Of a DNA stretch of 47,711 bases, positions 1-47,711 are shown one piece after another; position 1 is the first letter of the stretch; each line of letters starts with the position of its first letter. Both the position numbers and the translations under genes were made by a program. The notes under the pieces were generated by a model. That model searched no databases, was not told where the DNA came from, and saw nothing but the letters and a program-made list of their open reading frames with translations. The stretch is from a virus. The DNA lies in the IMG/VR virus record IMGVR_UViG_3300042898_002545, positions 1 through 47,711 of that record. The stretch is one strand, 5' to 3'.

Positions 1-44
1 ATACTACCTAATGACACCTATAAGCTTTATTTCTAGGAGGTAGG

Positions 45-1184
45 ATGTATGTTGAACCGCTCGACAATAAAGGTGAGTGTGTTGGTTATTTTTGTAATGG
101 CGTAATAACTGACAAAGCTCCACAATTTGCTCGTTCTTGGAATTATCATCCTTCTTTCCAAAACGGAGAGTATGCTTACCTGTATTTTCAAGGTGAGATT
201 AATGATGCTGTGTCCAACAATAAAGAAGATTGGAAGATGCTTAATGACAAGATGAAAGCATTTTTTAAGTCCTTTCAAAACTCTAAAATTAATCTTGATG
301 ATAATTGTTTGTTTGATCTAATTCCTCAACATTTTTTGGTTGGATATTATGATGCAAAAACCAAGATTGTAAAAGAAGTTCTTGAAACAAAACAGAAGCC
401 ACATGATTATGATTATCTTGTGGCTCTTTCAGAGGTTGTTTGGGACATTAAAAGTAGAAAACTAAACATTGATACTTCTTGTCTTTCAGAAGATAAAATT
501 ATCGACAAGTATTCCAATCTTAGTCCCTACATCAACTACAACATCTTTGGAACTAAAACTGGTAGACTTTCGACCCATAAGCGTTCATTCCCTATTATGC
601 AGATGGATAAGAACCACAGAACAATTCTAAATCCAAATAATGATTGGTTTATTGAGCTTGATTACAACGGTGCAGAGCTTCGTACATTCTTGGCTCTTGC
701 TGGTGTTGAACAACCAAACGTTGACATTCACGATTGGAATGCAAAACATATCTTTGACGGAAATAAAACAAGAGATGAAGCAAAAGTCTCATTTCTTGCT
801 TGGCTTTATGGAGATACAAAAAATGAAAAGGCTGAAGTCATTTACAATAAAGAAAAAGTCCTTGGCAAGTATTGGGATGGAGAGAAGATTACTAATTTCT
901 ACGGCAAAGAAATATTGGCAGATTCTAAGCACGCTTTGTCTTACCTTATTCAGTCTTCTTTTGCTCAACTTGCTCTTCGTCAGATGATTAAAGTATTTGA
1001 GTTTCTAAAAGGTCGTAAATCTTTTATTGCTTTTACAATTCATGACAACATTGTTATTGATTTGGCAGAAGAAGATAAAAAAGATCTAAAACAAATTATG
1101 AAGATTTATTCATCAACAGACCTTGGAATATTCAAGGTTAATGTGAAAGCAGGTAATAATTATGGAGAAATGCGTAAGATTTGA
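45..1184 (+). CDS. Family A DNA polymerase, polymerase-domain protein
   Basis: Template-directed DNA synthesis. The three palm/fingers motifs are visible: motif A around D206 (ELDYNGAELR), the O-helix with K247 and Y255 (RDEAK...LYG), and motif C at H333-D334-N335. At 379 aa the protein has no 3'-5' exonuclease domain; that part may be a separate upstream gene outside the window, and a 5'-3' exonuclease is separate at 8106. ATG at 45 follows AGGAGG, and an in-frame stop at 21 fixes the start region. Two oddities: motif C reads HDN rather than the usual HDE, and the position matching E. coli Pol I Phe762 is Leu. A DnaE-type polymerase is also encoded at 19356, so which one replicates the genome is open. 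Confidence 0.88.
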   Translation: MYVEPLDNKGECVGYFCNGVITDKAPQFARSWNYHPSFQNGEYAYLYFQGEINDAVSNNKEDWKMLNDKMKAFFKSFQNSKINLDDNCLFDLIPQHFLVGYYDAKTKIVKEVLETKQKPHDYDYLVALSEVVWDIKSRKLNIDTSCLSEDKIIDKYSNLSPYINYNIFGTKTGRLSTHKRSFPIMQMDKNHRTILNPNNDWFIELDYNGAELRTFLALAGVEQPNVDIHDWNAKHIFDGNKTRDEAKVSFLAWLYGDTKNEKAEVIYNKEKVLGKYWDGEKITNFYGKEILADSKHALSYLIQSSFAQLALRQMIKVFEFLKGRKSFIAFTIHDNIVIDLAEEDKKDLKQIMKIYSSTDLGIFKVNVKAGNNYGEMRKI

Positions 1185-1209
1185 CTACTTATAGTGTTAG
1201 GAGATAAAA

Positions 1210-1566
1210 ATGGATCAAGTAATAATGCAACTGGTTCAAATGGAACAACAAATGAGAATCTTCCATTGGCAAACAAAATCATTCGCCAGACATTCAGCTT
1301 TTGGTGGAATTTATGGTACACTTGGCGATCTTATTGACACATTTGCAGAAGCTTGGATGGGAAGAAACGGAAGAGTTCGTGTTGCTGGTCCAATTGAGCT
1401 ACAGAACCTTGGTGGGGATGTAGAAGGTATTGTTGATGGATACATTGAAATTTTGGTTGGTCTTACAGATACACTTGATCCACAAAGAGATACAGATCTT
1501 CTAAACATTCGTGATGAAATACTTGGAGAGTTTAATAAACTCAAATATTTATTGACGCTTAAATAA
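1210..1566 (+). CDS. Dps/ferritin-like small protein (DUF5856 type)
   Basis: A 118 aa, probably all-helical protein. Near residues 18-50 it has a Dps-like pattern: HW, then H, then D and E spaced as in a ferritin-like helix pair (FHWQTKSFARHSAFG...DLIDTFAE). This resembles the DUF5856 family seen in large marine phages. A Dps-like role (binding DNA or iron, or protecting DNA) is inferred from the pattern only. It follows the polymerase by 25 bp with TTAGGAG before the ATG, and its stop overlaps the next start (TAATG), so it is translationally coupled to the phosphatase-loop protein. Confidence 0.55.
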   Translation: MDQVIMQLVQMEQQMRIFHWQTKSFARHSAFGGIYGTLGDLIDTFAEAWMGRNGRVRVAGPIELQNLGGDVEGIVDGYIEILVGLTDTLDPQRDTDLLNIRDEILGEFNKLKYLLTLK

Positions 1567-2558
1567 TGGACCCTTTAGTAAAAGAACTCAGAGAGCTATT
1601 AGCAGAACAAACCGAGCCTTATCAAAGAAAGATGAAGGCTAAGCATAGTCGTTTGAAAAAGAGAGTAATTGGTCACGGAGGGCAAAAAGCTGGTCCTCCT
1701 TACTCAATCAAGCCTTCTATGGAACGCTCCAAATCTGCTCCTCCTATGGGTGAGGGTGTATTTGATAAGTTAAAAAGGTCAGTTGGTATTAAACCTTCAG
1801 AAAGTGATAGATATAATCAAATAGGAAGCTCTAACATATATGTTGGTGAACAACCTATTATGGGTTCTAAATTTATGACTGATATAGTTGATAGATTTAG
1901 TAAAGTTTATCTTGTTGCTGAAGAAACAATAAATCAACTAACTCCACAAGAAATGGAAAGTCAAAAGGGAAAAGTTGTTGCTTGTCCTACACAAGATACA
2001 AGTAATCCAACACAAGAACAATTAGCTAAAATGGAGCAAGTAGCACAAAGTATTGCTAATGAACCAGATAGTGCTTTTGTCCTTGTTTCTTGTAAGGCAG
2101 GCATGAACAGGTCAGCAGCAATTGCAGCAAGAGCTTTAGTTTTAAAAGCTGGGATTACATCTGTACAAAACGAACAAGAGAAACAAAGAGTAACCCAAAT
2201 TATTAATTCAGTAATAGAAAGTAGAACTCCTGCAATTACAATGGGATCTCCTGGTGTTTTAAGATATGATATGAGAACCAATAGAGAAGAAACAGCTTTA
2301 CATGGTACTCCACATCAAGCGTTTATTAACTTCATCATGTATGGTACAAGAAACGTCGCAACAACCGTAAATGAACATATAGTTAAACAAGGTTCAGAAT
2401 GGTGTTTAAAATCAAAAAAGAATAATAAAAATCTTGGCTGTTATTCATCAAAAAAAGGTGCTCAAAAAAGAGAAAAACAAGTACAATATTTTAAACATAT
2501 GAACGAAAATATTGTTGAAGAAACAGTTAGAGAGGTTATAAGAGAAATACTGAAGTAG
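1566..2558 (+). CDS. Virion-type protein with dual-specificity-phosphatase loop
   Basis: 330 aa. Residues 176-183 read CKAGMNRS, the CX5R(S) P-loop of dual-specificity and tyrosine phosphatases, followed by a helix as in that fold; an Asp general acid was not identified. A second conserved-looking patch near residues 278-312 (EWCLKSKK...LGCYSSKKGAQKR) resembles a short basic module seen in other phage structural proteins. The N-terminus contains LLAE at about residues 11-14, and the C-terminus ends in an amphipathic helix (EETVREVIREILK) like the tags on other proteins here. Virion packaging is inferred from those tags. The phosphatase activity and its target are unproven. Confidence 0.55.
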   Translation: MDPLVKELRELLAEQTEPYQRKMKAKHSRLKKRVIGHGGQKAGPPYSIKPSMERSKSAPPMGEGVFDKLKRSVGIKPSESDRYNQIGSSNIYVGEQPIMGSKFMTDIVDRFSKVYLVAEETINQLTPQEMESQKGKVVACPTQDTSNPTQEQLAKMEQVAQSIANEPDSAFVLVSCKAGMNRSAAIAARALVLKAGITSVQNEQEKQRVTQIINSVIESRTPAITMGSPGVLRYDMRTNREETALHGTPHQAFINFIMYGTRNVATTVNEHIVKQGSEWCLKSKKNNKNLGCYSSKKGAQKREKQVQYFKHMNENIVEETVREVIREILK

Positions 2559-2564
2559 GTAATC

Positions 2565-2969
2565 ATGGAAGAGAAAGATACTCACGATTCTGTTGTTATT
2601 GTTGTTACAGATAAAACTAAAATACTTTTAATTAAAAGATCTAAAACAGATGAGTGGATGCCACTTCATTGGTCATTTCCAGGTGGACACATAGAAAAGG
2701 GTGAAGCACCATATAAAGCTGCAAAAAGAGAGCTAAAAGAGGAAACAAACCTCGATGGTAGTGTGACGTATGCTGGTCTTCGTAAAACAAAAACAGGTAA
2801 AATGTACATTTATCTTTGTGATGATTTTAAAAATGACATTGAATTAAACTATGAGCATTCTGACTATAAATGGGTTGAGTATAAAGATATTGATAATCTT
2901 GACGATAAGACTCCTTATGTAAAAGAGATTATTGCTAGTGCATTACAAATTCCAATGGGCTATGAATGA
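2565..2969 (+). CDS. NUDIX hydrolase
   Basis: 134 aa pyrophosphohydrolase of nucleoside diphosphate-linked substrates. The Nudix box GX5EX7REUXEE is complete at residues 41-60 (G41, E47, R55-E56, E59-E60), supplying the Mg2+ ligands. Length is normal for a single-domain NUDIX protein. The substrate cannot be told from sequence; pool cleaning of oxidised dNTPs, mRNA decapping as for T4 NudE-type enzymes, or signalling nucleotides are all possible. It overlaps the following gene by 4 bp (ATGA). Confidence 0.9.
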   Translation: MEEKDTHDSVVIVVTDKTKILLIKRSKTDEWMPLHWSFPGGHIEKGEAPYKAAKRELKEETNLDGSVTYAGLRKTKTGKMYIYLCDDFKNDIELNYEHSDYKWVEYKDIDNLDDKTPYVKEIIASALQIPMGYE

Positions 2970-3760
2970 ATATACTAGGATTAGGTAAGACTGGTTGTTC
3001 TGTTGCAGATAAATTTTCTAAATATCCACAATATAAAATATATAAAGTACAGGTAAAAGAACAAGACCATCCAGAAAAGTATGAAGAAAAAACAGATCAT
3101 ATTAGAATAGATTCTATAGATAATAATAGTGATTTAGATTTTTTTGTAAGTGGTGATGAAATTGTATGTTCTGCTTCTTTAAAAGTTTTAGAAAAATATA
3201 AAGATTGTAACATTAGAATTTTTTATATTAAACCAAGTCAAAAGTTCCTAACAGATTTACAAAAAACAACAGATAGAATTGTCTATAACGTTTTACAAGA
3301 GTATACAAGATCTAAAAAATTTGATTCAATGTATATAATAACATACGAAGATGTTGCAAAAACTGTTGGTAAAATACCAATTTTAGGTTATTATGATAAA
3401 TTAAATACTGTAATTGCAGACACTATTCACATGATTAATTTTTTTGATCACAATGAATCTGTTATAGGTAATGAGTTTGAATCCTCACCAACGTATTGTA
3501 TAAATACTATAGGAATTATGGATTTTAATTCTGGTGATGAAAGTATGTTTTATGGACTTGACGAGTGTAGGGAAAAGAGATACTATTACTCTATCGATGA
3601 GAAACAGTTAGAAACTGATGGTGATTTATTTGATACTATCTCAAACCAAATAGATAGTAAAACACAAGATTTTGTAAAGAATAGCTTTGGAGTTTATTCT
3701 AATTCGTTTGGAAAAAACTATTGCTATGTTGTAAAAAAATCTCCACACATACAGAGGTAA
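2966..3760 (+). CDS. Possible divergent tubulin/FtsZ-like protein
   Basis: 264 aa, not firmly recognised. The N-terminus MNILGLGKTGCS resembles the T1 glycine loop of FtsZ/tubulin GTPases. It is followed by a strand-loop-helix-strand (FFVSGDEIV...SLKVLEKY...IRIFYIKP) placed like the T4 loop region, and by D-x-M-Y-I-I plus YYDKLN near residues 113-143 that could match the next conserved strand and N-contact. The canonical GGGTGSG signature is degenerate (SGDEIVCSA). Related proteins seem to occur in other large phages. If correct it would be a cytoskeletal or virion-positioning protein, but a non-GTPase Rossmann protein is equally possible. Confidence 0.3.
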   Translation: MNILGLGKTGCSVADKFSKYPQYKIYKVQVKEQDHPEKYEEKTDHIRIDSIDNNSDLDFFVSGDEIVCSASLKVLEKYKDCNIRIFYIKPSQKFLTDLQKTTDRIVYNVLQEYTRSKKFDSMYIITYEDVAKTVGKIPILGYYDKLNTVIADTIHMINFFDHNESVIGNEFESSPTYCINTIGIMDFNSGDESMFYGLDECREKRYYYSIDEKQLETDGDLFDTISNQIDSKTQDFVKNSFGVYSNSFGKNYCYVVKKSPHIQR

Positions 3761-3761
3761 T

Positions 3762-4013
3762 ATGAAGTCTTATAAGGGTACATTTCTAAAGAAAGATGGT
3801 TCTCAAAGAACTATGCACTTTGTAAAAATTAATGACTTGCCAAAACGAATGGTTGAGGCTAAGATAAAAGGAACAGGAAAGGTAAGAACTCTTGCCGATG
3901 GTTCCGAAACAGTTTATGATGTTGAGGCTAAGGAATTCCGAATCTTCAACCATAAAACGCTAGTAGGAGAGATTCTTGAAATGGATCTTGACGAAAGCAC
4001 CCTAGAGGGATAA
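3762..4013 (+). CDS. Unknown small protein, probably beta-rich
   Basis: 83 aa with no recognised family. Alternating charged and hydrophobic residues with glycine turns (KGTFLKKDGSQRTMHF...LADGSETVYDVEAKEF) suggest a small beta barrel or SH3-like fold. ATG follows AGAGG. The 3' end of the gene contains the promoter proposed for ssb, so it probably closes the polymerase-to-3760 transcription unit. Confidence 0.55.
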   Translation: MKSYKGTFLKKDGSQRTMHFVKINDLPKRMVEAKIKGTGKVRTLADGSETVYDVEAKEFRIFNHKTLVGEILEMDLDESTLEG

Positions 4014-4016
4014 GAT
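3988..4016 (+). promoter_or_regulatory. Sigma70-like promoter for ssb
   Basis: TTGACG (3988-3993), 17-base spacer, TAAGAT (4011-4016). It lies across the end of the preceding gene and sits 60 bases before the ssb ATG. The same spacing recurs at other promoters in this window. Confidence 0.6.
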
Positions 4017-4026
4017 AGAAACATGG

Positions 4027-4050
4027 CGGTTGAAGAGATTTGTTCAACCG
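4027..4050 (+). promoter_or_regulatory. Hairpin in the ssb leader
   Basis: Perfect 8-bp stem (CGGTTGAA / TTCAACCG) with an 8-base loop, about 25 bases before the ssb start and downstream of its proposed promoter, so it would be in the mRNA leader. Only TTCTT follows, so it is weak as a terminator. T4 gene 32 mRNA is autoregulated through a structured leader, and this could be an analogous element; that role is inferred. Confidence 0.5.
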
Positions 4051-4075
4051 TTCTTAACAACAAGGAGACAATAAA

Positions 4076-4870
4076 ATGGCTATTGATATGAGCAAAATGA
4101 AGAACAAGCTTGAGAAGCTTGCTAATAACGGTAAGGAGAGCAATAATTCTGTTAAGTGGAAGATGGAAGAGGGACAGCATTCTGTTCGTATCGTTCCAAC
4201 AGAAGATGGTGATCCATTCAAGGAGCTTTTCTTCCATTACAAGGTAGGCGGAAAGACTGTTCTTTGTCCCAAAAAGAACTTTGGTGATGATTGCCCTGTT
4301 TGTAACTTTGCATCACAACTTTGGCGTGATGGTGTAGCAAACGAGGATAAGGCAAGCCAAAAGATGGCAAAAGAACTATTCCCCAAGCAGCGTTTTATGT
4401 CTCCTGTTCTCGTTCGCGGAGAAGAGGCAAAGGGTGTACAGGTATGGGAATATGGTAAGCGTGCCTACGAGACTATGATTGGTCTTGTTCTAAATCCAGA
4501 GTATGGTGATATTACTGACCCACAGGATGGTCTTGACCTTGTAATTGACTACACTAAGCCTCCTGCTGGTGCAAAAGACCAGTTTCCAGAGACTAAGATC
4601 ACACCACGCCGTAAGTCCTCGCCACTTTGTGACCCATCTTATGGTGGAGCAGCAAAATGCAAGGAACTTCTTGATACTATTCCAGACTTTGGAGCACTTT
4701 ATCCACGCCAGAGCACACAAGAGGTTCAGAAGATCCTCGACGCTGCCCTTGCTTCCGATGAATCTGCTGAAACAGAGTCTCGCGAGATTGTAAAAGGCGG
4801 CACTAAGTCTAAGAAAACCTCCTCCGCAGTTGATGAGGCATTCGCAGATTTCACTGGTACAGACGACTAA
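4076..4870 (+). CDS. Single-stranded DNA-binding protein, T4 gp32 type
   Basis: 264 aa. It coats ssDNA at the fork and during recombination and would work with the recombinase encoded next. The gp32 zinc site is visible as H54, C64, C73 and C76. The N-terminal part is basic, as in the cooperative-binding region of gp32, and the C-terminus is acidic (DEAFADFTGTDD), as in the protein-recruiting tail. RBS AAGGAG sits before the ATG. Arg codons are almost all CGT/CGC, unlike the AGA-rich late genes, which suggests strong expression. It has its own promoter upstream and a terminator downstream. Confidence 0.9.
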   Translation: MAIDMSKMKNKLEKLANNGKESNNSVKWKMEEGQHSVRIVPTEDGDPFKELFFHYKVGGKTVLCPKKNFGDDCPVCNFASQLWRDGVANEDKASQKMAKELFPKQRFMSPVLVRGEEAKGVQVWEYGKRAYETMIGLVLNPEYGDITDPQDGLDLVIDYTKPPAGAKDQFPETKITPRRKSSPLCDPSYGGAAKCKELLDTIPDFGALYPRQSTQEVQKILDAALASDESAETESREIVKGGTKSKKTSSAVDEAFADFTGTDD

Positions 4871-4874
4871 TCTG

Positions 4875-4903
4875 TTGACAAACTAATGAGGCGGGTGTAT
4901 CTT
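4875..4903 (+). promoter_or_regulatory. Sigma70-like promoter for the recombinase gene
   Basis: TTGACA (4875-4880), 17-base spacer, TATCTT (4898-4903). The -10 overlaps the 5' arm and loop of the ssb terminator, so the promoter and terminator share sequence. It sits about 40 bases before the recombinase ATG. Confidence 0.6.
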
Positions 4904-4920
4904 TATGGTACACCCGTTTT
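4892..4920 (+). terminator. Intrinsic terminator after ssb
   Basis: CGGGTGTA / TACACCCG, a perfect 8-bp stem with a 9-base loop, followed directly by TTTT. It ends the ssb transcript. Confidence 0.85.
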
Positions 4921-4941
4921 CATTTATCACAAAGGAACCAA

Positions 4942-6066
4942 ATGGCTAAAAAAACTCAAACAACGACAAATGGTAAATTATCTATTGCACAAATGAGAGA
5001 TGCAATTAATAAAAAAGCAGGAATTGAAGTTTCTTTTGATCTTCTTGAACAAAACCCATCAGAAGTAACAGAATGGATTCCAACAGGTTCAGATGTACTA
5101 GACTCTATTATTTGTAGAGGTAAGAAAGCAGGAATTCCAGTTGGACGTATTACAGAACTTGCAGGTATTGAAGCCTCTGGTAAGTCATATTTTGCTGCTC
5201 AGATTGCTGCTAATGCACAAAAGATGGGAATGACTGTAGTTTACTTTGATTCTGAATCTGCACTAGACCCTTCATTCCTTAGTAAAGCTGGTTGTAATGT
5301 AGGAGAGATCATTTATACTCAAGCAGTAAACATTGAGTTTGTTCTTGAAACTATTGAACAACTTCTTGGAGAAGGTGATCACTTCTTGTTTGTTCTTGAC
5401 TCGTTTGCATTTACTCCATCGCTTGCAGACCTTGAAGGAGACTTTAACCCTCAGTCTTCAATGGCAGTAAAACCAAGAATTATGTCAAAAGGTCTTGCAA
5501 AACTTATTCAACCAATTGCAAACAAGAAAAGCACATTTCTTGTCCTTAATCAGCTAAAACAGAACATTGTAATGGGTCCAACAGCACATACAGAAATGCT
5601 TGTAAACCCATTTATAACTCCTGGTGGTAAAGCACTATCTTATGCTTATTCACTAAGAATTTGGCTTACTCCCAAAAAGAGCAAAGCAAGTTATGTTGTA
5701 TCTCCAACAGGATTTAGAATCGGGTCAGAGACTAAATGTGTACTAAAGAAATCTCGTTTTGGTACAGAAGGTAGAGAATGTTCGCTTAAACTGTTATGGG
5801 GTGGAGAGCGAGTAGAAGTTTCAGACCACGAAGCTTGGCTTGACATTATCTCTAAATCAGATAGAGCTTCAAGTGGTGCTTGGTGGACAATTACTCTACT
5901 TGATGGGTCAGAAAAAAGATTTAGATCAGCAGATTTTGCTACAGAACTTCAGAATGAAAGTTTTAGAAATGCTGTACTGAGTATTGTAGAAGAAGAACTT
6001 ATTACTAAATTTGATAAGCAAACTGGTAATGCTTCAAATTATTACAATATAGAAAGCGAAGATTAA
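4942..6066 (+). CDS. uvsX: RecA/UvsX-type recombinase
   Basis: 374 aa strand-exchange ATPase for recombination-dependent replication and repair. Walker A is GIEASGKS (residues 75-82). A following FDSES (near residue 110) matches the RecA/UvsX pattern, and FLFVLDSFAF is the Walker B strand. Loop regions around residues 165-225 (MSKGLAKLIQP...NQLKQNI...TPGGKAL) match the central RecA core. The length is close to T4 UvsX (391 aa), and the C-terminus is shorter than in bacterial RecA. AAGGA precedes the ATG. The ssb-recombinase neighbourhood matches a T4-type recombination system. Confidence 0.9.
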   Translation: MAKKTQTTTNGKLSIAQMRDAINKKAGIEVSFDLLEQNPSEVTEWIPTGSDVLDSIICRGKKAGIPVGRITELAGIEASGKSYFAAQIAANAQKMGMTVVYFDSESALDPSFLSKAGCNVGEIIYTQAVNIEFVLETIEQLLGEGDHFLFVLDSFAFTPSLADLEGDFNPQSSMAVKPRIMSKGLAKLIQPIANKKSTFLVLNQLKQNIVMGPTAHTEMLVNPFITPGGKALSYAYSLRIWLTPKKSKASYVVSPTGFRIGSETKCVLKKSRFGTEGRECSLKLLWGGERVEVSDHEAWLDIISKSDRASSGAWWTITLLDGSEKRFRSADFATELQNESFRNAVLSIVEEELITKFDKQTGNASNYYNIESED

Positions 6067-6083
6067 TAATTTTATGCTTTTTT

Positions 6084-6123
6084 CATGTAATTGTACTATT
6101 TATAAACGAGGTACAATTACATG
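6084..6123 (+). promoter_or_regulatory. Perfect 13-bp inverted repeat ending on a start codon
   Basis: CATGTAATTGTAC (6084-6096) and GTACAATTACATG (6111-6123) are exact reverse complements around a 14-base loop. The final ATG of the right arm is the start codon of the 6121 gene, and the loop holds the last bases of the ACTATTTA motif plus part of the RBS. It could be a translation-controlling mRNA hairpin or a dimer operator. Confidence 0.75.
6095..6102 (+). promoter_or_regulatory. Late-promoter-like motif ACTATTTA
   Basis: ACTATTTA lies 18 bases before the ATG of a tagged virion-type gene. The same octamer sits before the genes at 22818, 29735, 31491, 37635 and 47296. Confidence 0.45.
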
Positions 6124-6744
6124 AAAAAACTATCTGAATCACAATTAAGAATAATAATAAAAGAAGAATTATATTCTGTATTAAACGAAGCTGGCTATGA
6201 ACCAAATTTTGTAGAAAAAGGTCTTTATACAGTACAAGATTTTTTTGGTGTTAGTAATGAAAGTGGACGTAAAATAAAAAATAGAGCAAGAGAATTATTA
6301 GATGATGAAGCTTTTATGAAAATGTATCCTTCTCAAGAAAGTTCACTCAAAAAAATAATTGCAATGGGGAACAACGAGGCTTCTAGTGCTGCTAGTAAAT
6401 ATTTGACCCCTGTTGAAGAATTTTATGAAAAATATTTAGGTACTAAAGCTTCACAGGAAATGGAAACAAAAAGATCAGAATATGATAAGCATGTTAGAGA
6501 TCAAAGATTTAAGCAAAGTCAAGCAGCTAGACAAGCCGAACAAGATAGAATTGCAGCAAACGAAAAATACAGAAGAGAAGAGGCTGACAGAGAAGAAATG
6601 GAAAGGGTTTATCAAACAACAGCTATTGAAAACCCAAATACTGGAAGGCTTGAGTATTCAACCACAAGAACACCAGGAGCACTCACCCGTGCAGAAGAGG
6701 CAGAATTAGCTAGAAAAGCTAGACGTAAAGCTTACGGTATTTAG
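6121..6744 (+). CDS. Tagged, probable internal virion protein
   Basis: 207 aa with no known domain. The first 23 residues form an amphipathic helix (KLSESQLRIIIKEELYSVLNE) ending in LNE (21-23), followed by Ala. That matches the layout of T4 capsid-targeting sequences, which are removed after (L/I)xE by the prohead protease. Residues about 115-180 are strongly charged and helical (RSEYDKHVRDQRFKQ...), likely coiled coil. It stands alone between the recombinase gene and a terminator, with its own late-type motif in a perfect inverted repeat. Packaging in the head is inferred from the tag. Confidence 0.5.
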   Translation: MKKLSESQLRIIIKEELYSVLNEAGYEPNFVEKGLYTVQDFFGVSNESGRKIKNRARELLDDEAFMKMYPSQESSLKKIIAMGNNEASSAASKYLTPVEEFYEKYLGTKASQEMETKRSEYDKHVRDQRFKQSQAARQAEQDRIAANEKYRREEADREEMERVYQTTAIENPNTGRLEYSTTRTPGALTRAEEAELARKARRKAYGI

Positions 6745-6768
6745 ATAATTTAGTATTGTAAAAGAAAC

Positions 6769-6804
6769 AGGCTCCATAGGGTTGACTTCCCTATGGGGCT
6801 TTGT
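6769..6804 (+). terminator. Terminator after the 6121 gene
   Basis: Stem CCATAGGG / CCCTATGG with a 7-base loop, extended by GGCT/GGCT-type G-U pairing and followed by TTTGTT. The loop holds the -35 of the next promoter. Confidence 0.75.
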
Positions 6805-6810
6805 TACTAT
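6782..6810 (+). promoter_or_regulatory. Sigma70-like promoter nested in a terminator
   Basis: TTGACT (6782-6787) in the terminator loop, 17-base spacer made by the 3' arm, TACTAT (6805-6810). It would start the deaminase operon about 20 bases before the ATG at 6835. Confidence 0.6.
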
Positions 6811-6834
6811 CTGTGTGTTGGAGCAAAGAACACT

Positions 6835-7260
6835 ATGGAGAATGACCCGAGTAAGCTTTCTAAGAAGAAGCAGCGTTACATTGAGCTTGCTATGCGTATT
6901 GCAGGACAGACTGAATTTCGTGAGTACAAGCATGGTGCTGTACTTGTTCGCGGTGGTACTGTTCTGAATACTTCTTGTAACAAGAATAAGTACAAGGCTT
7001 GGGCTAATCGATTCCGCGATAGCAAGAAGCAGCGTGGTCATGCTACTGTCCATGCTGAGATTGGTGCTATTCTTGGTCTTGACCGCTCCATTACTGAGGG
7101 TTCTACTGTTTATGTTGTTCGCGTTGGTCGTGATGGATGCCTTCGCAATTCTAAGCCCTGCCCTATGTGCGAGGCTGCTATGCAGTTTGTTGGGGTGAAA
7201 AAGGTTGTTTACTCTAATGAGAATGGTGGTATTCAGTCTATGAGGATTTACAATGAGTAA
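6835..7260 (+). CDS. Zinc-dependent cytidine/dCMP deaminase-like protein
   Basis: 141 aa. It has the zinc deaminase signature HAE (H73-A74-E75) and PCPMC (C109, C112), so hydrolytic deamination of a cytosine-type base or nucleotide is likely; a dCMP deaminase feeding dUMP to ThyX would fit the phage's own thymidylate pathway. The larger regulatory insert of T4 dCMP deaminase is not evident, so the substrate is uncertain. The ATG at 6835 is chosen because GGAG lies 11 bases before it. An in-frame ATG at 6793 falls inside the upstream terminator, before the -10, and would not be transcribed from this promoter. The gene is rich in CGT/CGC Arg codons. Confidence 0.75.
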   Translation: MENDPSKLSKKKQRYIELAMRIAGQTEFREYKHGAVLVRGGTVLNTSCNKNKYKAWANRFRDSKKQRGHATVHAEIGAILGLDRSITEGSTVYVVRVGRDGCLRNSKPCPMCEAAMQFVGVKKVVYSNENGGIQSMRIYNE

Positions 7261-7567
7261 TAAGAAATATGTAGAAACTAAGTATGCCGATAATTATCGT
7301 AATCCTTGGGAAGAGCAGAAAGAAGGATTTTGGACCATTTATAAAAGGGATGGTTCTACTTCAATGAGAAAAGTAAACCCAGAAGAAGGGACTCAAGAAC
7401 TTGAAGCTTTTCATTATGCTATGGCTATTAGTTATGATGTTATGATGAATGAAATCTCAAACACTGTTAATAGTGGAAAGCCTTATTCTCTTTCCGACAT
7501 AGCTATAAATACTATTAATGCTATTGGAAAAATTGTAAAAGAAAGGAGGAATAATGTGGGAAACTGA
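7253..7567 (+). CDS. Unknown protein
   Basis: 104 aa, no recognised family. Overlaps the deaminase end by 8 bases, with GAGG before its ATG. The C-terminal half looks helical (YAMAISYDVMMNEI...INTINAIGKIVKERR). It belongs to the deaminase operon. Confidence 0.55.
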   Translation: MSNKKYVETKYADNYRNPWEEQKEGFWTIYKRDGSTSMRKVNPEEGTQELEAFHYAMAISYDVMMNEISNTVNSGKPYSLSDIAINTINAIGKIVKERRNNVGN

Positions 7568-7907
7568 AATAATTGACAAGTATCCAAAAACGTTTGCTTC
7601 ACTTAAGTATTTTGAGTGTGATAAAGGTTGGTATTCAATTATTGATAGAGTTGCAAACTTCATTGAAGAATACAACAACAAGATTGATAATGTTGAGGAC
7701 CACGTTGTTGCAACACAAGTTAAGCAAAAGTTTGGTGGTCTTAGATTTTACATTTCGTATATTACAAATGCATCCGAACAAGACATACAAGCAATCTATG
7801 ATGTAATTAATCAAGCTGAAAAAGACTCATTTACTATGTGTGAAGTTTGCGGTAATCCTGCAAAAACTACTCGTTGGTCTACGCTTTGCGATGAACACAG
7901 ACATTAA
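7554..7907 (+). CDS. Conserved phage protein with C-terminal zinc site
   Basis: 117 aa. The pattern GWYSIIDRV ... VKQKFGGLRFY ... CEVCGNPA ... LCDEHRH is one met repeatedly in phage and bacterial small proteins of unknown function. The C-terminal CxxC...C..H cluster (near residues 96-117) is a likely zinc site. A strong AAGGAGG precedes the ATG, and it overlaps the upstream gene by 14 bases. Function unknown. Confidence 0.6.
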   Translation: MWETEIIDKYPKTFASLKYFECDKGWYSIIDRVANFIEEYNNKIDNVEDHVVATQVKQKFGGLRFYISYITNASEQDIQAIYDVINQAEKDSFTMCEVCGNPAKTTRWSTLCDEHRH

Positions 7908-8118
7908 GGAAGGTGATTTAGTATGGGTCAATAGAAACAGTATTGCTGGTTCCATGCTTGTTATGAAAAAGTTAGATCAAACAAGAGCGTTAAATGCAGA
8001 CTTCAGCATTTTGGGAGTAGTTATTAGAGCATACCCAGAAATGTATGCTGTTTGGAATGTTGAAGACAATAAAGAACATTATTATTACTATGAGGATGTA
8101 AAACTATGCCAAGAATGA
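7891..8118 (+). CDS. Unknown small protein
   Basis: 75 aa, beta-rich. The ATG at 7891 is inside the end of the previous gene and has no clear RBS, so translation is probably coupled. A sequence such as KEGDLVWVNRNS suggests a small SH3-like barrel. It overlaps the exonuclease start by 13 bases. Confidence 0.5.
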   Translation: MNTDIKEGDLVWVNRNSIAGSMLVMKKLDQTRALNADFSILGVVIRAYPEMYAVWNVEDNKEHYYYYEDVKLCQE

Positions 8119-9062
8119 TGGTTGTTGATGCTAATAATCAGTATCTTCGTGCGTACATTACAAATCCAACTCTTTCACCTAATGGTCAACCTGTTGGTGG
8201 GGTAGTTGGATTTCTTAAAATTATGCAAAAGCTATGTAACACTATAAACCCAGATCTCATTTATGTTTGTTGGGATGGTGAAGGTGGTTCCAAGAAACGT
8301 AAACTTATGAATTCAAACTACAAAGAAGGTCGAAATCCTCTTCGTCTTAATCGCGATGTTCGTAATCTTACAGAGAATGAGGAAATTTCTAACAGAATTT
8401 GGCAGCAAACAAGAGTTGCTGAGTATTTTAACCAAATGCCTATCATTCAGCTTCTTTATCCAAATATTGAAGCTGATGATCTTATTTCATATGTTGTAAA
8501 CCACCAACATTACAAACGTTGGCAAAAAGTAATTGTATCTTCAGATAAGGACTTTATACAACTTATTAATGATAAGACTATTCTTTATCGTCCTATCCAA
8601 GAAGAACTACTAAATGTTGCTAAGATTGTTGAGAAGTATGGTGTTCATCCAAATAATTTTGCACTAGCAAGAGCAATTACAGGTGATGATAGTGATAATC
8701 TAAAAGGTGTGCGTGGCGTTGGTATGGCTACTGTAGCTAAACGAATTCCTATTCTTGTTGAAGAGAAACAGTATCTACCAAATGATGTTATTGAATACTC
8801 TAAAGACAAAGAAGGAAAAGCGTTTGAAAGTATCGCCTCATCTTTTGATGTGATTAAAGACAACTATCGCATCATGCAACTTTCTTCTCCACAGATTTCT
8901 TTTCAAACAAAACAAATGATTGATGAACTTGTTGAAAATTTTGAACCACAATTGAATCAACTTGAGTTTAGGCGTATGTCTATGCAAGATGGTTTTGGCG
9001 TTGTAGATTTTAGTTCTTTAATGACTTGTTTTAAGAAAATTGTAGCAAACAGTACTACTTAA
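8106..9062 (+). CDS. 5'-3' exonuclease / flap endonuclease (T4 RNase H-like)
   Basis: 318 aa structure-specific nuclease that removes RNA primers and 5' flaps. The FEN/PIN-type acidic residues are visible: D8 in MVVDANN, the VCWDG strand near residue 57, IEADDL near 122, SSDKDF near 144, and GDDSDN near 196, followed by a helix-hairpin-helix-like GVRGVGMATVAKR. Family A polymerases of bacteria carry this activity as an N-terminal domain; here it is a separate gene 7 kb downstream of the polymerase module. Confidence 0.85.
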   Translation: MPRMMVVDANNQYLRAYITNPTLSPNGQPVGGVVGFLKIMQKLCNTINPDLIYVCWDGEGGSKKRKLMNSNYKEGRNPLRLNRDVRNLTENEEISNRIWQQTRVAEYFNQMPIIQLLYPNIEADDLISYVVNHQHYKRWQKVIVSSDKDFIQLINDKTILYRPIQEELLNVAKIVEKYGVHPNNFALARAITGDDSDNLKGVRGVGMATVAKRIPILVEEKQYLPNDVIEYSKDKEGKAFESIASSFDVIKDNYRIMQLSSPQISFQTKQMIDELVENFEPQLNQLEFRRMSMQDGFGVVDFSSLMTCFKKIVANSTT

Positions 9063-9066
9063 ATGT

Positions 9067-10374
9067 ATGAAGTATAATTTGATTTTAGAAAACTGGAAGA
9101 AATTTCTTGTTGAGGAAGAAACATATGATTCCACAGAAGAGCAAGGAGCTGAAACAGTCAATACACAGACACAATCGCCAGCAGAACAAAGACAAAATGA
9201 AATAGATATTGCTGTTGGTGCTTTAGAAAGTGATATAAAAAATGTTATTGCTAGTGTAAAACTAAAAGGTATGACCGCTAACGATATAAAGCCAAAATTA
9301 ATACAACTTATAAATAACCTCCAAGAAGCTAAAAAGAAGAAATCTGGTGATCGTTGTACTAGAATAGCCAAACGTAAATATGATGTTTGGCCTTCTGCTT
9401 ATGCTTCTGGTGCTGTTGTTAAATGCCGTCAAGGAAAGATTTGGAAAGGCATAAGCGAAAGTGCAACAGATGAAGAAATTGATACTTATTTGTTATTAGA
9501 AAAATCAGATCCAAAAGTTGGAACTGGTAAAAAACCAAAAGATTCAGATCGTAGATTGTATACAGATGAAAATCCAAAAGATACAGTAAGTGTAAAGTTT
9601 TCTTCTGTACAAGACATAAAGGATACATTATCAAAAGAATCTTTTAAGTCTAAGTCACACGCTCGCCAATCACAAATAATAAATTTAATTCATCAAAGAG
9701 TTCGTGTAGCATATGATAGAGCCAAAGAACCAGAGGTTAAATCAAGACTTAAGAAAGCTCTTGATTACGCTGAACAAAGAAAAGAAGCATCTAAAGAGAA
9801 AACTAAAAATTTACAAGAAGAACAACAAGGTAATCAACTTAACGAAAGATGTTGGAAAGGCTATACACAAAAAGGTATGAAAACTATGTTTGGTAAACGA
9901 TACCCTAATTGTGTAAAAATAAAAAAAGAACAAATTGAATTAGAAGAAATTGATTTAATAGAAGAAAAATGGTCTGATAAATACAAAAGTTCTATAAATT
10001 GTAAAAATCCAAAAGGTTTCTCTCAGAGAGCACATTGTCAAGGTAGAAAAAAAAAGAATGAAGAAATAGACCTTGGTGAAATAGAAATAATTGAAGAAGA
10101 ATTAGATGAAGCAAAAAAGAAAAAACCATACAAACCAAACTTCTCTAAAGAAAAAGATCAAGGTCTTCACGGATGGTTTGCAAGAAATAAAGGTAAAGGT
10201 TGGATAAATTGTAGAACTGGTGGTCCTTGTGGTCGTGACTCTGCCGATAGTGGTGGTAAGTATCCAGCTTGCAGACCAACTAAAGCACAATGTAAATCTG
10301 CTGGTAAAGGCCCATTAAGAAAAAAGACTTCTTCTAAACCAATCTCTTGGACTAAAAAGAAAAAGAAGGACTAA
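9067..10374 (+). CDS. Virion polyprotein of basic Cys-containing modules (DUF5872-like)
   Basis: 435 aa. The N-terminal tag LILENWKKFLVEE (LVE at 14-16) resembles T4 capsid-targeting peptides. Four basic Cys-containing modules follow, separated by acidic linkers: GDRCTRIAKRKYDVWPSAYA (from about residue 93), CWKGYTQKG...PNC (about 262), KYKSSINCKNPKG...HC (about 305) and HGWFARN...CRPTKAQC to the end. Each is preceded by an (L/I)xE site: LQE 85-87, LNE 258-260, LIE 297-299 and LDE 346-348. Two of these sites continue with the same AKKKK. I infer prohead-protease processing into small basic peptides packed with DNA. The modules resemble DUF5872-type phage proteins. Confidence 0.6.
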   Translation: MKYNLILENWKKFLVEEETYDSTEEQGAETVNTQTQSPAEQRQNEIDIAVGALESDIKNVIASVKLKGMTANDIKPKLIQLINNLQEAKKKKSGDRCTRIAKRKYDVWPSAYASGAVVKCRQGKIWKGISESATDEEIDTYLLLEKSDPKVGTGKKPKDSDRRLYTDENPKDTVSVKFSSVQDIKDTLSKESFKSKSHARQSQIINLIHQRVRVAYDRAKEPEVKSRLKKALDYAEQRKEASKEKTKNLQEEQQGNQLNERCWKGYTQKGMKTMFGKRYPNCVKIKKEQIELEEIDLIEEKWSDKYKSSINCKNPKGFSQRAHCQGRKKKNEEIDLGEIEIIEEELDEAKKKKPYKPNFSKEKDQGLHGWFARNKGKGWINCRTGGPCGRDSADSGGKYPACRPTKAQCKSAGKGPLRKKTSSKPISWTKKKKKD

Positions 10375-10395
10375 TTATCTAAAAGGAATTTTATT

Positions 10396-10686
10396 ATGAA
10401 ATTAACCGAATCTTACATACGCAAACTTATTATGGAAGAGTTGTTAAACGAACAAGCCCAACAGGTTGTTGATAAACAAATTGCTACAGCTACTGCTGAA
10501 ACTAGTCCTTTTATAAGAAAGATGAATGAGAAGAAAGATAATGCCCAACAACAACTTTCTGTATTAGAACAATTTCTAAATAAAGTACAATTACATAAAA
10601 CATTTTATACAGAATTATCTAAAATGGCTCTTAATAAAACAAACGCACAAGCTCCAACGCAAGCTCCAGCAGGAATGCAAAAATAA
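10396..10686 (+). CDS. Small tagged virion-type protein
   Basis: 96 aa. Residues 1-19 are the same class of tag as at 6121 and 22818 (KLTESYIRKLIMEELLNE, with LNE at 17-19 before Gln). The remainder is helical and Gln/Ala-rich, ending in a flexible APTQAPAGMQK tail. Probably a small internal head protein or core peptide, inferred from the tag and from its place between two other tagged genes. AAGGA precedes the ATG. Confidence 0.5.
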   Translation: MKLTESYIRKLIMEELLNEQAQQVVDKQIATATAETSPFIRKMNEKKDNAQQQLSVLEQFLNKVQLHKTFYTELSKMALNKTNAQAPTQAPAGMQK

Positions 10687-10687
10687 A

Positions 10688-11350
10688 ATGAGCAAGAAGT
10701 TTTCATCATTTCAAGATCAACAACTTCTTGTGGAAAGTTGGAGAGCTTTTATATCTGCTAAAGGTTTAGTAAAGTTACTACAACCACAATCAGCATCACC
10801 AGTTGTATCTGAGAATCTTAAAGAATCTTTTTATTATGATGGAAAAGAATTTGATTCCATGCAAGCTATAGAAGATTATAAAGCTGAACAAGAAGAAAAT
10901 GTTGTTGATCCCAAAAAAGGTCTTTTTGTAAATTACCCAGACATAGCAGACGAGAGAAAGATAAAATCAGCAAAACAAATATTGAAAAAGGCAATAGAAC
11001 AACTTGATAGTCTAAATCTTGCTGAAGCGGCAACTTTAGATGATGGAACACTAGTATGTGAAGCCTGCTTATTAGAGGTAATTGAATCATCTGAAAATAT
11101 GATACTTGAAGCTAAGTATCAAGGCAGAACTGTTCAACTCAATAAGCCAATGAAAGGTGATGTAAAAAAATCAAAAGTTTACGTTAAAGATCCAAAAACT
11201 GGCAACGTAAAGAAAGTTAATTTTGGCGATAAAAATATGAAGATTAAAAAGTCTAATCCAAAAAGACGTAAATCATTCAGAGCACGCCATAATTGTGAAA
11301 ATCCAGGCCCCAAAACTAAAGCACGTTATTGGTCTTGCAAAGCTTGGTAG
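10688..11350 (+). CDS. Tagged virion protein with conserved basic C-terminal module
   Basis: 220 aa. The N-terminus carries a tag-like helix (LLVESWRAFIS, LVE at 14-16). The last ~79 residues form a basic module (GDVKKSKVYVKDPKTG, IKKSNPKRRKSFRARHNC, ARYWSCKAW) of a kind recurrent at the ends of structural proteins in large phages. It is preceded by I139-L140-E141 then AKYQG, a consensus T4-type prohead-protease site. Cleavage would free a basic, Cys-containing ~79-residue peptide. The middle is acidic and contains CEAC. Its function in the head (DNA compaction or core) is inferred. Confidence 0.55.
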   Translation: MSKKFSSFQDQQLLVESWRAFISAKGLVKLLQPQSASPVVSENLKESFYYDGKEFDSMQAIEDYKAEQEENVVDPKKGLFVNYPDIADERKIKSAKQILKKAIEQLDSLNLAEAATLDDGTLVCEACLLEVIESSENMILEAKYQGRTVQLNKPMKGDVKKSKVYVKDPKTGNVKKVNFGDKNMKIKKSNPKRRKSFRARHNCENPGPKTKARYWSCKAW

Positions 11351-11385
11351 ACCGTATTACTCTATAACTTCCAAATAGGTGTCTA

Positions 11386-12768
11386 ATGACCACAGTTGAA
11401 AGAAGCGACTTTAGCCGCTTTGGGAAAACTTTTCAAGAAAATCTCGTACAGCTTATTCTTATGGATCGTCCTTTCTGCGACCAAATCCGTGAGGTATTTT
11501 CTGTTGAGTTTCTTGAACTAAAGTATCTCCAAGCGTTTGTACAAATTGTATTTAATTACAAAGATAAATATAAGATTCATCCTACATTTGATATTATGAC
11601 TACGCTTGTTAGGTCTGGTCTTGAGGATCAAAACGAAACCGTGCAAAAGCAAGTTCGTGATTTCTTTGCTCGTATGCAGGATGCAGAACCAGATGGTGCT
11701 CAATTTATCAAGGAAACATCACTTGATTTTTGCAAGAAACAGAAACTAAAAGAAGCAATGTTGAAGTCTGTTAAACTTCTGCAATCTGCTTCTTTTGATG
11801 AAATTTCTAAAACAATTAATGAAGCCCTTAAACTTGGAACAACATCTGATTTTGGTTATGATTATCTTGTAGACTTTGAGAAGCGATTCCAAATCAAAGC
11901 TCGTAATCCAGTTAGTATGGGTTGGTCTGAGGTTGATAATATTTGCAAAGGTGGTCTTGGTACTGGTGAGCTTGGAGTAGTTATTGCTCCTACTGGTGCT
12001 GGTAAATCAATGGTGCTTGTGCATCTTGGTACAGAGGCATTAAAACTCGGTAAGACTGTAGTTCATTACACACTTGAGCTTGCTGATTCTGTTGTTGCTT
12101 CTCGTTATGATAGTTGTCTTACTGGTATTGAGTTGAAAGATTTGTTTACCTACAAAGAGCAGATTTTTCAATCAGTACAGGATTTGGCTGGTAAACTTAT
12201 TGTAAAAGAGTATCCAACCAAATCTGCTTCTACTAACACTCTTAAACTTCACCTTGAGAAGCTAAAGATTAAGGGTATTAAACCAGATATGATTATCGTA
12301 GACTATGGTGATCTTCTTCGTCCTATTTCAAATCAGAAAGAGAAGAGACAGGAACTTGAAACTATTTATGAAGAGTTGCGAGGACTAGCACAAGAGTATA
12401 CTTGCCCTGTTTGGACGGCATCACAAACAAATCGCTCTGGTCTAAATGCAGAAGTAATTACAATGGAATCAATTTCAGAGGCATTCAATAAGTGCTTTGT
12501 TGCTGATTTTATTTTTTCTGTATCAAGAACGGTTGAAGATAAAGCTTCAAACTCTGGTAGAATCTTTGTTGCAAAAAATCGTAATGGTCCAGATGGTCTT
12601 GTCTATCCAATCTTCATGGATACAAGTAATGTAAAAATTAAAGTTTTGCCCTCGACAGGTGAGACTCCATCGGACATAATGGTAAGAACTTCTAAAGAGC
12701 AAGAAGATAATCTGAAGAAGAAATACTCAAAATACAAAAAGAAAAAAACGGAGAACGGCGATGTATAG
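11386..12768 (+). CDS. Replicative DNA helicase, DnaB/gp41 type
   Basis: 460 aa hexameric 5'-3' helicase that drives the fork. Walker A is APTGAGKS (residues 201-208) and Walker B is MIIVDYGDLL near residue 305. The N-terminal ~170 residues match the helical primase-interacting domain in position. Downstream there is an SQTNRSG arginine/Gln-sensor-like motif near 345, and a basic Lys-rich C-terminus. No dedicated promoter is evident in the 35 bases upstream. It overlaps the ribonucleotide reductase start by 8 bases. Confidence 0.88.
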   Translation: MTTVERSDFSRFGKTFQENLVQLILMDRPFCDQIREVFSVEFLELKYLQAFVQIVFNYKDKYKIHPTFDIMTTLVRSGLEDQNETVQKQVRDFFARMQDAEPDGAQFIKETSLDFCKKQKLKEAMLKSVKLLQSASFDEISKTINEALKLGTTSDFGYDYLVDFEKRFQIKARNPVSMGWSEVDNICKGGLGTGELGVVIAPTGAGKSMVLVHLGTEALKLGKTVVHYTLELADSVVASRYDSCLTGIELKDLFTYKEQIFQSVQDLAGKLIVKEYPTKSASTNTLKLHLEKLKIKGIKPDMIIVDYGDLLRPISNQKEKRQELETIYEELRGLAQEYTCPVWTASQTNRSGLNAEVITMESISEAFNKCFVADFIFSVSRTVEDKASNSGRIFVAKNRNGPDGLVYPIFMDTSNVKIKVLPSTGETPSDIMVRTSKEQEDNLKKKYSKYKKKKTENGDV

Positions 12769-15166
12769 TAGAGAAGAAGTAAATAAATCAAGTTTAGAAT
12801 ATTTTAAGGGTGATGAACTTGCTGCAAACGTATTTGCAACAAAATATGCTCTAAAGTCAAAAGATGGCAAGTATCTAGAATCAAATCCAGAGCAAATGCA
12901 TAAACGTATTGCTGCTGAATTTGCTCGTATTGAAGCAAAATTTGGTGGTGATAATGCTTTAAGTTATGAGACAATTTATAATGATATTGTTAATTTTGGT
13001 TACATTGTTCCACAAGGTTCGCCAATGTACGGAATTGGTAATAACGAAACAATTGCATCATTATCTAATTGTGTTGTAGTCGCCTCTCCAGAAGATAATG
13101 TTTCTTCAATTATGGATTCTGGTAAACATCTTGCAAATTTATTTAAGCGTCGTTGTGGTGTAGGACTTGACATTTCTAATCTTCGCCCAGAGGGAATGAC
13201 AGTAAATAATTCAGCAGGAACTACTACAGGTGCTTGGTCGTTTGCCGATTTCTATTCTTATGTATGCCGTATGATTGGTCAGAATGGTCGTCGTGGGGCA
13301 CTAATGATTTCTCTCGATGTTCGACACCCAGACATTGAGAAATTTACAAAAATGAAGCATGATCTAACAAAGGTTACAGGCGCAAATGTATCAATCAAAA
13401 TTTCAGATGATTTTATGGAAGCTGTGGAACAAGACCAAGATTTTGTTCTTAGATTTCCTGTTGATTCCAGCAATCCTTCTTACTCTAAGACTGTTAGAGC
13501 CAGAGAATTATGGAAAGAAGTCGTTGACTCAGCAACAAGGACGGCAGAACCAGGACTCTTGATGTGGGGAAACATTGAGAAGTATCTACCAGCACAAAGC
13601 TATGCTAATGAAGGTTTTAAAACACTAACAACTAATCCTTGTGGTGAAATCCCACTTTCTGCATATGACTCTTGCCGTTTGATTTCAGTAAACCTTAAAT
13701 CATTTGTAGTAAATCAATTTGAGTCAAATTCATATTTCCACTTTGAAAAGTTTGAAAGTGTTGTAAAACGTGCAATGCGTCTTTCTGATGATCTTGTAGA
13801 ACTTGAAATTGAGAAACTTACAAAGATAATTACTGCTTCTGACACGCAGGATGAGAAAGAACTTTGGACAAACCTACTAAGAGCTTGTGTAGATGGTCGT
13901 CGTACAGGTCTTGGAACTCACGGTCTTGCAGATGCACTTGCTTGTCTTGGAATGCCATATGATTCAGCAGATGCACTTGTCACAATTGATAAAATTTATA
14001 ACACTTTGAAAGAAGCTGCTTACACAGAGTCAGTTTGGCTTGCGAGAGAGCGTGGTTCATTTGCTGTATTTGATTGGGAACTTGAAAAAGATAATGCTTT
14101 TATTAAGTCTCTTTCACCTTCAATACAAAATGCAATTAAGACATTTGGACGTAGAAATATCAGCATCCTAACAAATGCTCCAACTGGCTCTGTTTCAATT
14201 ATGTCACAAACCTCATCTGGTCTTGAGCCAGTATTCCGCAACTTCTACATTCGCCGTCGCAAACTTTCTCATAATGAGCAAGATCAAGCAGCAGCCTTTG
14301 TAGACGTTATGGGAGATAAATGGACAGAATACAAAGTTTATCATCACAACGTTCAAGAATATCTAAAGAAGTTTGAAACAGATGAAATACCAGCGTTCTT
14401 TACTGAATCGGACAAAATTGATTGGAAACGTCGTGTAGAGATTCAAGGTGTAATTCAAAAACATATTGACCATTCTATTTCGTCAACAATCAATCTTCCA
14501 AAAGGTACAGAACCAGAAGTAGTTTCAGAGCTTTATCGTCTTGGTTGGAAACTTGGACTCAAAGGTATTACAGTTTATGTTGATGGTTCGCGTGATGGTG
14601 TTCTTATTACAGAAACCAAGAAAGAAACCTTCCCACAACATAATGCTCCAAAACGCCCAACAACTCTTGAAGCTGATATTCATAACGTTACAATTAAAGG
14701 TGAGAAATGGACCATTCTTGTTGGTCTAATGGATGGTAAACCTTATGAGATTCTTGGTGGAGCCAATAAACTTGTTGATCTTCCAAAGAATGCTAAGAAA
14801 GGACAACTACTAAAAACATCAACAAATAAGACACAATCACGTTATGACTTGATTGTTGATGATTTAACCATTCGTGATGTTGTAAAAGCTTTTGATAATG
14901 CAAATCAATCTGCTTTTACAAGACTTCTTTCTCTTTCATTACGTCATGGTGCGCCAATTAACTACGTTGTTGAACAAATGCAGAAGGAACAAGATTCAGA
15001 TATGTTCTCATTTGCACGTTCAATTTCTAGAGTTCTAAAGCAATACGTTCCAGACGGTACTAAAGCAACAGGACAGAAAACTTGTGGTGATTGTGGTTCG
15101 ACTAACTTGATTTACCAAGATGGATGCGTTACTTGCTCTGACTGTGGTAATTCAAAATGTGGCTAA
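12761..15166 (+). CDS. nrdJ: Class II (adenosylcobalamin-dependent) ribonucleotide reductase
   Basis: 801 aa; makes dNTPs from ribonucleotides using a B12-derived radical, so it needs no oxygen and no separate small subunit. The active-site NPCGE (N292, C294, E296) is present. SNCVVV near 105 supplies one half of the redox Cys pair, and GSVSIMSQTSSGLEPV near residue 475 matches the phosphate-binding loop. A TSCPD-like region follows near 640-750, and the C-terminus is a zinc-ribbon-like Cys cluster (CGDCGS...CVTCSDCG..KCG) that includes the likely reducing cysteines. The host must supply cobalamin. It is coupled to the helicase gene and followed by a terminator. Confidence 0.92.
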   Translation: MYSREEVNKSSLEYFKGDELAANVFATKYALKSKDGKYLESNPEQMHKRIAAEFARIEAKFGGDNALSYETIYNDIVNFGYIVPQGSPMYGIGNNETIASLSNCVVVASPEDNVSSIMDSGKHLANLFKRRCGVGLDISNLRPEGMTVNNSAGTTTGAWSFADFYSYVCRMIGQNGRRGALMISLDVRHPDIEKFTKMKHDLTKVTGANVSIKISDDFMEAVEQDQDFVLRFPVDSSNPSYSKTVRARELWKEVVDSATRTAEPGLLMWGNIEKYLPAQSYANEGFKTLTTNPCGEIPLSAYDSCRLISVNLKSFVVNQFESNSYFHFEKFESVVKRAMRLSDDLVELEIEKLTKIITASDTQDEKELWTNLLRACVDGRRTGLGTHGLADALACLGMPYDSADALVTIDKIYNTLKEAAYTESVWLARERGSFAVFDWELEKDNAFIKSLSPSIQNAIKTFGRRNISILTNAPTGSVSIMSQTSSGLEPVFRNFYIRRRKLSHNEQDQAAAFVDVMGDKWTEYKVYHHNVQEYLKKFETDEIPAFFTESDKIDWKRRVEIQGVIQKHIDHSISSTINLPKGTEPEVVSELYRLGWKLGLKGITVYVDGSRDGVLITETKKETFPQHNAPKRPTTLEADIHNVTIKGEKWTILVGLMDGKPYEILGGANKLVDLPKNAKKGQLLKTSTNKTQSRYDLIVDDLTIRDVVKAFDNANQSAFTRLLSLSLRHGAPINYVVEQMQKEQDSDMFSFARSISRVLKQYVPDGTKATGQKTCGDCGSTNLIYQDGCVTCSDCGNSKCG

Positions 15167-15172
15167 AATAGC

Positions 15173-15201
15173 TTGACATAAACCTCCTAATTGATTATTT
15201 T
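15173..15201 (+). promoter_or_regulatory. Sigma70-like promoter overlapping the nrdJ terminator
   Basis: TTGACA (15173-15178), 17-base spacer, TATTTT (15196-15201). The -10 lies within the 5' half of the terminator hairpin. It would drive the 15228-to-thyX operon. Confidence 0.55.
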
Positions 15202-15227
15202 ATTAATAATTGATTAGGAGGTTTTTT
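15181..15227 (+). terminator. Terminator after nrdJ that also carries the next RBS
   Basis: AACCTCCTAAT pairs with ATTAGGAGGTT; the stem can extend to about 19 bp with two mismatches, followed by TTTTTT. AGGAGG of the 3' arm is also the Shine-Dalgarno of the gene whose ATG (15228) follows the T-run directly. Confidence 0.8.
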
Positions 15228-15455
15228 ATGTCTATTAAATGCAATCATTTAGTCCCAAGGCATGATCAAGATAAAAAATGTTTTCCATATTCTATAGATA
15301 GTAAGACTCATTTTTGGTTGCCTACTGGAAATGTAGAAACAAAATTTAACAACTCTATTCAAGTTGATTTTTATTGTAAATACTGTAATTCAAGAACAAC
15401 AAATTTTTTTACTAAAGAAGAATACGAATTAAATAAAAAGGTTTTAGGTGTATAA
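15228..15455 (+). CDS. Unknown small protein with zinc-ribbon-like cysteines
   Basis: 75 aa. Cys at residue 5 with a following His (KCNHL), and a later YCKYC pair, suggest a small zinc site. ATG 15228 is chosen because AGGAGG lies 7 bases before it; an in-frame start at 15210 would fall inside the hairpin. It is the first gene of the operon leading to the GroES-like gene. Function unknown. Confidence 0.55.
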   Translation: MSIKCNHLVPRHDQDKKCFPYSIDSKTHFWLPTGNVETKFNNSIQVDFYCKYCNSRTTNFFTKEEYELNKKVLGV

Positions 15456-15736
15456 TGTATTATTTGTCTCCAAGAAATAAGTACTTGCTTGTTGAGAGTA
15501 CCGATGTTAAAGTTGTAGAACAACCAGAAAGGGCTTTTCTCCTTCCAGAAGATTACAAACAAAAGGACAAGCCACATAAGGTCGTTCGTGTTATAGAAGA
15601 TTCGACAGAGCAGTATGAACCAGAAAGTTTAATTCTTGTTCCTACTCATATGTTAGAAGAAATTGAATTAGATGGTGAAAAGCATTATTTAATTCAAGAG
15701 AACTATGTATTAGCAACCGTAACCAAGGAGGGTTAA
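15455..15736 (+). CDS. GroES-like co-chaperonin
   Basis: 93 aa, the size of GroES (97 aa). The opening SPRNKYLLVE matches the GroES first strand, LLPEDYKQKDKPHKV fits the mobile-loop region, and the last half has the IVV...VDG...LIxE.xVLA pattern of the barrel end. The phage also encodes GroEL at 32967, which makes a co-chaperonin call more likely. T4 similarly supplies gp31 to fold its capsid protein. It lies 17 kb from groEL, in a different transcription unit. The stop/start with its neighbours overlap by 1 base. Confidence 0.6.
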   Translation: MYYLSPRNKYLLVESTDVKVVEQPERAFLLPEDYKQKDKPHKVVRVIEDSTEQYEPESLILVPTHMLEEIELDGEKHYLIQENYVLATVTKEG

Positions 15737-15996
15737 TGTCAGACGCACTAAGCCGTGAAGAGCATATTGCAAATTACGTTCGTAATCTTGCAACTATTGA
15801 AGATGCCATTCAACCATTTAAAGATCAAATGAAAGATCTTCGTAAAGAGTATGTTGATAATGCTTGGCTTACCAAAGAGGATATTAAAATGGCTGTAAAA
15901 GCTTATCGTCTTTCAAAGGCTAAAGTTAATATTGATGAGCTTGTAGAAAGCCACAATACCCTTGTAAGCAAATTTGTAATCAGTAGTGAGGAATAA
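15736..15996 (+). CDS. Unknown helical small protein
   Basis: 86 aa, predominantly helical and charged (IEDAIQPFKDQMKDLRKEYVDN...LTKEDIKMAVKAYRLSK). Start and stop overlap the GroES-like gene (TAATG). The general layout recalls short DNA-associated phage proteins, but no family is recognised. Confidence 0.55.
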   Translation: MSDALSREEHIANYVRNLATIEDAIQPFKDQMKDLRKEYVDNAWLTKEDIKMAVKAYRLSKAKVNIDELVESHNTLVSKFVISSEE

Positions 15997-15997
15997 T

Positions 15998-16471
15998 ATG
16001 GAACCAGAGATTTTAGAAGAAAATGCACCAGCAATCGCAAACGAAGGGGATGAATTAGCAGTTGAAGCACCAGTTATAACAGAACAAACCACAACTGCTT
16101 CAACTTATGAACAAATAAATGGTGTAAGACAATATCCAAGCCTTTATGATTCTTATGGTTCAACCATGATTGCAATTGTATTTGCAGTTGCAATTGTCAC
16201 TGCTGTTATTGGTATTGTTCAGTACATTTATCGTAAAGCAGCATCAGACCATTCTGCATTGACACAGTTTGTTACTACAATGTTTGCATTAATTGCTGGT
16301 ATTTTTGTAGCAGATAAAATTGTTGCTGGTCCATCAACGCAACTACTTCACGGTCAAGAGTCTCTTAAAATACTTGAGTTTATTCAACAAACTTGTTTAA
16401 TGGTATTTGCTTATTACTTTGGTACTAAAGCACAACCACCAAAAGATGGACCACTTCACAAAGAGGAATAA
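15998..16471 (+). CDS. Membrane protein with three predicted segments
   Basis: 157 aa. An acidic 50-residue N-terminal tail is followed by hydrophobic segments at about 56-78, 88-107 and 125-142. The size and topology would suit a holin, but no lysis enzyme is adjacent, so that is only a possibility. ATG 15998 has GAGGAA upstream; an earlier in-frame start at 15986 lies inside the previous gene. It sits just before thyX. Confidence 0.6.
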   Translation: MEPEILEENAPAIANEGDELAVEAPVITEQTTTASTYEQINGVRQYPSLYDSYGSTMIAIVFAVAIVTAVIGIVQYIYRKAASDHSALTQFVTTMFALIAGIFVADKIVAGPSTQLLHGQESLKILEFIQQTCLMVFAYYFGTKAQPPKDGPLHKEE

Positions 16472-17182
16472 ATGAAATCTATTGAGCTTTATGGTGATGG
16501 TATTGGTAAAGTAGAACTTATTGACTATATGGGTTCTGATTTAACTGTTGTAAATTCTGCAAGAGTATCATTTGGTAAGCATAAAGAAGAATTAGACGAT
16601 AAAGATGAAAAACTTATTGATTATCTTATTAGGCACAAACACACTTCTGTTTTGGAACACAACCTAATTACTTTTAGATTTAAAGTTCCTTTGTTTGTTC
16701 GTTCGCAACACCATAGGCATCGTACTTGGTCTTATAATGAAATAAGCAGAAGGTATACAGACTTTAATATTGAGTTTTACGAGCCAAAGGAATACAGACT
16801 ACAACATGCTTCAAATCGTCAAGCTTCAACTAATGAGACATTTAACCCAAAATTCTACAATGATGGGTTTGGCATCGAACACTCAGCAACTTCAATTGTT
16901 GCTGGACACTTCAAGCACAGTCTTACTCTTTTCAATAAGTTAATTGAACATGGAGTATGCAGAGAACAAGCAAGAATGATTTTGCCACAAGCCATGTATA
17001 CTGAGTATTATGGTACTGTAAATCTTTCTAATCTTCTTAAGTTTATTGATTTAAGAAGTCACGAAGGTGCCCAATGGGAAATCCAAAAAGTTGCAGAAGC
17101 TTGTTTAGAAATTGCAAGCGATCTTTATCCAAAGACAGTTGCGGCTTATAGAAAGATTGTAGATGAAAGGCATAGTTCATAA
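16472..17182 (+). CDS. thyX: Flavin-dependent thymidylate synthase
   Basis: 236 aa; methylates dUMP to dTMP with methylene-THF, FAD and NADPH. The ThyX signature RHRxxSxNExSxRY is exact at residues 82-95. Further conserved positions (EHxxxTFRFKVPLFVRxQ upstream, REQARMILPQ near 170, LRSHEGAQWEI near 198) are in place. Together with dUTPase (25654) and the deaminase (6835) it completes a dUTP-to-dTTP route. The end overlaps the next gene by 20 bases. Confidence 0.95.
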   Translation: MKSIELYGDGIGKVELIDYMGSDLTVVNSARVSFGKHKEELDDKDEKLIDYLIRHKHTSVLEHNLITFRFKVPLFVRSQHHRHRTWSYNEISRRYTDFNIEFYEPKEYRLQHASNRQASTNETFNPKFYNDGFGIEHSATSIVAGHFKHSLTLFNKLIEHGVCREQARMILPQAMYTEYYGTVNLSNLLKFIDLRSHEGAQWEIQKVAEACLEIASDLYPKTVAAYRKIVDERHSS

Positions 17183-18113
17183 ATACGACAAGATAATAAT
17201 AGGGGCTACAGTTGAGTCCCTATTATATGCTTTGTTTACAAGAACACCAGTATTTTATGTTGTTCCTAAAATACCAACACAATTTGATACAGTCACAATT
17301 GGCACAAATTATAAAATACTTAAAATTTATCCAGAATTACAAGAAATTGTATCAAACAAAGATAAAAAACTAATCAGACCTCAAAAAGAAACAATTTGGG
17401 GTAGATTAGTTTTTTTGTTATCAATGATAGGGCTTATGCCAGCATCTAATTTACAAGCAATAAGAATTGAAGATAATGTTGTTAAATTAACTACAGAAAA
17501 TTCAAGATTAATTACCTTACAAGCTGATAAAATTCTATTGTTTGATGATGATGGTATTGAAGGTCTTGATGTTCCTACTGTAGAAAATACTCGTTATGTT
17601 GTAAAAGATTACATAAAATTTAATAATTTAAAATTTATGGATAAAGAATACGATGTAATTTATACAGATTATGATGTAGTAAATGAGATTTGGTTTTTAA
17701 AATCAAAAGATAAAAGAAGAAAGTTTGACGGTTGTTTAATTTCTTATTGTGAAAGTTTGCAAGACCTTCAAGATAATTTAACTGATTACAACATTAAATT
17801 TATTTTAAAAGAACAGTTTAGTAAATATAACTTAAAAGGTAAAGAAAACGGGTACACTTCCACAGGCAAGAAAAAACATAGACCAGTTGCATACGAGTTT
17901 TCTGATAGGATCATACAAAAAGAAAAATGTAATGTTTACCAAAATACAAAGTATGTTACATTTATGAATTATTCTGTTCAAGAAATTATGATTATGTTTG
18001 ATAAAATACCATACAGAGAGTACATGCTATGCAAGAAATTATTGAAGATCAGTACACAACGCCGAAAATCGCACACCTTGCAGGGATCGTACCGATTGCG
18101 GGTAAAGCCTTAG
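17163..18113 (+). CDS. Unknown protein with Rossmann-like N-terminus
   Basis: 316 aa. The start KYDKIIIGATVESLLYAL reads like a dinucleotide-binding strand-loop-helix (as in FAD/NAD oxidoreductases and UDP-galactopyranose mutase), but the glycine motif is incomplete. A second recognisable patch (IRIEDNVVKLTTENSR, near 100-115) seems characteristic of a family in large phages. It precedes a nucleotidyltransferase-like gene, and the two coding regions overlap by 85 bases in different frames, which is unusual here. They may act in one pathway. Function unknown. Confidence 0.5.
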   Translation: MKGIVHKYDKIIIGATVESLLYALFTRTPVFYVVPKIPTQFDTVTIGTNYKILKIYPELQEIVSNKDKKLIRPQKETIWGRLVFLLSMIGLMPASNLQAIRIEDNVVKLTTENSRLITLQADKILLFDDDGIEGLDVPTVENTRYVVKDYIKFNNLKFMDKEYDVIYTDYDVVNEIWFLKSKDKRRKFDGCLISYCESLQDLQDNLTDYNIKFILKEQFSKYNLKGKENGYTSTGKKKHRPVAYEFSDRIIQKEKCNVYQNTKYVTFMNYSVQEIMIMFDKIPYREYMLCKKLLKISTQRRKSHTLQGSYRLRVKP

Positions 18114-18922
18114 ATTTTCAAATGCCTTGGCCCGATGCTATGATGCCTATTGCTCCAAACTATATAGCGGCAGAAAGAGCAATACTTGAGTGTGCTTGGG
18201 CTGGCTGTGAAACTATTTGGGTTGTTTGTAATCAAGATATAGCAAGAGTCATAAAGAATAAGATTGGTGAGTTTGTGTATGACCCAGTTAGAAGCTATTT
18301 TAAACATAAAATGCCAGATGGTCACATAAAAACTATGTTTAAAAAAATACCAATCTATTATGTTCCTGTATTCACAAAGAATAGAGCAAAATTAAGTCTT
18401 CCTTATTCAGTTATACAAGGTGCTTACAATGCTTACCATGCAAGTTGGGTATTGTCTAAATGGATGCTTCCAGCGATGTATTATGTAGCTTTTCCATATG
18501 GAGTTTATTCGCCTAAGCTAGTTTCAAAAAACAGAGAAAGATTATCAACTTATGTGAATCATCTTGTAACAAACAAAGAAGGTAAATCAGTACTAGATGG
18601 GGAGTATCTAGGTTTTACATTTTCAAGACAGCAGTACAAAGAATTTAGAAACGTAATAACTAAGAAAAAAGTTAATAAAGATTGGATTGATTATGAACTT
18701 GACGATGTTTTTAATCGAGTTATTGTAACTGAATACGAACCAATAAAGATTAATAATTATCATAACATTTCAAATTGGGATGGTTATTGTAAATTTTTAG
18801 GTTCTGATCAAACTAAATACTATACTACTAATACTATAAATAAATACTTTGTTGATAAACCGTTTACGTTGTATGGTATGGTAGAAGAACCAGAGGAGGA
18901 AGAGCAAGATGGGGATGTTTGA
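18029..18922 (+). CDS. Nucleotidyltransferase-like (GT-A fold) protein
   Basis: 297 aa. The N-terminal stretch LAGIVPIAGKALDFQMPWPDAMMPIAPNYIAAERAILECAWAG-type pattern, followed by ETIWVVCNQD, resembles the opening of NTP:sugar-phosphate nucleotidyltransferases (GT-A fold: nucleotide loop, then a helix, then a strand ending in N). The classic GxGxRxxPLT loop is only partly matched. The start at ATG 18029 is needed to include this block. It ends in a strongly acidic tail. The substrate is unknown and the call is tentative. Confidence 0.45.
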   Translation: MQEIIEDQYTTPKIAHLAGIVPIAGKALDFQMPWPDAMMPIAPNYIAAERAILECAWAGCETIWVVCNQDIARVIKNKIGEFVYDPVRSYFKHKMPDGHIKTMFKKIPIYYVPVFTKNRAKLSLPYSVIQGAYNAYHASWVLSKWMLPAMYYVAFPYGVYSPKLVSKNRERLSTYVNHLVTNKEGKSVLDGEYLGFTFSRQQYKEFRNVITKKKVNKDWIDYELDDVFNRVIVTEYEPIKINNYHNISNWDGYCKFLGSDQTKYYTTNTINKYFVDKPFTLYGMVEEPEEEEQDGDV

Positions 18923-19355
18923 TACTATTGAAGTTATTGAAGACATTAAAGATGGTCCAGATGCTGGTGAGTACCAAACTAAAGATCTTGGTTCTTACTT
19001 AGATAATTACTTTATAAAAGATAATAGACTTTGGTTAATTAAACGTAGAATTGAAATTGTGCCAGAGGCTGAAAGAAAGCATCCTGTACTTGGCATGTTT
19101 CGTTCGGTTGAAGAAGAGACAGTAGACACCAGTTTTCACGGATGGGTTGAGATGTATGGCCCTTACACAACTTGGAAACTTAAATTTACAGATGGAGAAC
19201 TTATGAAAAGTATTTTTGTAGCACACGATCCCGATACAACCCCAGTAACTGGAAGTAAAGATGAAGATTGCCAAGATGATACTGAAGAAGTAGTTGCACA
19301 TTGGAAGGGTGATGGTTATGTTCCAGAACCAGACTATGACGACTACGAGGGGTAA
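18909..19355 (+). CDS. Conserved phage protein of unknown function
   Basis: 148 aa. The N-terminal MGMFDTIEV...YQTKDLGSYLDNYFI and the HGWVEMYGPY...FTDGEL pattern is one seen in many small phage and bacterial proteins of unknown function. The C-terminus is acidic. Overlaps the preceding gene by 14 bases with GAGGAAGAG upstream. It is the last small gene before the large polymerase. Confidence 0.55.
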   Translation: MGMFDTIEVIEDIKDGPDAGEYQTKDLGSYLDNYFIKDNRLWLIKRRIEIVPEAERKHPVLGMFRSVEEETVDTSFHGWVEMYGPYTTWKLKFTDGELMKSIFVAHDPDTTPVTGSKDEDCQDDTEEVVAHWKGDGYVPEPDYDDYEG

Positions 19356-22300
19356 ATGAATAACAAAATTAAGTTTGTTGGACTTCACGCACATTCTGTA
19401 GCAGGTTCAATCTTTGATGGTATGGGCTATCCGCCAGACCATATGGATTTTGCTTATTCTAACGGAATGGATGCGCTTGCTTTGACTGACCACGGAAATA
19501 TGAATGGTCTTTCGTGGCAAGTTCTACATGCAAAAAAGATGAAGAAGGAAGGTAAGGACTTCAAACCTATTTTTGGTGTTGAGGCTTATTTTATTCCTTC
19601 TATTGAAGATTGGCGTACAGAATACGAAAAGCACAAGGAAGATAAAAAGAATAAAACGGAAGATGAATCCGTAACAGGTGCAATTGTAGAGGATGAAGGC
19701 GCGTCAAAGAAGGAGATCAAGTCTCTTCTTAATCGTCGTCGTCACCTTGTTCTTCTTGCAATGAATCAACAGGGTCTAAATAACATTTTCAAGCTTGTTT
19801 CTGAAAGTTACAAGACTGAAAATTATTACCGATACCCCCGTATGGATTACACGATGCTAGAGAAGTATAATGAGGGTGTAATTGCCCTTTCTGCTTGTCT
19901 TGGCGGGGTTTATGCTGGATGCTATTGGGAGAATAAGGACAAAGGTGAGGAAGCAATTCTTGATTCTTTCCGCACAGTAACAAAGCGAATGGTTTCCATT
20001 TTTGGTGACCGTTGGTATGGCGAACTTCAATGGAACAATGTACCAGAGCAGCACATTCTAAATAAATACATCATCAAGATGCACGAAGAGTTTGGTATTC
20101 AACTTGTAACTACTTGTGATAGTCATTACCCAAATCCAGATGCTTGGAAAGACCGTGAGCTTTACAAGCGTCTTGGTTGGCTAGGTAAGGGCAAGCCAGA
20201 GTGGGCAGAGGGTAATTCCGAACTTCCTGCTGGTGTTGATGAGATTGGATATGAACTTTATCCTAAGAATGGGCAGCAAGTATTTGAGTCTTTTCAAAAG
20301 TATTCAAAAGAATGTGGCGTTCACTATCAGCAGAGTTTGGTTCTTGATAGTATTACAAATAGCTACAAGATTGCACACGAACGTATTGAAAGCTTTATGC
20401 CAGATAATACCGTTCGACTTCCTAACTTTGTAGTACCTGCTGGTTATACTGCTGGCGAGGCTCTACGTCATTATTCTATGGAAGGTATGCGTAATCTTGG
20501 TTTGCTTGATAAGCCAAATTATATTAAGCAACTTGACCAAGAACTTGATGTTATTGAAGATAGAGGATTTAGCAAATACTTCCTCACAATGAAGGCTATT
20601 TCAGATAAAGCACAAGCAATGCAACTAGTTGGACCAGGACGTGGTTCTGCTGCTGGCTCACTTGTCTCTTATGTACTTGGAATCACTCAAGTAGACCCAA
20701 TCAAGCATGAACTCCTGTTTGAACGTTTTATGACAAAAAACCAAGATGGGTTCCCAGACATTGACTATGACGTTTCTGACCCAATGGTTCTTAAAGACGT
20801 TCTAATCAAAGAGTGGGGAGATACTACAGTAGTTCCAATTTCTAACTGGAATACTCTACAACTTAAATCTCTTGTTAAAGACATTAGCAAGTTTTATAAT
20901 ATTGAATTTAAAGAGGTAAATGAAGTCACTTCCAAAATGATGCTTGAGGCTACACCACTTGCCAAACAAAAACATGGAATCAAATCTGGTGTTTATACGC
21001 CAACATTTGAGGAGGTAAAAGAGTATTCTGCAACACTACAGGGATTCCTTAAAAAGTATCCACACATTGCAAATCACATTAATGCTCTTTACGGTCAAGT
21101 TCGCTCTTGTTCTCGTCACGCTGGTGGTGTTGTAGTTGGTGAAAATCTTGATCAATACATGCCTCTGATTAATTCTGATGGTGTACGTCAAACTCCTTGG
21201 TCAGAGGGTCAAAACGTTCGCCACCTTGAGCCAATGGGATTCATCAAGTTTGATATTCTTGGTATTGCTTCTTTGCGAATGATTGAAGGTGCAATTCGAC
21301 ACATTCTTAAGCGTACAAAGGGAATCAAAAACCCAACATTTGAAGATGTTAAGGCTTTCTATAATGAAAATCTACATCCAGATAAAATGAACATGAACGA
21401 TAAGAAAGTTTACAAGAACGTCTTTCATAAAGGTAATTTTGCTGGTGTCTTTCAATTTACAGAAGCTCCAGTTCAAGAGTTCTGCAAGAAAGTAAAACCA
21501 AACAATATTATCGATGTATCAGCAATTACTTCTATTTACCGTCCTGGCCCTCTTGGAGCAGATGTAGATAAACTATACATCGCAGCAGTAGAAGATCCAG
21601 AAAGCATTAAATATGTTCATCCAATAATTAAAGAAGTGACGAAGCAAACTCACGGCTTTTTGATCTTTCAAGAGCAAATTGCTATTCTTGCTCACAAACT
21701 TGGTAAAGATGTTGACCTAGATGAAGGAAACAAACTTCGCAAACTTCTAACCAAGAAAGGAACAGGTAAAGGATTTGAGGAAAAAGACAAGATTCATCAC
21801 AAATTTATCGAAGGTTGTGTGGAGAAGGGTATTGATAAGAAAGAAGCGCAGAAACTTTGGGAAACATTTGAGTATTTTTCGGGTTACGGCTTCAATAAGT
21901 CTCATGCCGTTTGCTATTCGATCCTTTCATATCAATGTGCTTGGCTTTTGACTTACCACAAAGCAGAATGGATGGCAGCATTTTTGGATAAAGAGGATGC
22001 AAAAAATAAAGAATATGCAATTAATCTTGCAAAATCTATGGGTTTCAAGATTGAGCCTCTAAACATCAATACTTCTGGTATGGTTTGGGAGATTTCAGAA
22101 GATGGAGAAACACTAATTCAGCCCCTTTCTTCGATTAAAGGTCTTGGAGAAGTAGCAATTCAACAAATCTTTAATAATCGACCATTTAAAACAGTTGAAG
22201 ACTTTATTTTTAATGAGAATATTATTTATAGCAAACTCAACAAAAAAGCTCTTGATGTTCTGATTCGTTCTGGTGCTTGTACAACTTTGATTGATGAAAG

Positions 22301-22775
22301 ATTTACAGGTGCTAAACATTTCTGGTCAGCAGTAGCAGTTGATAGACCTCGTAAACTCAAAAATCTTATTGAGAATATTGAAACCTATAAACCAGAAGGT
22401 GAATTCTCTAATGAAGAGAAAATCGAGTACCTTACAGAATTAACTGGCGTATACCCAATGAACCTTGTTGTTTCACCAGAGATTATGATTAGACTTCAAG
22501 AGAAGATGATTCCACCAATTTCTGAGTACGATGAAGAATTGGGGCTTGCTTGGTTTGTTGTGCGAGAGATTGAAAAGAAGAAAACAGCAACTGGTAAAGA
22601 TTATTGGGTTCTTAATACAATTGACAGTACAAATACCGAAGTCAAAATCAAATGCTGGGGTATTAAAGAGAAAGACATTGTATTCACTAATCGTCCTTAT
22701 ATGGTAAAACCAAATTATGACGATTGGGGATTTAGTGTAAATAATGTAGCAAAACAATTAAGATTGTTGGCATAA
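19356..22775 (+). CDS. dnaE: DNA polymerase III alpha subunit-like (family C, DnaE type)
   Basis: 1139 aa, essentially the full length of bacterial DnaE. The PHP domain opens the protein (LHAHS near residues 9-13, LTDHGN near 45), and its metal-binding His residues look intact. The palm has GPGRGSAAGSLVSYVLGI near 425 and the catalytic FPDIDYD with D468 and D470. SRHAGGVVV near 590 and IYRPGPLG near 728 are typical of the family, and an HhH region (GLGEVA) and C-terminal OB-like part follow. Few phages carry a complete family C polymerase, and this one also has a family A module at 45. RBS GAGGGG; terminator downstream. Confidence 0.92.
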   Translation: MNNKIKFVGLHAHSVAGSIFDGMGYPPDHMDFAYSNGMDALALTDHGNMNGLSWQVLHAKKMKKEGKDFKPIFGVEAYFIPSIEDWRTEYEKHKEDKKNKTEDESVTGAIVEDEGASKKEIKSLLNRRRHLVLLAMNQQGLNNIFKLVSESYKTENYYRYPRMDYTMLEKYNEGVIALSACLGGVYAGCYWENKDKGEEAILDSFRTVTKRMVSIFGDRWYGELQWNNVPEQHILNKYIIKMHEEFGIQLVTTCDSHYPNPDAWKDRELYKRLGWLGKGKPEWAEGNSELPAGVDEIGYELYPKNGQQVFESFQKYSKECGVHYQQSLVLDSITNSYKIAHERIESFMPDNTVRLPNFVVPAGYTAGEALRHYSMEGMRNLGLLDKPNYIKQLDQELDVIEDRGFSKYFLTMKAISDKAQAMQLVGPGRGSAAGSLVSYVLGITQVDPIKHELLFERFMTKNQDGFPDIDYDVSDPMVLKDVLIKEWGDTTVVPISNWNTLQLKSLVKDISKFYNIEFKEVNEVTSKMMLEATPLAKQKHGIKSGVYTPTFEEVKEYSATLQGFLKKYPHIANHINALYGQVRSCSRHAGGVVVGENLDQYMPLINSDGVRQTPWSEGQNVRHLEPMGFIKFDILGIASLRMIEGAIRHILKRTKGIKNPTFEDVKAFYNENLHPDKMNMNDKKVYKNVFHKGNFAGVFQFTEAPVQEFCKKVKPNNIIDVSAITSIYRPGPLGADVDKLYIAAVEDPESIKYVHPIIKEVTKQTHGFLIFQEQIAILAHKLGKDVDLDEGNKLRKLLTKKGTGKGFEEKDKIHHKFIEGCVEKGIDKKEAQKLWETFEYFSGYGFNKSHAVCYSILSYQCAWLLTYHKAEWMAAFLDKEDAKNKEYAINLAKSMGFKIEPLNINTSGMVWEISEDGETLIQPLSSIKGLGEVAIQQIFNNRPFKTVEDFIFNENIIYSKLNKKALDVLIRSGACTTLIDERFTGAKHFWSAVAVDRPRKLKNLIENIETYKPEGEFSNEEKIEYLTELTGVYPMNLVVSPEIMIRLQEKMIPPISEYDEELGLAWFVVREIEKKKTATGKDYWVLNTIDSTNTEVKIKCWGIKEKDIVFTNRPYMVKPNYDDWGFSVNNVAKQLRLLA

Positions 22776-22780
22776 TTAAA

Positions 22781-22817
22781 GGTTCCTTACTATTTAATTG
22801 GTAAGGAACCATTTTTT
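22781..22817 (+). terminator. Terminator after dnaE that carries the next RBS
   Basis: Perfect 10-bp stem GGTTCCTTAC / GTAAGGAACC, 10-base loop, then ATTTTTT. The loop and 5' arm hold ACTATTTA, and the 3' arm holds the AAGGA that serves the gene whose ATG (22818) follows the T-run. Confidence 0.85.
22789..22796 (+). promoter_or_regulatory. Late-promoter-like motif ACTATTTA
   Basis: ACTATTTA in the terminator loop, 21 bases before the ATG of a tagged gene and about 7 bases before its AAGG. Confidence 0.45.
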
Positions 22818-23153
22818 ATGAAAACAATAACAGAAGCACAAGTAAGACAAGTAATCAGAGAAGAAATAATTAAACTTCTCAATGAGGCTTCCGAAATATC
22901 AAGTTCAGTGTCACTTGGCTTTACTACAGTTGCAAAACTTTTAGATGCTCAAAAAGATGATAAATCACCAGTTCAAGGCCCATCATTTAAAGATTTGCAA
23001 AAACAAGTCACTACACTAAAACCTGATACTAAAGTTGAAATAAAGGGTAATAAAAAATTAAATACTTATACAGCTTTCGTACCTTTTGCCGACCATATGG
23101 AAAATTTTACAATTAGTACTGGTATAGTTAAGAAGCTTGGATTGATTCCTTGA
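22818..23153 (+). CDS. Small tagged virion-type protein
   Basis: 111 aa. Residues 1-23 are an amphipathic tag (TITEAQVRQVIREEIIKLLNE) ending in LNE (21-23) before Ala, almost the same layout as at 6121. The remainder (about 88 residues) is a small globular alpha/beta sequence, unrecognised. It stands alone between the dnaE terminator and its own terminator, separate from other virion genes. An internal head protein is inferred from the tag. Confidence 0.5.
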   Translation: MKTITEAQVRQVIREEIIKLLNEASEISSSVSLGFTTVAKLLDAQKDDKSPVQGPSFKDLQKQVTTLKPDTKVEIKGNKKLNTYTAFVPFADHMENFTISTGIVKKLGLIP

Positions 23154-23178
23154 CACCCTAGCCCTCCTTAGATAGTAT
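23150..23178 (+). promoter_or_regulatory. Sigma70-like promoter for the UV endonuclease gene
   Basis: TTGACA (23150-23155) overlaps the stop codon of the preceding gene; 17-base spacer; TAGTAT (23173-23178) in the loop of the following hairpin. 18 bases before the TTG start. Confidence 0.6.
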
Positions 23179-23193
23179 GTCTTTGGAGGGTTT
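23162..23193 (+). terminator. Terminator-like hairpin carrying an RBS
   Basis: CCCTCC (23162-23167) and GGAGGG (23185-23190) with a 17-base loop, then TTT. The short stem makes it weaker than the others. GGAGGG is also the Shine-Dalgarno of the TTG start at 23197. Confidence 0.55.
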
Positions 23194-23196
23194 CTC

Positions 23197-24117
23197 TTGT
23201 CTATCAATCTTGGCTATGCGTGCATCAATCTAGGATTTTCTGAACGTCCAGCAAAATCCCGAATTACTACAAACCGTACAATGATTCGTAAGACTTTTGA
23301 CGCAAAGGGAATCGCCTATGCTGGAGAACTTATCGAGCAGAATCTCAATGACCTGTATACAATCCTACAATGGAATACAGCAAACGGAATTGGGTTCTAT
23401 CGTATGTCCTCCGATATGTTTCCTTGGGCATCCGAATACGGTGTCGCTAATCTCCCGAACATTGAATCTGTTGCAGCTCTTCTTCGTAAGTGTGGTGAAT
23501 ACGCTACTACCACAAATCAGCGACTTACTTTCCATCCAGGCCCATTTAACAAGCTCACATCTTCTAATCCTTCTGTAACCGAAAATACCATCAAGGATTT
23601 GACGGTTCATGCAGATATTATGGATTTGATGGGTCTTTCTCGTACTCACTATAACAAGATCAATATTCATGTTGGAGCAACTTATAAGAATAAGCCTATG
23701 GCTGTAGAGCAGTTTCTTCGTAATTTTGAGCTTCTTGAAGATAAGATTAGAAGTCGTTTTACGCTTGAGAATGATGATAAGGAATCTCTGTATACTACTG
23801 AGGAGCTTTACAATCTTGTTTACAAGCACACCAACATTCCTATTGTTTTTGACTATCACCATCACAAGTTGAATAATGGTGGTATGCCAGAAAAGGATGC
23901 ACTTGAAATTGCAATCTCTACTTGGCAAAACATCAAGCCTGTGGTACATTACTCTGAATCTCGTAGTGAGGAGCAAGGTATTAAGTGTCCTGCTCAAGCA
24001 CACTCTGATTATGTTTACAAGCGTATTGACACTTATGGTCACGATGTAGACATTATGATTGAAGCAAAAATGAAAGAGCTGGCACTTTTCAAGTATCGCG
24101 AACTTCATTCTATTTAG
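23197..24117 (+). CDS. uvsE: UV damage endonuclease (UVDE family)
   Basis: 306 aa TIM-barrel endonuclease that nicks DNA 5' of UV photoproducts. Family patterns are clear: LGYACINLGF at the start, FYRMSSDMFPWASE near 68-81, LTFHPGPF near 110, INIHVGATYKNK near 152, TLENDDK near 188, FDYHHH near 220, and VHYSESR near 248. The metal-binding His, Glu and Asp residues sit in these strands. The start is TTG at 23197 with GGAGGG 6 bases upstream. A phage-borne UVDE would allow repair without light, useful to a surface-water virus. Confidence 0.9.
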   Translation: MSINLGYACINLGFSERPAKSRITTNRTMIRKTFDAKGIAYAGELIEQNLNDLYTILQWNTANGIGFYRMSSDMFPWASEYGVANLPNIESVAALLRKCGEYATTTNQRLTFHPGPFNKLTSSNPSVTENTIKDLTVHADIMDLMGLSRTHYNKINIHVGATYKNKPMAVEQFLRNFELLEDKIRSRFTLENDDKESLYTTEELYNLVYKHTNIPIVFDYHHHKLNNGGMPEKDALEIAISTWQNIKPVVHYSESRSEEQGIKCPAQAHSDYVYKRIDTYGHDVDIMIEAKMKELALFKYRELHSI

Positions 24118-24135
24118 TGATTGGGAGAAAATAAA

Positions 24136-25011
24136 ATGATTACACTTTTAATGTTGGCTTGTACCGAATACGAGGTAAATAAAAAGCCAGATCCATACGA
24201 TCCTTTGATTGAAACTGGTTTTATTCCACCATACGAAGATACAGCAGACTCTTCTGAGCCTGTAGATACTTATATTGAGGATACTTCACCGCCACTAGGA
24301 CAGCCAATTGCGTTATGCTCTGTAGACCCAGAAAACATTGATGCTATTTACGGTTCAGCAGATTGGATCGGTAATACTTCATACGATACTGCTGGATACG
24401 CAATTACTGACTATAATTGGACTTTAGTTTCTGCTCCAGACGGCAATACAGTGGATATGCCAACAGGAGCAGCTAATAGAAGAAACTTTATGCCTCAATT
24501 AGCTGGTGAGTATGTAGGACAATTAATTGTTACAAACGAGGTAGGACAAGTTTCAGAACCTTGTTATGTTACTCTCAATTCACTTGCTGGTGATGGTCTT
24601 TGGGTTGAAATGTTCTGGACTAATTCTGGTGACGATATGGACTTGCATCTTGTAGCTCCATATGGTACAATTGCTGATTATTATTCAGATTGTTATTATG
24701 CTAATTGTACAAGCGGTTTAGAATGGGGTTCTTCTGGACCATCTGATAATCCAATACTTGATCTTGACGATATTCCAGGTACAGGACCAGAAAACATAAA
24801 TATTGATTCTCCATACGCAGGAATTTATACTGTGTACGTTCACGATTACCCAGGTTCTGTTTACAATGGCAGAAACGATGTGACGGTCAACATTTATGTA
24901 GGTGGTGTTTTGGAATGGACTGATACCTCTAACATTAACAATGAAGGATGGTATGAGCCAATTTGCGAAATAAATTGGAGAGGGTCAGCAACTACTGTAA
25001 CGGGAATCTAA
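24136..25011 (+). CDS. Putative secreted lipoprotein
   Basis: 291 aa. It opens with a very short hydrophobic run then Cys (MITLLMLAC), a lipobox-like end but with almost no n-region, so lipidation is uncertain. A low-complexity acidic/Thr/Pro linker follows (DTADSSEPVDTYIEDTSPP). Then comes an Ig/PKD-like stretch (YAITDYNWTL...GEYVGQLIVTNEVG) and a domain with GDDMDLHLVAP, DCYYANC and LDLDDIPGTGPENI...YTVYVHDY, a pattern common in lipoproteins of Myxococcota and related groups. ATG 24136 is set by GGGAGAA; a TTG at 24121 overlaps that RBS. Possibly host-derived, perhaps acting at the cell surface (superinfection exclusion or display). Confidence 0.6.
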   Translation: MITLLMLACTEYEVNKKPDPYDPLIETGFIPPYEDTADSSEPVDTYIEDTSPPLGQPIALCSVDPENIDAIYGSADWIGNTSYDTAGYAITDYNWTLVSAPDGNTVDMPTGAANRRNFMPQLAGEYVGQLIVTNEVGQVSEPCYVTLNSLAGDGLWVEMFWTNSGDDMDLHLVAPYGTIADYYSDCYYANCTSGLEWGSSGPSDNPILDLDDIPGTGPENINIDSPYAGIYTVYVHDYPGSVYNGRNDVTVNIYVGGVLEWTDTSNINNEGWYEPICEINWRGSATTVTGI

Positions 25012-25640
25012 TGAAACTTACTTTTATCTCTGATACTCACAATAAACATAACCAAGTTACTATTGAAGAAACTAATATTTTGTTTCATACTGGTGATGCT
25101 ACTTCTAGAGGTAAACTACCAGAGGTAAAAGCATTTCTTCATTGGTTTAGTAAGCAACCAGCAGAACACAAAATTTTAATTGCTGGTAATCATGATTGGT
25201 TATTTGCAAAAGACCCAAACATGGCTAAACTTCTTCTTGAAGAGTACCCAAATATTACCTACCTTCAAGACCAAACTGTTGTAATTAATAACCTAAGAAT
25301 CTATGGTTCTCCTTGGCAACCACGTTTTTGTGATTGGGCTTTTAATGCAGATAATTCACATCTTTATGAATTGTGGGAGAAAATACCAGGAAATACTGAT
25401 ATTCTTTTAACTCATGGTCCACCACACAAACTTCTTGATCTTACTTATGATAATAGAAATGTTGGTTGTGAAATCTTGAAGATGAATATTTTGAAACGTG
25501 TTAAACCTATGATTCATGCTTTTGGACATATTCATGAAGCAAGACTAAAGCTAAAGTTTGGTGATACTACGTTTATTAACTCTTGTTGTCTTGATGAAGA
25601 ATATAAATATAAGAATGAACCTATAGTTGTAGAAATTTAA
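25011..25640 (+). CDS. Calcineurin-like metallophosphoesterase
   Basis: 209 aa two-metal phosphoesterase. Metal-ligand motifs are present in order: DTH (D8, H10), GD at 28-29, GNHD at 59-62, LTHGPP near 138 and GHIHEA near 178. This short form resembles the MPPED/Rv0805-like group that acts on phosphodiesters or nucleotides. ATG at 25011 overlaps the previous stop (TAATG); the RBS is weak. Substrate unknown. T4-like phages use other members of this fold in DNA repair (gp47) and as phosphatases. Confidence 0.85.
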   Translation: MKLTFISDTHNKHNQVTIEETNILFHTGDATSRGKLPEVKAFLHWFSKQPAEHKILIAGNHDWLFAKDPNMAKLLLEEYPNITYLQDQTVVINNLRIYGSPWQPRFCDWAFNADNSHLYELWEKIPGNTDILLTHGPPHKLLDLTYDNRNVGCEILKMNILKRVKPMIHAFGHIHEARLKLKFGDTTFINSCCLDEEYKYKNEPIVVEI

Positions 25641-25653
25641 TAAAGAGGTAAAA

Positions 25654-26079
25654 ATGAGTCTTAATCTTAAAGTTGTTAAAATGAGTGGATTTATAAATCT
25701 TACTCAACGTGCAGAAGGAAATGCAGGTTTTGATCTTTATGCTACAGAAGAAGGTATTTTAGCTCCAGGTGAAAGAGTAGCTGTGCCAGTTGGTATTTCT
25801 ACATCTTTTAGTCCAGAATATTATATGCGTGTTGCTCCTCGTTCTGGTCTTGCTGCTAAGAATGGCATCAATGTTCTTGCTGGAGTTATTGACTCAAGTT
25901 ACAGAGGAGAATGGAAAGTGATTCTTCACAACACATCAAATCTCCATTATGATTGGGATATTGGTGATAGAATTGCACAAGCGATTCCAGAGAAGATTTC
26001 TACTGACCAATTTGAGTTTGTGGAGTCATTAAGTGAAACAGATAGAGGAAATGGTGGTTTCGGTTCGTCGGGACGCTGA
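25654..26079 (+). CDS. dut: dUTP diphosphatase (trimeric dUTPase)
   Basis: 141 aa; hydrolyses dUTP to dUMP, keeping uracil out of DNA and feeding ThyX. All five motifs are present: AGFDLYA (about 23-29), PRSGLAAKNG (about 62-71), GVIDSSYRGEW (about 77-87), GDRIAQ (about 103-108) and the C-terminal RGNGGFGSSGR with the Phe that stacks on uracil. AGAGG precedes the ATG. Overlaps the next gene by 47 bases. Confidence 0.95.
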   Translation: MSLNLKVVKMSGFINLTQRAEGNAGFDLYATEEGILAPGERVAVPVGISTSFSPEYYMRVAPRSGLAAKNGINVLAGVIDSSYRGEWKVILHNTSNLHYDWDIGDRIAQAIPEKISTDQFEFVESLSETDRGNGGFGSSGR

Positions 26080-26272
26080 ACCACAAGAAGGAGACATTGT
26101 AAGATATCACGTCGATAATATGAATTTCGACGGTATGTACATTACAAGTTTTTTTGATGATAGGGGTTTTGATACTAAAGAGTCTGTAGAATTTCACGAA
26201 GTTTTTGTGTTTGAAACAGGCCAACTAGAAAGATTCTTTGCTTTTGAATTACGTGGAGTTTTGGAACTATGA
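26033..26272 (+). CDS. Unknown small protein
   Basis: 79 aa, beta-rich (GDIVRYHVDNMNFDGMYITSFF). GTG at 26033 is preferred because GGAG lies 7 bases upstream. An internal ATG at 26051 has an RBS too close (2 bases), but is not excluded. Overlaps dut upstream and purA downstream. Function unknown. Confidence 0.45.
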   Translation: MKQIEEMVVSVRRDAEPQEGDIVRYHVDNMNFDGMYITSFFDDRGFDTKESVEFHEVFVFETGQLERFFAFELRGVLEL

Positions 26273-27288
26273 GAATAGAAAATGTTGACGTTGTTTATGG
26301 TGCCTCTTGGGGTGATGAAGGTAAAGGAAAAATTACACATTTCTTAGCATCAAAACCAAACTATTATAATTTTGTTTGCAGATGGAACGGTGGAAGCAAT
26401 GCGGGTCATACTATTTTTCACAATGGTAAGAAATTTGCTACTCACATTGTTCCATCTGGAATTTTTTATGGTATTAAGTCTGTTATTGGACCTAATTGTG
26501 TAGTAAACATTGATTCCTTTTACAAAGAAGTAGCTGAACTTGCTGCTGGTGGTCTTAACACCTCGCTTATTAAAATTCATCCATTAGCGCACATTGTTAC
26601 TAATGAACATATTGAAGAAGATAAAGCTAAGCTAGGGCATCTTGGAACAACTTCGCAAGGTATAGCACCAGCATATCGAGACAAAGCCGCCAGAAAGGGT
26701 TTACTTGCCAAAGATAGTACAATAGATAAATCTTACATTTTAAATGAACAATTATTTGGAAACATTCTTTGTGAAGGCGCACAGGGATACCACCTTGATA
26801 TTAATTATGGCAATTATCCATTTATTACATCAAGTGAATGTTTACCATATGGTGCTTGTTCGTTAGGGTTCCCACCACAAAAAATTAAGAATGTTTTTGC
26901 TTGTGCTAAAATATATGATACTCGCTCTGGTACAGACCCTCTGTTCCCAGAAACTTTACTTGAAGATCCTGTTCTTTTAAGTATTGCTGACGCTGGAAAA
27001 GAATACGGTACAACAACAGGACGTAGAAGAAAAGTAAATTGGCTTAACCTAGATAAGCTAATTGAAGCACTTAAAATTGGTGGTGCTACACATTTGGTAA
27101 TAAACAAATGTGACATTATCAAACAAATTAGCATTTATAAAACTTTCCATGAAGGTAAACTAATTGAGTTCAAAACATTTGATGAATTACAAGACTTTAT
27201 TGATTTTGTTTGTTATAATAGTTCTGATTTGCTAGAGTATATTTACTATAGTAGCAATCCAGAAACTATCGAAGGGTTTAATGCATGA
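26269..27288 (+). CDS. Adenylosuccinate synthetase, short form (PurA/PurZ superfamily)
   Basis: 339 aa; joins IMP and aspartate with GTP to give adenylosuccinate. Motifs: WGDEGKGK with catalytic D16, NAGH with H47, GTTSQGIAPAYRDKAARKG near 124-142, CEGAQGYHLDINYG near 166, TRSGTDPLFPE near 222 and TTTGRRRKVNWLN near 249. It lacks about 90 residues compared with bacterial PurA (about 430 aa), like archaeal PurA and the phage PurZ enzymes that make 2-aminoadenine. The catalytic Asp is kept, whereas described PurZ enzymes replace it, so IMP use is the safer reading. It sits two kilobases from an IMPDH-type gene. Confidence 0.88.
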   Translation: MRIENVDVVYGASWGDEGKGKITHFLASKPNYYNFVCRWNGGSNAGHTIFHNGKKFATHIVPSGIFYGIKSVIGPNCVVNIDSFYKEVAELAAGGLNTSLIKIHPLAHIVTNEHIEEDKAKLGHLGTTSQGIAPAYRDKAARKGLLAKDSTIDKSYILNEQLFGNILCEGAQGYHLDINYGNYPFITSSECLPYGACSLGFPPQKIKNVFACAKIYDTRSGTDPLFPETLLEDPVLLSIADAGKEYGTTTGRRRKVNWLNLDKLIEALKIGGATHLVINKCDIIKQISIYKTFHEGKLIEFKTFDELQDFIDFVCYNSSDLLEYIYYSSNPETIEGFNA

Positions 27289-27533
27289 GTTCTGCACGCA
27301 AAATTAGAAAGCAAAATAAATTAATACAAGAAAAAACACTATTATTTGATGCCTTGCCACAAAAATGTACTGGTTGTAATACATCTTATGATAAAAATAA
27401 TAGAGAGCAAGCCTTTTCTTGGTCAGTAATGGTGTTTAATGAAAGCAAGCAAGTCAAGCTCTTTTGCCCTACTTGCTATAAAGATGTACAAGCATGGGCA
27501 GAGGATACAGTTAAGGAGGCTGACAATGAGTAA
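27285..27533 (+). CDS. Unknown small protein with two CxxC motifs
   Basis: 82 aa. CTGC (near residue 25) and CPTC (near 65) flank a strand region, a likely zinc ribbon. Basic N-terminus (ARKIRKQNKL). Overlaps purA by 4 bases and the DUF3310 gene by 8. Function unknown. Confidence 0.55.
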   Translation: MSSARKIRKQNKLIQEKTLLFDALPQKCTGCNTSYDKNNREQAFSWSVMVFNESKQVKLFCPTCYKDVQAWAEDTVKEADNE

Positions 27534-27807
27534 CTACGATTATTTTCCAAGGGCAGAAATGTATAAAGCAGCAATTACTAAAGCTTCAAAAGAAATGGTA
27601 GACCACCCAGATCATTATAATTTTGGTGAAATTGAAGCTATTGATGTTATTGAAGATCAAGGTTTAGGTGAAGCATTTTGTGCTGCTAATGTTATTAAAT
27701 ATATTATGAGATATAAGCACAAAGGTACTTCATTAGAAGATCTTAAAAAAGTAAAATGGTATACAGAGAGGCTAATTAGTTATTATGAAAATAATAATAA
27801 AAAATAA
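27526..27807 (+). CDS. DUF3310 protein
   Basis: 93 aa. The pattern VDHPDHYNFGEIEAIDVIEDQGLGEAFCAANVIKYIMRY with LEDLKKVKWYTERLI is the DUF3310 signature, a small helical family common in phages and often placed among nucleotide-metabolism genes. Biochemical role not established. ATG 27526 is set by AAGGAGG 6 bases upstream. The next gene starts inside its last 23 bases. Confidence 0.8.
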   Translation: MSNYDYFPRAEMYKAAITKASKEMVDHPDHYNFGEIEAIDVIEDQGLGEAFCAANVIKYIMRYKHKGTSLEDLKKVKWYTERLISYYENNNKK

Positions 27808-28168
27808 TTCAATTGTTAAAGAACTTGGATTTGAAGACTTTGAAGAAATAACAAAATCTGATAAACCATATGTAATTAAATTTACAAGCACAACTTGCCA
27901 TTTATGCAAAGCTTTAAAACCAATATTTGAGCAAATTGCAGAACAATATAAAAATCAATTTAAATTTGGTAATATAAATTCCTCTACTCAGAGAAAACTT
28001 TTTAGTATGTTTGGTATTGATGGAGTACCAGAAATTTTTATAATAGATAATGGTGATGTTGTAAATTTACCATATCCAACACAAAATCCAGATAAAAAAT
28101 CTGGTTATTCAAAAGATTATATAATTAAAAATTTGGAAAGTTATTATGAAACTAGAAAGACTTGTTGA
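27785..28168 (+). CDS. Thioredoxin-like protein
   Basis: 127 aa thiol-disulfide oxidoreductase fold. The active site is C38-H-L-C41 in a thioredoxin context (VIKFTSTTCHLCKALKPIFEQIAEQY), and the cis-Pro loop (GVPEIFII) is near residue 80. It could reduce the phage NrdJ, whose C-terminal cysteines need a thiol donor. Starts within the end of the DUF3310 gene, with no clear RBS. Confidence 0.8.
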   Translation: MKIIIKNNSIVKELGFEDFEEITKSDKPYVIKFTSTTCHLCKALKPIFEQIAEQYKNQFKFGNINSSTQRKLFSMFGIDGVPEIFIIDNGDVVNLPYPTQNPDKKSGYSKDYIIKNLESYYETRKTC

Positions 28169-28334
28169 AATAAATAATACAATTGAATTCCTACATATAG
28201 CTTGGAAGAAAAATCCAGAGCTTCGTTTAATGCAGCTACTTGGCAATGGATTTCCTGCTGGTGACAACTATTATGTTGACGACAAGCAAGTATTAGATTA
28301 TCTTGTAAAGCTTGTAAATGAAGTGGAGGATTGA
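28146..28334 (+). CDS. Unknown small protein
   Basis: 62 aa, helical ends with a central GNGFPAGDNYYVDD turn. It begins 23 bases inside the thioredoxin-like gene, at the same AGTTATTATGAAA sequence used by that gene's own start, and has no strong RBS. Function unknown. Confidence 0.45.
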   Translation: MKLERLVEINNTIEFLHIAWKKNPELRLMQLLGNGFPAGDNYYVDDKQVLDYLVKLVNEVED

Positions 28335-29368
28335 TGTTTCGTGAAGCCCTAACATACGATGATGTACTTTTAGTACCACAACACAGTGATATTGAAAGCA
28401 GAAAAGAAGTCAATATTGGCAATTGGCTAGATGAAAGCAGAGGCTTATGGTTTAATCTTCCAATTATTGCTTCTCCAATGGATACTGTATGTGGAACAGA
28501 AATGGCTATAGAGATTGGTAAAATGGGCGGTCTTGGCATCGTTCATAGATACAATACTATAGAGAAACAATGTGAAATGGCAGACCAAATTGTAGAGCAA
28601 ATAGGTTCCGAAAAGTTTGGATGTGCTATTGGCATTACAGATGATTATCTTGAAAGAGCTACAGCCCTAGTTGAGTCAAATGTTAAAATTTTATGTTTAG
28701 ATGTTGCTCATGGTGACCACGTTTTGGTAAAGAAAGCTCTAATTACTTTGAGAGAGAAATTAGGAAATGGACCCCACCTTATGGCAGGAAATGTTGCTAC
28801 TCTTGAAGGAGCTACTTATCTTGCTATTTGGGGAGCTGATTCAGTTCGTGTTGGTATTGGTGGGGGTAGCATCTGTTCTACTCGTATCCAAACTGGTCAC
28901 GGAGTTCCTTCTCTGGATTCAATTATGAATTGTTCTAAGGTAAATCATAATGTGGCGATTATTGCGGACGGTGGTATTAGAAACTCTGGCGATATTGTTA
29001 AAGCTCTTGCTGGTGGGGCTGATTTTGCTATGCTGGGTTCAATTCTCGCTGGAAGCAGTGCAACGCCAGGTGAAACGTATGTTAATCCAAGGACAGGAGA
29101 AGCTTCCAAAACTTATCGTGGTATGGCATCAAAAGAAGCTCAAATGGATTGGAGAGGTAAAACTTCTTCTCTTGAAGGAATCTCCACAACTGTTCCATAC
29201 AAAGGAAATACAAAAGACATTATCCAACAATTGGAAACAGGCATTCGTTCTGGGTTTTCTTACTCTGGAGCTAGAACTATTACACAACTATGGAGTAAAG
29301 CCCAATTTATTAGACAAACTTCGGCAGCAGCAAGAGAATCCGATACACATATTCTACACAGAAAATAA
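28334..29368 (+). CDS. IMP dehydrogenase / GMP reductase family enzyme
   Basis: 344 aa TIM-barrel. The catalytic loop GGGSICSTR has Cys at residue 181. AGNVATLEG, IIADGGIRNSGDIVKALAGGADFAMLG and EGISTTVPYKG follow in family order, ending in SGARTI and FIRQTSAAARES. The CBS regulatory domains of bacterial IMPDH are absent and the length equals GMP reductase, but GMPR and IMPDH cannot be told apart safely here; the flap reads TYRGMASKEAQ without the Arg-Tyr typical of IMPDH. It would act on IMP or GMP beside the phage PurA. ATG 28334 follows GGAGG; a TTG at 28331 is just upstream. Confidence 0.85.
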   Translation: MFREALTYDDVLLVPQHSDIESRKEVNIGNWLDESRGLWFNLPIIASPMDTVCGTEMAIEIGKMGGLGIVHRYNTIEKQCEMADQIVEQIGSEKFGCAIGITDDYLERATALVESNVKILCLDVAHGDHVLVKKALITLREKLGNGPHLMAGNVATLEGATYLAIWGADSVRVGIGGGSICSTRIQTGHGVPSLDSIMNCSKVNHNVAIIADGGIRNSGDIVKALAGGADFAMLGSILAGSSATPGETYVNPRTGEASKTYRGMASKEAQMDWRGKTSSLEGISTTVPYKGNTKDIIQQLETGIRSGFSYSGARTITQLWSKAQFIRQTSAAARESDTHILHRK

Positions 29369-29676
29369 TGAGTGAAATTTCAAAAGTTTCATTTAAACTG
29401 CCTACAGTAAAGTGTGCTGAACTTGCAGTAAAAATGAAAAATGATAATGTAAGAAAACAACAATTTTTAGAAACTGTTGTAATTGCTTATCTCTCCGATG
29501 ATAAAGAATTTTTAGAATGGTGGCACAAAAGCTTAAAAACTATTAAAATTCCTAAAACTAGATTAAACGCAAAAATACAACTAATTAATCAAGGCAAAGA
29601 GCTTGAAAGAGACTTTGCTCTTAATGAGGATGAAATAGAAAACATCTTCGATATTTTAGAAAATTTTGAAGATTAA
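29368..29676 (+). CDS. Unknown protein
   Basis: 102 aa, helical, no recognised family. Overlaps the guaB-like stop by 1 base. Last gene of the metabolic operon. The following 58 bases are A/T-rich with a palindrome-like ATTTTTATAAAAAT and the late motif. Confidence 0.5.
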   Translation: MSEISKVSFKLPTVKCAELAVKMKNDNVRKQQFLETVVIAYLSDDKEFLEWWHKSLKTIKIPKTRLNAKIQLINQGKELERDFALNEDEIENIFDILENFED

Positions 29677-29706
29677 TTAAAAAAAAAGTATTTTTATAAA
29701 AATCAC

Positions 29707-29714
29707 ACTATTTA
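29707..29714 (+). promoter_or_regulatory. Late-promoter-like motif ACTATTTA
   Basis: ACTATTTA 20 bases before the ATG of the acidic scaffold-like gene and 7 bases before its AGGAG. Confidence 0.45.
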
Positions 29715-29734
29715 TTCGTGTAGGAGCAATACAA

Positions 29735-30292
29735 ATGAGCAAAAAACCTTTATTATCTGAGAATCAAGTAGCAAAGTGGATGAAACTTGCTAATATTGAT
29801 CAAAATGCAGCACAGAATTTCCTTTCAGAAAATAAAAAAAGCAATAAGAAAGTAATTAAAGAAATGGCATATGCCCGTGAAGATGAAGAAGCCCAAATGG
29901 GCGAAGAAGATATGGATATGGATATGGGCATGGGTGACGGTTCAATGGGTGCCGAGCCTTCTGTTATGGAACCAGAAGAAGATATGGGTGAAATGCAATC
30001 TGATGAAGGCGAAGTAGAATTTGATTCAGTTGAAGATTTAAAAACAGTTATTAAAGATGCAGTAATGGATGCCCTTAGCGAGCTTGGTCTTGCTGATGAA
30101 CAGGGTGGCGAAGAAGAGGAAGAAGCCGAACTTCCAGATTTGGAAGATGAAGGTGGCGAAGAAAGCGAAGGCGAAGGCGATGAGGGAGGTGATGAACCCG
30201 CTGGACCCGCTTTACAAGAGGAAATAGAAGTCCTCACAGATGATGAAGTAATCAATGAAGTCCTCAAACGTGTTATTCGTAGATTAGTCTGA
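29735..30292 (+). CDS. Acidic scaffold/prohead-core-like protein
   Basis: 185 aa. The N-terminal helix (LLSENQVAKWMKLANIDQNAAQNFLSE, with LSE at 7-9 and 30-32) resembles the opening of core or scaffold proteins in other large phages. Residues about 45-160 are extremely acidic and Met/Gly-rich (long E/D runs), and the C-terminus is a basic amphipathic helix (DDEVINEVLKRVIRRLV) like the tags on neighbouring proteins. The composition suits a soluble scaffold that is degraded or packaged. It stands alone between a late motif and a terminator, two genes before clpP. Confidence 0.55.
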   Translation: MSKKPLLSENQVAKWMKLANIDQNAAQNFLSENKKSNKKVIKEMAYAREDEEAQMGEEDMDMDMGMGDGSMGAEPSVMEPEEDMGEMQSDEGEVEFDSVEDLKTVIKDAVMDALSELGLADEQGGEEEEEAELPDLEDEGGEESEGEGDEGGDEPAGPALQEEIEVLTDDEVINEVLKRVIRRLV

Positions 30293-30315
30293 TAATTAAA
30301 ACAATATAATAAAGG

Positions 30316-30344
30316 TTGCTCTTTTGGCTACGCAGGGTTATAAT
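30316..30344 (+). promoter_or_regulatory. Sigma70-like promoter nested in a terminator
   Basis: TTGCTC (30316-30321), 17-base spacer, consensus TATAAT (30339-30344) lying in the loop of the terminator. The -35 is weak (3 of 6). Start of the 30375/clpP unit. Confidence 0.5.
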
Positions 30345-30362
30345 GATCCTGCGTAGTTTTTT
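30328..30362 (+). terminator. Terminator after the scaffold-like gene
   Basis: Perfect 9-bp stem CTACGCAGG / CCTGCGTAG with an 11-base loop, followed by TTTTTT. Confidence 0.85.
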
Positions 30363-30374
30363 ATTTGGAGAAGC

Positions 30375-30758
30375 ATGACTTACTTATCATGGGCTTTATT
30401 TTTCTTAGCTGGTATTTTATTTGCTAAAATGGCATCTGGGTTTCTTGATCTTGGATTTGTTATGATATTTGCAAGAAAGATCTCAGATAGGATACTTGTC
30501 TCCTTGCTTATGCTGACAGAGGAGTTAGTATACTTAAGAGAGCTAAAGATACAGGTTCTTAAAGAAAAAGGCTGCACAGATGAGCAAATTGAATTCCAAT
30601 TATCTTTATTTGATAAATGGTTTACACATTGGAAAGAAGCGGTTATAATCAACTTCATCGCTGCCTATCCAGAACCATACAAGAAAGATTTGCAATTTCA
30701 TGATTGGGCTTCTATGACAAAGTATGTTGAGAAAATTATAAAAGAAAAAAGAATTTAA
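30375..30758 (+). CDS. Membrane-anchored unknown protein
   Basis: 127 aa. Residues about 3-40 are strongly hydrophobic (YLSWALFFLAGILFAKMASGFLDLGFVMIF), a probable N-terminal membrane anchor. The rest is a soluble helical domain (LTEELVYLRELKIQVLKEKG...). GGAG precedes the ATG. Co-transcribed with clpP by position. Function unknown. Confidence 0.6.
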   Translation: MTYLSWALFFLAGILFAKMASGFLDLGFVMIFARKISDRILVSLLMLTEELVYLRELKIQVLKEKGCTDEQIEFQLSLFDKWFTHWKEAVIINFIAAYPEPYKKDLQFHDWASMTKYVEKIIKEKRI

Positions 30759-30771
30759 CAAAGAGGTATAA

Positions 30772-31473
30772 ATGCTATTCAACAAATCTCGTAAGAAAGT
30801 AAATGATGAACACGATCACGATGATGAGACAGAAGAAGTGGCAGAAGCTGGTTCTACTAAAACACCTGTGCCAATGACGCTATTTATGCCTCCCGCTGGT
30901 GGAGACAAACCAGATTCAAGAACTATTGGTCTATTTGGTGAAGTTGAAGAGGCTAAGATTTCTCAGATTGTTGGCGTAATGCTTGAACTTGCTGAGAATT
31001 GCGAAGTAGATTATCCAGTAAACCCAGACGACCCAAACTCCGAGATTGAAACAGAAAATGAACCTATTGAGTTTATTCTAAATACTCCAGGTGGTTCTGC
31101 TGATGATATGTTTGCTCTTTACGATATTATGCGTGTTATTAAAAACAAATGTGACATTGTAACGTTTGGTGTTGGTAAGGTAATGTCTGCTGGTGTTCTT
31201 CTACTTGCGGCAGGAACTAAAGGACAGCGTAGAATTGGAAAGAATTGTCGAGTAATGATTCATTCAGTAATTGGTGGTAATGCTGGCCCTCTCCATAACC
31301 TTGAAAATGAAATGGATGAGATTAGATACGTTCAAAATGCTTATCTAAAAGCACTTGCAGCAGAAACCAATATGTCATTCCGCCAACTCAAGAAAATGAT
31401 TGATAAGAAAGTAAATGTTTATCTTTCAGCAGAAGAAGCAGTAAAGCTTGGAATTGCTGACATTATTGTTTAA
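30772..31473 (+). CDS. clpP: ClpP-like serine protease
   Basis: 233 aa. Ser139 (GKVMSAG) and His164 (RVMIHS) match the ClpP catalytic pair, and NTPGGSADD is the oxyanion-strand region. The third residue is odd: where E. coli has Asp171 before FLSAPEA, this protein has Asn215 (NVYLSAEEA). It also has an acidic His-rich N-terminal extension and an insertion near 85-102 (PDDPNSEIETENE). It could degrade host proteins with a host Clp ATPase, or act in head maturation, since it lies near a scaffold-like gene. (L/I)xE sites in virion proteins point to a T4 gp21-type protease instead, not seen in this window. Confidence 0.85.
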   Translation: MLFNKSRKKVNDEHDHDDETEEVAEAGSTKTPVPMTLFMPPAGGDKPDSRTIGLFGEVEEAKISQIVGVMLELAENCEVDYPVNPDDPNSEIETENEPIEFILNTPGGSADDMFALYDIMRVIKNKCDIVTFGVGKVMSAGVLLLAAGTKGQRRIGKNCRVMIHSVIGGNAGPLHNLENEMDEIRYVQNAYLKALAAETNMSFRQLKKMIDKKVNVYLSAEEAVKLGIADIIV

Positions 31474-31477
31474 TAAG

Positions 31478-31485
31478 ACTATTTA
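31478..31485 (+). promoter_or_regulatory. ACTATTTA motif close to a start codon
   Basis: ACTATTTA ends 5 bases before the ATG at 31491. If it acts as a -10, the transcript would be nearly leaderless; no good RBS is present between them. Confidence 0.3.
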
Positions 31486-31490
31486 AGATT

Positions 31491-32921
31491 ATGACAAACA
31501 ATGAATTAGACAACTTAGTAGAAAGCTTTTTAACTCCAAAGAAATCAAAAACTATGGAGCTTAAAGAGCTTTTTGCTCTATTTGATGAATTAAAGCTTAC
31601 TGAAGTGCAATTACAACCTATCTATCCTTCTGGTAAAGAAAAAGGATACGAAGCAGAAGAATCAAGTGTTCAATTCTTTTATCAAATATATAATGATACT
31701 TTAGCTACTAAAGTATCATCTGGTACAGACCCAATAGATAAAATTACAAATTTTGTAAATTTTGTAAATGAATTAAAGAAAGAAGAAGCATCAGAACAGC
31801 CAACAAACTTATCTTATGCTTTAGCAACTATATTATTTACTACTTCATTACACAAGATGATAGAAGATTTCCTACCAGATACTCCTTCTTCTGCTGGTTT
31901 TTTCTTTGAAAAGTTCATTAACTTATTGTTTAAAACTGGAACTGTATCAACTGAGAATTCTATTAATCCATTTCCTATTCAAGATATAGAAGTAGAAATG
32001 GAAGGTAAACCTTATTACTTATCTTTAAAACTTGTTAAAAGTAAAAGTATTACAGGTTCAATCGGTAATATGTTGAAGTTTTTTGAAAACGCATACACCA
32101 AGCTATATTCAGCAGGAAATCATAAATTTTCTTTAGTTAATTTTGATGAACAAGGAAACCCAACAACATTAAATTCTCCTTTAGATAAGAAAATTATTTA
32201 TATTATTGCAAATAAAGCTGTTGAAACAAGAGGTGAAGTTTCAGCAAATGTTATTATTTTTAATATGTTTGAATTTAATTTTGAACAATTTCTTAATATG
32301 TTAGGAAAGGATAGAGCAGAAAAATATAACAATTATTTAAAAAATCCTGCATTTGTTAAAAATAAACTGAAACAATTAAAAGACGAAATATCCTTAATAG
32401 AAGCAGAAATTGATAGAGAAGAAACAACAGAATCATTTTTCGATACAGGAAGTGAAGAATCTGATGTTGAAGAATATGAAAAAAGCTATAATCAAGCTGC
32501 TATTTCTTCAACAAGAGATAAAATAGAGGTTCTTTATAATAAACTGGCTGCTTTAAACGCAGAATATGTTAAAATATCAGAAGAAGATGTAGGTTCTGGT
32601 TCTACAGCAGCCTCTTTGCAATTTAGTTTTAATGTAGAAACATTAAAAGCTAATTCTAAATCAAAAGAAGGTTTAACATTATCAATGCGCCCAAATGAGC
32701 GTGATACTATTTTGAATAAAAATAAAAAGATCTTTGATGAAAAAATTGAATTAATTTTAAAAGAAGCTGGTTTGATTAACTACAAAGTTAATAATTATTT
32801 CTTATCTTTGAACAACGAAGAGATGGACGAGCAACAAATTGCAAAGTTAGGTAATGAAGCTTATTCTTCTGCAAAAGAATTAGAAACTAATCTTGGTTCT
32901 AAAATTGGTTTAAAGACTTGA
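31491..32921 (+). CDS. Possible virion nuclease-like protein
   Basis: 476 aa. The N-terminus contains LVESFL (LVE at 9-11), a tag-like site. A region with GFFFEKFINLLF (E140), then QDIEVEM (D165) and LSLKLV (K180), has the spacing of a PD-(D/E)xK nuclease core, although the residue two before Lys is Ser rather than Glu/Asp. Residues about 290-390 are charged helices likely to be coiled coil. The weak RBS and the ACTATTTA just upstream are noted separately. Nuclease activity is tentative; a structural role is possible. Confidence 0.4.
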   Translation: MTNNELDNLVESFLTPKKSKTMELKELFALFDELKLTEVQLQPIYPSGKEKGYEAEESSVQFFYQIYNDTLATKVSSGTDPIDKITNFVNFVNELKKEEASEQPTNLSYALATILFTTSLHKMIEDFLPDTPSSAGFFFEKFINLLFKTGTVSTENSINPFPIQDIEVEMEGKPYYLSLKLVKSKSITGSIGNMLKFFENAYTKLYSAGNHKFSLVNFDEQGNPTTLNSPLDKKIIYIIANKAVETRGEVSANVIIFNMFEFNFEQFLNMLGKDRAEKYNNYLKNPAFVKNKLKQLKDEISLIEAEIDREETTESFFDTGSEESDVEEYEKSYNQAAISSTRDKIEVLYNKLAALNAEYVKISEEDVGSGSTAASLQFSFNVETLKANSKSKEGLTLSMRPNERDTILNKNKKIFDEKIELILKEAGLINYKVNNYFLSLNNEEMDEQQIAKLGNEAYSSAKELETNLGSKIGLKT

Positions 32922-32945
32922 CAATAACCAATAAAAGATTATAAT
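32918..32945 (+). promoter_or_regulatory. Consensus sigma70 promoter for groEL
   Basis: TTGACA (32918-32923, overlapping the previous stop), 16-base spacer, TATAAT (32940-32945): both hexamers are perfect. 21 bases before the groEL ATG. The strongest promoter in the window. Confidence 0.8.
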
Positions 32946-32966
32946 ACCTCTACATACGGAGTTTTG

Positions 32967-34535
32967 ATGAGTAAACAGTATTGTGATGGACGCTCCTTGT
33001 CCGAAGCATTATTGAAGGGTGCTAATGTATTGGCAGATAATGTATCTTCCACATTAGGCCCAAGAGGAAGAAATGTAATTCTTCAAGAAAAAGGAAAAAC
33101 ACCAATCATTACAAAAGATGGTGTAACTGTAGCAAATTTTGTTGAGTTGTCTGACCCATTTGAGAATTTGGGAGCACAAGTAATAAAGCAAGCATCACAA
33201 CAAACTGCTGCCCTTGCTGGTGACGGAACTACTACATCAGTCGTTCTTTCGCGTGCCATTCTTCGTGAAGCACAACGCTATTTGACCTCTGGCGTTTCTC
33301 CTATTGAACTTAAGAGAGGCATCGATAAAGCTGTTGAAGCAATCGTTGAGAGAATTGGAGAAATTGCAAAACCAATTTCCTCAGAAGAAGATATTGAACA
33401 CGTTGCATCTATCTCTGCAAACAACGATAGAACAATTGGTAAGTTAATTGCTACTGCGGTAGATAAGGTAGGTAAAGATGGTTCGATCACTATTGAAGAA
33501 GCACGGTCTGTCGATACTTCTCTTGACATTGTTGAAGGTTTCCGTTTCGATTCGGGATACCTCGCTGGTGCGTTCATCAATGACGAAAGACGGGGTGTAG
33601 TAAAATACGAAGACCCTTACATTCTTGTAACAGACCGTAAATTTGATTCTGTTCAAGATATGCTTCCTGTTCTTGAACTTATTGCAAGAGAGGGTAAACC
33701 ATTTGTAATTGTTGCAGATGAAATTGAAGGTCAAGCCCTTGCTGCTCTTATTATGAATGCGATGAGAGGAACAATGAAGGTTGCTGCTGTAAAGGCTCCA
33801 CGTTATGGTGAAGAACGCCGCAACATCATGAAAGACCTTGCAATCTCTGTTGGGGCTACATTCATTGCTACAGAGAATGGCACCAAAATGTCTGATGTAA
33901 AACTCAAAGATTTTGGTCGTGCAAAGAAGATTGAAATTGCTAAAGGTTTGACTACTATTGTAGGTGGTTATGGTTCTATGGAAGATGTTGATAGACAAAT
34001 CGACATTATCAAAGCAGAACTACAACAAACCGAATCAATTTATGAATGCGAGAGACTTCAAGAAAGAATCACTCGTCTTGCTTCTGGTATTGCAATTATT
34101 CGCGTAGGTGCAGCAACAGAAGTAGAAATGATCGAGAAGAAACACCGTATTGAAGATGCTCTAGAAGCCGTCCGTAGTGCCCAACAAGAAGGCATAGTTC
34201 CAGGTGGTGGTGTAGCTCTCATTAGAGCCACACAACGTCTTGAAGTGGCTACAGACAACGAGGAGCAAGCATTAGGAGTCAAGATAGTGTTGAAGGCAGC
34301 AGAAGAGCCTGTTAGACAGATGGCAATGAATGCTGGTGAATCCCCAGACCTTATAGTAAGTTTGATTAAGTCAGAAGTATTTGAGGCTGGATACGATTTC
34401 TTGAAGCGTGATGTAATTATGATGGTCAAGAACGGTATTATTGATCCTGCAAAAGTTACAAGATGTGCTATACAAAATGCGGCATCAGCGGCAGGAACTT
34501 TAATTACAACTAATTATTCTATTGTTCAACAATAA
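32967..34535 (+). CDS. groEL: Chaperonin GroEL (Hsp60, group I)
   Basis: 522 aa, close to E. coli GroEL (548 aa). ATPase motifs are intact: TLGPRGRNV near 28-37, KDGVTVA near 50, AGDGTTT near 84-90 and the catalytic Asp of RIEDAL near 390. Apical and intermediate domains align throughout. The flexible Gly-Gly-Met tail of bacterial GroEL is missing (the protein ends SIVQQ). ATG 32967 follows GGAG; an in-frame TTG at 32964 is less likely. Probably folds the phage's own large virion proteins with the GroES-like protein at 15455. CGT/CGC codons and a consensus promoter imply high expression. Confidence 0.95.
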   Translation: MSKQYCDGRSLSEALLKGANVLADNVSSTLGPRGRNVILQEKGKTPIITKDGVTVANFVELSDPFENLGAQVIKQASQQTAALAGDGTTTSVVLSRAILREAQRYLTSGVSPIELKRGIDKAVEAIVERIGEIAKPISSEEDIEHVASISANNDRTIGKLIATAVDKVGKDGSITIEEARSVDTSLDIVEGFRFDSGYLAGAFINDERRGVVKYEDPYILVTDRKFDSVQDMLPVLELIAREGKPFVIVADEIEGQALAALIMNAMRGTMKVAAVKAPRYGEERRNIMKDLAISVGATFIATENGTKMSDVKLKDFGRAKKIEIAKGLTTIVGGYGSMEDVDRQIDIIKAELQQTESIYECERLQERITRLASGIAIIRVGAATEVEMIEKKHRIEDALEAVRSAQQEGIVPGGGVALIRATQRLEVATDNEEQALGVKIVLKAAEEPVRQMAMNAGESPDLIVSLIKSEVFEAGYDFLKRDVIMMVKNGIIDPAKVTRCAIQNAASAAGTLITTNYSIVQQ

Positions 34536-34559
34536 TACTAATTATTGTTAGTATTATTG
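34530..34559 (+). terminator. Hairpin after groEL
   Basis: Perfect 12-bp inverted repeat CAATAATACTAA / TTAGTATTATTG with a 6-base loop, beginning at the groEL stop. It is A/T-rich and lacks a T-run, so it may be an mRNA 3'-end stabiliser rather than a strong terminator. Confidence 0.5.
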
Positions 34560-34579
34560 TTGTTATGGAGGATGTATAA

Positions 34580-34870
34580 ATGGCTACTGGTGCTGAACTT
34601 AATGAGTTAAAGGAAGCCATAACGGCCCTTGACAAGAAAGTTGATAGAATGTTAAGTTCTATTGATAATCTAAAAGAGAAACAGGACGATGTAGCCAAAG
34701 ACATTTCTAAAATAAAAGAAGCAGTGTACCACCCAGATGATGGTATTTACGCAAGACTTAAAGTTATTGAAACTTGGAAAGAAAACCAAACAAAAGCAAC
34801 TTGGATTGGAATAACAGCAATAATAGGTCTTGCTGTTAAACAACTTTGGGATTTATTAATACAACACTAG
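34580..34870 (+). CDS. Coiled-coil protein with C-terminal membrane segment
   Basis: 96 aa. Residues about 5-50 are a heptad-rich coiled coil (LNELKEAITALDKKVDRML...). A short DDGIYARLKVIETWKENQ linker and a hydrophobic segment at about 73-93 (WIGITAIIGLAVKQLWDLL) follow. This layout matches small phage proteins of the XhlA/haemolysin type that work with holins, so a lysis or membrane role is possible. GGAGG precedes the ATG. Confidence 0.6.
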   Translation: MATGAELNELKEAITALDKKVDRMLSSIDNLKEKQDDVAKDISKIKEAVYHPDDGIYARLKVIETWKENQTKATWIGITAIIGLAVKQLWDLLIQH

Positions 34871-34879
34871 AGGTGTTAA

Positions 34880-35167
34880 TTGAAAGTTAAAATTTCTTAT
34901 ACTGTAGAACTTGATGATGTACCAAGACAAGTTCGTATGTTTTTGATTGATAAAGACGTTTCTACAATAACAAGAGAATACGATAATCTCCTAAAACTTA
35001 TTGATGATTCTAGTATTGACCAAGCTCTTCACGAAATTGATGTATTTAGGCGTAATCTAGCATCAATCGATCAAAAGTTAGATGATGCACAGTCTATCCT
35101 TGACGGATACATGAGAGCAAGATACGGTAATAGTAACGAAACGGAAGAAGATGTATCGAAAGAGTAG
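34880..35167 (+). CDS. Unknown helical protein
   Basis: 95 aa. TTG start at 34880 with AGAGG 6 bases upstream. An N-terminal strand is followed by helices with coiled-coil character (HEIDVFRRNLASIDQKLDDAQSIL). Overlaps the next gene by 17 bases. Confidence 0.5.
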   Translation: MKVKISYTVELDDVPRQVRMFLIDKDVSTITREYDNLLKLIDDSSIDQALHEIDVFRRNLASIDQKLDDAQSILDGYMRARYGNSNETEEDVSKE

Positions 35168-35372
35168 TTATGAAGTTGGTGAGCCTGTTAAGATTCCCGC
35201 TTCTGTAGAGCTTTTTCATCCTTCAATCGATTCTGCTTATGACTATAGACGAACCGAAGCACCAGAGATAGGTTGGGTTGTCGAAGATAGTTATACACAT
35301 ATCAAAGTCCTTACAAACGACAACATTGTATGGGACACAGATAAACTTAACATTTACACATATGGAGAATAA
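35151..35372 (+). CDS. Unknown small protein
   Basis: 73 aa, beta-rich, with a GEPVKIPASVELFHPS opening that suggests a small barrel. Starts inside the previous gene. No family recognised. Confidence 0.45.
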   Translation: MYRKSSYEVGEPVKIPASVELFHPSIDSAYDYRRTEAPEIGWVVEDSYTHIKVLTNDNIVWDTDKLNIYTYGE

Positions 35373-35373
35373 A

Positions 35374-35658
35374 ATGGTACGACTAACCGAAATTGTTGAA
35401 GAAAATATGGCTACTAGCTTTAATGTTAGGTCAGTTTTTGTTAATCCTACTCATGTTGTTATGGTGAGAGAGGATAGTAGAATTAGGGGACTTCTTGCCG
35501 AGGGTAAACTTTCACATCTTGGTGTAGACCCAAATATGCAGTTTAGCAGAATTACTGTTCGTGGTGGTTCTGGAAACTACGAGATTACAGTTATGGGTTC
35601 TTCCGATATGGTTTATGAGAAGATTCAGACTTCAACTAAAACACTACTAAAGGGGTGA
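35374..35658 (+). CDS. Unknown small protein
   Basis: 94 aa. ATG 35374 is chosen for GGAG 6 bases upstream; an in-frame ATG at 35362 and earlier ones lie inside the previous gene. It reads as an alpha/beta sequence (FNVRSVFVNPTHVVMVREDSR...FSRITVRGGSGNYEITVMGS). The layout recalls small phage proteins of unknown role. Confidence 0.5.
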   Translation: MVRLTEIVEENMATSFNVRSVFVNPTHVVMVREDSRIRGLLAEGKLSHLGVDPNMQFSRITVRGGSGNYEITVMGSSDMVYEKIQTSTKTLLKG

Positions 35659-35661
35659 CAG

Positions 35662-35868
35662 ATGCTATGGACCGTGATAGGGTATAGACTAGAGTTTGAT
35701 GATAAAACTTTGAAAGAGTTTCCTTTTACAAAAACTTTTTATGGTTCTCATGATGGTATGAAAGCTATTGAAGATGCCACAAAATTGTTTAAAGAGAATA
35801 AAGTTATGGTTGTTGCAGTTGTAGCTGGCGACCACAAAACATCAACTTACATTAAAAACCACAAATAG
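35662..35868 (+). CDS. Unknown small protein
   Basis: 68 aa alpha/beta protein (MLWTVIGYRLEF...GMKAIEDATKLFKENKVMVVAVVAG). It follows the previous gene by 3 bases. The RBS, GGGGTGA just before the stop-start junction, is adequate. Function unknown. Confidence 0.5.
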   Translation: MLWTVIGYRLEFDDKTLKEFPFTKTFYGSHDGMKAIEDATKLFKENKVMVVAVVAGDHKTSTYIKNHK

Positions 35869-35876
35869 GAGTATTT

Positions 35877-36470
35877 ATGGCGTGGCCTAAAGGCGTCCCT
35901 CGTAAAAAGAAAGTAGATACTGAACCCAAACCACAAACAACAGAAACAGAAGTAAAAGCGGAAGCACCAAAGAAAGAGCGAAAGCCAAGAGTCGCAAAAG
36001 AAAAGAAAGAAGAAGTTTCTTATGCAGTTGACGAAGATACTGTAGAAATTCGTAAAAAACTTGATGAACATACCCTTGACCCATTTATACCAATTACGGT
36101 TGATAAGATTGAATGCGAATTTGTTCATCTAACTCAATGGATGGGCCTTATTCCAGAAACTGGTTCCGAAACAAGGGGTGGGCGTTATTCTGGTTCGCAT
36201 TTTCCAGTAAAAGGATGCAATCAAACTGTTTGGCCTGTTCTCGCTTATATCAAGACTGACCTTGATAAGTACCGTGAAGCAGGTTATGATGATAAGACAA
36301 TCTACGCTGGTTGCATCAACTACCTGTCTGGTATAACGGCAGGTAAGAAAAAGAAGTATGGTAATCTATTCCCCTATACCTTTTCAATTAAGGAAGATAA
36401 GATTATTGCTACTTTCGTGACCGATGATAGAAAGAATAAGAATTTTTGGTCAGAAGGAGTTATTAGATGA
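35877..36470 (+). CDS. Protein with basic AT-hook-like N-terminal tail
   Basis: 197 aa. Residues 1-50 are Lys/Pro/Glu-rich and start WPKGVPRKKK, resembling AT-hook-type DNA-contacting tails. Residues about 65-197 form an unrecognised globular domain (FIPITVDKIECEFVHLTQWMGL...GGRYSGSHFP...). AGGAG precedes the ATG. A DNA-associated role is possible from the tail only. Confidence 0.45.
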   Translation: MAWPKGVPRKKKVDTEPKPQTTETEVKAEAPKKERKPRVAKEKKEEVSYAVDEDTVEIRKKLDEHTLDPFIPITVDKIECEFVHLTQWMGLIPETGSETRGGRYSGSHFPVKGCNQTVWPVLAYIKTDLDKYREAGYDDKTIYAGCINYLSGITAGKKKKYGNLFPYTFSIKEDKIIATFVTDDRKNKNFWSEGVIR

Positions 36471-36850
36471 AATGTAATCAACAGCATATTGAAAAACCTT
36501 GGGGTTGGGAGAGCATTATTCAAGCAAATGAGCATTATGCTTTCAAGCGTATTCATATTGCCCCAGGTAAACGTTTATCTCTACAATATCATAAAGAGAA
36601 AATGGAAACCATCTATTGCCTTTCAGAAGAAGCAATTGTATGGACAAAGCGTTCAGAGAATGATACAGAGGCAAAGAAGATCACGCTCCGTTATGGAGAA
36701 GCCTTCCACATCATGCCAAACCAGATTCACCGTTTTGCGGCAGGGTTTTATCCTGTTGACCTAATGGAAGTATCTACACCACAACTTGATGATGTTGTCA
36801 GACTTGAAGATGATTATAACCGTATTGAAACTACAAAGGAGACAGAATGA
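36467..36850 (+). CDS. Cupin, sugar-phosphate isomerase type II-like
   Basis: 127 aa single cupin barrel. KPWGWE near residue 10, PGKRLSLQYH...KMETIY near 38-55 and PNQIHRFAA near 84 are the hallmark of the type II mannose-6-phosphate isomerase domain found at the C-terminus of ManC/AlgA, ending in DDVVRLEDDYNR. The metal-binding His and Glu are present. It may alter nucleotide-sugar or mannose-phosphate pools; the nucleotidyltransferase-like protein at 18029 could be a partner, which is speculative. Confidence 0.8.
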   Translation: MKCNQQHIEKPWGWESIIQANEHYAFKRIHIAPGKRLSLQYHKEKMETIYCLSEEAIVWTKRSENDTEAKKITLRYGEAFHIMPNQIHRFAAGFYPVDLMEVSTPQLDDVVRLEDDYNRIETTKETE

Positions 36851-37134
36851 CTTTTGCCCGTAACGCTATTGAGACTACCGATATTGATGATAATATCGAG
36901 GTAGACGTTAATCGTTCGTATTCCAGCTTTGGTGTTCGTATTGTTCGCAATAACACCAGCAAGCGTCGTCTTTCCAATCGAGTATCTGTTACTATTCCAG
37001 ACGGACGTAGTGAGAGTACTTTCCATCTTACTATTCGTGAGGCTAGGGCACTTCGTAATTTTCTTAATGAAAATCTTGAGGAATCCCTTGACTCTTCTTC
37101 AATGGTGTCTATGAGTATGCGTGAGGCGAGCTGA
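36847..37134 (+). CDS. Unknown small protein
   Basis: 95 aa. A beta-rich middle (SFGVRIVRNNTS...RVSVTIPDGRS) is followed by a helix (LTIREARALRNFLNENLEESL). Rich in CGT/CGC Arg codons like the early genes. Overlaps the cupin gene by 4 bases. Function unknown. Confidence 0.5.
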   Translation: MTFARNAIETTDIDDNIEVDVNRSYSSFGVRIVRNNTSKRRLSNRVSVTIPDGRSESTFHLTIREARALRNFLNENLEESLDSSSMVSMSMREAS

Positions 37135-37135
37135 A

Positions 37136-37546
37136 ATGGTTCGTCTTACTACAACACCTTATGGAGATAATATTAAAATGAATTTAGTTGAAGCACTTGA
37201 CCGTATTTACTCAGATGCTATTCCCCTTGCATCTTATCCAATCCCAAGAGTGTCACAAGGAAACATTGATTTTATTTATGACAGTAAAACGGGAGTATAT
37301 ACAGCAACCGTAGATGCTGCTGGTGCGGATAAGACAAAGTTTGATGTAAAGATTTCAAACGGAACTCTTATTGTATCTTATCCAAAGACAGAAGGTTTTC
37401 GTTGTCGGTCTTTCTCTTATACATTCTCAATTGGAAGAGGTGTCCGCGTTTCTGAGTCGAATGCAAGTTATGTAGATGGTGTTCTTACTGTTACAATTAA
37501 CACTACAGTTTCTAACCAGAACGCAACTACAATTCCAGTAAACTGA
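37136..37546 (+). CDS. Small heat shock protein (Hsp20/alpha-crystallin)
   Basis: 136 aa. The alpha-crystallin domain covers most of residues 45-125: YTATVDAAGADKTKFDVKISNGTLIVSYPK, then FSYTFSIGRGVRV and the ADGVLTVTI-type strand (VDGVLTVTI). Holdase chaperone preventing aggregation; T4-like cyanophages carry similar genes. ATG 37136 is used because GAGG lies 9 bases upstream and the previous gene stops just before. A terminator follows. Confidence 0.85.
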   Translation: MVRLTTTPYGDNIKMNLVEALDRIYSDAIPLASYPIPRVSQGNIDFIYDSKTGVYTATVDAAGADKTKFDVKISNGTLIVSYPKTEGFRCRSFSYTFSIGRGVRVSESNASYVDGVLTVTINTTVSNQNATTIPVN

Positions 37547-37566
37547 CTAATTAGTTAGTAAATAAG

Positions 37567-37600
37567 CCGCCAAGAGAACAAACTCTTGGCGGTTTTCTTT
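37567..37600 (+). terminator. Terminator after the Hsp20 gene
   Basis: Perfect 10-bp stem CCGCCAAGAG / CTCTTGGCGG with a 6-base loop, followed by TTTTCTTTT. It separates the preceding operon from the giant-paralogue operon. Confidence 0.9.
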
Positions 37601-37608
37601 TATCTAAA

Positions 37609-37616
37609 ACTATTTA
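37609..37616 (+). promoter_or_regulatory. Late-promoter-like motif ACTATTTA
   Basis: ACTATTTA lies between the Hsp20 terminator and the first giant-paralogue gene, 18 bases before its ATG and 7 before AAGG. It is the only promoter-like signal seen for the 9.6 kb operon. Confidence 0.5.
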
Positions 37617-37634
37617 CATCGTAAGGAAAATTCT

Positions 37635-40580
37635 ATGAAAAACTACGATAAATTATGGAAGAATTGGCAACAAAAAACAATCCTTAGCGAATTAAACAAA
37701 GATAATAGAAAAAAACTATTAAAGTACGTTGAAAAAACAATGACTAATCTTGGTTCTGATTCCTTAGATATTTTAACAAGAACTCCATTTAATTATGCAT
37801 TTGGTGATAAACTTAGAATAGTAATTCCATTAGAAGAAAACGTAGCATTAAAATTAACAGAACAAGTTGCATTATTGAAACTTACAGCAAATCAATTTTA
37901 TGAGAAAAAACATAAAGAAGGTTCAATTAATGATTATTTAGTATCGTTTAATGTTGCCGAAGAAACTGTACAACAATCAATAGAAGGTGGAAGAGAAACC
38001 AAAGAAGTTAAAATAAGAACTCCACAAATTGTTGTACGTTACCTAAATAAAATGAATCAATTAAAAACAGAAACTTTTCCATTAGGTAGGGCTTTTAATA
38101 AATTTAAGATGGATGAAGCAGCAAGATATTGGTCACAAGTACAAAGTGGATTGGTTACAAACGAGCAGTTAAGCAGACAACTGGAACACTTTGTAAGTAT
38201 GACTCCAGTAACAACACCAGAACACATTGCAGCATCAATAAGGTTTATGGGTGGTAGCACAGAGTCTTATTCTATTGTCGTTACAAGAAGCCCAATTGAT
38301 GTTGCTCGTATGTCGGACTTTTCAAACATTACCTCCTGCCATAGTCAAAAAGGCTCTTACTTCATTTGCGCTCTTGAAGAAGCCAAAAGAGGTGGAGCCG
38401 TTGCTTATGTAGTAAAAAATGAAGACGTTAAAAAATTAGAAGAAGAAGGAAGATTACAAGATTCAGAAATCTTCTTTGATGAAGAACATTTAAAAGAAAT
38501 AAGCAAGAATCAAAGAAGTAATGATCCAAATGCTCCTATGAGTTTTGACGATGATGAAGAAGAACAAACACAAACATCAATAGACAAAATTGTTCCAGTA
38601 TCGAGAATAAGAATCAGAAGAGTTATTGATTTAGAAAAACAAATGGAGTACATGGTTCCAGAAGAATCAGAGTATGGTACACAAATTTATAAGTTTCGTA
38701 AAGTTTTAGAACAATGGTGTGCTGACAAACAATCTTTTATGTTTGCTGGTGCAGATGGTAAACCTAATTTAGATTTTTCAGAAAAACTTTTATTTCTTAC
38801 TGGTGGCAGTTACCAAGATACACAAATTGAAGCACTATTCCGTTCATTATTAACAAATGTTTCTAAAGTTTTGGGAATCGACGAATCAGAAGTAAAAACT
38901 GCAAATATTGATTGGGAAGGTGTTGAAGATCCACTTGAAGATGCAACCGATTGTGAAAGAAATACAAATATTTATAGTGCAAGAGCTTATCACGTTAGAC
39001 TTAATAGTAATTTCTCAATGATAGAAACATTACCACAATGTAATGAAAACGATATTTTTACTGGTTATAGGGTTAAATTAAGATCTAATTTTGAACTTAG
39101 ATCACTTAATGTTGTGGAAGAGAAGAAAAGCGAATTAAGAATTAATGAAGATCAATTGCAAAAAATTAATAATGTTTTGTCTACATACACACAATTATTT
39201 GGAGAACTAAACATTAGAATTAATGGTACAACAGGATTGTCGCTTATTTTTACCAAACTATTAACAACAATAGATGATTTCAATGTTTACGACCAAAACT
39301 GCATTCTACAAACTCACCAACAAATGGCAATATTGTTGAGAAAAGTTCTAACTGAAATGGGTATTAGCAGACCAAGCCCATTATTGTCACAGAAAATTTA
39401 TAATTTACTTGCTGAAACAGAAGAAAACCAAAAGTTTAGTGTTGAGTTTGATCCAGAGACTGATTACCGTTTTATTTACAATACCGATACACAACCAGAA
39501 GCTTTAAACATGAGGTATAGAAATTGGTTTATGGGTCCACTAACAAGTATGAAGTCCTTACGTCCTACCTCTCAACTTTCTATGAACTTAGGGGCAAAGG
39601 CAATAGAAAAAGAAGGCGATCCTCTTGTTAAATTTCCAGAAGAAGCTTCCAAATTAATTAATTTAAACCCACAATCATTTAAAACAATTATGAACACAGC
39701 TTTGGGTTTGACTTATAGAGACTTAAATTCTATACTTCGTAAACGTGGTGGAACTAGCACAATGTTTGACGAGTTTACGTTAGGACAAGCAAATGTACCA
39801 TTAGAAGTTTATTTGGACCGTAGTATTACAATTGGAAACGGTGGACATTTAAGTTTTGATGCGTTTCTTACCGACAACAATAAAGGTATTAATTTAATAA
39901 TTCAAGGTTCTTGTTTATCTTCAAATACTGAAACTGGAACACTACAATTTGCTACTTTAGTTAATTGGATTAGCAATAATACTGAGCTTATTGAAGATAC
40001 GTTTTATAAACATCTTCTTGAACAAATAAACCAAGATAAAAAAGAAATTGCAAATGTTCTTCAAACTAATCCAAGACGAGAAAGTGAAACAGAAATGGAA
40101 CAACACCAGCAAGATGCAAAATTTGGTGGTAGTAAAGAAGAAATAGTTAGAGAAATACTTAGCAGAGTAGTATCTAACTATGGAGATCGTCTTATTGAAA
40201 TACCAGAATATGTTGTTGAAAACAAAGAACCTGCAATTAAATTTTATCCATCAGCATTTGGTATTTTAGGTCAATCAATAATTTATTTCCGTTATGGTGT
40301 ATTTACTGAAGAAAATACAGTAGCAGTTTCAGCAGTAACAAATTTAAATAAAGTTTTCTTTACCAAAGTAATAAAAGATGTTAATTTTCCTCTAACAGCA
40401 GAACAAACAGCAGCATTTTTTGATGGGTTCGTTGAGGAAATAAGAAAGAAAGTTCTCGGACCTTATTATTACATTCTTGAAGATGAAAAGCCACAAGTAA
40501 AAGAAAGTAAAGTAATAAACAAGAAACTGCTTCGCGAGAAACTAATTAGATGGTACAGAAGGAACAAAAATGAGCAATAA
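37635..40580 (+). CDS. Giant virion-type paralogue 1 (SCHS domain)
   Basis: 981 aa. Tag-like N-terminus (LWKNWQQKTILSE, LSE at 17-19) and basic amphipathic C-terminus (KLLREKLIRWYRRN). Residues 51-66 (PFNYAFGDKLRIV) are shared with its two neighbours. The common core at about 212-330 has TRSPIDVARMSD, then S-C235-H236-S, YFICALEEA, GGAVAYVV, EIFFDEE and PVSRIRIRRV. The conserved Cys-His suggests an enzyme site, but no family is recognised. The remaining ~600 residues diverge. A packaged internal protein is inferred from the tags. Overlaps the next gene by 11 bases. Confidence 0.6.
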   Translation: MKNYDKLWKNWQQKTILSELNKDNRKKLLKYVEKTMTNLGSDSLDILTRTPFNYAFGDKLRIVIPLEENVALKLTEQVALLKLTANQFYEKKHKEGSINDYLVSFNVAEETVQQSIEGGRETKEVKIRTPQIVVRYLNKMNQLKTETFPLGRAFNKFKMDEAARYWSQVQSGLVTNEQLSRQLEHFVSMTPVTTPEHIAASIRFMGGSTESYSIVVTRSPIDVARMSDFSNITSCHSQKGSYFICALEEAKRGGAVAYVVKNEDVKKLEEEGRLQDSEIFFDEEHLKEISKNQRSNDPNAPMSFDDDEEEQTQTSIDKIVPVSRIRIRRVIDLEKQMEYMVPEESEYGTQIYKFRKVLEQWCADKQSFMFAGADGKPNLDFSEKLLFLTGGSYQDTQIEALFRSLLTNVSKVLGIDESEVKTANIDWEGVEDPLEDATDCERNTNIYSARAYHVRLNSNFSMIETLPQCNENDIFTGYRVKLRSNFELRSLNVVEEKKSELRINEDQLQKINNVLSTYTQLFGELNIRINGTTGLSLIFTKLLTTIDDFNVYDQNCILQTHQQMAILLRKVLTEMGISRPSPLLSQKIYNLLAETEENQKFSVEFDPETDYRFIYNTDTQPEALNMRYRNWFMGPLTSMKSLRPTSQLSMNLGAKAIEKEGDPLVKFPEEASKLINLNPQSFKTIMNTALGLTYRDLNSILRKRGGTSTMFDEFTLGQANVPLEVYLDRSITIGNGGHLSFDAFLTDNNKGINLIIQGSCLSSNTETGTLQFATLVNWISNNTELIEDTFYKHLLEQINQDKKEIANVLQTNPRRESETEMEQHQQDAKFGGSKEEIVREILSRVVSNYGDRLIEIPEYVVENKEPAIKFYPSAFGILGQSIIYFRYGVFTEENTVAVSAVTNLNKVFFTKVIKDVNFPLTAEQTAAFFDGFVEEIRKKVLGPYYYILEDEKPQVKESKVINKKLLREKLIRWYRRNKNEQ

Positions 40581-43257
40581 AAAAGACTTCTTTAAGTTAT
40601 GGAACAAGTACTTAAAAAATCAAAAACTAAATGAATCTTCACAAGAAGCAATTGATGCAATTTCTAGAGCATCAAGCGCAGCATTTAGAGATCCAAGTCT
40701 TTTACCATTTAATGCAATCTTTGGTGATAAATTAAGAATAGTTGAACCATTACAACAAAAAAACGTTGACAAAGTTGCAATGATTCTAGCAACAATTCTA
40801 GCTAATTTTGCACCTTCTCGCGAAAACAATTACAGCACAGCAACAATTGATGTAAAACCTGTAATGAAAAAGATGAAACAAAAACCTCTTGGTTGGGTTC
40901 AAGGCGACCCAATACCAGAGGTTGAAAAACAAATAATTGAATTATCTGTAAGCATCCCAAGACTTTCCGTAAATCCAGAAACAAAAGAAGAACAAGTAAG
41001 AACAACGACTACTACCGTTGTTGGTGGGTTAAAAGAAGTTGTTAAAGAAATGAAAAAAGAAATCAAAAAACACACAGACGAATACGTTCAAAAATACGGT
41101 GAACAACCACCTACAGAAGAACCTGCTGCAATGTCTGGTCAAAGAGATTTTGATGCTTCTCGTATTGTAGAAAGAAAGAAAAAATTAGAAATAATTCCAA
41201 GTATAGCAAAATGGTGGCAAGACAATCAAGGAAGATTTATTTTAGATCCAGAGTTATTGACCCTTGCCAAAGAGAAAGCAGAAGCAGAAAGATACGCTTT
41301 TGACATTAAAACATTTAACGAAACATCAGATGAAAATTTAGGTAAAGTTGAAAGTAAGTATTCAATTATTTACTCTCGCGTTCCTGTAGATATTTTAAGA
41401 ATGTCAGACTTTTCTGATGAAGGTCTTGAGTCTTGTCATTCCGAAGGAAACGAATACTTTGTTTGTGCTCTTGCCGAAGCACAAAATGAAGGTGCAATAG
41501 CCTATGCTGTAAATACAGAAGATCTAGAAAAGATCGACCTAGACGATCCAGAAATTTTCTACGATAGAGAAAGAAGAATCAAAGGTATTGCACCAGTTTC
41601 CAGAGTACGCTTAAGAAATATTACAGATAAAGGTACAAGTATTGCTATTGCTGTACCTTCAAGCAGAATTTATGGTGAGAGATTAGATAATTTTCTTAAT
41701 ACTGTAAAGAAGTTTGCTGTTGATACACAAGCAAAAGCATTAGTAACTATAGATGAAGAAGGTAATAAAAGATTAAACATTTCTACTAAAATAGAAGATT
41801 TTATTCATAGAGGTGGCTCATATGAAGATTCACCTGGAGTTGGTACAGGATTTGTTAATTTTCTTCAACAATTGACAAAAGAACAAAAAGTAGAACCATC
41901 ACAAGAGCAGCAAGAACTTATTAAAAATATTGGGTATAACATTAAGAATGTAACTAGAGAAAAAGAATTTACACGTTGGTCTGACGGTGACGATGAAGAT
42001 GATTTAGAAGAGATTCGAAGAGAAGAAGCCGAGAATACGTTCAGTAGAGGATTGCGTGCTGTAGAAAGAGGCACTACTTTGGATGTGAGCGGTTGTGATT
42101 TTGAGTGGGAATGGGGCGATGGTGCATCTATTCTTGCTAATTTTAAATTAGATTACCAAATTAACATAAACCAATTTACACCAGAATATGGTAAAGATGC
42201 AGATGATGATAATGTTTCTGATGACATTCTTGATAGACTAGTACACAAAGATGCTGGAGTATTTGTCTACCCAGACGTTTCTTTAGGAAATGTTCAATCT
42301 TATGTAGATAATAATGTACGTCACATAACATTAATCTATGAAAGCACTTACTATGATGCTGACGAATTTAATGGTGCTTGTCGCGATCTAGTTAGATGGT
42401 TTGAAAATAATACAGCAGAAGGTATTGAAAAAAGATTCTATGAAATACTAGAAGAATACGAAATAATAAGAGTAGGACAAGAGGAATCACCAAGAGTTAA
42501 GTTCCGTAACTTTACTCATAATGTTGGAAATAATTCAGATTATTTTAACACGGAAATGAAAGGCACATTAGCTAAATTTAAGTTTTTTAATAAACAAAGT
42601 CCTCGCGATCACTTTATTGTTGCTAGACTAGATCCTATGCAAGCTGGTGGTTTGTTTAGTTTTGGTGGAAGAAATGTTGTTAATGGTAATGGTAATTTAC
42701 TTTTTAATAGTCAAATAATTTCTCTTTTTGGTCAAAGCGTTGGTTTTGCTTTACAAAGATTACTTGTAAACTTGCCAACAGTTTCAACAGATAGAGTTAA
42801 GCAAATGAGATTGCCATTTGCTGAAAAACATAGCGATAATACTTTAGATGATCGTTCGTTTATGTGTACTATTACATTTGATGTTATTGGGGAGTATTTA
42901 AGAGATAGTGGTTCTGGTTTAGCCGACCACCAATCAACAAAAAAACAATACGATGTTCTCCTTAAAGAGATAGAATTTTCTTTTAATTACATTAATGAAC
43001 AAGACAAACTAAACCAATTTCAAGAAATGATTGAAGAAATTGATAATGATCCTCAGTCTTTACTAGATAAAGTTTATGAAGCTATTAGACTTAACTTTAA
43101 CGCATTTTATAAAGAACAAACTGCACAACAAGTAAAAGATGAAATAGAAAAAATAGAAGCAGAGCGTCAACAACAACAATCTTTGACAGAATCAAGAAAA
43201 AAGATTATTAGAGAAAACCTATTAAGATTATTAAGAAGAAATAAAGGGAAGAAATAA
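40570..43257 (+). CDS. Giant virion-type paralogue 2 (SCHS domain)
   Basis: 895 aa. N-terminal tag FFKLWNKYLKNQKLNE (LNE at 20-22) and C-terminal LTESRKKIIRENLLRLLRR, which is the same motif class as the N-terminal tags at 10396 and 22818. The shared block FNAIFGDKLRIV lies at 47-58. The core has SRVPVDILRMSD, S-C289-H290-S, YFVCALAEA, GAIAYAV, PEIFYD and PVSRVRLRN. An inserted Glu/Lys-rich charged region lies near 130-190. Function unknown; an internal virion protein is inferred. Start and stop overlap its neighbours, so the three paralogues are translationally coupled. Confidence 0.6.
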   Translation: MSNKKDFFKLWNKYLKNQKLNESSQEAIDAISRASSAAFRDPSLLPFNAIFGDKLRIVEPLQQKNVDKVAMILATILANFAPSRENNYSTATIDVKPVMKKMKQKPLGWVQGDPIPEVEKQIIELSVSIPRLSVNPETKEEQVRTTTTTVVGGLKEVVKEMKKEIKKHTDEYVQKYGEQPPTEEPAAMSGQRDFDASRIVERKKKLEIIPSIAKWWQDNQGRFILDPELLTLAKEKAEAERYAFDIKTFNETSDENLGKVESKYSIIYSRVPVDILRMSDFSDEGLESCHSEGNEYFVCALAEAQNEGAIAYAVNTEDLEKIDLDDPEIFYDRERRIKGIAPVSRVRLRNITDKGTSIAIAVPSSRIYGERLDNFLNTVKKFAVDTQAKALVTIDEEGNKRLNISTKIEDFIHRGGSYEDSPGVGTGFVNFLQQLTKEQKVEPSQEQQELIKNIGYNIKNVTREKEFTRWSDGDDEDDLEEIRREEAENTFSRGLRAVERGTTLDVSGCDFEWEWGDGASILANFKLDYQININQFTPEYGKDADDDNVSDDILDRLVHKDAGVFVYPDVSLGNVQSYVDNNVRHITLIYESTYYDADEFNGACRDLVRWFENNTAEGIEKRFYEILEEYEIIRVGQEESPRVKFRNFTHNVGNNSDYFNTEMKGTLAKFKFFNKQSPRDHFIVARLDPMQAGGLFSFGGRNVVNGNGNLLFNSQIISLFGQSVGFALQRLLVNLPTVSTDRVKQMRLPFAEKHSDNTLDDRSFMCTITFDVIGEYLRDSGSGLADHQSTKKQYDVLLKEIEFSFNYINEQDKLNQFQEMIEEIDNDPQSLLDKVYEAIRLNFNAFYKEQTAQQVKDEIEKIEAERQQQQSLTESRKKIIRENLLRLLRRNKGKK

Positions 43258-46223
43258 TGTCTAAGAACAGCAATCATTATAACTGGCAGAAGTGGATTTC
43301 TCAAACAAATCATAAAAAGAATCAAAAAGTTCTTTTAGAAATGAAAGAAAACTGGGTAGATAGAATCTATGACGCTATTGCTAAGTTTCAATCTGGTAAA
43401 GCAGAGAACTTTAGATCTTATTTTGGTTCTGCTGGTCGTGTTGTTGTTCCATTTGACGAATCTAAAATGAACAAACTTGGTTATGCAATGATTGTTGCAA
43501 GCCAAGCTACAAGAGATAGAGTTGACGATGAAGCAAAAGGTTTTATTGGAAGAGTTATTGAACAATACCTAAAAATGACACATGAAGAGTTTTATAAACT
43601 ACCTTGGGATGTAAAGGTAAAAGCATTAAAAGAGAAAGTACCAGAATCCTATCTTGCAACAGACTCTAGAAATTTGTACATTAGAGAAGCAAGTTTAAAA
43701 GTAAATCCAACAATCAACATAAGAAAGAAAATAGTAAATCAAAAGTTCACTCCTCTTGGTGGTGGTCCTGCACAAACAAAACAAATAGAAATTTATGAAC
43801 CAATTATTGAGTACGTTTATTCCGAGCCTTGGAGTCCTAAAGTTCCAGAAGAAGCAAAAAAAGGCGCAGAAGTTAATGAAAGAAAAATTGAATTAACATT
43901 AGCACAAGCACTACAAAAAGCAAATCAAACAGAAATTTATCAATGGTGGCAAAAGAATCAAGCTAAATTTACTGAAGATTTAGGTGCTATTGAAGGTGCA
44001 AGAGAAGTTTACGTTCATCAAACAACTCACAACTACCCATCACTTGCATCAGCAATCGAAGGTTTCAACAGAACAAACGAAAACACACCAAGCACTAAAT
44101 CAATTATTATAAGTCGTGTTCCAATTGATGTTCTAAGAATGTCTGACCACGCTGGTATGCATTCTTGCCACTCACAACCAGAAGAATACACTGGTGGTTA
44201 TTTTTATTGCACTCTCGCAGAAGCAAGAAACCAAGGAGCAATTGCTTATTTGGTAAAAAATAAAGACTTAGAAAATATTGACTTAAATGCACCAGAGATT
44301 TTTTATGATCCACAAAGAGGCGTTAAAGGAATCACACCTCTCAATAGAGTAAGAATCAGAAGGCTTGTTGATGAAGATACTGGTATAGATTTTATGGCTA
44401 ATGAAACAAGAATTTATGGTTATGAAAAAGCAGTTGGATTTGTAGAAACGGTTAAAAATTGGATTACTCAACAAACAAAGAAAGTTTTGTATGACCAATC
44501 TTCCTCTGACCCAAATGAAAGATACTTTGTTCCAGACATTAGTACTTTACAAATGCTTGGAGGTCACTATTCTGACTCTGGTATGAATAAATTAACCTCA
44601 GACTTTATTGAAATTTTAGAGAAAGCTTTAGAAGAAACTATAGAAACTCCAGAACAAAAAGAATGGGTAGAAAAATCTATTGCTTCATTGAAGAATTATA
44701 CACAAAGTAGTTATGGCAACCGCATTATGTGGGCTGGTGAGGAAGATGAAGAAGAAGTTAGAAACGAATGTGACGAAGCCAACCAAGAGTGCCAAAACAT
44801 AAAAGAAACCTTTAATCAATACTCAGACATAGCTGTTTTGGAATTAGATGTAAATTGTGCTGGGCCAGACATAGACACGATTGATAGTGAAATTAAAATA
44901 GAGTTTGATTTTACTCAAGATGATGATAAGTTTATGTTTACACCAGAAAGTTTACAACAACTTACAAGTACTACTGGTTATGCTACTGATAATGTTAATA
45001 AATTAACATTAGATTTAAGAGAAATAGTTAGAGAAACATTACTTGAACTATGTTCTGATAGAGACATTTTTAATTCATCAAGATTTGTTATTAGGCATCA
45101 TGTTGGTGGTTACTCTGGAAGATCAGATAAATTAATTGTTTTTATTACTATAGAAAATACATTTGCAAGCACTTTTGAAGCGCAATCAACAACTTACGGT
45201 ATTAGAAGATCACTTGAAAATACTGGTTATGAGGAATTGAAATCACTATTGGTTGCTAAATTTAAAAAAGCAGGAATTGCAAAAGTTGCTCCATCAGAAA
45301 CAGAATCAATACAAAACATGATACAAGAGTTTGCTGAGACTATTGTTGAAAACGGTAATCATTTTCAATGGAGTGACCGTTCGGAAGAGGGAGTAAATGA
45401 CATATTTATTTATGTTGAAAATCCAAAGAGAATAATATCACTTGACAATTATCCTGTTGTTGCTAAAGTACCAATTACTGTGCCAGAAATAACTGTGGAA
45501 AAAGGTTCAGCAGAAGCATCAAGATACTTTAATAAATTAAATGATTTGATAAGACAAATTAATCTTTCTGGAATAATAGATAAAATTTTTGCTGCTGTTG
45601 GAAGTCCAGAATCCACAGTAGGCAATTATACTCTTCCATTTAGTGGTAATTTTTATAACCCACTAGGCAACATGACTCAGACAAGAACAATCTCAAACAT
45701 TATGCAATCTGAAAAAACAGAAGATTTGCCACCTTACGAAGATATTGTACAAGTAAAAATTGCTCCAATAATACCAGAACTAAACCAATTTAGACGATAT
45801 GATGCTATTAGACAAACTAATCTTGATGTTGCTATGACAATAGAATTCACTATCGACCATAGACAAAGAACAGAGCAAGAAGTAATCAACACATTAAATT
45901 ACATGGAGAAACTTGGCTCACCAGAAAATTATGATAAAATTGTAAAAGTAATTTCTGAACACATTAGAGAGTACATTAAATATATCGATAGTACCACTCT
46001 TTTTCATTTCCACAGTTTACAGGCGGATATTAATAAATCTGCTAAGGAACCAATTCCAGACCAACCAACTCGTCCCAAGTATGGTTCCACGCCAATCGAG
46101 CAATCACCTTTGTTTAGTGGTGAACCACAGAACCCATCAGCATACCTGCCAGAGAATAAACAAAAAAAGAAACTAGTTATTAACGAAAGATTTAAACGTT
46201 TATTGAGGAATACAAAGAAATGA
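43257..46223 (+). CDS. Giant virion-type paralogue 3 (SCHS domain)
   Basis: 988 aa. N-terminus NWQKWISQTNHKKNQKVLLE (LLE at 26-28) and C-terminus VINERFKRLLRNTKK resemble the tags of paralogues 1 and 2. FRSYFGSAGRVVVPF at 52-66 matches the shared N-terminal block. The core has SRVPIDVLRMSD, S-C304-H305-S, YFYCTLAEA, GAIAYLV, PEIFYD and PLNRVRIRR. A Pro-rich spacer (PDQPTRPKYGSTPIEQSP) precedes the C-terminal helix. Function unknown. Stop overlaps the HAD gene (ATGA). Confidence 0.6.
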   Translation: MSKNSNHYNWQKWISQTNHKKNQKVLLEMKENWVDRIYDAIAKFQSGKAENFRSYFGSAGRVVVPFDESKMNKLGYAMIVASQATRDRVDDEAKGFIGRVIEQYLKMTHEEFYKLPWDVKVKALKEKVPESYLATDSRNLYIREASLKVNPTINIRKKIVNQKFTPLGGGPAQTKQIEIYEPIIEYVYSEPWSPKVPEEAKKGAEVNERKIELTLAQALQKANQTEIYQWWQKNQAKFTEDLGAIEGAREVYVHQTTHNYPSLASAIEGFNRTNENTPSTKSIIISRVPIDVLRMSDHAGMHSCHSQPEEYTGGYFYCTLAEARNQGAIAYLVKNKDLENIDLNAPEIFYDPQRGVKGITPLNRVRIRRLVDEDTGIDFMANETRIYGYEKAVGFVETVKNWITQQTKKVLYDQSSSDPNERYFVPDISTLQMLGGHYSDSGMNKLTSDFIEILEKALEETIETPEQKEWVEKSIASLKNYTQSSYGNRIMWAGEEDEEEVRNECDEANQECQNIKETFNQYSDIAVLELDVNCAGPDIDTIDSEIKIEFDFTQDDDKFMFTPESLQQLTSTTGYATDNVNKLTLDLREIVRETLLELCSDRDIFNSSRFVIRHHVGGYSGRSDKLIVFITIENTFASTFEAQSTTYGIRRSLENTGYEELKSLLVAKFKKAGIAKVAPSETESIQNMIQEFAETIVENGNHFQWSDRSEEGVNDIFIYVENPKRIISLDNYPVVAKVPITVPEITVEKGSAEASRYFNKLNDLIRQINLSGIIDKIFAAVGSPESTVGNYTLPFSGNFYNPLGNMTQTRTISNIMQSEKTEDLPPYEDIVQVKIAPIIPELNQFRRYDAIRQTNLDVAMTIEFTIDHRQRTEQEVINTLNYMEKLGSPENYDKIVKVISEHIREYIKYIDSTTLFHFHSLQADINKSAKEPIPDQPTRPKYGSTPIEQSPLFSGEPQNPSAYLPENKQKKKLVINERFKRLLRNTKK

Positions 46224-47080
46224 TAATGGAAGGCATACTAAAAAATTGGAGAGGCTTTGTTGGTGAAGGTATTACACCAGAAGGTAAAGCTGACCTTAGA
46301 TATTATGCTTTCGATTGGGATGATAATATTGTATTTATGCCAACACAAATTATGTTACTTGATACAGCAGGTAATGAAGTTGGTATGTCAACACACGCTT
46401 TTGCAACTCATAGACATTTGATTGGGAAACAAGAGTTTGAGTATGAAGGCCATAAAATTGCAAACTTTGCTACAAATCCATTTAGAAACTTTAGAGTAGA
46501 AGGTGACGACCAATTCTTGAGCGATATTTCTAAAGCAAAGTTAGGACCATCTTTTAATGATTTTAAAGAATGTGTTCAAACTGCTTCTTTATTTGCTATT
46601 ATTACTGCAAGAGGCCACACCCCAGACGTATTAAAAGAAGCATGTGCTGACTATATCAAAACTGGATTTGGCGGAATTAATAAAGATGAATGCATAAAAA
46701 ATATAAAATTGTACTTACCTTTAACAACGCCAGGAATTTCTGTTGAAGAAATGACAGACGACCAATTAATCAATCAATATTTGATTCATTGCCAATTTAG
46801 TCCTGTAAGCCATTCAAGTATTGCTGGTACTAATGCTTCCGCTGCTGCAAGCCCAGAAGCACTGAAAGTAGCAGAATTAAATAACTTTATTGAAAAAGCA
46901 CATTTGGAAGCAAGAAGAATCAGAAAACATGCTGTTAAAGGTGCTAGAATAAGAATAGGTTTCTCTGACGATGATAAAAAGAATATTGAACTTATGATTG
47001 CACATTTCAACCCAAGAGATACTAGAGGAAGATTCAAGAAAGGAAGAAGGGTAAGAATTAAATACACAGGCACACACTGA
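46220..47080 (+). CDS. HAD-superfamily hydrolase with capsid-tag-like N-terminus
   Basis: 286 aa. HAD motif I is FDWDDN (D32, D34), motif II is IITARG near residue 131 and motif IV is GFSDDDKKN near 250, so a phosphatase or related activity is likely. The first 16 residues (MEGILKNWRGFVGE) match the W-x-x-F-(I/V/L)-x-E form of T4 capsid-targeting peptides, suggesting a packaged enzyme. The C-terminus is a basic tail (RDTRGRFKKGRRVRIK) suited to DNA contact. Last large gene of the paralogue operon. Substrate unknown. Confidence 0.7.
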   Translation: MIMEGILKNWRGFVGEGITPEGKADLRYYAFDWDDNIVFMPTQIMLLDTAGNEVGMSTHAFATHRHLIGKQEFEYEGHKIANFATNPFRNFRVEGDDQFLSDISKAKLGPSFNDFKECVQTASLFAIITARGHTPDVLKEACADYIKTGFGGINKDECIKNIKLYLPLTTPGISVEEMTDDQLINQYLIHCQFSPVSHSSIAGTNASAAASPEALKVAELNNFIEKAHLEARRIRKHAVKGARIRIGFSDDDKKNIELMIAHFNPRDTRGRFKKGRRVRIKYTGTH

Positions 47081-47262
47081 TGGACAAAGACAAAAAGATC
47101 AAACAACTTGAAGAACTTGTAAAAGAGTTACAAGAGGAGAATGATCTTTTGTGGAATTACCTTGACGAAATAAGAGAAAGCGAGAAAGCTCTTATGAACG
47201 AAATACAATTAGCAGTTGACCACTATGTTACTAAACAAATGAAACCTATTGGCGATGCATAG
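47080..47262 (+). CDS. Short coiled-coil protein
   Basis: 60 aa, heptad pattern throughout residues 5-45 (IKQLEELVKELQEENDLLWNYL). Start overlaps the HAD stop by 1 base. Function unknown; perhaps a multimerising structural accessory. Confidence 0.5.
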   Translation: MDKDKKIKQLEELVKELQEENDLLWNYLDEIRESEKALMNEIQLAVDHYVTKQMKPIGDA

Positions 47263-47270
47263 ACTATTTA
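47263..47270 (+). promoter_or_regulatory. Late-promoter-like motif ACTATTTA
   Basis: ACTATTTA 25 bases before the TTG start at 47296, immediately after the previous stop. Confidence 0.4.
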
Positions 47271-47295
47271 CTTATATGGAAGAGGTAAATATGTC

Positions 47296-47646
47296 TTGTC
47301 CAAAAAGGAGTTTGTTGCAGTAGGTGACGCTGTATTCTTAAAGAAAAGAAAGAACATGCGACCACCAAGGTATTCAGAAACCCCAGAACAATTGGGTACA
47401 GGAACAATTGTTGAAATTTTAACAGAATTATTTTTGTATCCTCATGAAAAGAATATTATTTTTGAGTACGATTCAGACCTTGACCCAGAATATGTATCGT
47501 ATAAGATGAAGAAAGAGAGAGATAAAGAAGTAATAAAAACTTCCATCTGCAAAGTCTATTGGCATGGTGTAGATAGATACAGATTGGAATACGAAACAGA
47601 CCTAAAAAAGAATCCACTTGACGGTAAAAAAGAACAGGATACATAA
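47296..47646 (+). CDS. Unknown protein
   Basis: 116 aa, no recognised family; charged alpha/beta sequence (VAVGDAVFLKKRKNMRPP...GTGTIVEIL...) with an SH3-like opening. TTG start at 47296 with AGAGG 10 bases upstream. An ATG at 47291 in another frame runs only 10 codons. Confidence 0.5.
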   Translation: MSKKEFVAVGDAVFLKKRKNMRPPRYSETPEQLGTGTIVEILTELFLYPHEKNIIFEYDSDLDPEYVSYKMKKERDKEVIKTSICKVYWHGVDRYRLEYETDLKKNPLDGKKEQDT

Positions 47647-47651
47647 GAGTT

Positions 47652-47711
47652 ATGACTGAACACACCAAGAATACTAACAAGGGGTCGGCTCGTCGTGAAC
47701 ACTATAATCGT
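47652..47711 (+). CDS. Partial gene at the window edge
   Basis: ATG at 47652 opens a frame of 20 codons to the end of the window without a stop (MTEHTKNTNK..., basic). Five bases after the previous gene. The RBS AAGAG is weak. Identity cannot be judged. Confidence 0.4.
   Translation, partial: MTEHTKNTNKGSARREHYNR

Follow-up and report, generated by a model that had tools for sequence, protein, structure and literature searches.

Phage internal proteins, which are injected to disarm or reprogram the host, are unrecognized outside a few models. An open reading frame at positions 9067 to 10374 (+ strand) of a 47.7-kb fragment of a T4-superfamily phage (the window; 47,711 nt) raises the question of whether several such proteins may be made as a single polypeptide and cut apart in the head. 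The ORF, whose orthologues are L082-L113, encodes 435 amino acids (49.7 kDa, pI 9.5). It had been predicted to specify a virion polyprotein, in which small basic modules containing Cys each follow an LxE site.

The ORF opens with a 16-residue leader, MKYNLILENWKKFLVE (9067..9114; this and all following features of the ORF are on the + strand), with a putative cut after the last residue. The leader is capsid-targeting-like and its register is that of the T4 IPII propeptide, MKTYQEFIAE; the leader sequence MKYNLILENWKKFLVEE is a candidate capsid-targeting sequence (CTS). A variable, acidic helical spacer (aa 17-87, 71 residues, pI 4.4; 9115..9327) follows and ends in the site LQE 85-87. Module M1 (aa 88-128; 9328..9450), from AKKKKSGDRC to WPSAYASGAVVKCRQGKIWK, has two Cys, matches PHROG 727 and exists elsewhere in stand-alone or shuffled copies. 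The border site LLE 143-145 (9493..9501), followed by KSDPK, introduces DOM (aa 146-251; 9502..9819), a helical module without Cys containing KSDPKVGTGKKP and RRLYTDENPKD, identified from stand-alone copies and predicted structure. LNE 258-260 (9838..9846) precedes CWK (aa 261-285; 9847..9921; RCWKGYTQKGMKTMFGKRYPNCVKI), and LIE 297-299 (9955..9963), with LEE 292-294 shortly before it, precedes WSD (aa 300-330; 9964..10056; EKWSDKYKSSINCKNPKGFSQRAHCQGRKKK); both modules have two Cys. An acidic linker (10072..10110) with LGE 336, IIE 341, IEE 342 and the border site LDE 346-348 then leads to GLH (aa 349-435; 10111..10371), in which AKKKKPYKPNF, GLHGWF, GWINC, PCGR and YPACRPTKAQC succeed one another and four Cys are invariant.

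The positions given in the original prediction for LQE, LNE, LIE and LDE were correct, as were the AKKKK restarts at 88 and 349, directly after LQE and LDE, and the acidic nature of the linkers, of which the 17-87 spacer and the segment before GLH are examples. Its list of sites lacked the LLE before DOM, however, and Cys residues are present in four of the five modules (two each in M1, CWK and WSD, four in GLH) rather than in all. Most units are indeed basic; an exception is WSD, which together with its acidic tail has a pI of 5.4. As computed on the ORF, the leader and the acidic spacer would be removed first, and the predicted pieces would measure 4.7-13.3 kDa. The ORF contains 14 [LI]xE motifs compared to 4.7 +/- 1.9 in shuffles of its own sequence. 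A Pfam search with the ORF gave nothing above cut-off and a PDB sequence search no relevant match. The AlphaFold2 model of the whole ORF has a mean pLDDT of 53, with leader residues 2-16 forming a helix and only the DOM helices confident (pLDDT ~90 over 181-250); a separate model of the GLH module, at pLDDT 56, was uninformative. Foldseek comparison of the predicted structure with the PDB returned no match at E <= 0.001.

To follow the modules in other phages, IMG/VR was scanned with the ORF as query. Among the matches listed, both the combination of modules and their order vary; single modules form small ORFs of 50-180 aa, and others are embedded in proteins of more than 1000 aa. About 30 close orthologues all share the leader and differ in their module sets and inserts; when orthologues are near-identical, the differences are whole cassettes between LxE sites. 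The window and its near-identical counterpart L113 differ cleanly by a DOM+CWK cassette, between LLLE and IIEE. Inserts between LxE sites in orthologues include ART-PolyVal domains (found in orthologues L102 and L105 and in L108) and a P-loop kinase-like AAA_33 domain, and other module-bearing proteins contain nucleotidyltransferase or LysM plus lysozyme. Stand-alone module ORFs carry a leader ending in LxE, as in MNLTVLIEKVLSE/AKVKRDRC, MIKLTSIVHEILQE/DRCKRIAD and MYTFKQFVLE/AEYQGR (predicted cuts are marked by a slash). In an isolate, Flavobacterium phage immuto, which has gp21, the string is in three parts, ILSE/M1..LKE/..LLQE/GLH. A further recurrent module, FRA, ends a neighbouring ORF of the window (10688..11350, + strand; PHROG 7595 match), where it occupies aa 142-220 and is preceded by ILE 139-141/AKYQGR. 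In homologue alignments, W, Y, C and P residues of the modules are strongly conserved. This conservation and the alternation of modules with enzyme domains would suit specific injected proteins no less, and probably better, than the DNA-condensing peptides suggested in the original prediction.

The original prediction had named conservation of LxE at module borders as one of its tests. When checked in homologues, the motif proved to be conserved far above chance. Contexts were kept as independent if their upstream 25 aa differed by more than 40%. As many as 67% of 260 distinct upstream contexts have [LI]xE within 14 aa of the module, compared to 25% after shuffling (z=17). Within 12 aa, the motif lies upstream of M1 in 61%, CWK in 75%, WSD in 62%, DOM in 73% and FRA in 70% (shuffled, 19-23%); for GLH the figure is 79% within 25 aa (shuffled, 43%). 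E occupies P1 in 19/29 DOM, 29/42 CWK, 34/34 WSD and 18/19 FRA contexts; P3 is L or I in 19/29 (DOM) and 27/42 (CWK), and P1' is A in 18/19 (FRA). Internal borders, where the module starts past residue 70, have [LIVMF]xE in 91-100% of independent cases. Conversely, the modules themselves are nearly free of [LI]xE (none in five families; 4 in DOM vs 26 expected), whereas the 30 aa upstream of modules hold 469 vs 191 expected.

Could this pattern merely reflect the composition of the linkers or the periodicity of a helix? The control motifs [LI]xD and Ex[LI] hardly exceed background in module contexts, and when the spacing was varied in [LI]x{n}E, n=0-5, the 260 pooled contexts gave z values of 0.4, 17.3, 3.4, 1.0, -0.4 and 3.8. 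In the same pool, P1 of the border site accepts E alone and P3 is restricted to L, I or V; P2 and P4-P10 are mostly variable. Because strong enrichment is confined to the one-residue spacing and P1 and P3 are this specific, composition and helix periodicity were rejected as the source of the motif. Nor does the choice of search seeds explain it: families whose seeds lay inside the module, taken alone, still give z = 12.7. Altogether, these comparisons strongly suggest that the border motif is the signature of a protease.

The leader has a counterpart in T4. There, the ten-residue IPII leader is followed by the mature chain on record, and in the IPIII leader targeting depends on residues 4 and 7 and processing on residues 8 and 10, Asp at position 10 blocking the latter (PMC9026906). 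The window leader, ...NWKKFLVE/, places W, F, L and E at the spacing of these residues, its W..FLVE aligning with Y..FIAE/ of the T4 capsid-targeting peptide. In G009, a 184-kb relative that shares 51 of the 59 window ORFs in near-identical order, 8 of 236 genes begin with the CTS motif (1.0 +/- 0.9 expected). Four of the eight lie within 4.4 kb; among these, one weakly matches nucleotidyltransferases and two are kinase-like by eye. A second ORF of the window (46220..47080, + strand) has a CTS-like leader, MIMEGILKNWRGFVGE, with a putative cut after it.

Other features of leaders were noted in passing. A HAD-like FDWDDN motif, recognized by eye, follows the leader of the 46220-47080 ORF, and this ORF is conserved in G009 and G003. 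Next to the precursor, a small ORF (10396-10686) starts with MKLTESYIRKLIMEELLNE and a putative cut, representing a second leader type, LTExxLRxxI...xE; in G009 this type is found just upstream of gp21 (L182) and also inside a longer ORF (L178:12363-13583, residue 308).

The gp21 and gp23 genes were not found on the 47.7-kb window fragment, and the protease was therefore taken from syntenic relatives. Of 33 module-bearing records of at least 100 kb, 27 encode a gp21-type protease (PF03420), G009 among them; it is also present in G004, a close relative of 73.7 kb. The gp23 propeptides of relatives end in LLRE/S, LNE/S and LINE/A, the cut being placed as in T4, by analogy. Where gp21 is present on the record, [LIVMF]xE lies within 25 aa upstream of 52/52 distinct module copies, compared to 2/15 copies in a gp21-less phage type (11 contigs, ~57-82 kb). 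The gp21-less stand-alone copies begin directly (MGFELEKKKGLHGWF..), which agrees with the lack of a cut site but, through the short upstream sequence, inflates the contrast. Both positives in the gp21-less set are probably due to an over-extended start. The gp21-less type (L114-L121, L133-L137) has leaderless stand-alone M1 and GLH genes.

The precursor ORF is not located in a portal-protease-scaffold-capsid cluster. It sits between an exonuclease and a DnaB-type helicase gene, on a fragment that also encodes a UvsX-like recombinase, an ssDNA-binding protein, ribonucleotide reductase and DNA polymerase; in G009, a linear contig, gp21 is ~144 kb from the module-string gene. Elsewhere in the window, a PurZ-type 2-aminoadenylosuccinate synthetase gene (26269-27288) suggests modified adenine in this phage. 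Three adjacent large ORFs (37635-46223; 981, 895 and 988 aa) share the segment R.P[IV]D..RMSDF..SCHS..YF.CAL.EA..GAIAY.V and have Trp-rich N-termini followed by LSE/LNE/LLE. They diverge fast (28-33% identity to G009) and gave no PHROG match and no Pfam match above cut-off.

Virion data are on record for a homologue. CsCl-purified virions of cyanophage S-SCSM1 yielded 45 proteins (PMC9602691). One of the products that carry the label 'virion protein' in the genome record is SSCSM1_29, a string of GLH-like, M1 and CWK modules with VSE, MTE and FNE at the borders; since the record holds at least 46 such labels for 45 reported proteins, the label is only nearly equivalent to mass-spectrometric detection. 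SSCSM1_29 itself has no CTS-type leader. The virion-detected NMN adenylyltransferase of this phage starts MKSFLQFLKE/A. The CTS motif does not, however, predict which S-SCSM1 proteins bear the virion label, as it is not enriched among them (1/40 vs 2/66). Two side observations concern the same phage. SSCSM1_30 (L434:3762-4082; 106 aa), which adjoins the module string and has no virion-protein label, starts MKTFKQFMSE/S, a near-copy of the T4 leader. Around the NMN adenylyltransferase, S-SCSM1_89 to 93 (L437:17358-22836) are consecutive virion-labelled proteins, mostly without known function, many with internal [LIVM]xE sites. Of the predicted virion polyprotein, then, the polyprotein part is supported by comparison, the border motif being conserved, position-specific and associated with gp21. 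The virion location of the window product is supported indirectly, by the T4-type leader and by the label of the S-SCSM1 homologue.

We infer, with a probability of roughly three in four, that the ORF encodes a capsid-targeted precursor which gp21 would cut into several small virion-internal proteins. The leader would bring the single polypeptide into the prohead core, where a T4 gp21-type prohead protease would cut after [LIV]xE, both behind the leader and within each acidic linker. Five units, M1, DOM, CWK, WSD and GLH, the majority basic and with Cys, would be freed and would stay in the head, probably to be injected with the DNA as the T4 internal proteins are. The virion would thus probably carry several small proteins from one precursor.

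Retention of the pieces is the step on which the strongest alternative bears. The precursor may have a role in head assembly, being chopped by gp21 to clear the head, with most fragments expelled and no modules persisting as internal proteins of their own. In T4, gp21 breaks gp22, gp67 and gp68 down into small peptides (PMC9958956), and SPN3US propeptides have several cut sites (PMC10052503); such multi-site substrates of gp21-type proteases are mostly expelled after cutting, so the fragments of the precursor need not stay in the head. The acidic linkers and an excess of LxE over need would suit this role as well. Yet the modules are conserved and near LxE-free, their content varies freely among near-identical orthologues, and the gene lies outside the head cluster; moreover, stand-alone module genes keep one leader site, which a disposable core would not need. 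We consider this alternative unlikely. Even less probable is that gp21 removes the leader and leaves a long, multi-domain string of beads, the internal LxE motifs being linker residues. This would agree with T4, where documented processing of internal proteins comprises only removal of the N-terminal propeptide, plus the C-terminus of Alt (PMC9026906), and E, L and I are abundant in the linkers; but it explains neither the retention of the motif at internal borders nor its spacing and its specificity at P1 and P3.

Finally, the location among replication genes could indicate an early host-takeover protein that never enters the virion, with linkers cut by another protease. The window does encode a protease of Clp fold (30772-31473), for which the PHROGs annotation is head maturation protease; its gene adjoins a 476-aa ORF and GroEL in an arrangement that is syntenic in G009, protease and GroEL together spanning 30772-34535. 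To our knowledge, ClpP-type proteases do not recognize LxE. The Clp-like enzyme was judged unlikely to be the cutter, and no replacement for gp21, because G009 keeps both genes. The match of the leader to the T4 capsid-targeting peptide and the occurrence of the same motif at the expected propeptide end of gp23 also speak against a non-virion protein, which appears very improbable.

A broader proposal can be made, to which we give even odds: aquatic T4-superfamily phages may possess a general cargo-string system, in which cassettes between [LIV]xE borders become separate injected proteins served by one leader. As the head protease would cut at any such border, an in-frame cassette would become a separate injected protein, and, cassettes being gained and lost as units, virion cargo would evolve through in-frame shuffling. 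Besides small Cys modules, such cassettes would include ADP-ribosyltransferases, kinases, nucleotidyltransferases and lysozymes. This grammar (CTS-like leader, [LIV]xE-bounded cassettes, gp21) would allow virion cargo to be predicted from sequence alone, and might explain enzymes in virion preparations, such as the S-SCSM1 NMN adenylyltransferase. With it, a long-standing question, the non-DNA contents of aquatic T4-like heads, could be put to the test in cultured isolates, Flavobacterium phage immuto among them.

Full-text searches of open-licence papers did not find a leader combined with a border-site module string described. Its elements are known separately: the cleaved leader in T4, multi-site cleavage in core proteins and propeptides, and packaged multi-domain effectors in polyvalent proteins. 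Like the window ORF, T4 IPI, IPII, IPIII and Alt have an N-terminal leader of the form aromatic-x-x-F-[LI]-x-E/, and consist of small, mostly basic units whose content is hypervariable between related phages; the gp21-type protease that acts on them in T4 is encoded by relatives of the window phage. However, they have one protein per leader, whereas the window ORF has up to five modules behind one leader and repeats the predicted cut site at each border. T4 gp22, gp67 and gp68 share with it a single precursor, many predicted gp21 sites and acidic segments, but are scaffold or core parts that are mostly lost, unlike the window modules, which are conserved, mobile and also found as independent genes. 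Similarly, the inner head proteins of SPN3US and phiKZ are cleaved after x-E motifs, at several sites per protein; there the sites lie in disposable propeptides, here between recurring modules. Polyvalent proteins (Iyer et al. 2017, PMC5512222) are multi-domain phage proteins, as the module strings are, and ART-PolyVal occurs in the orthologues. They are thought to be packaged and injected, and fused metallopeptidase domains are held mainly responsible for their processing, the text of that paper making no mention of gp21 (PMC5512222). The window ORF differs in having no recognized effector domain (by Pfam, none of the ART, MPTase, ParB-like or PBECR domains of that class) and in presenting candidate border sites for the head protease instead of a fused metallopeptidase.
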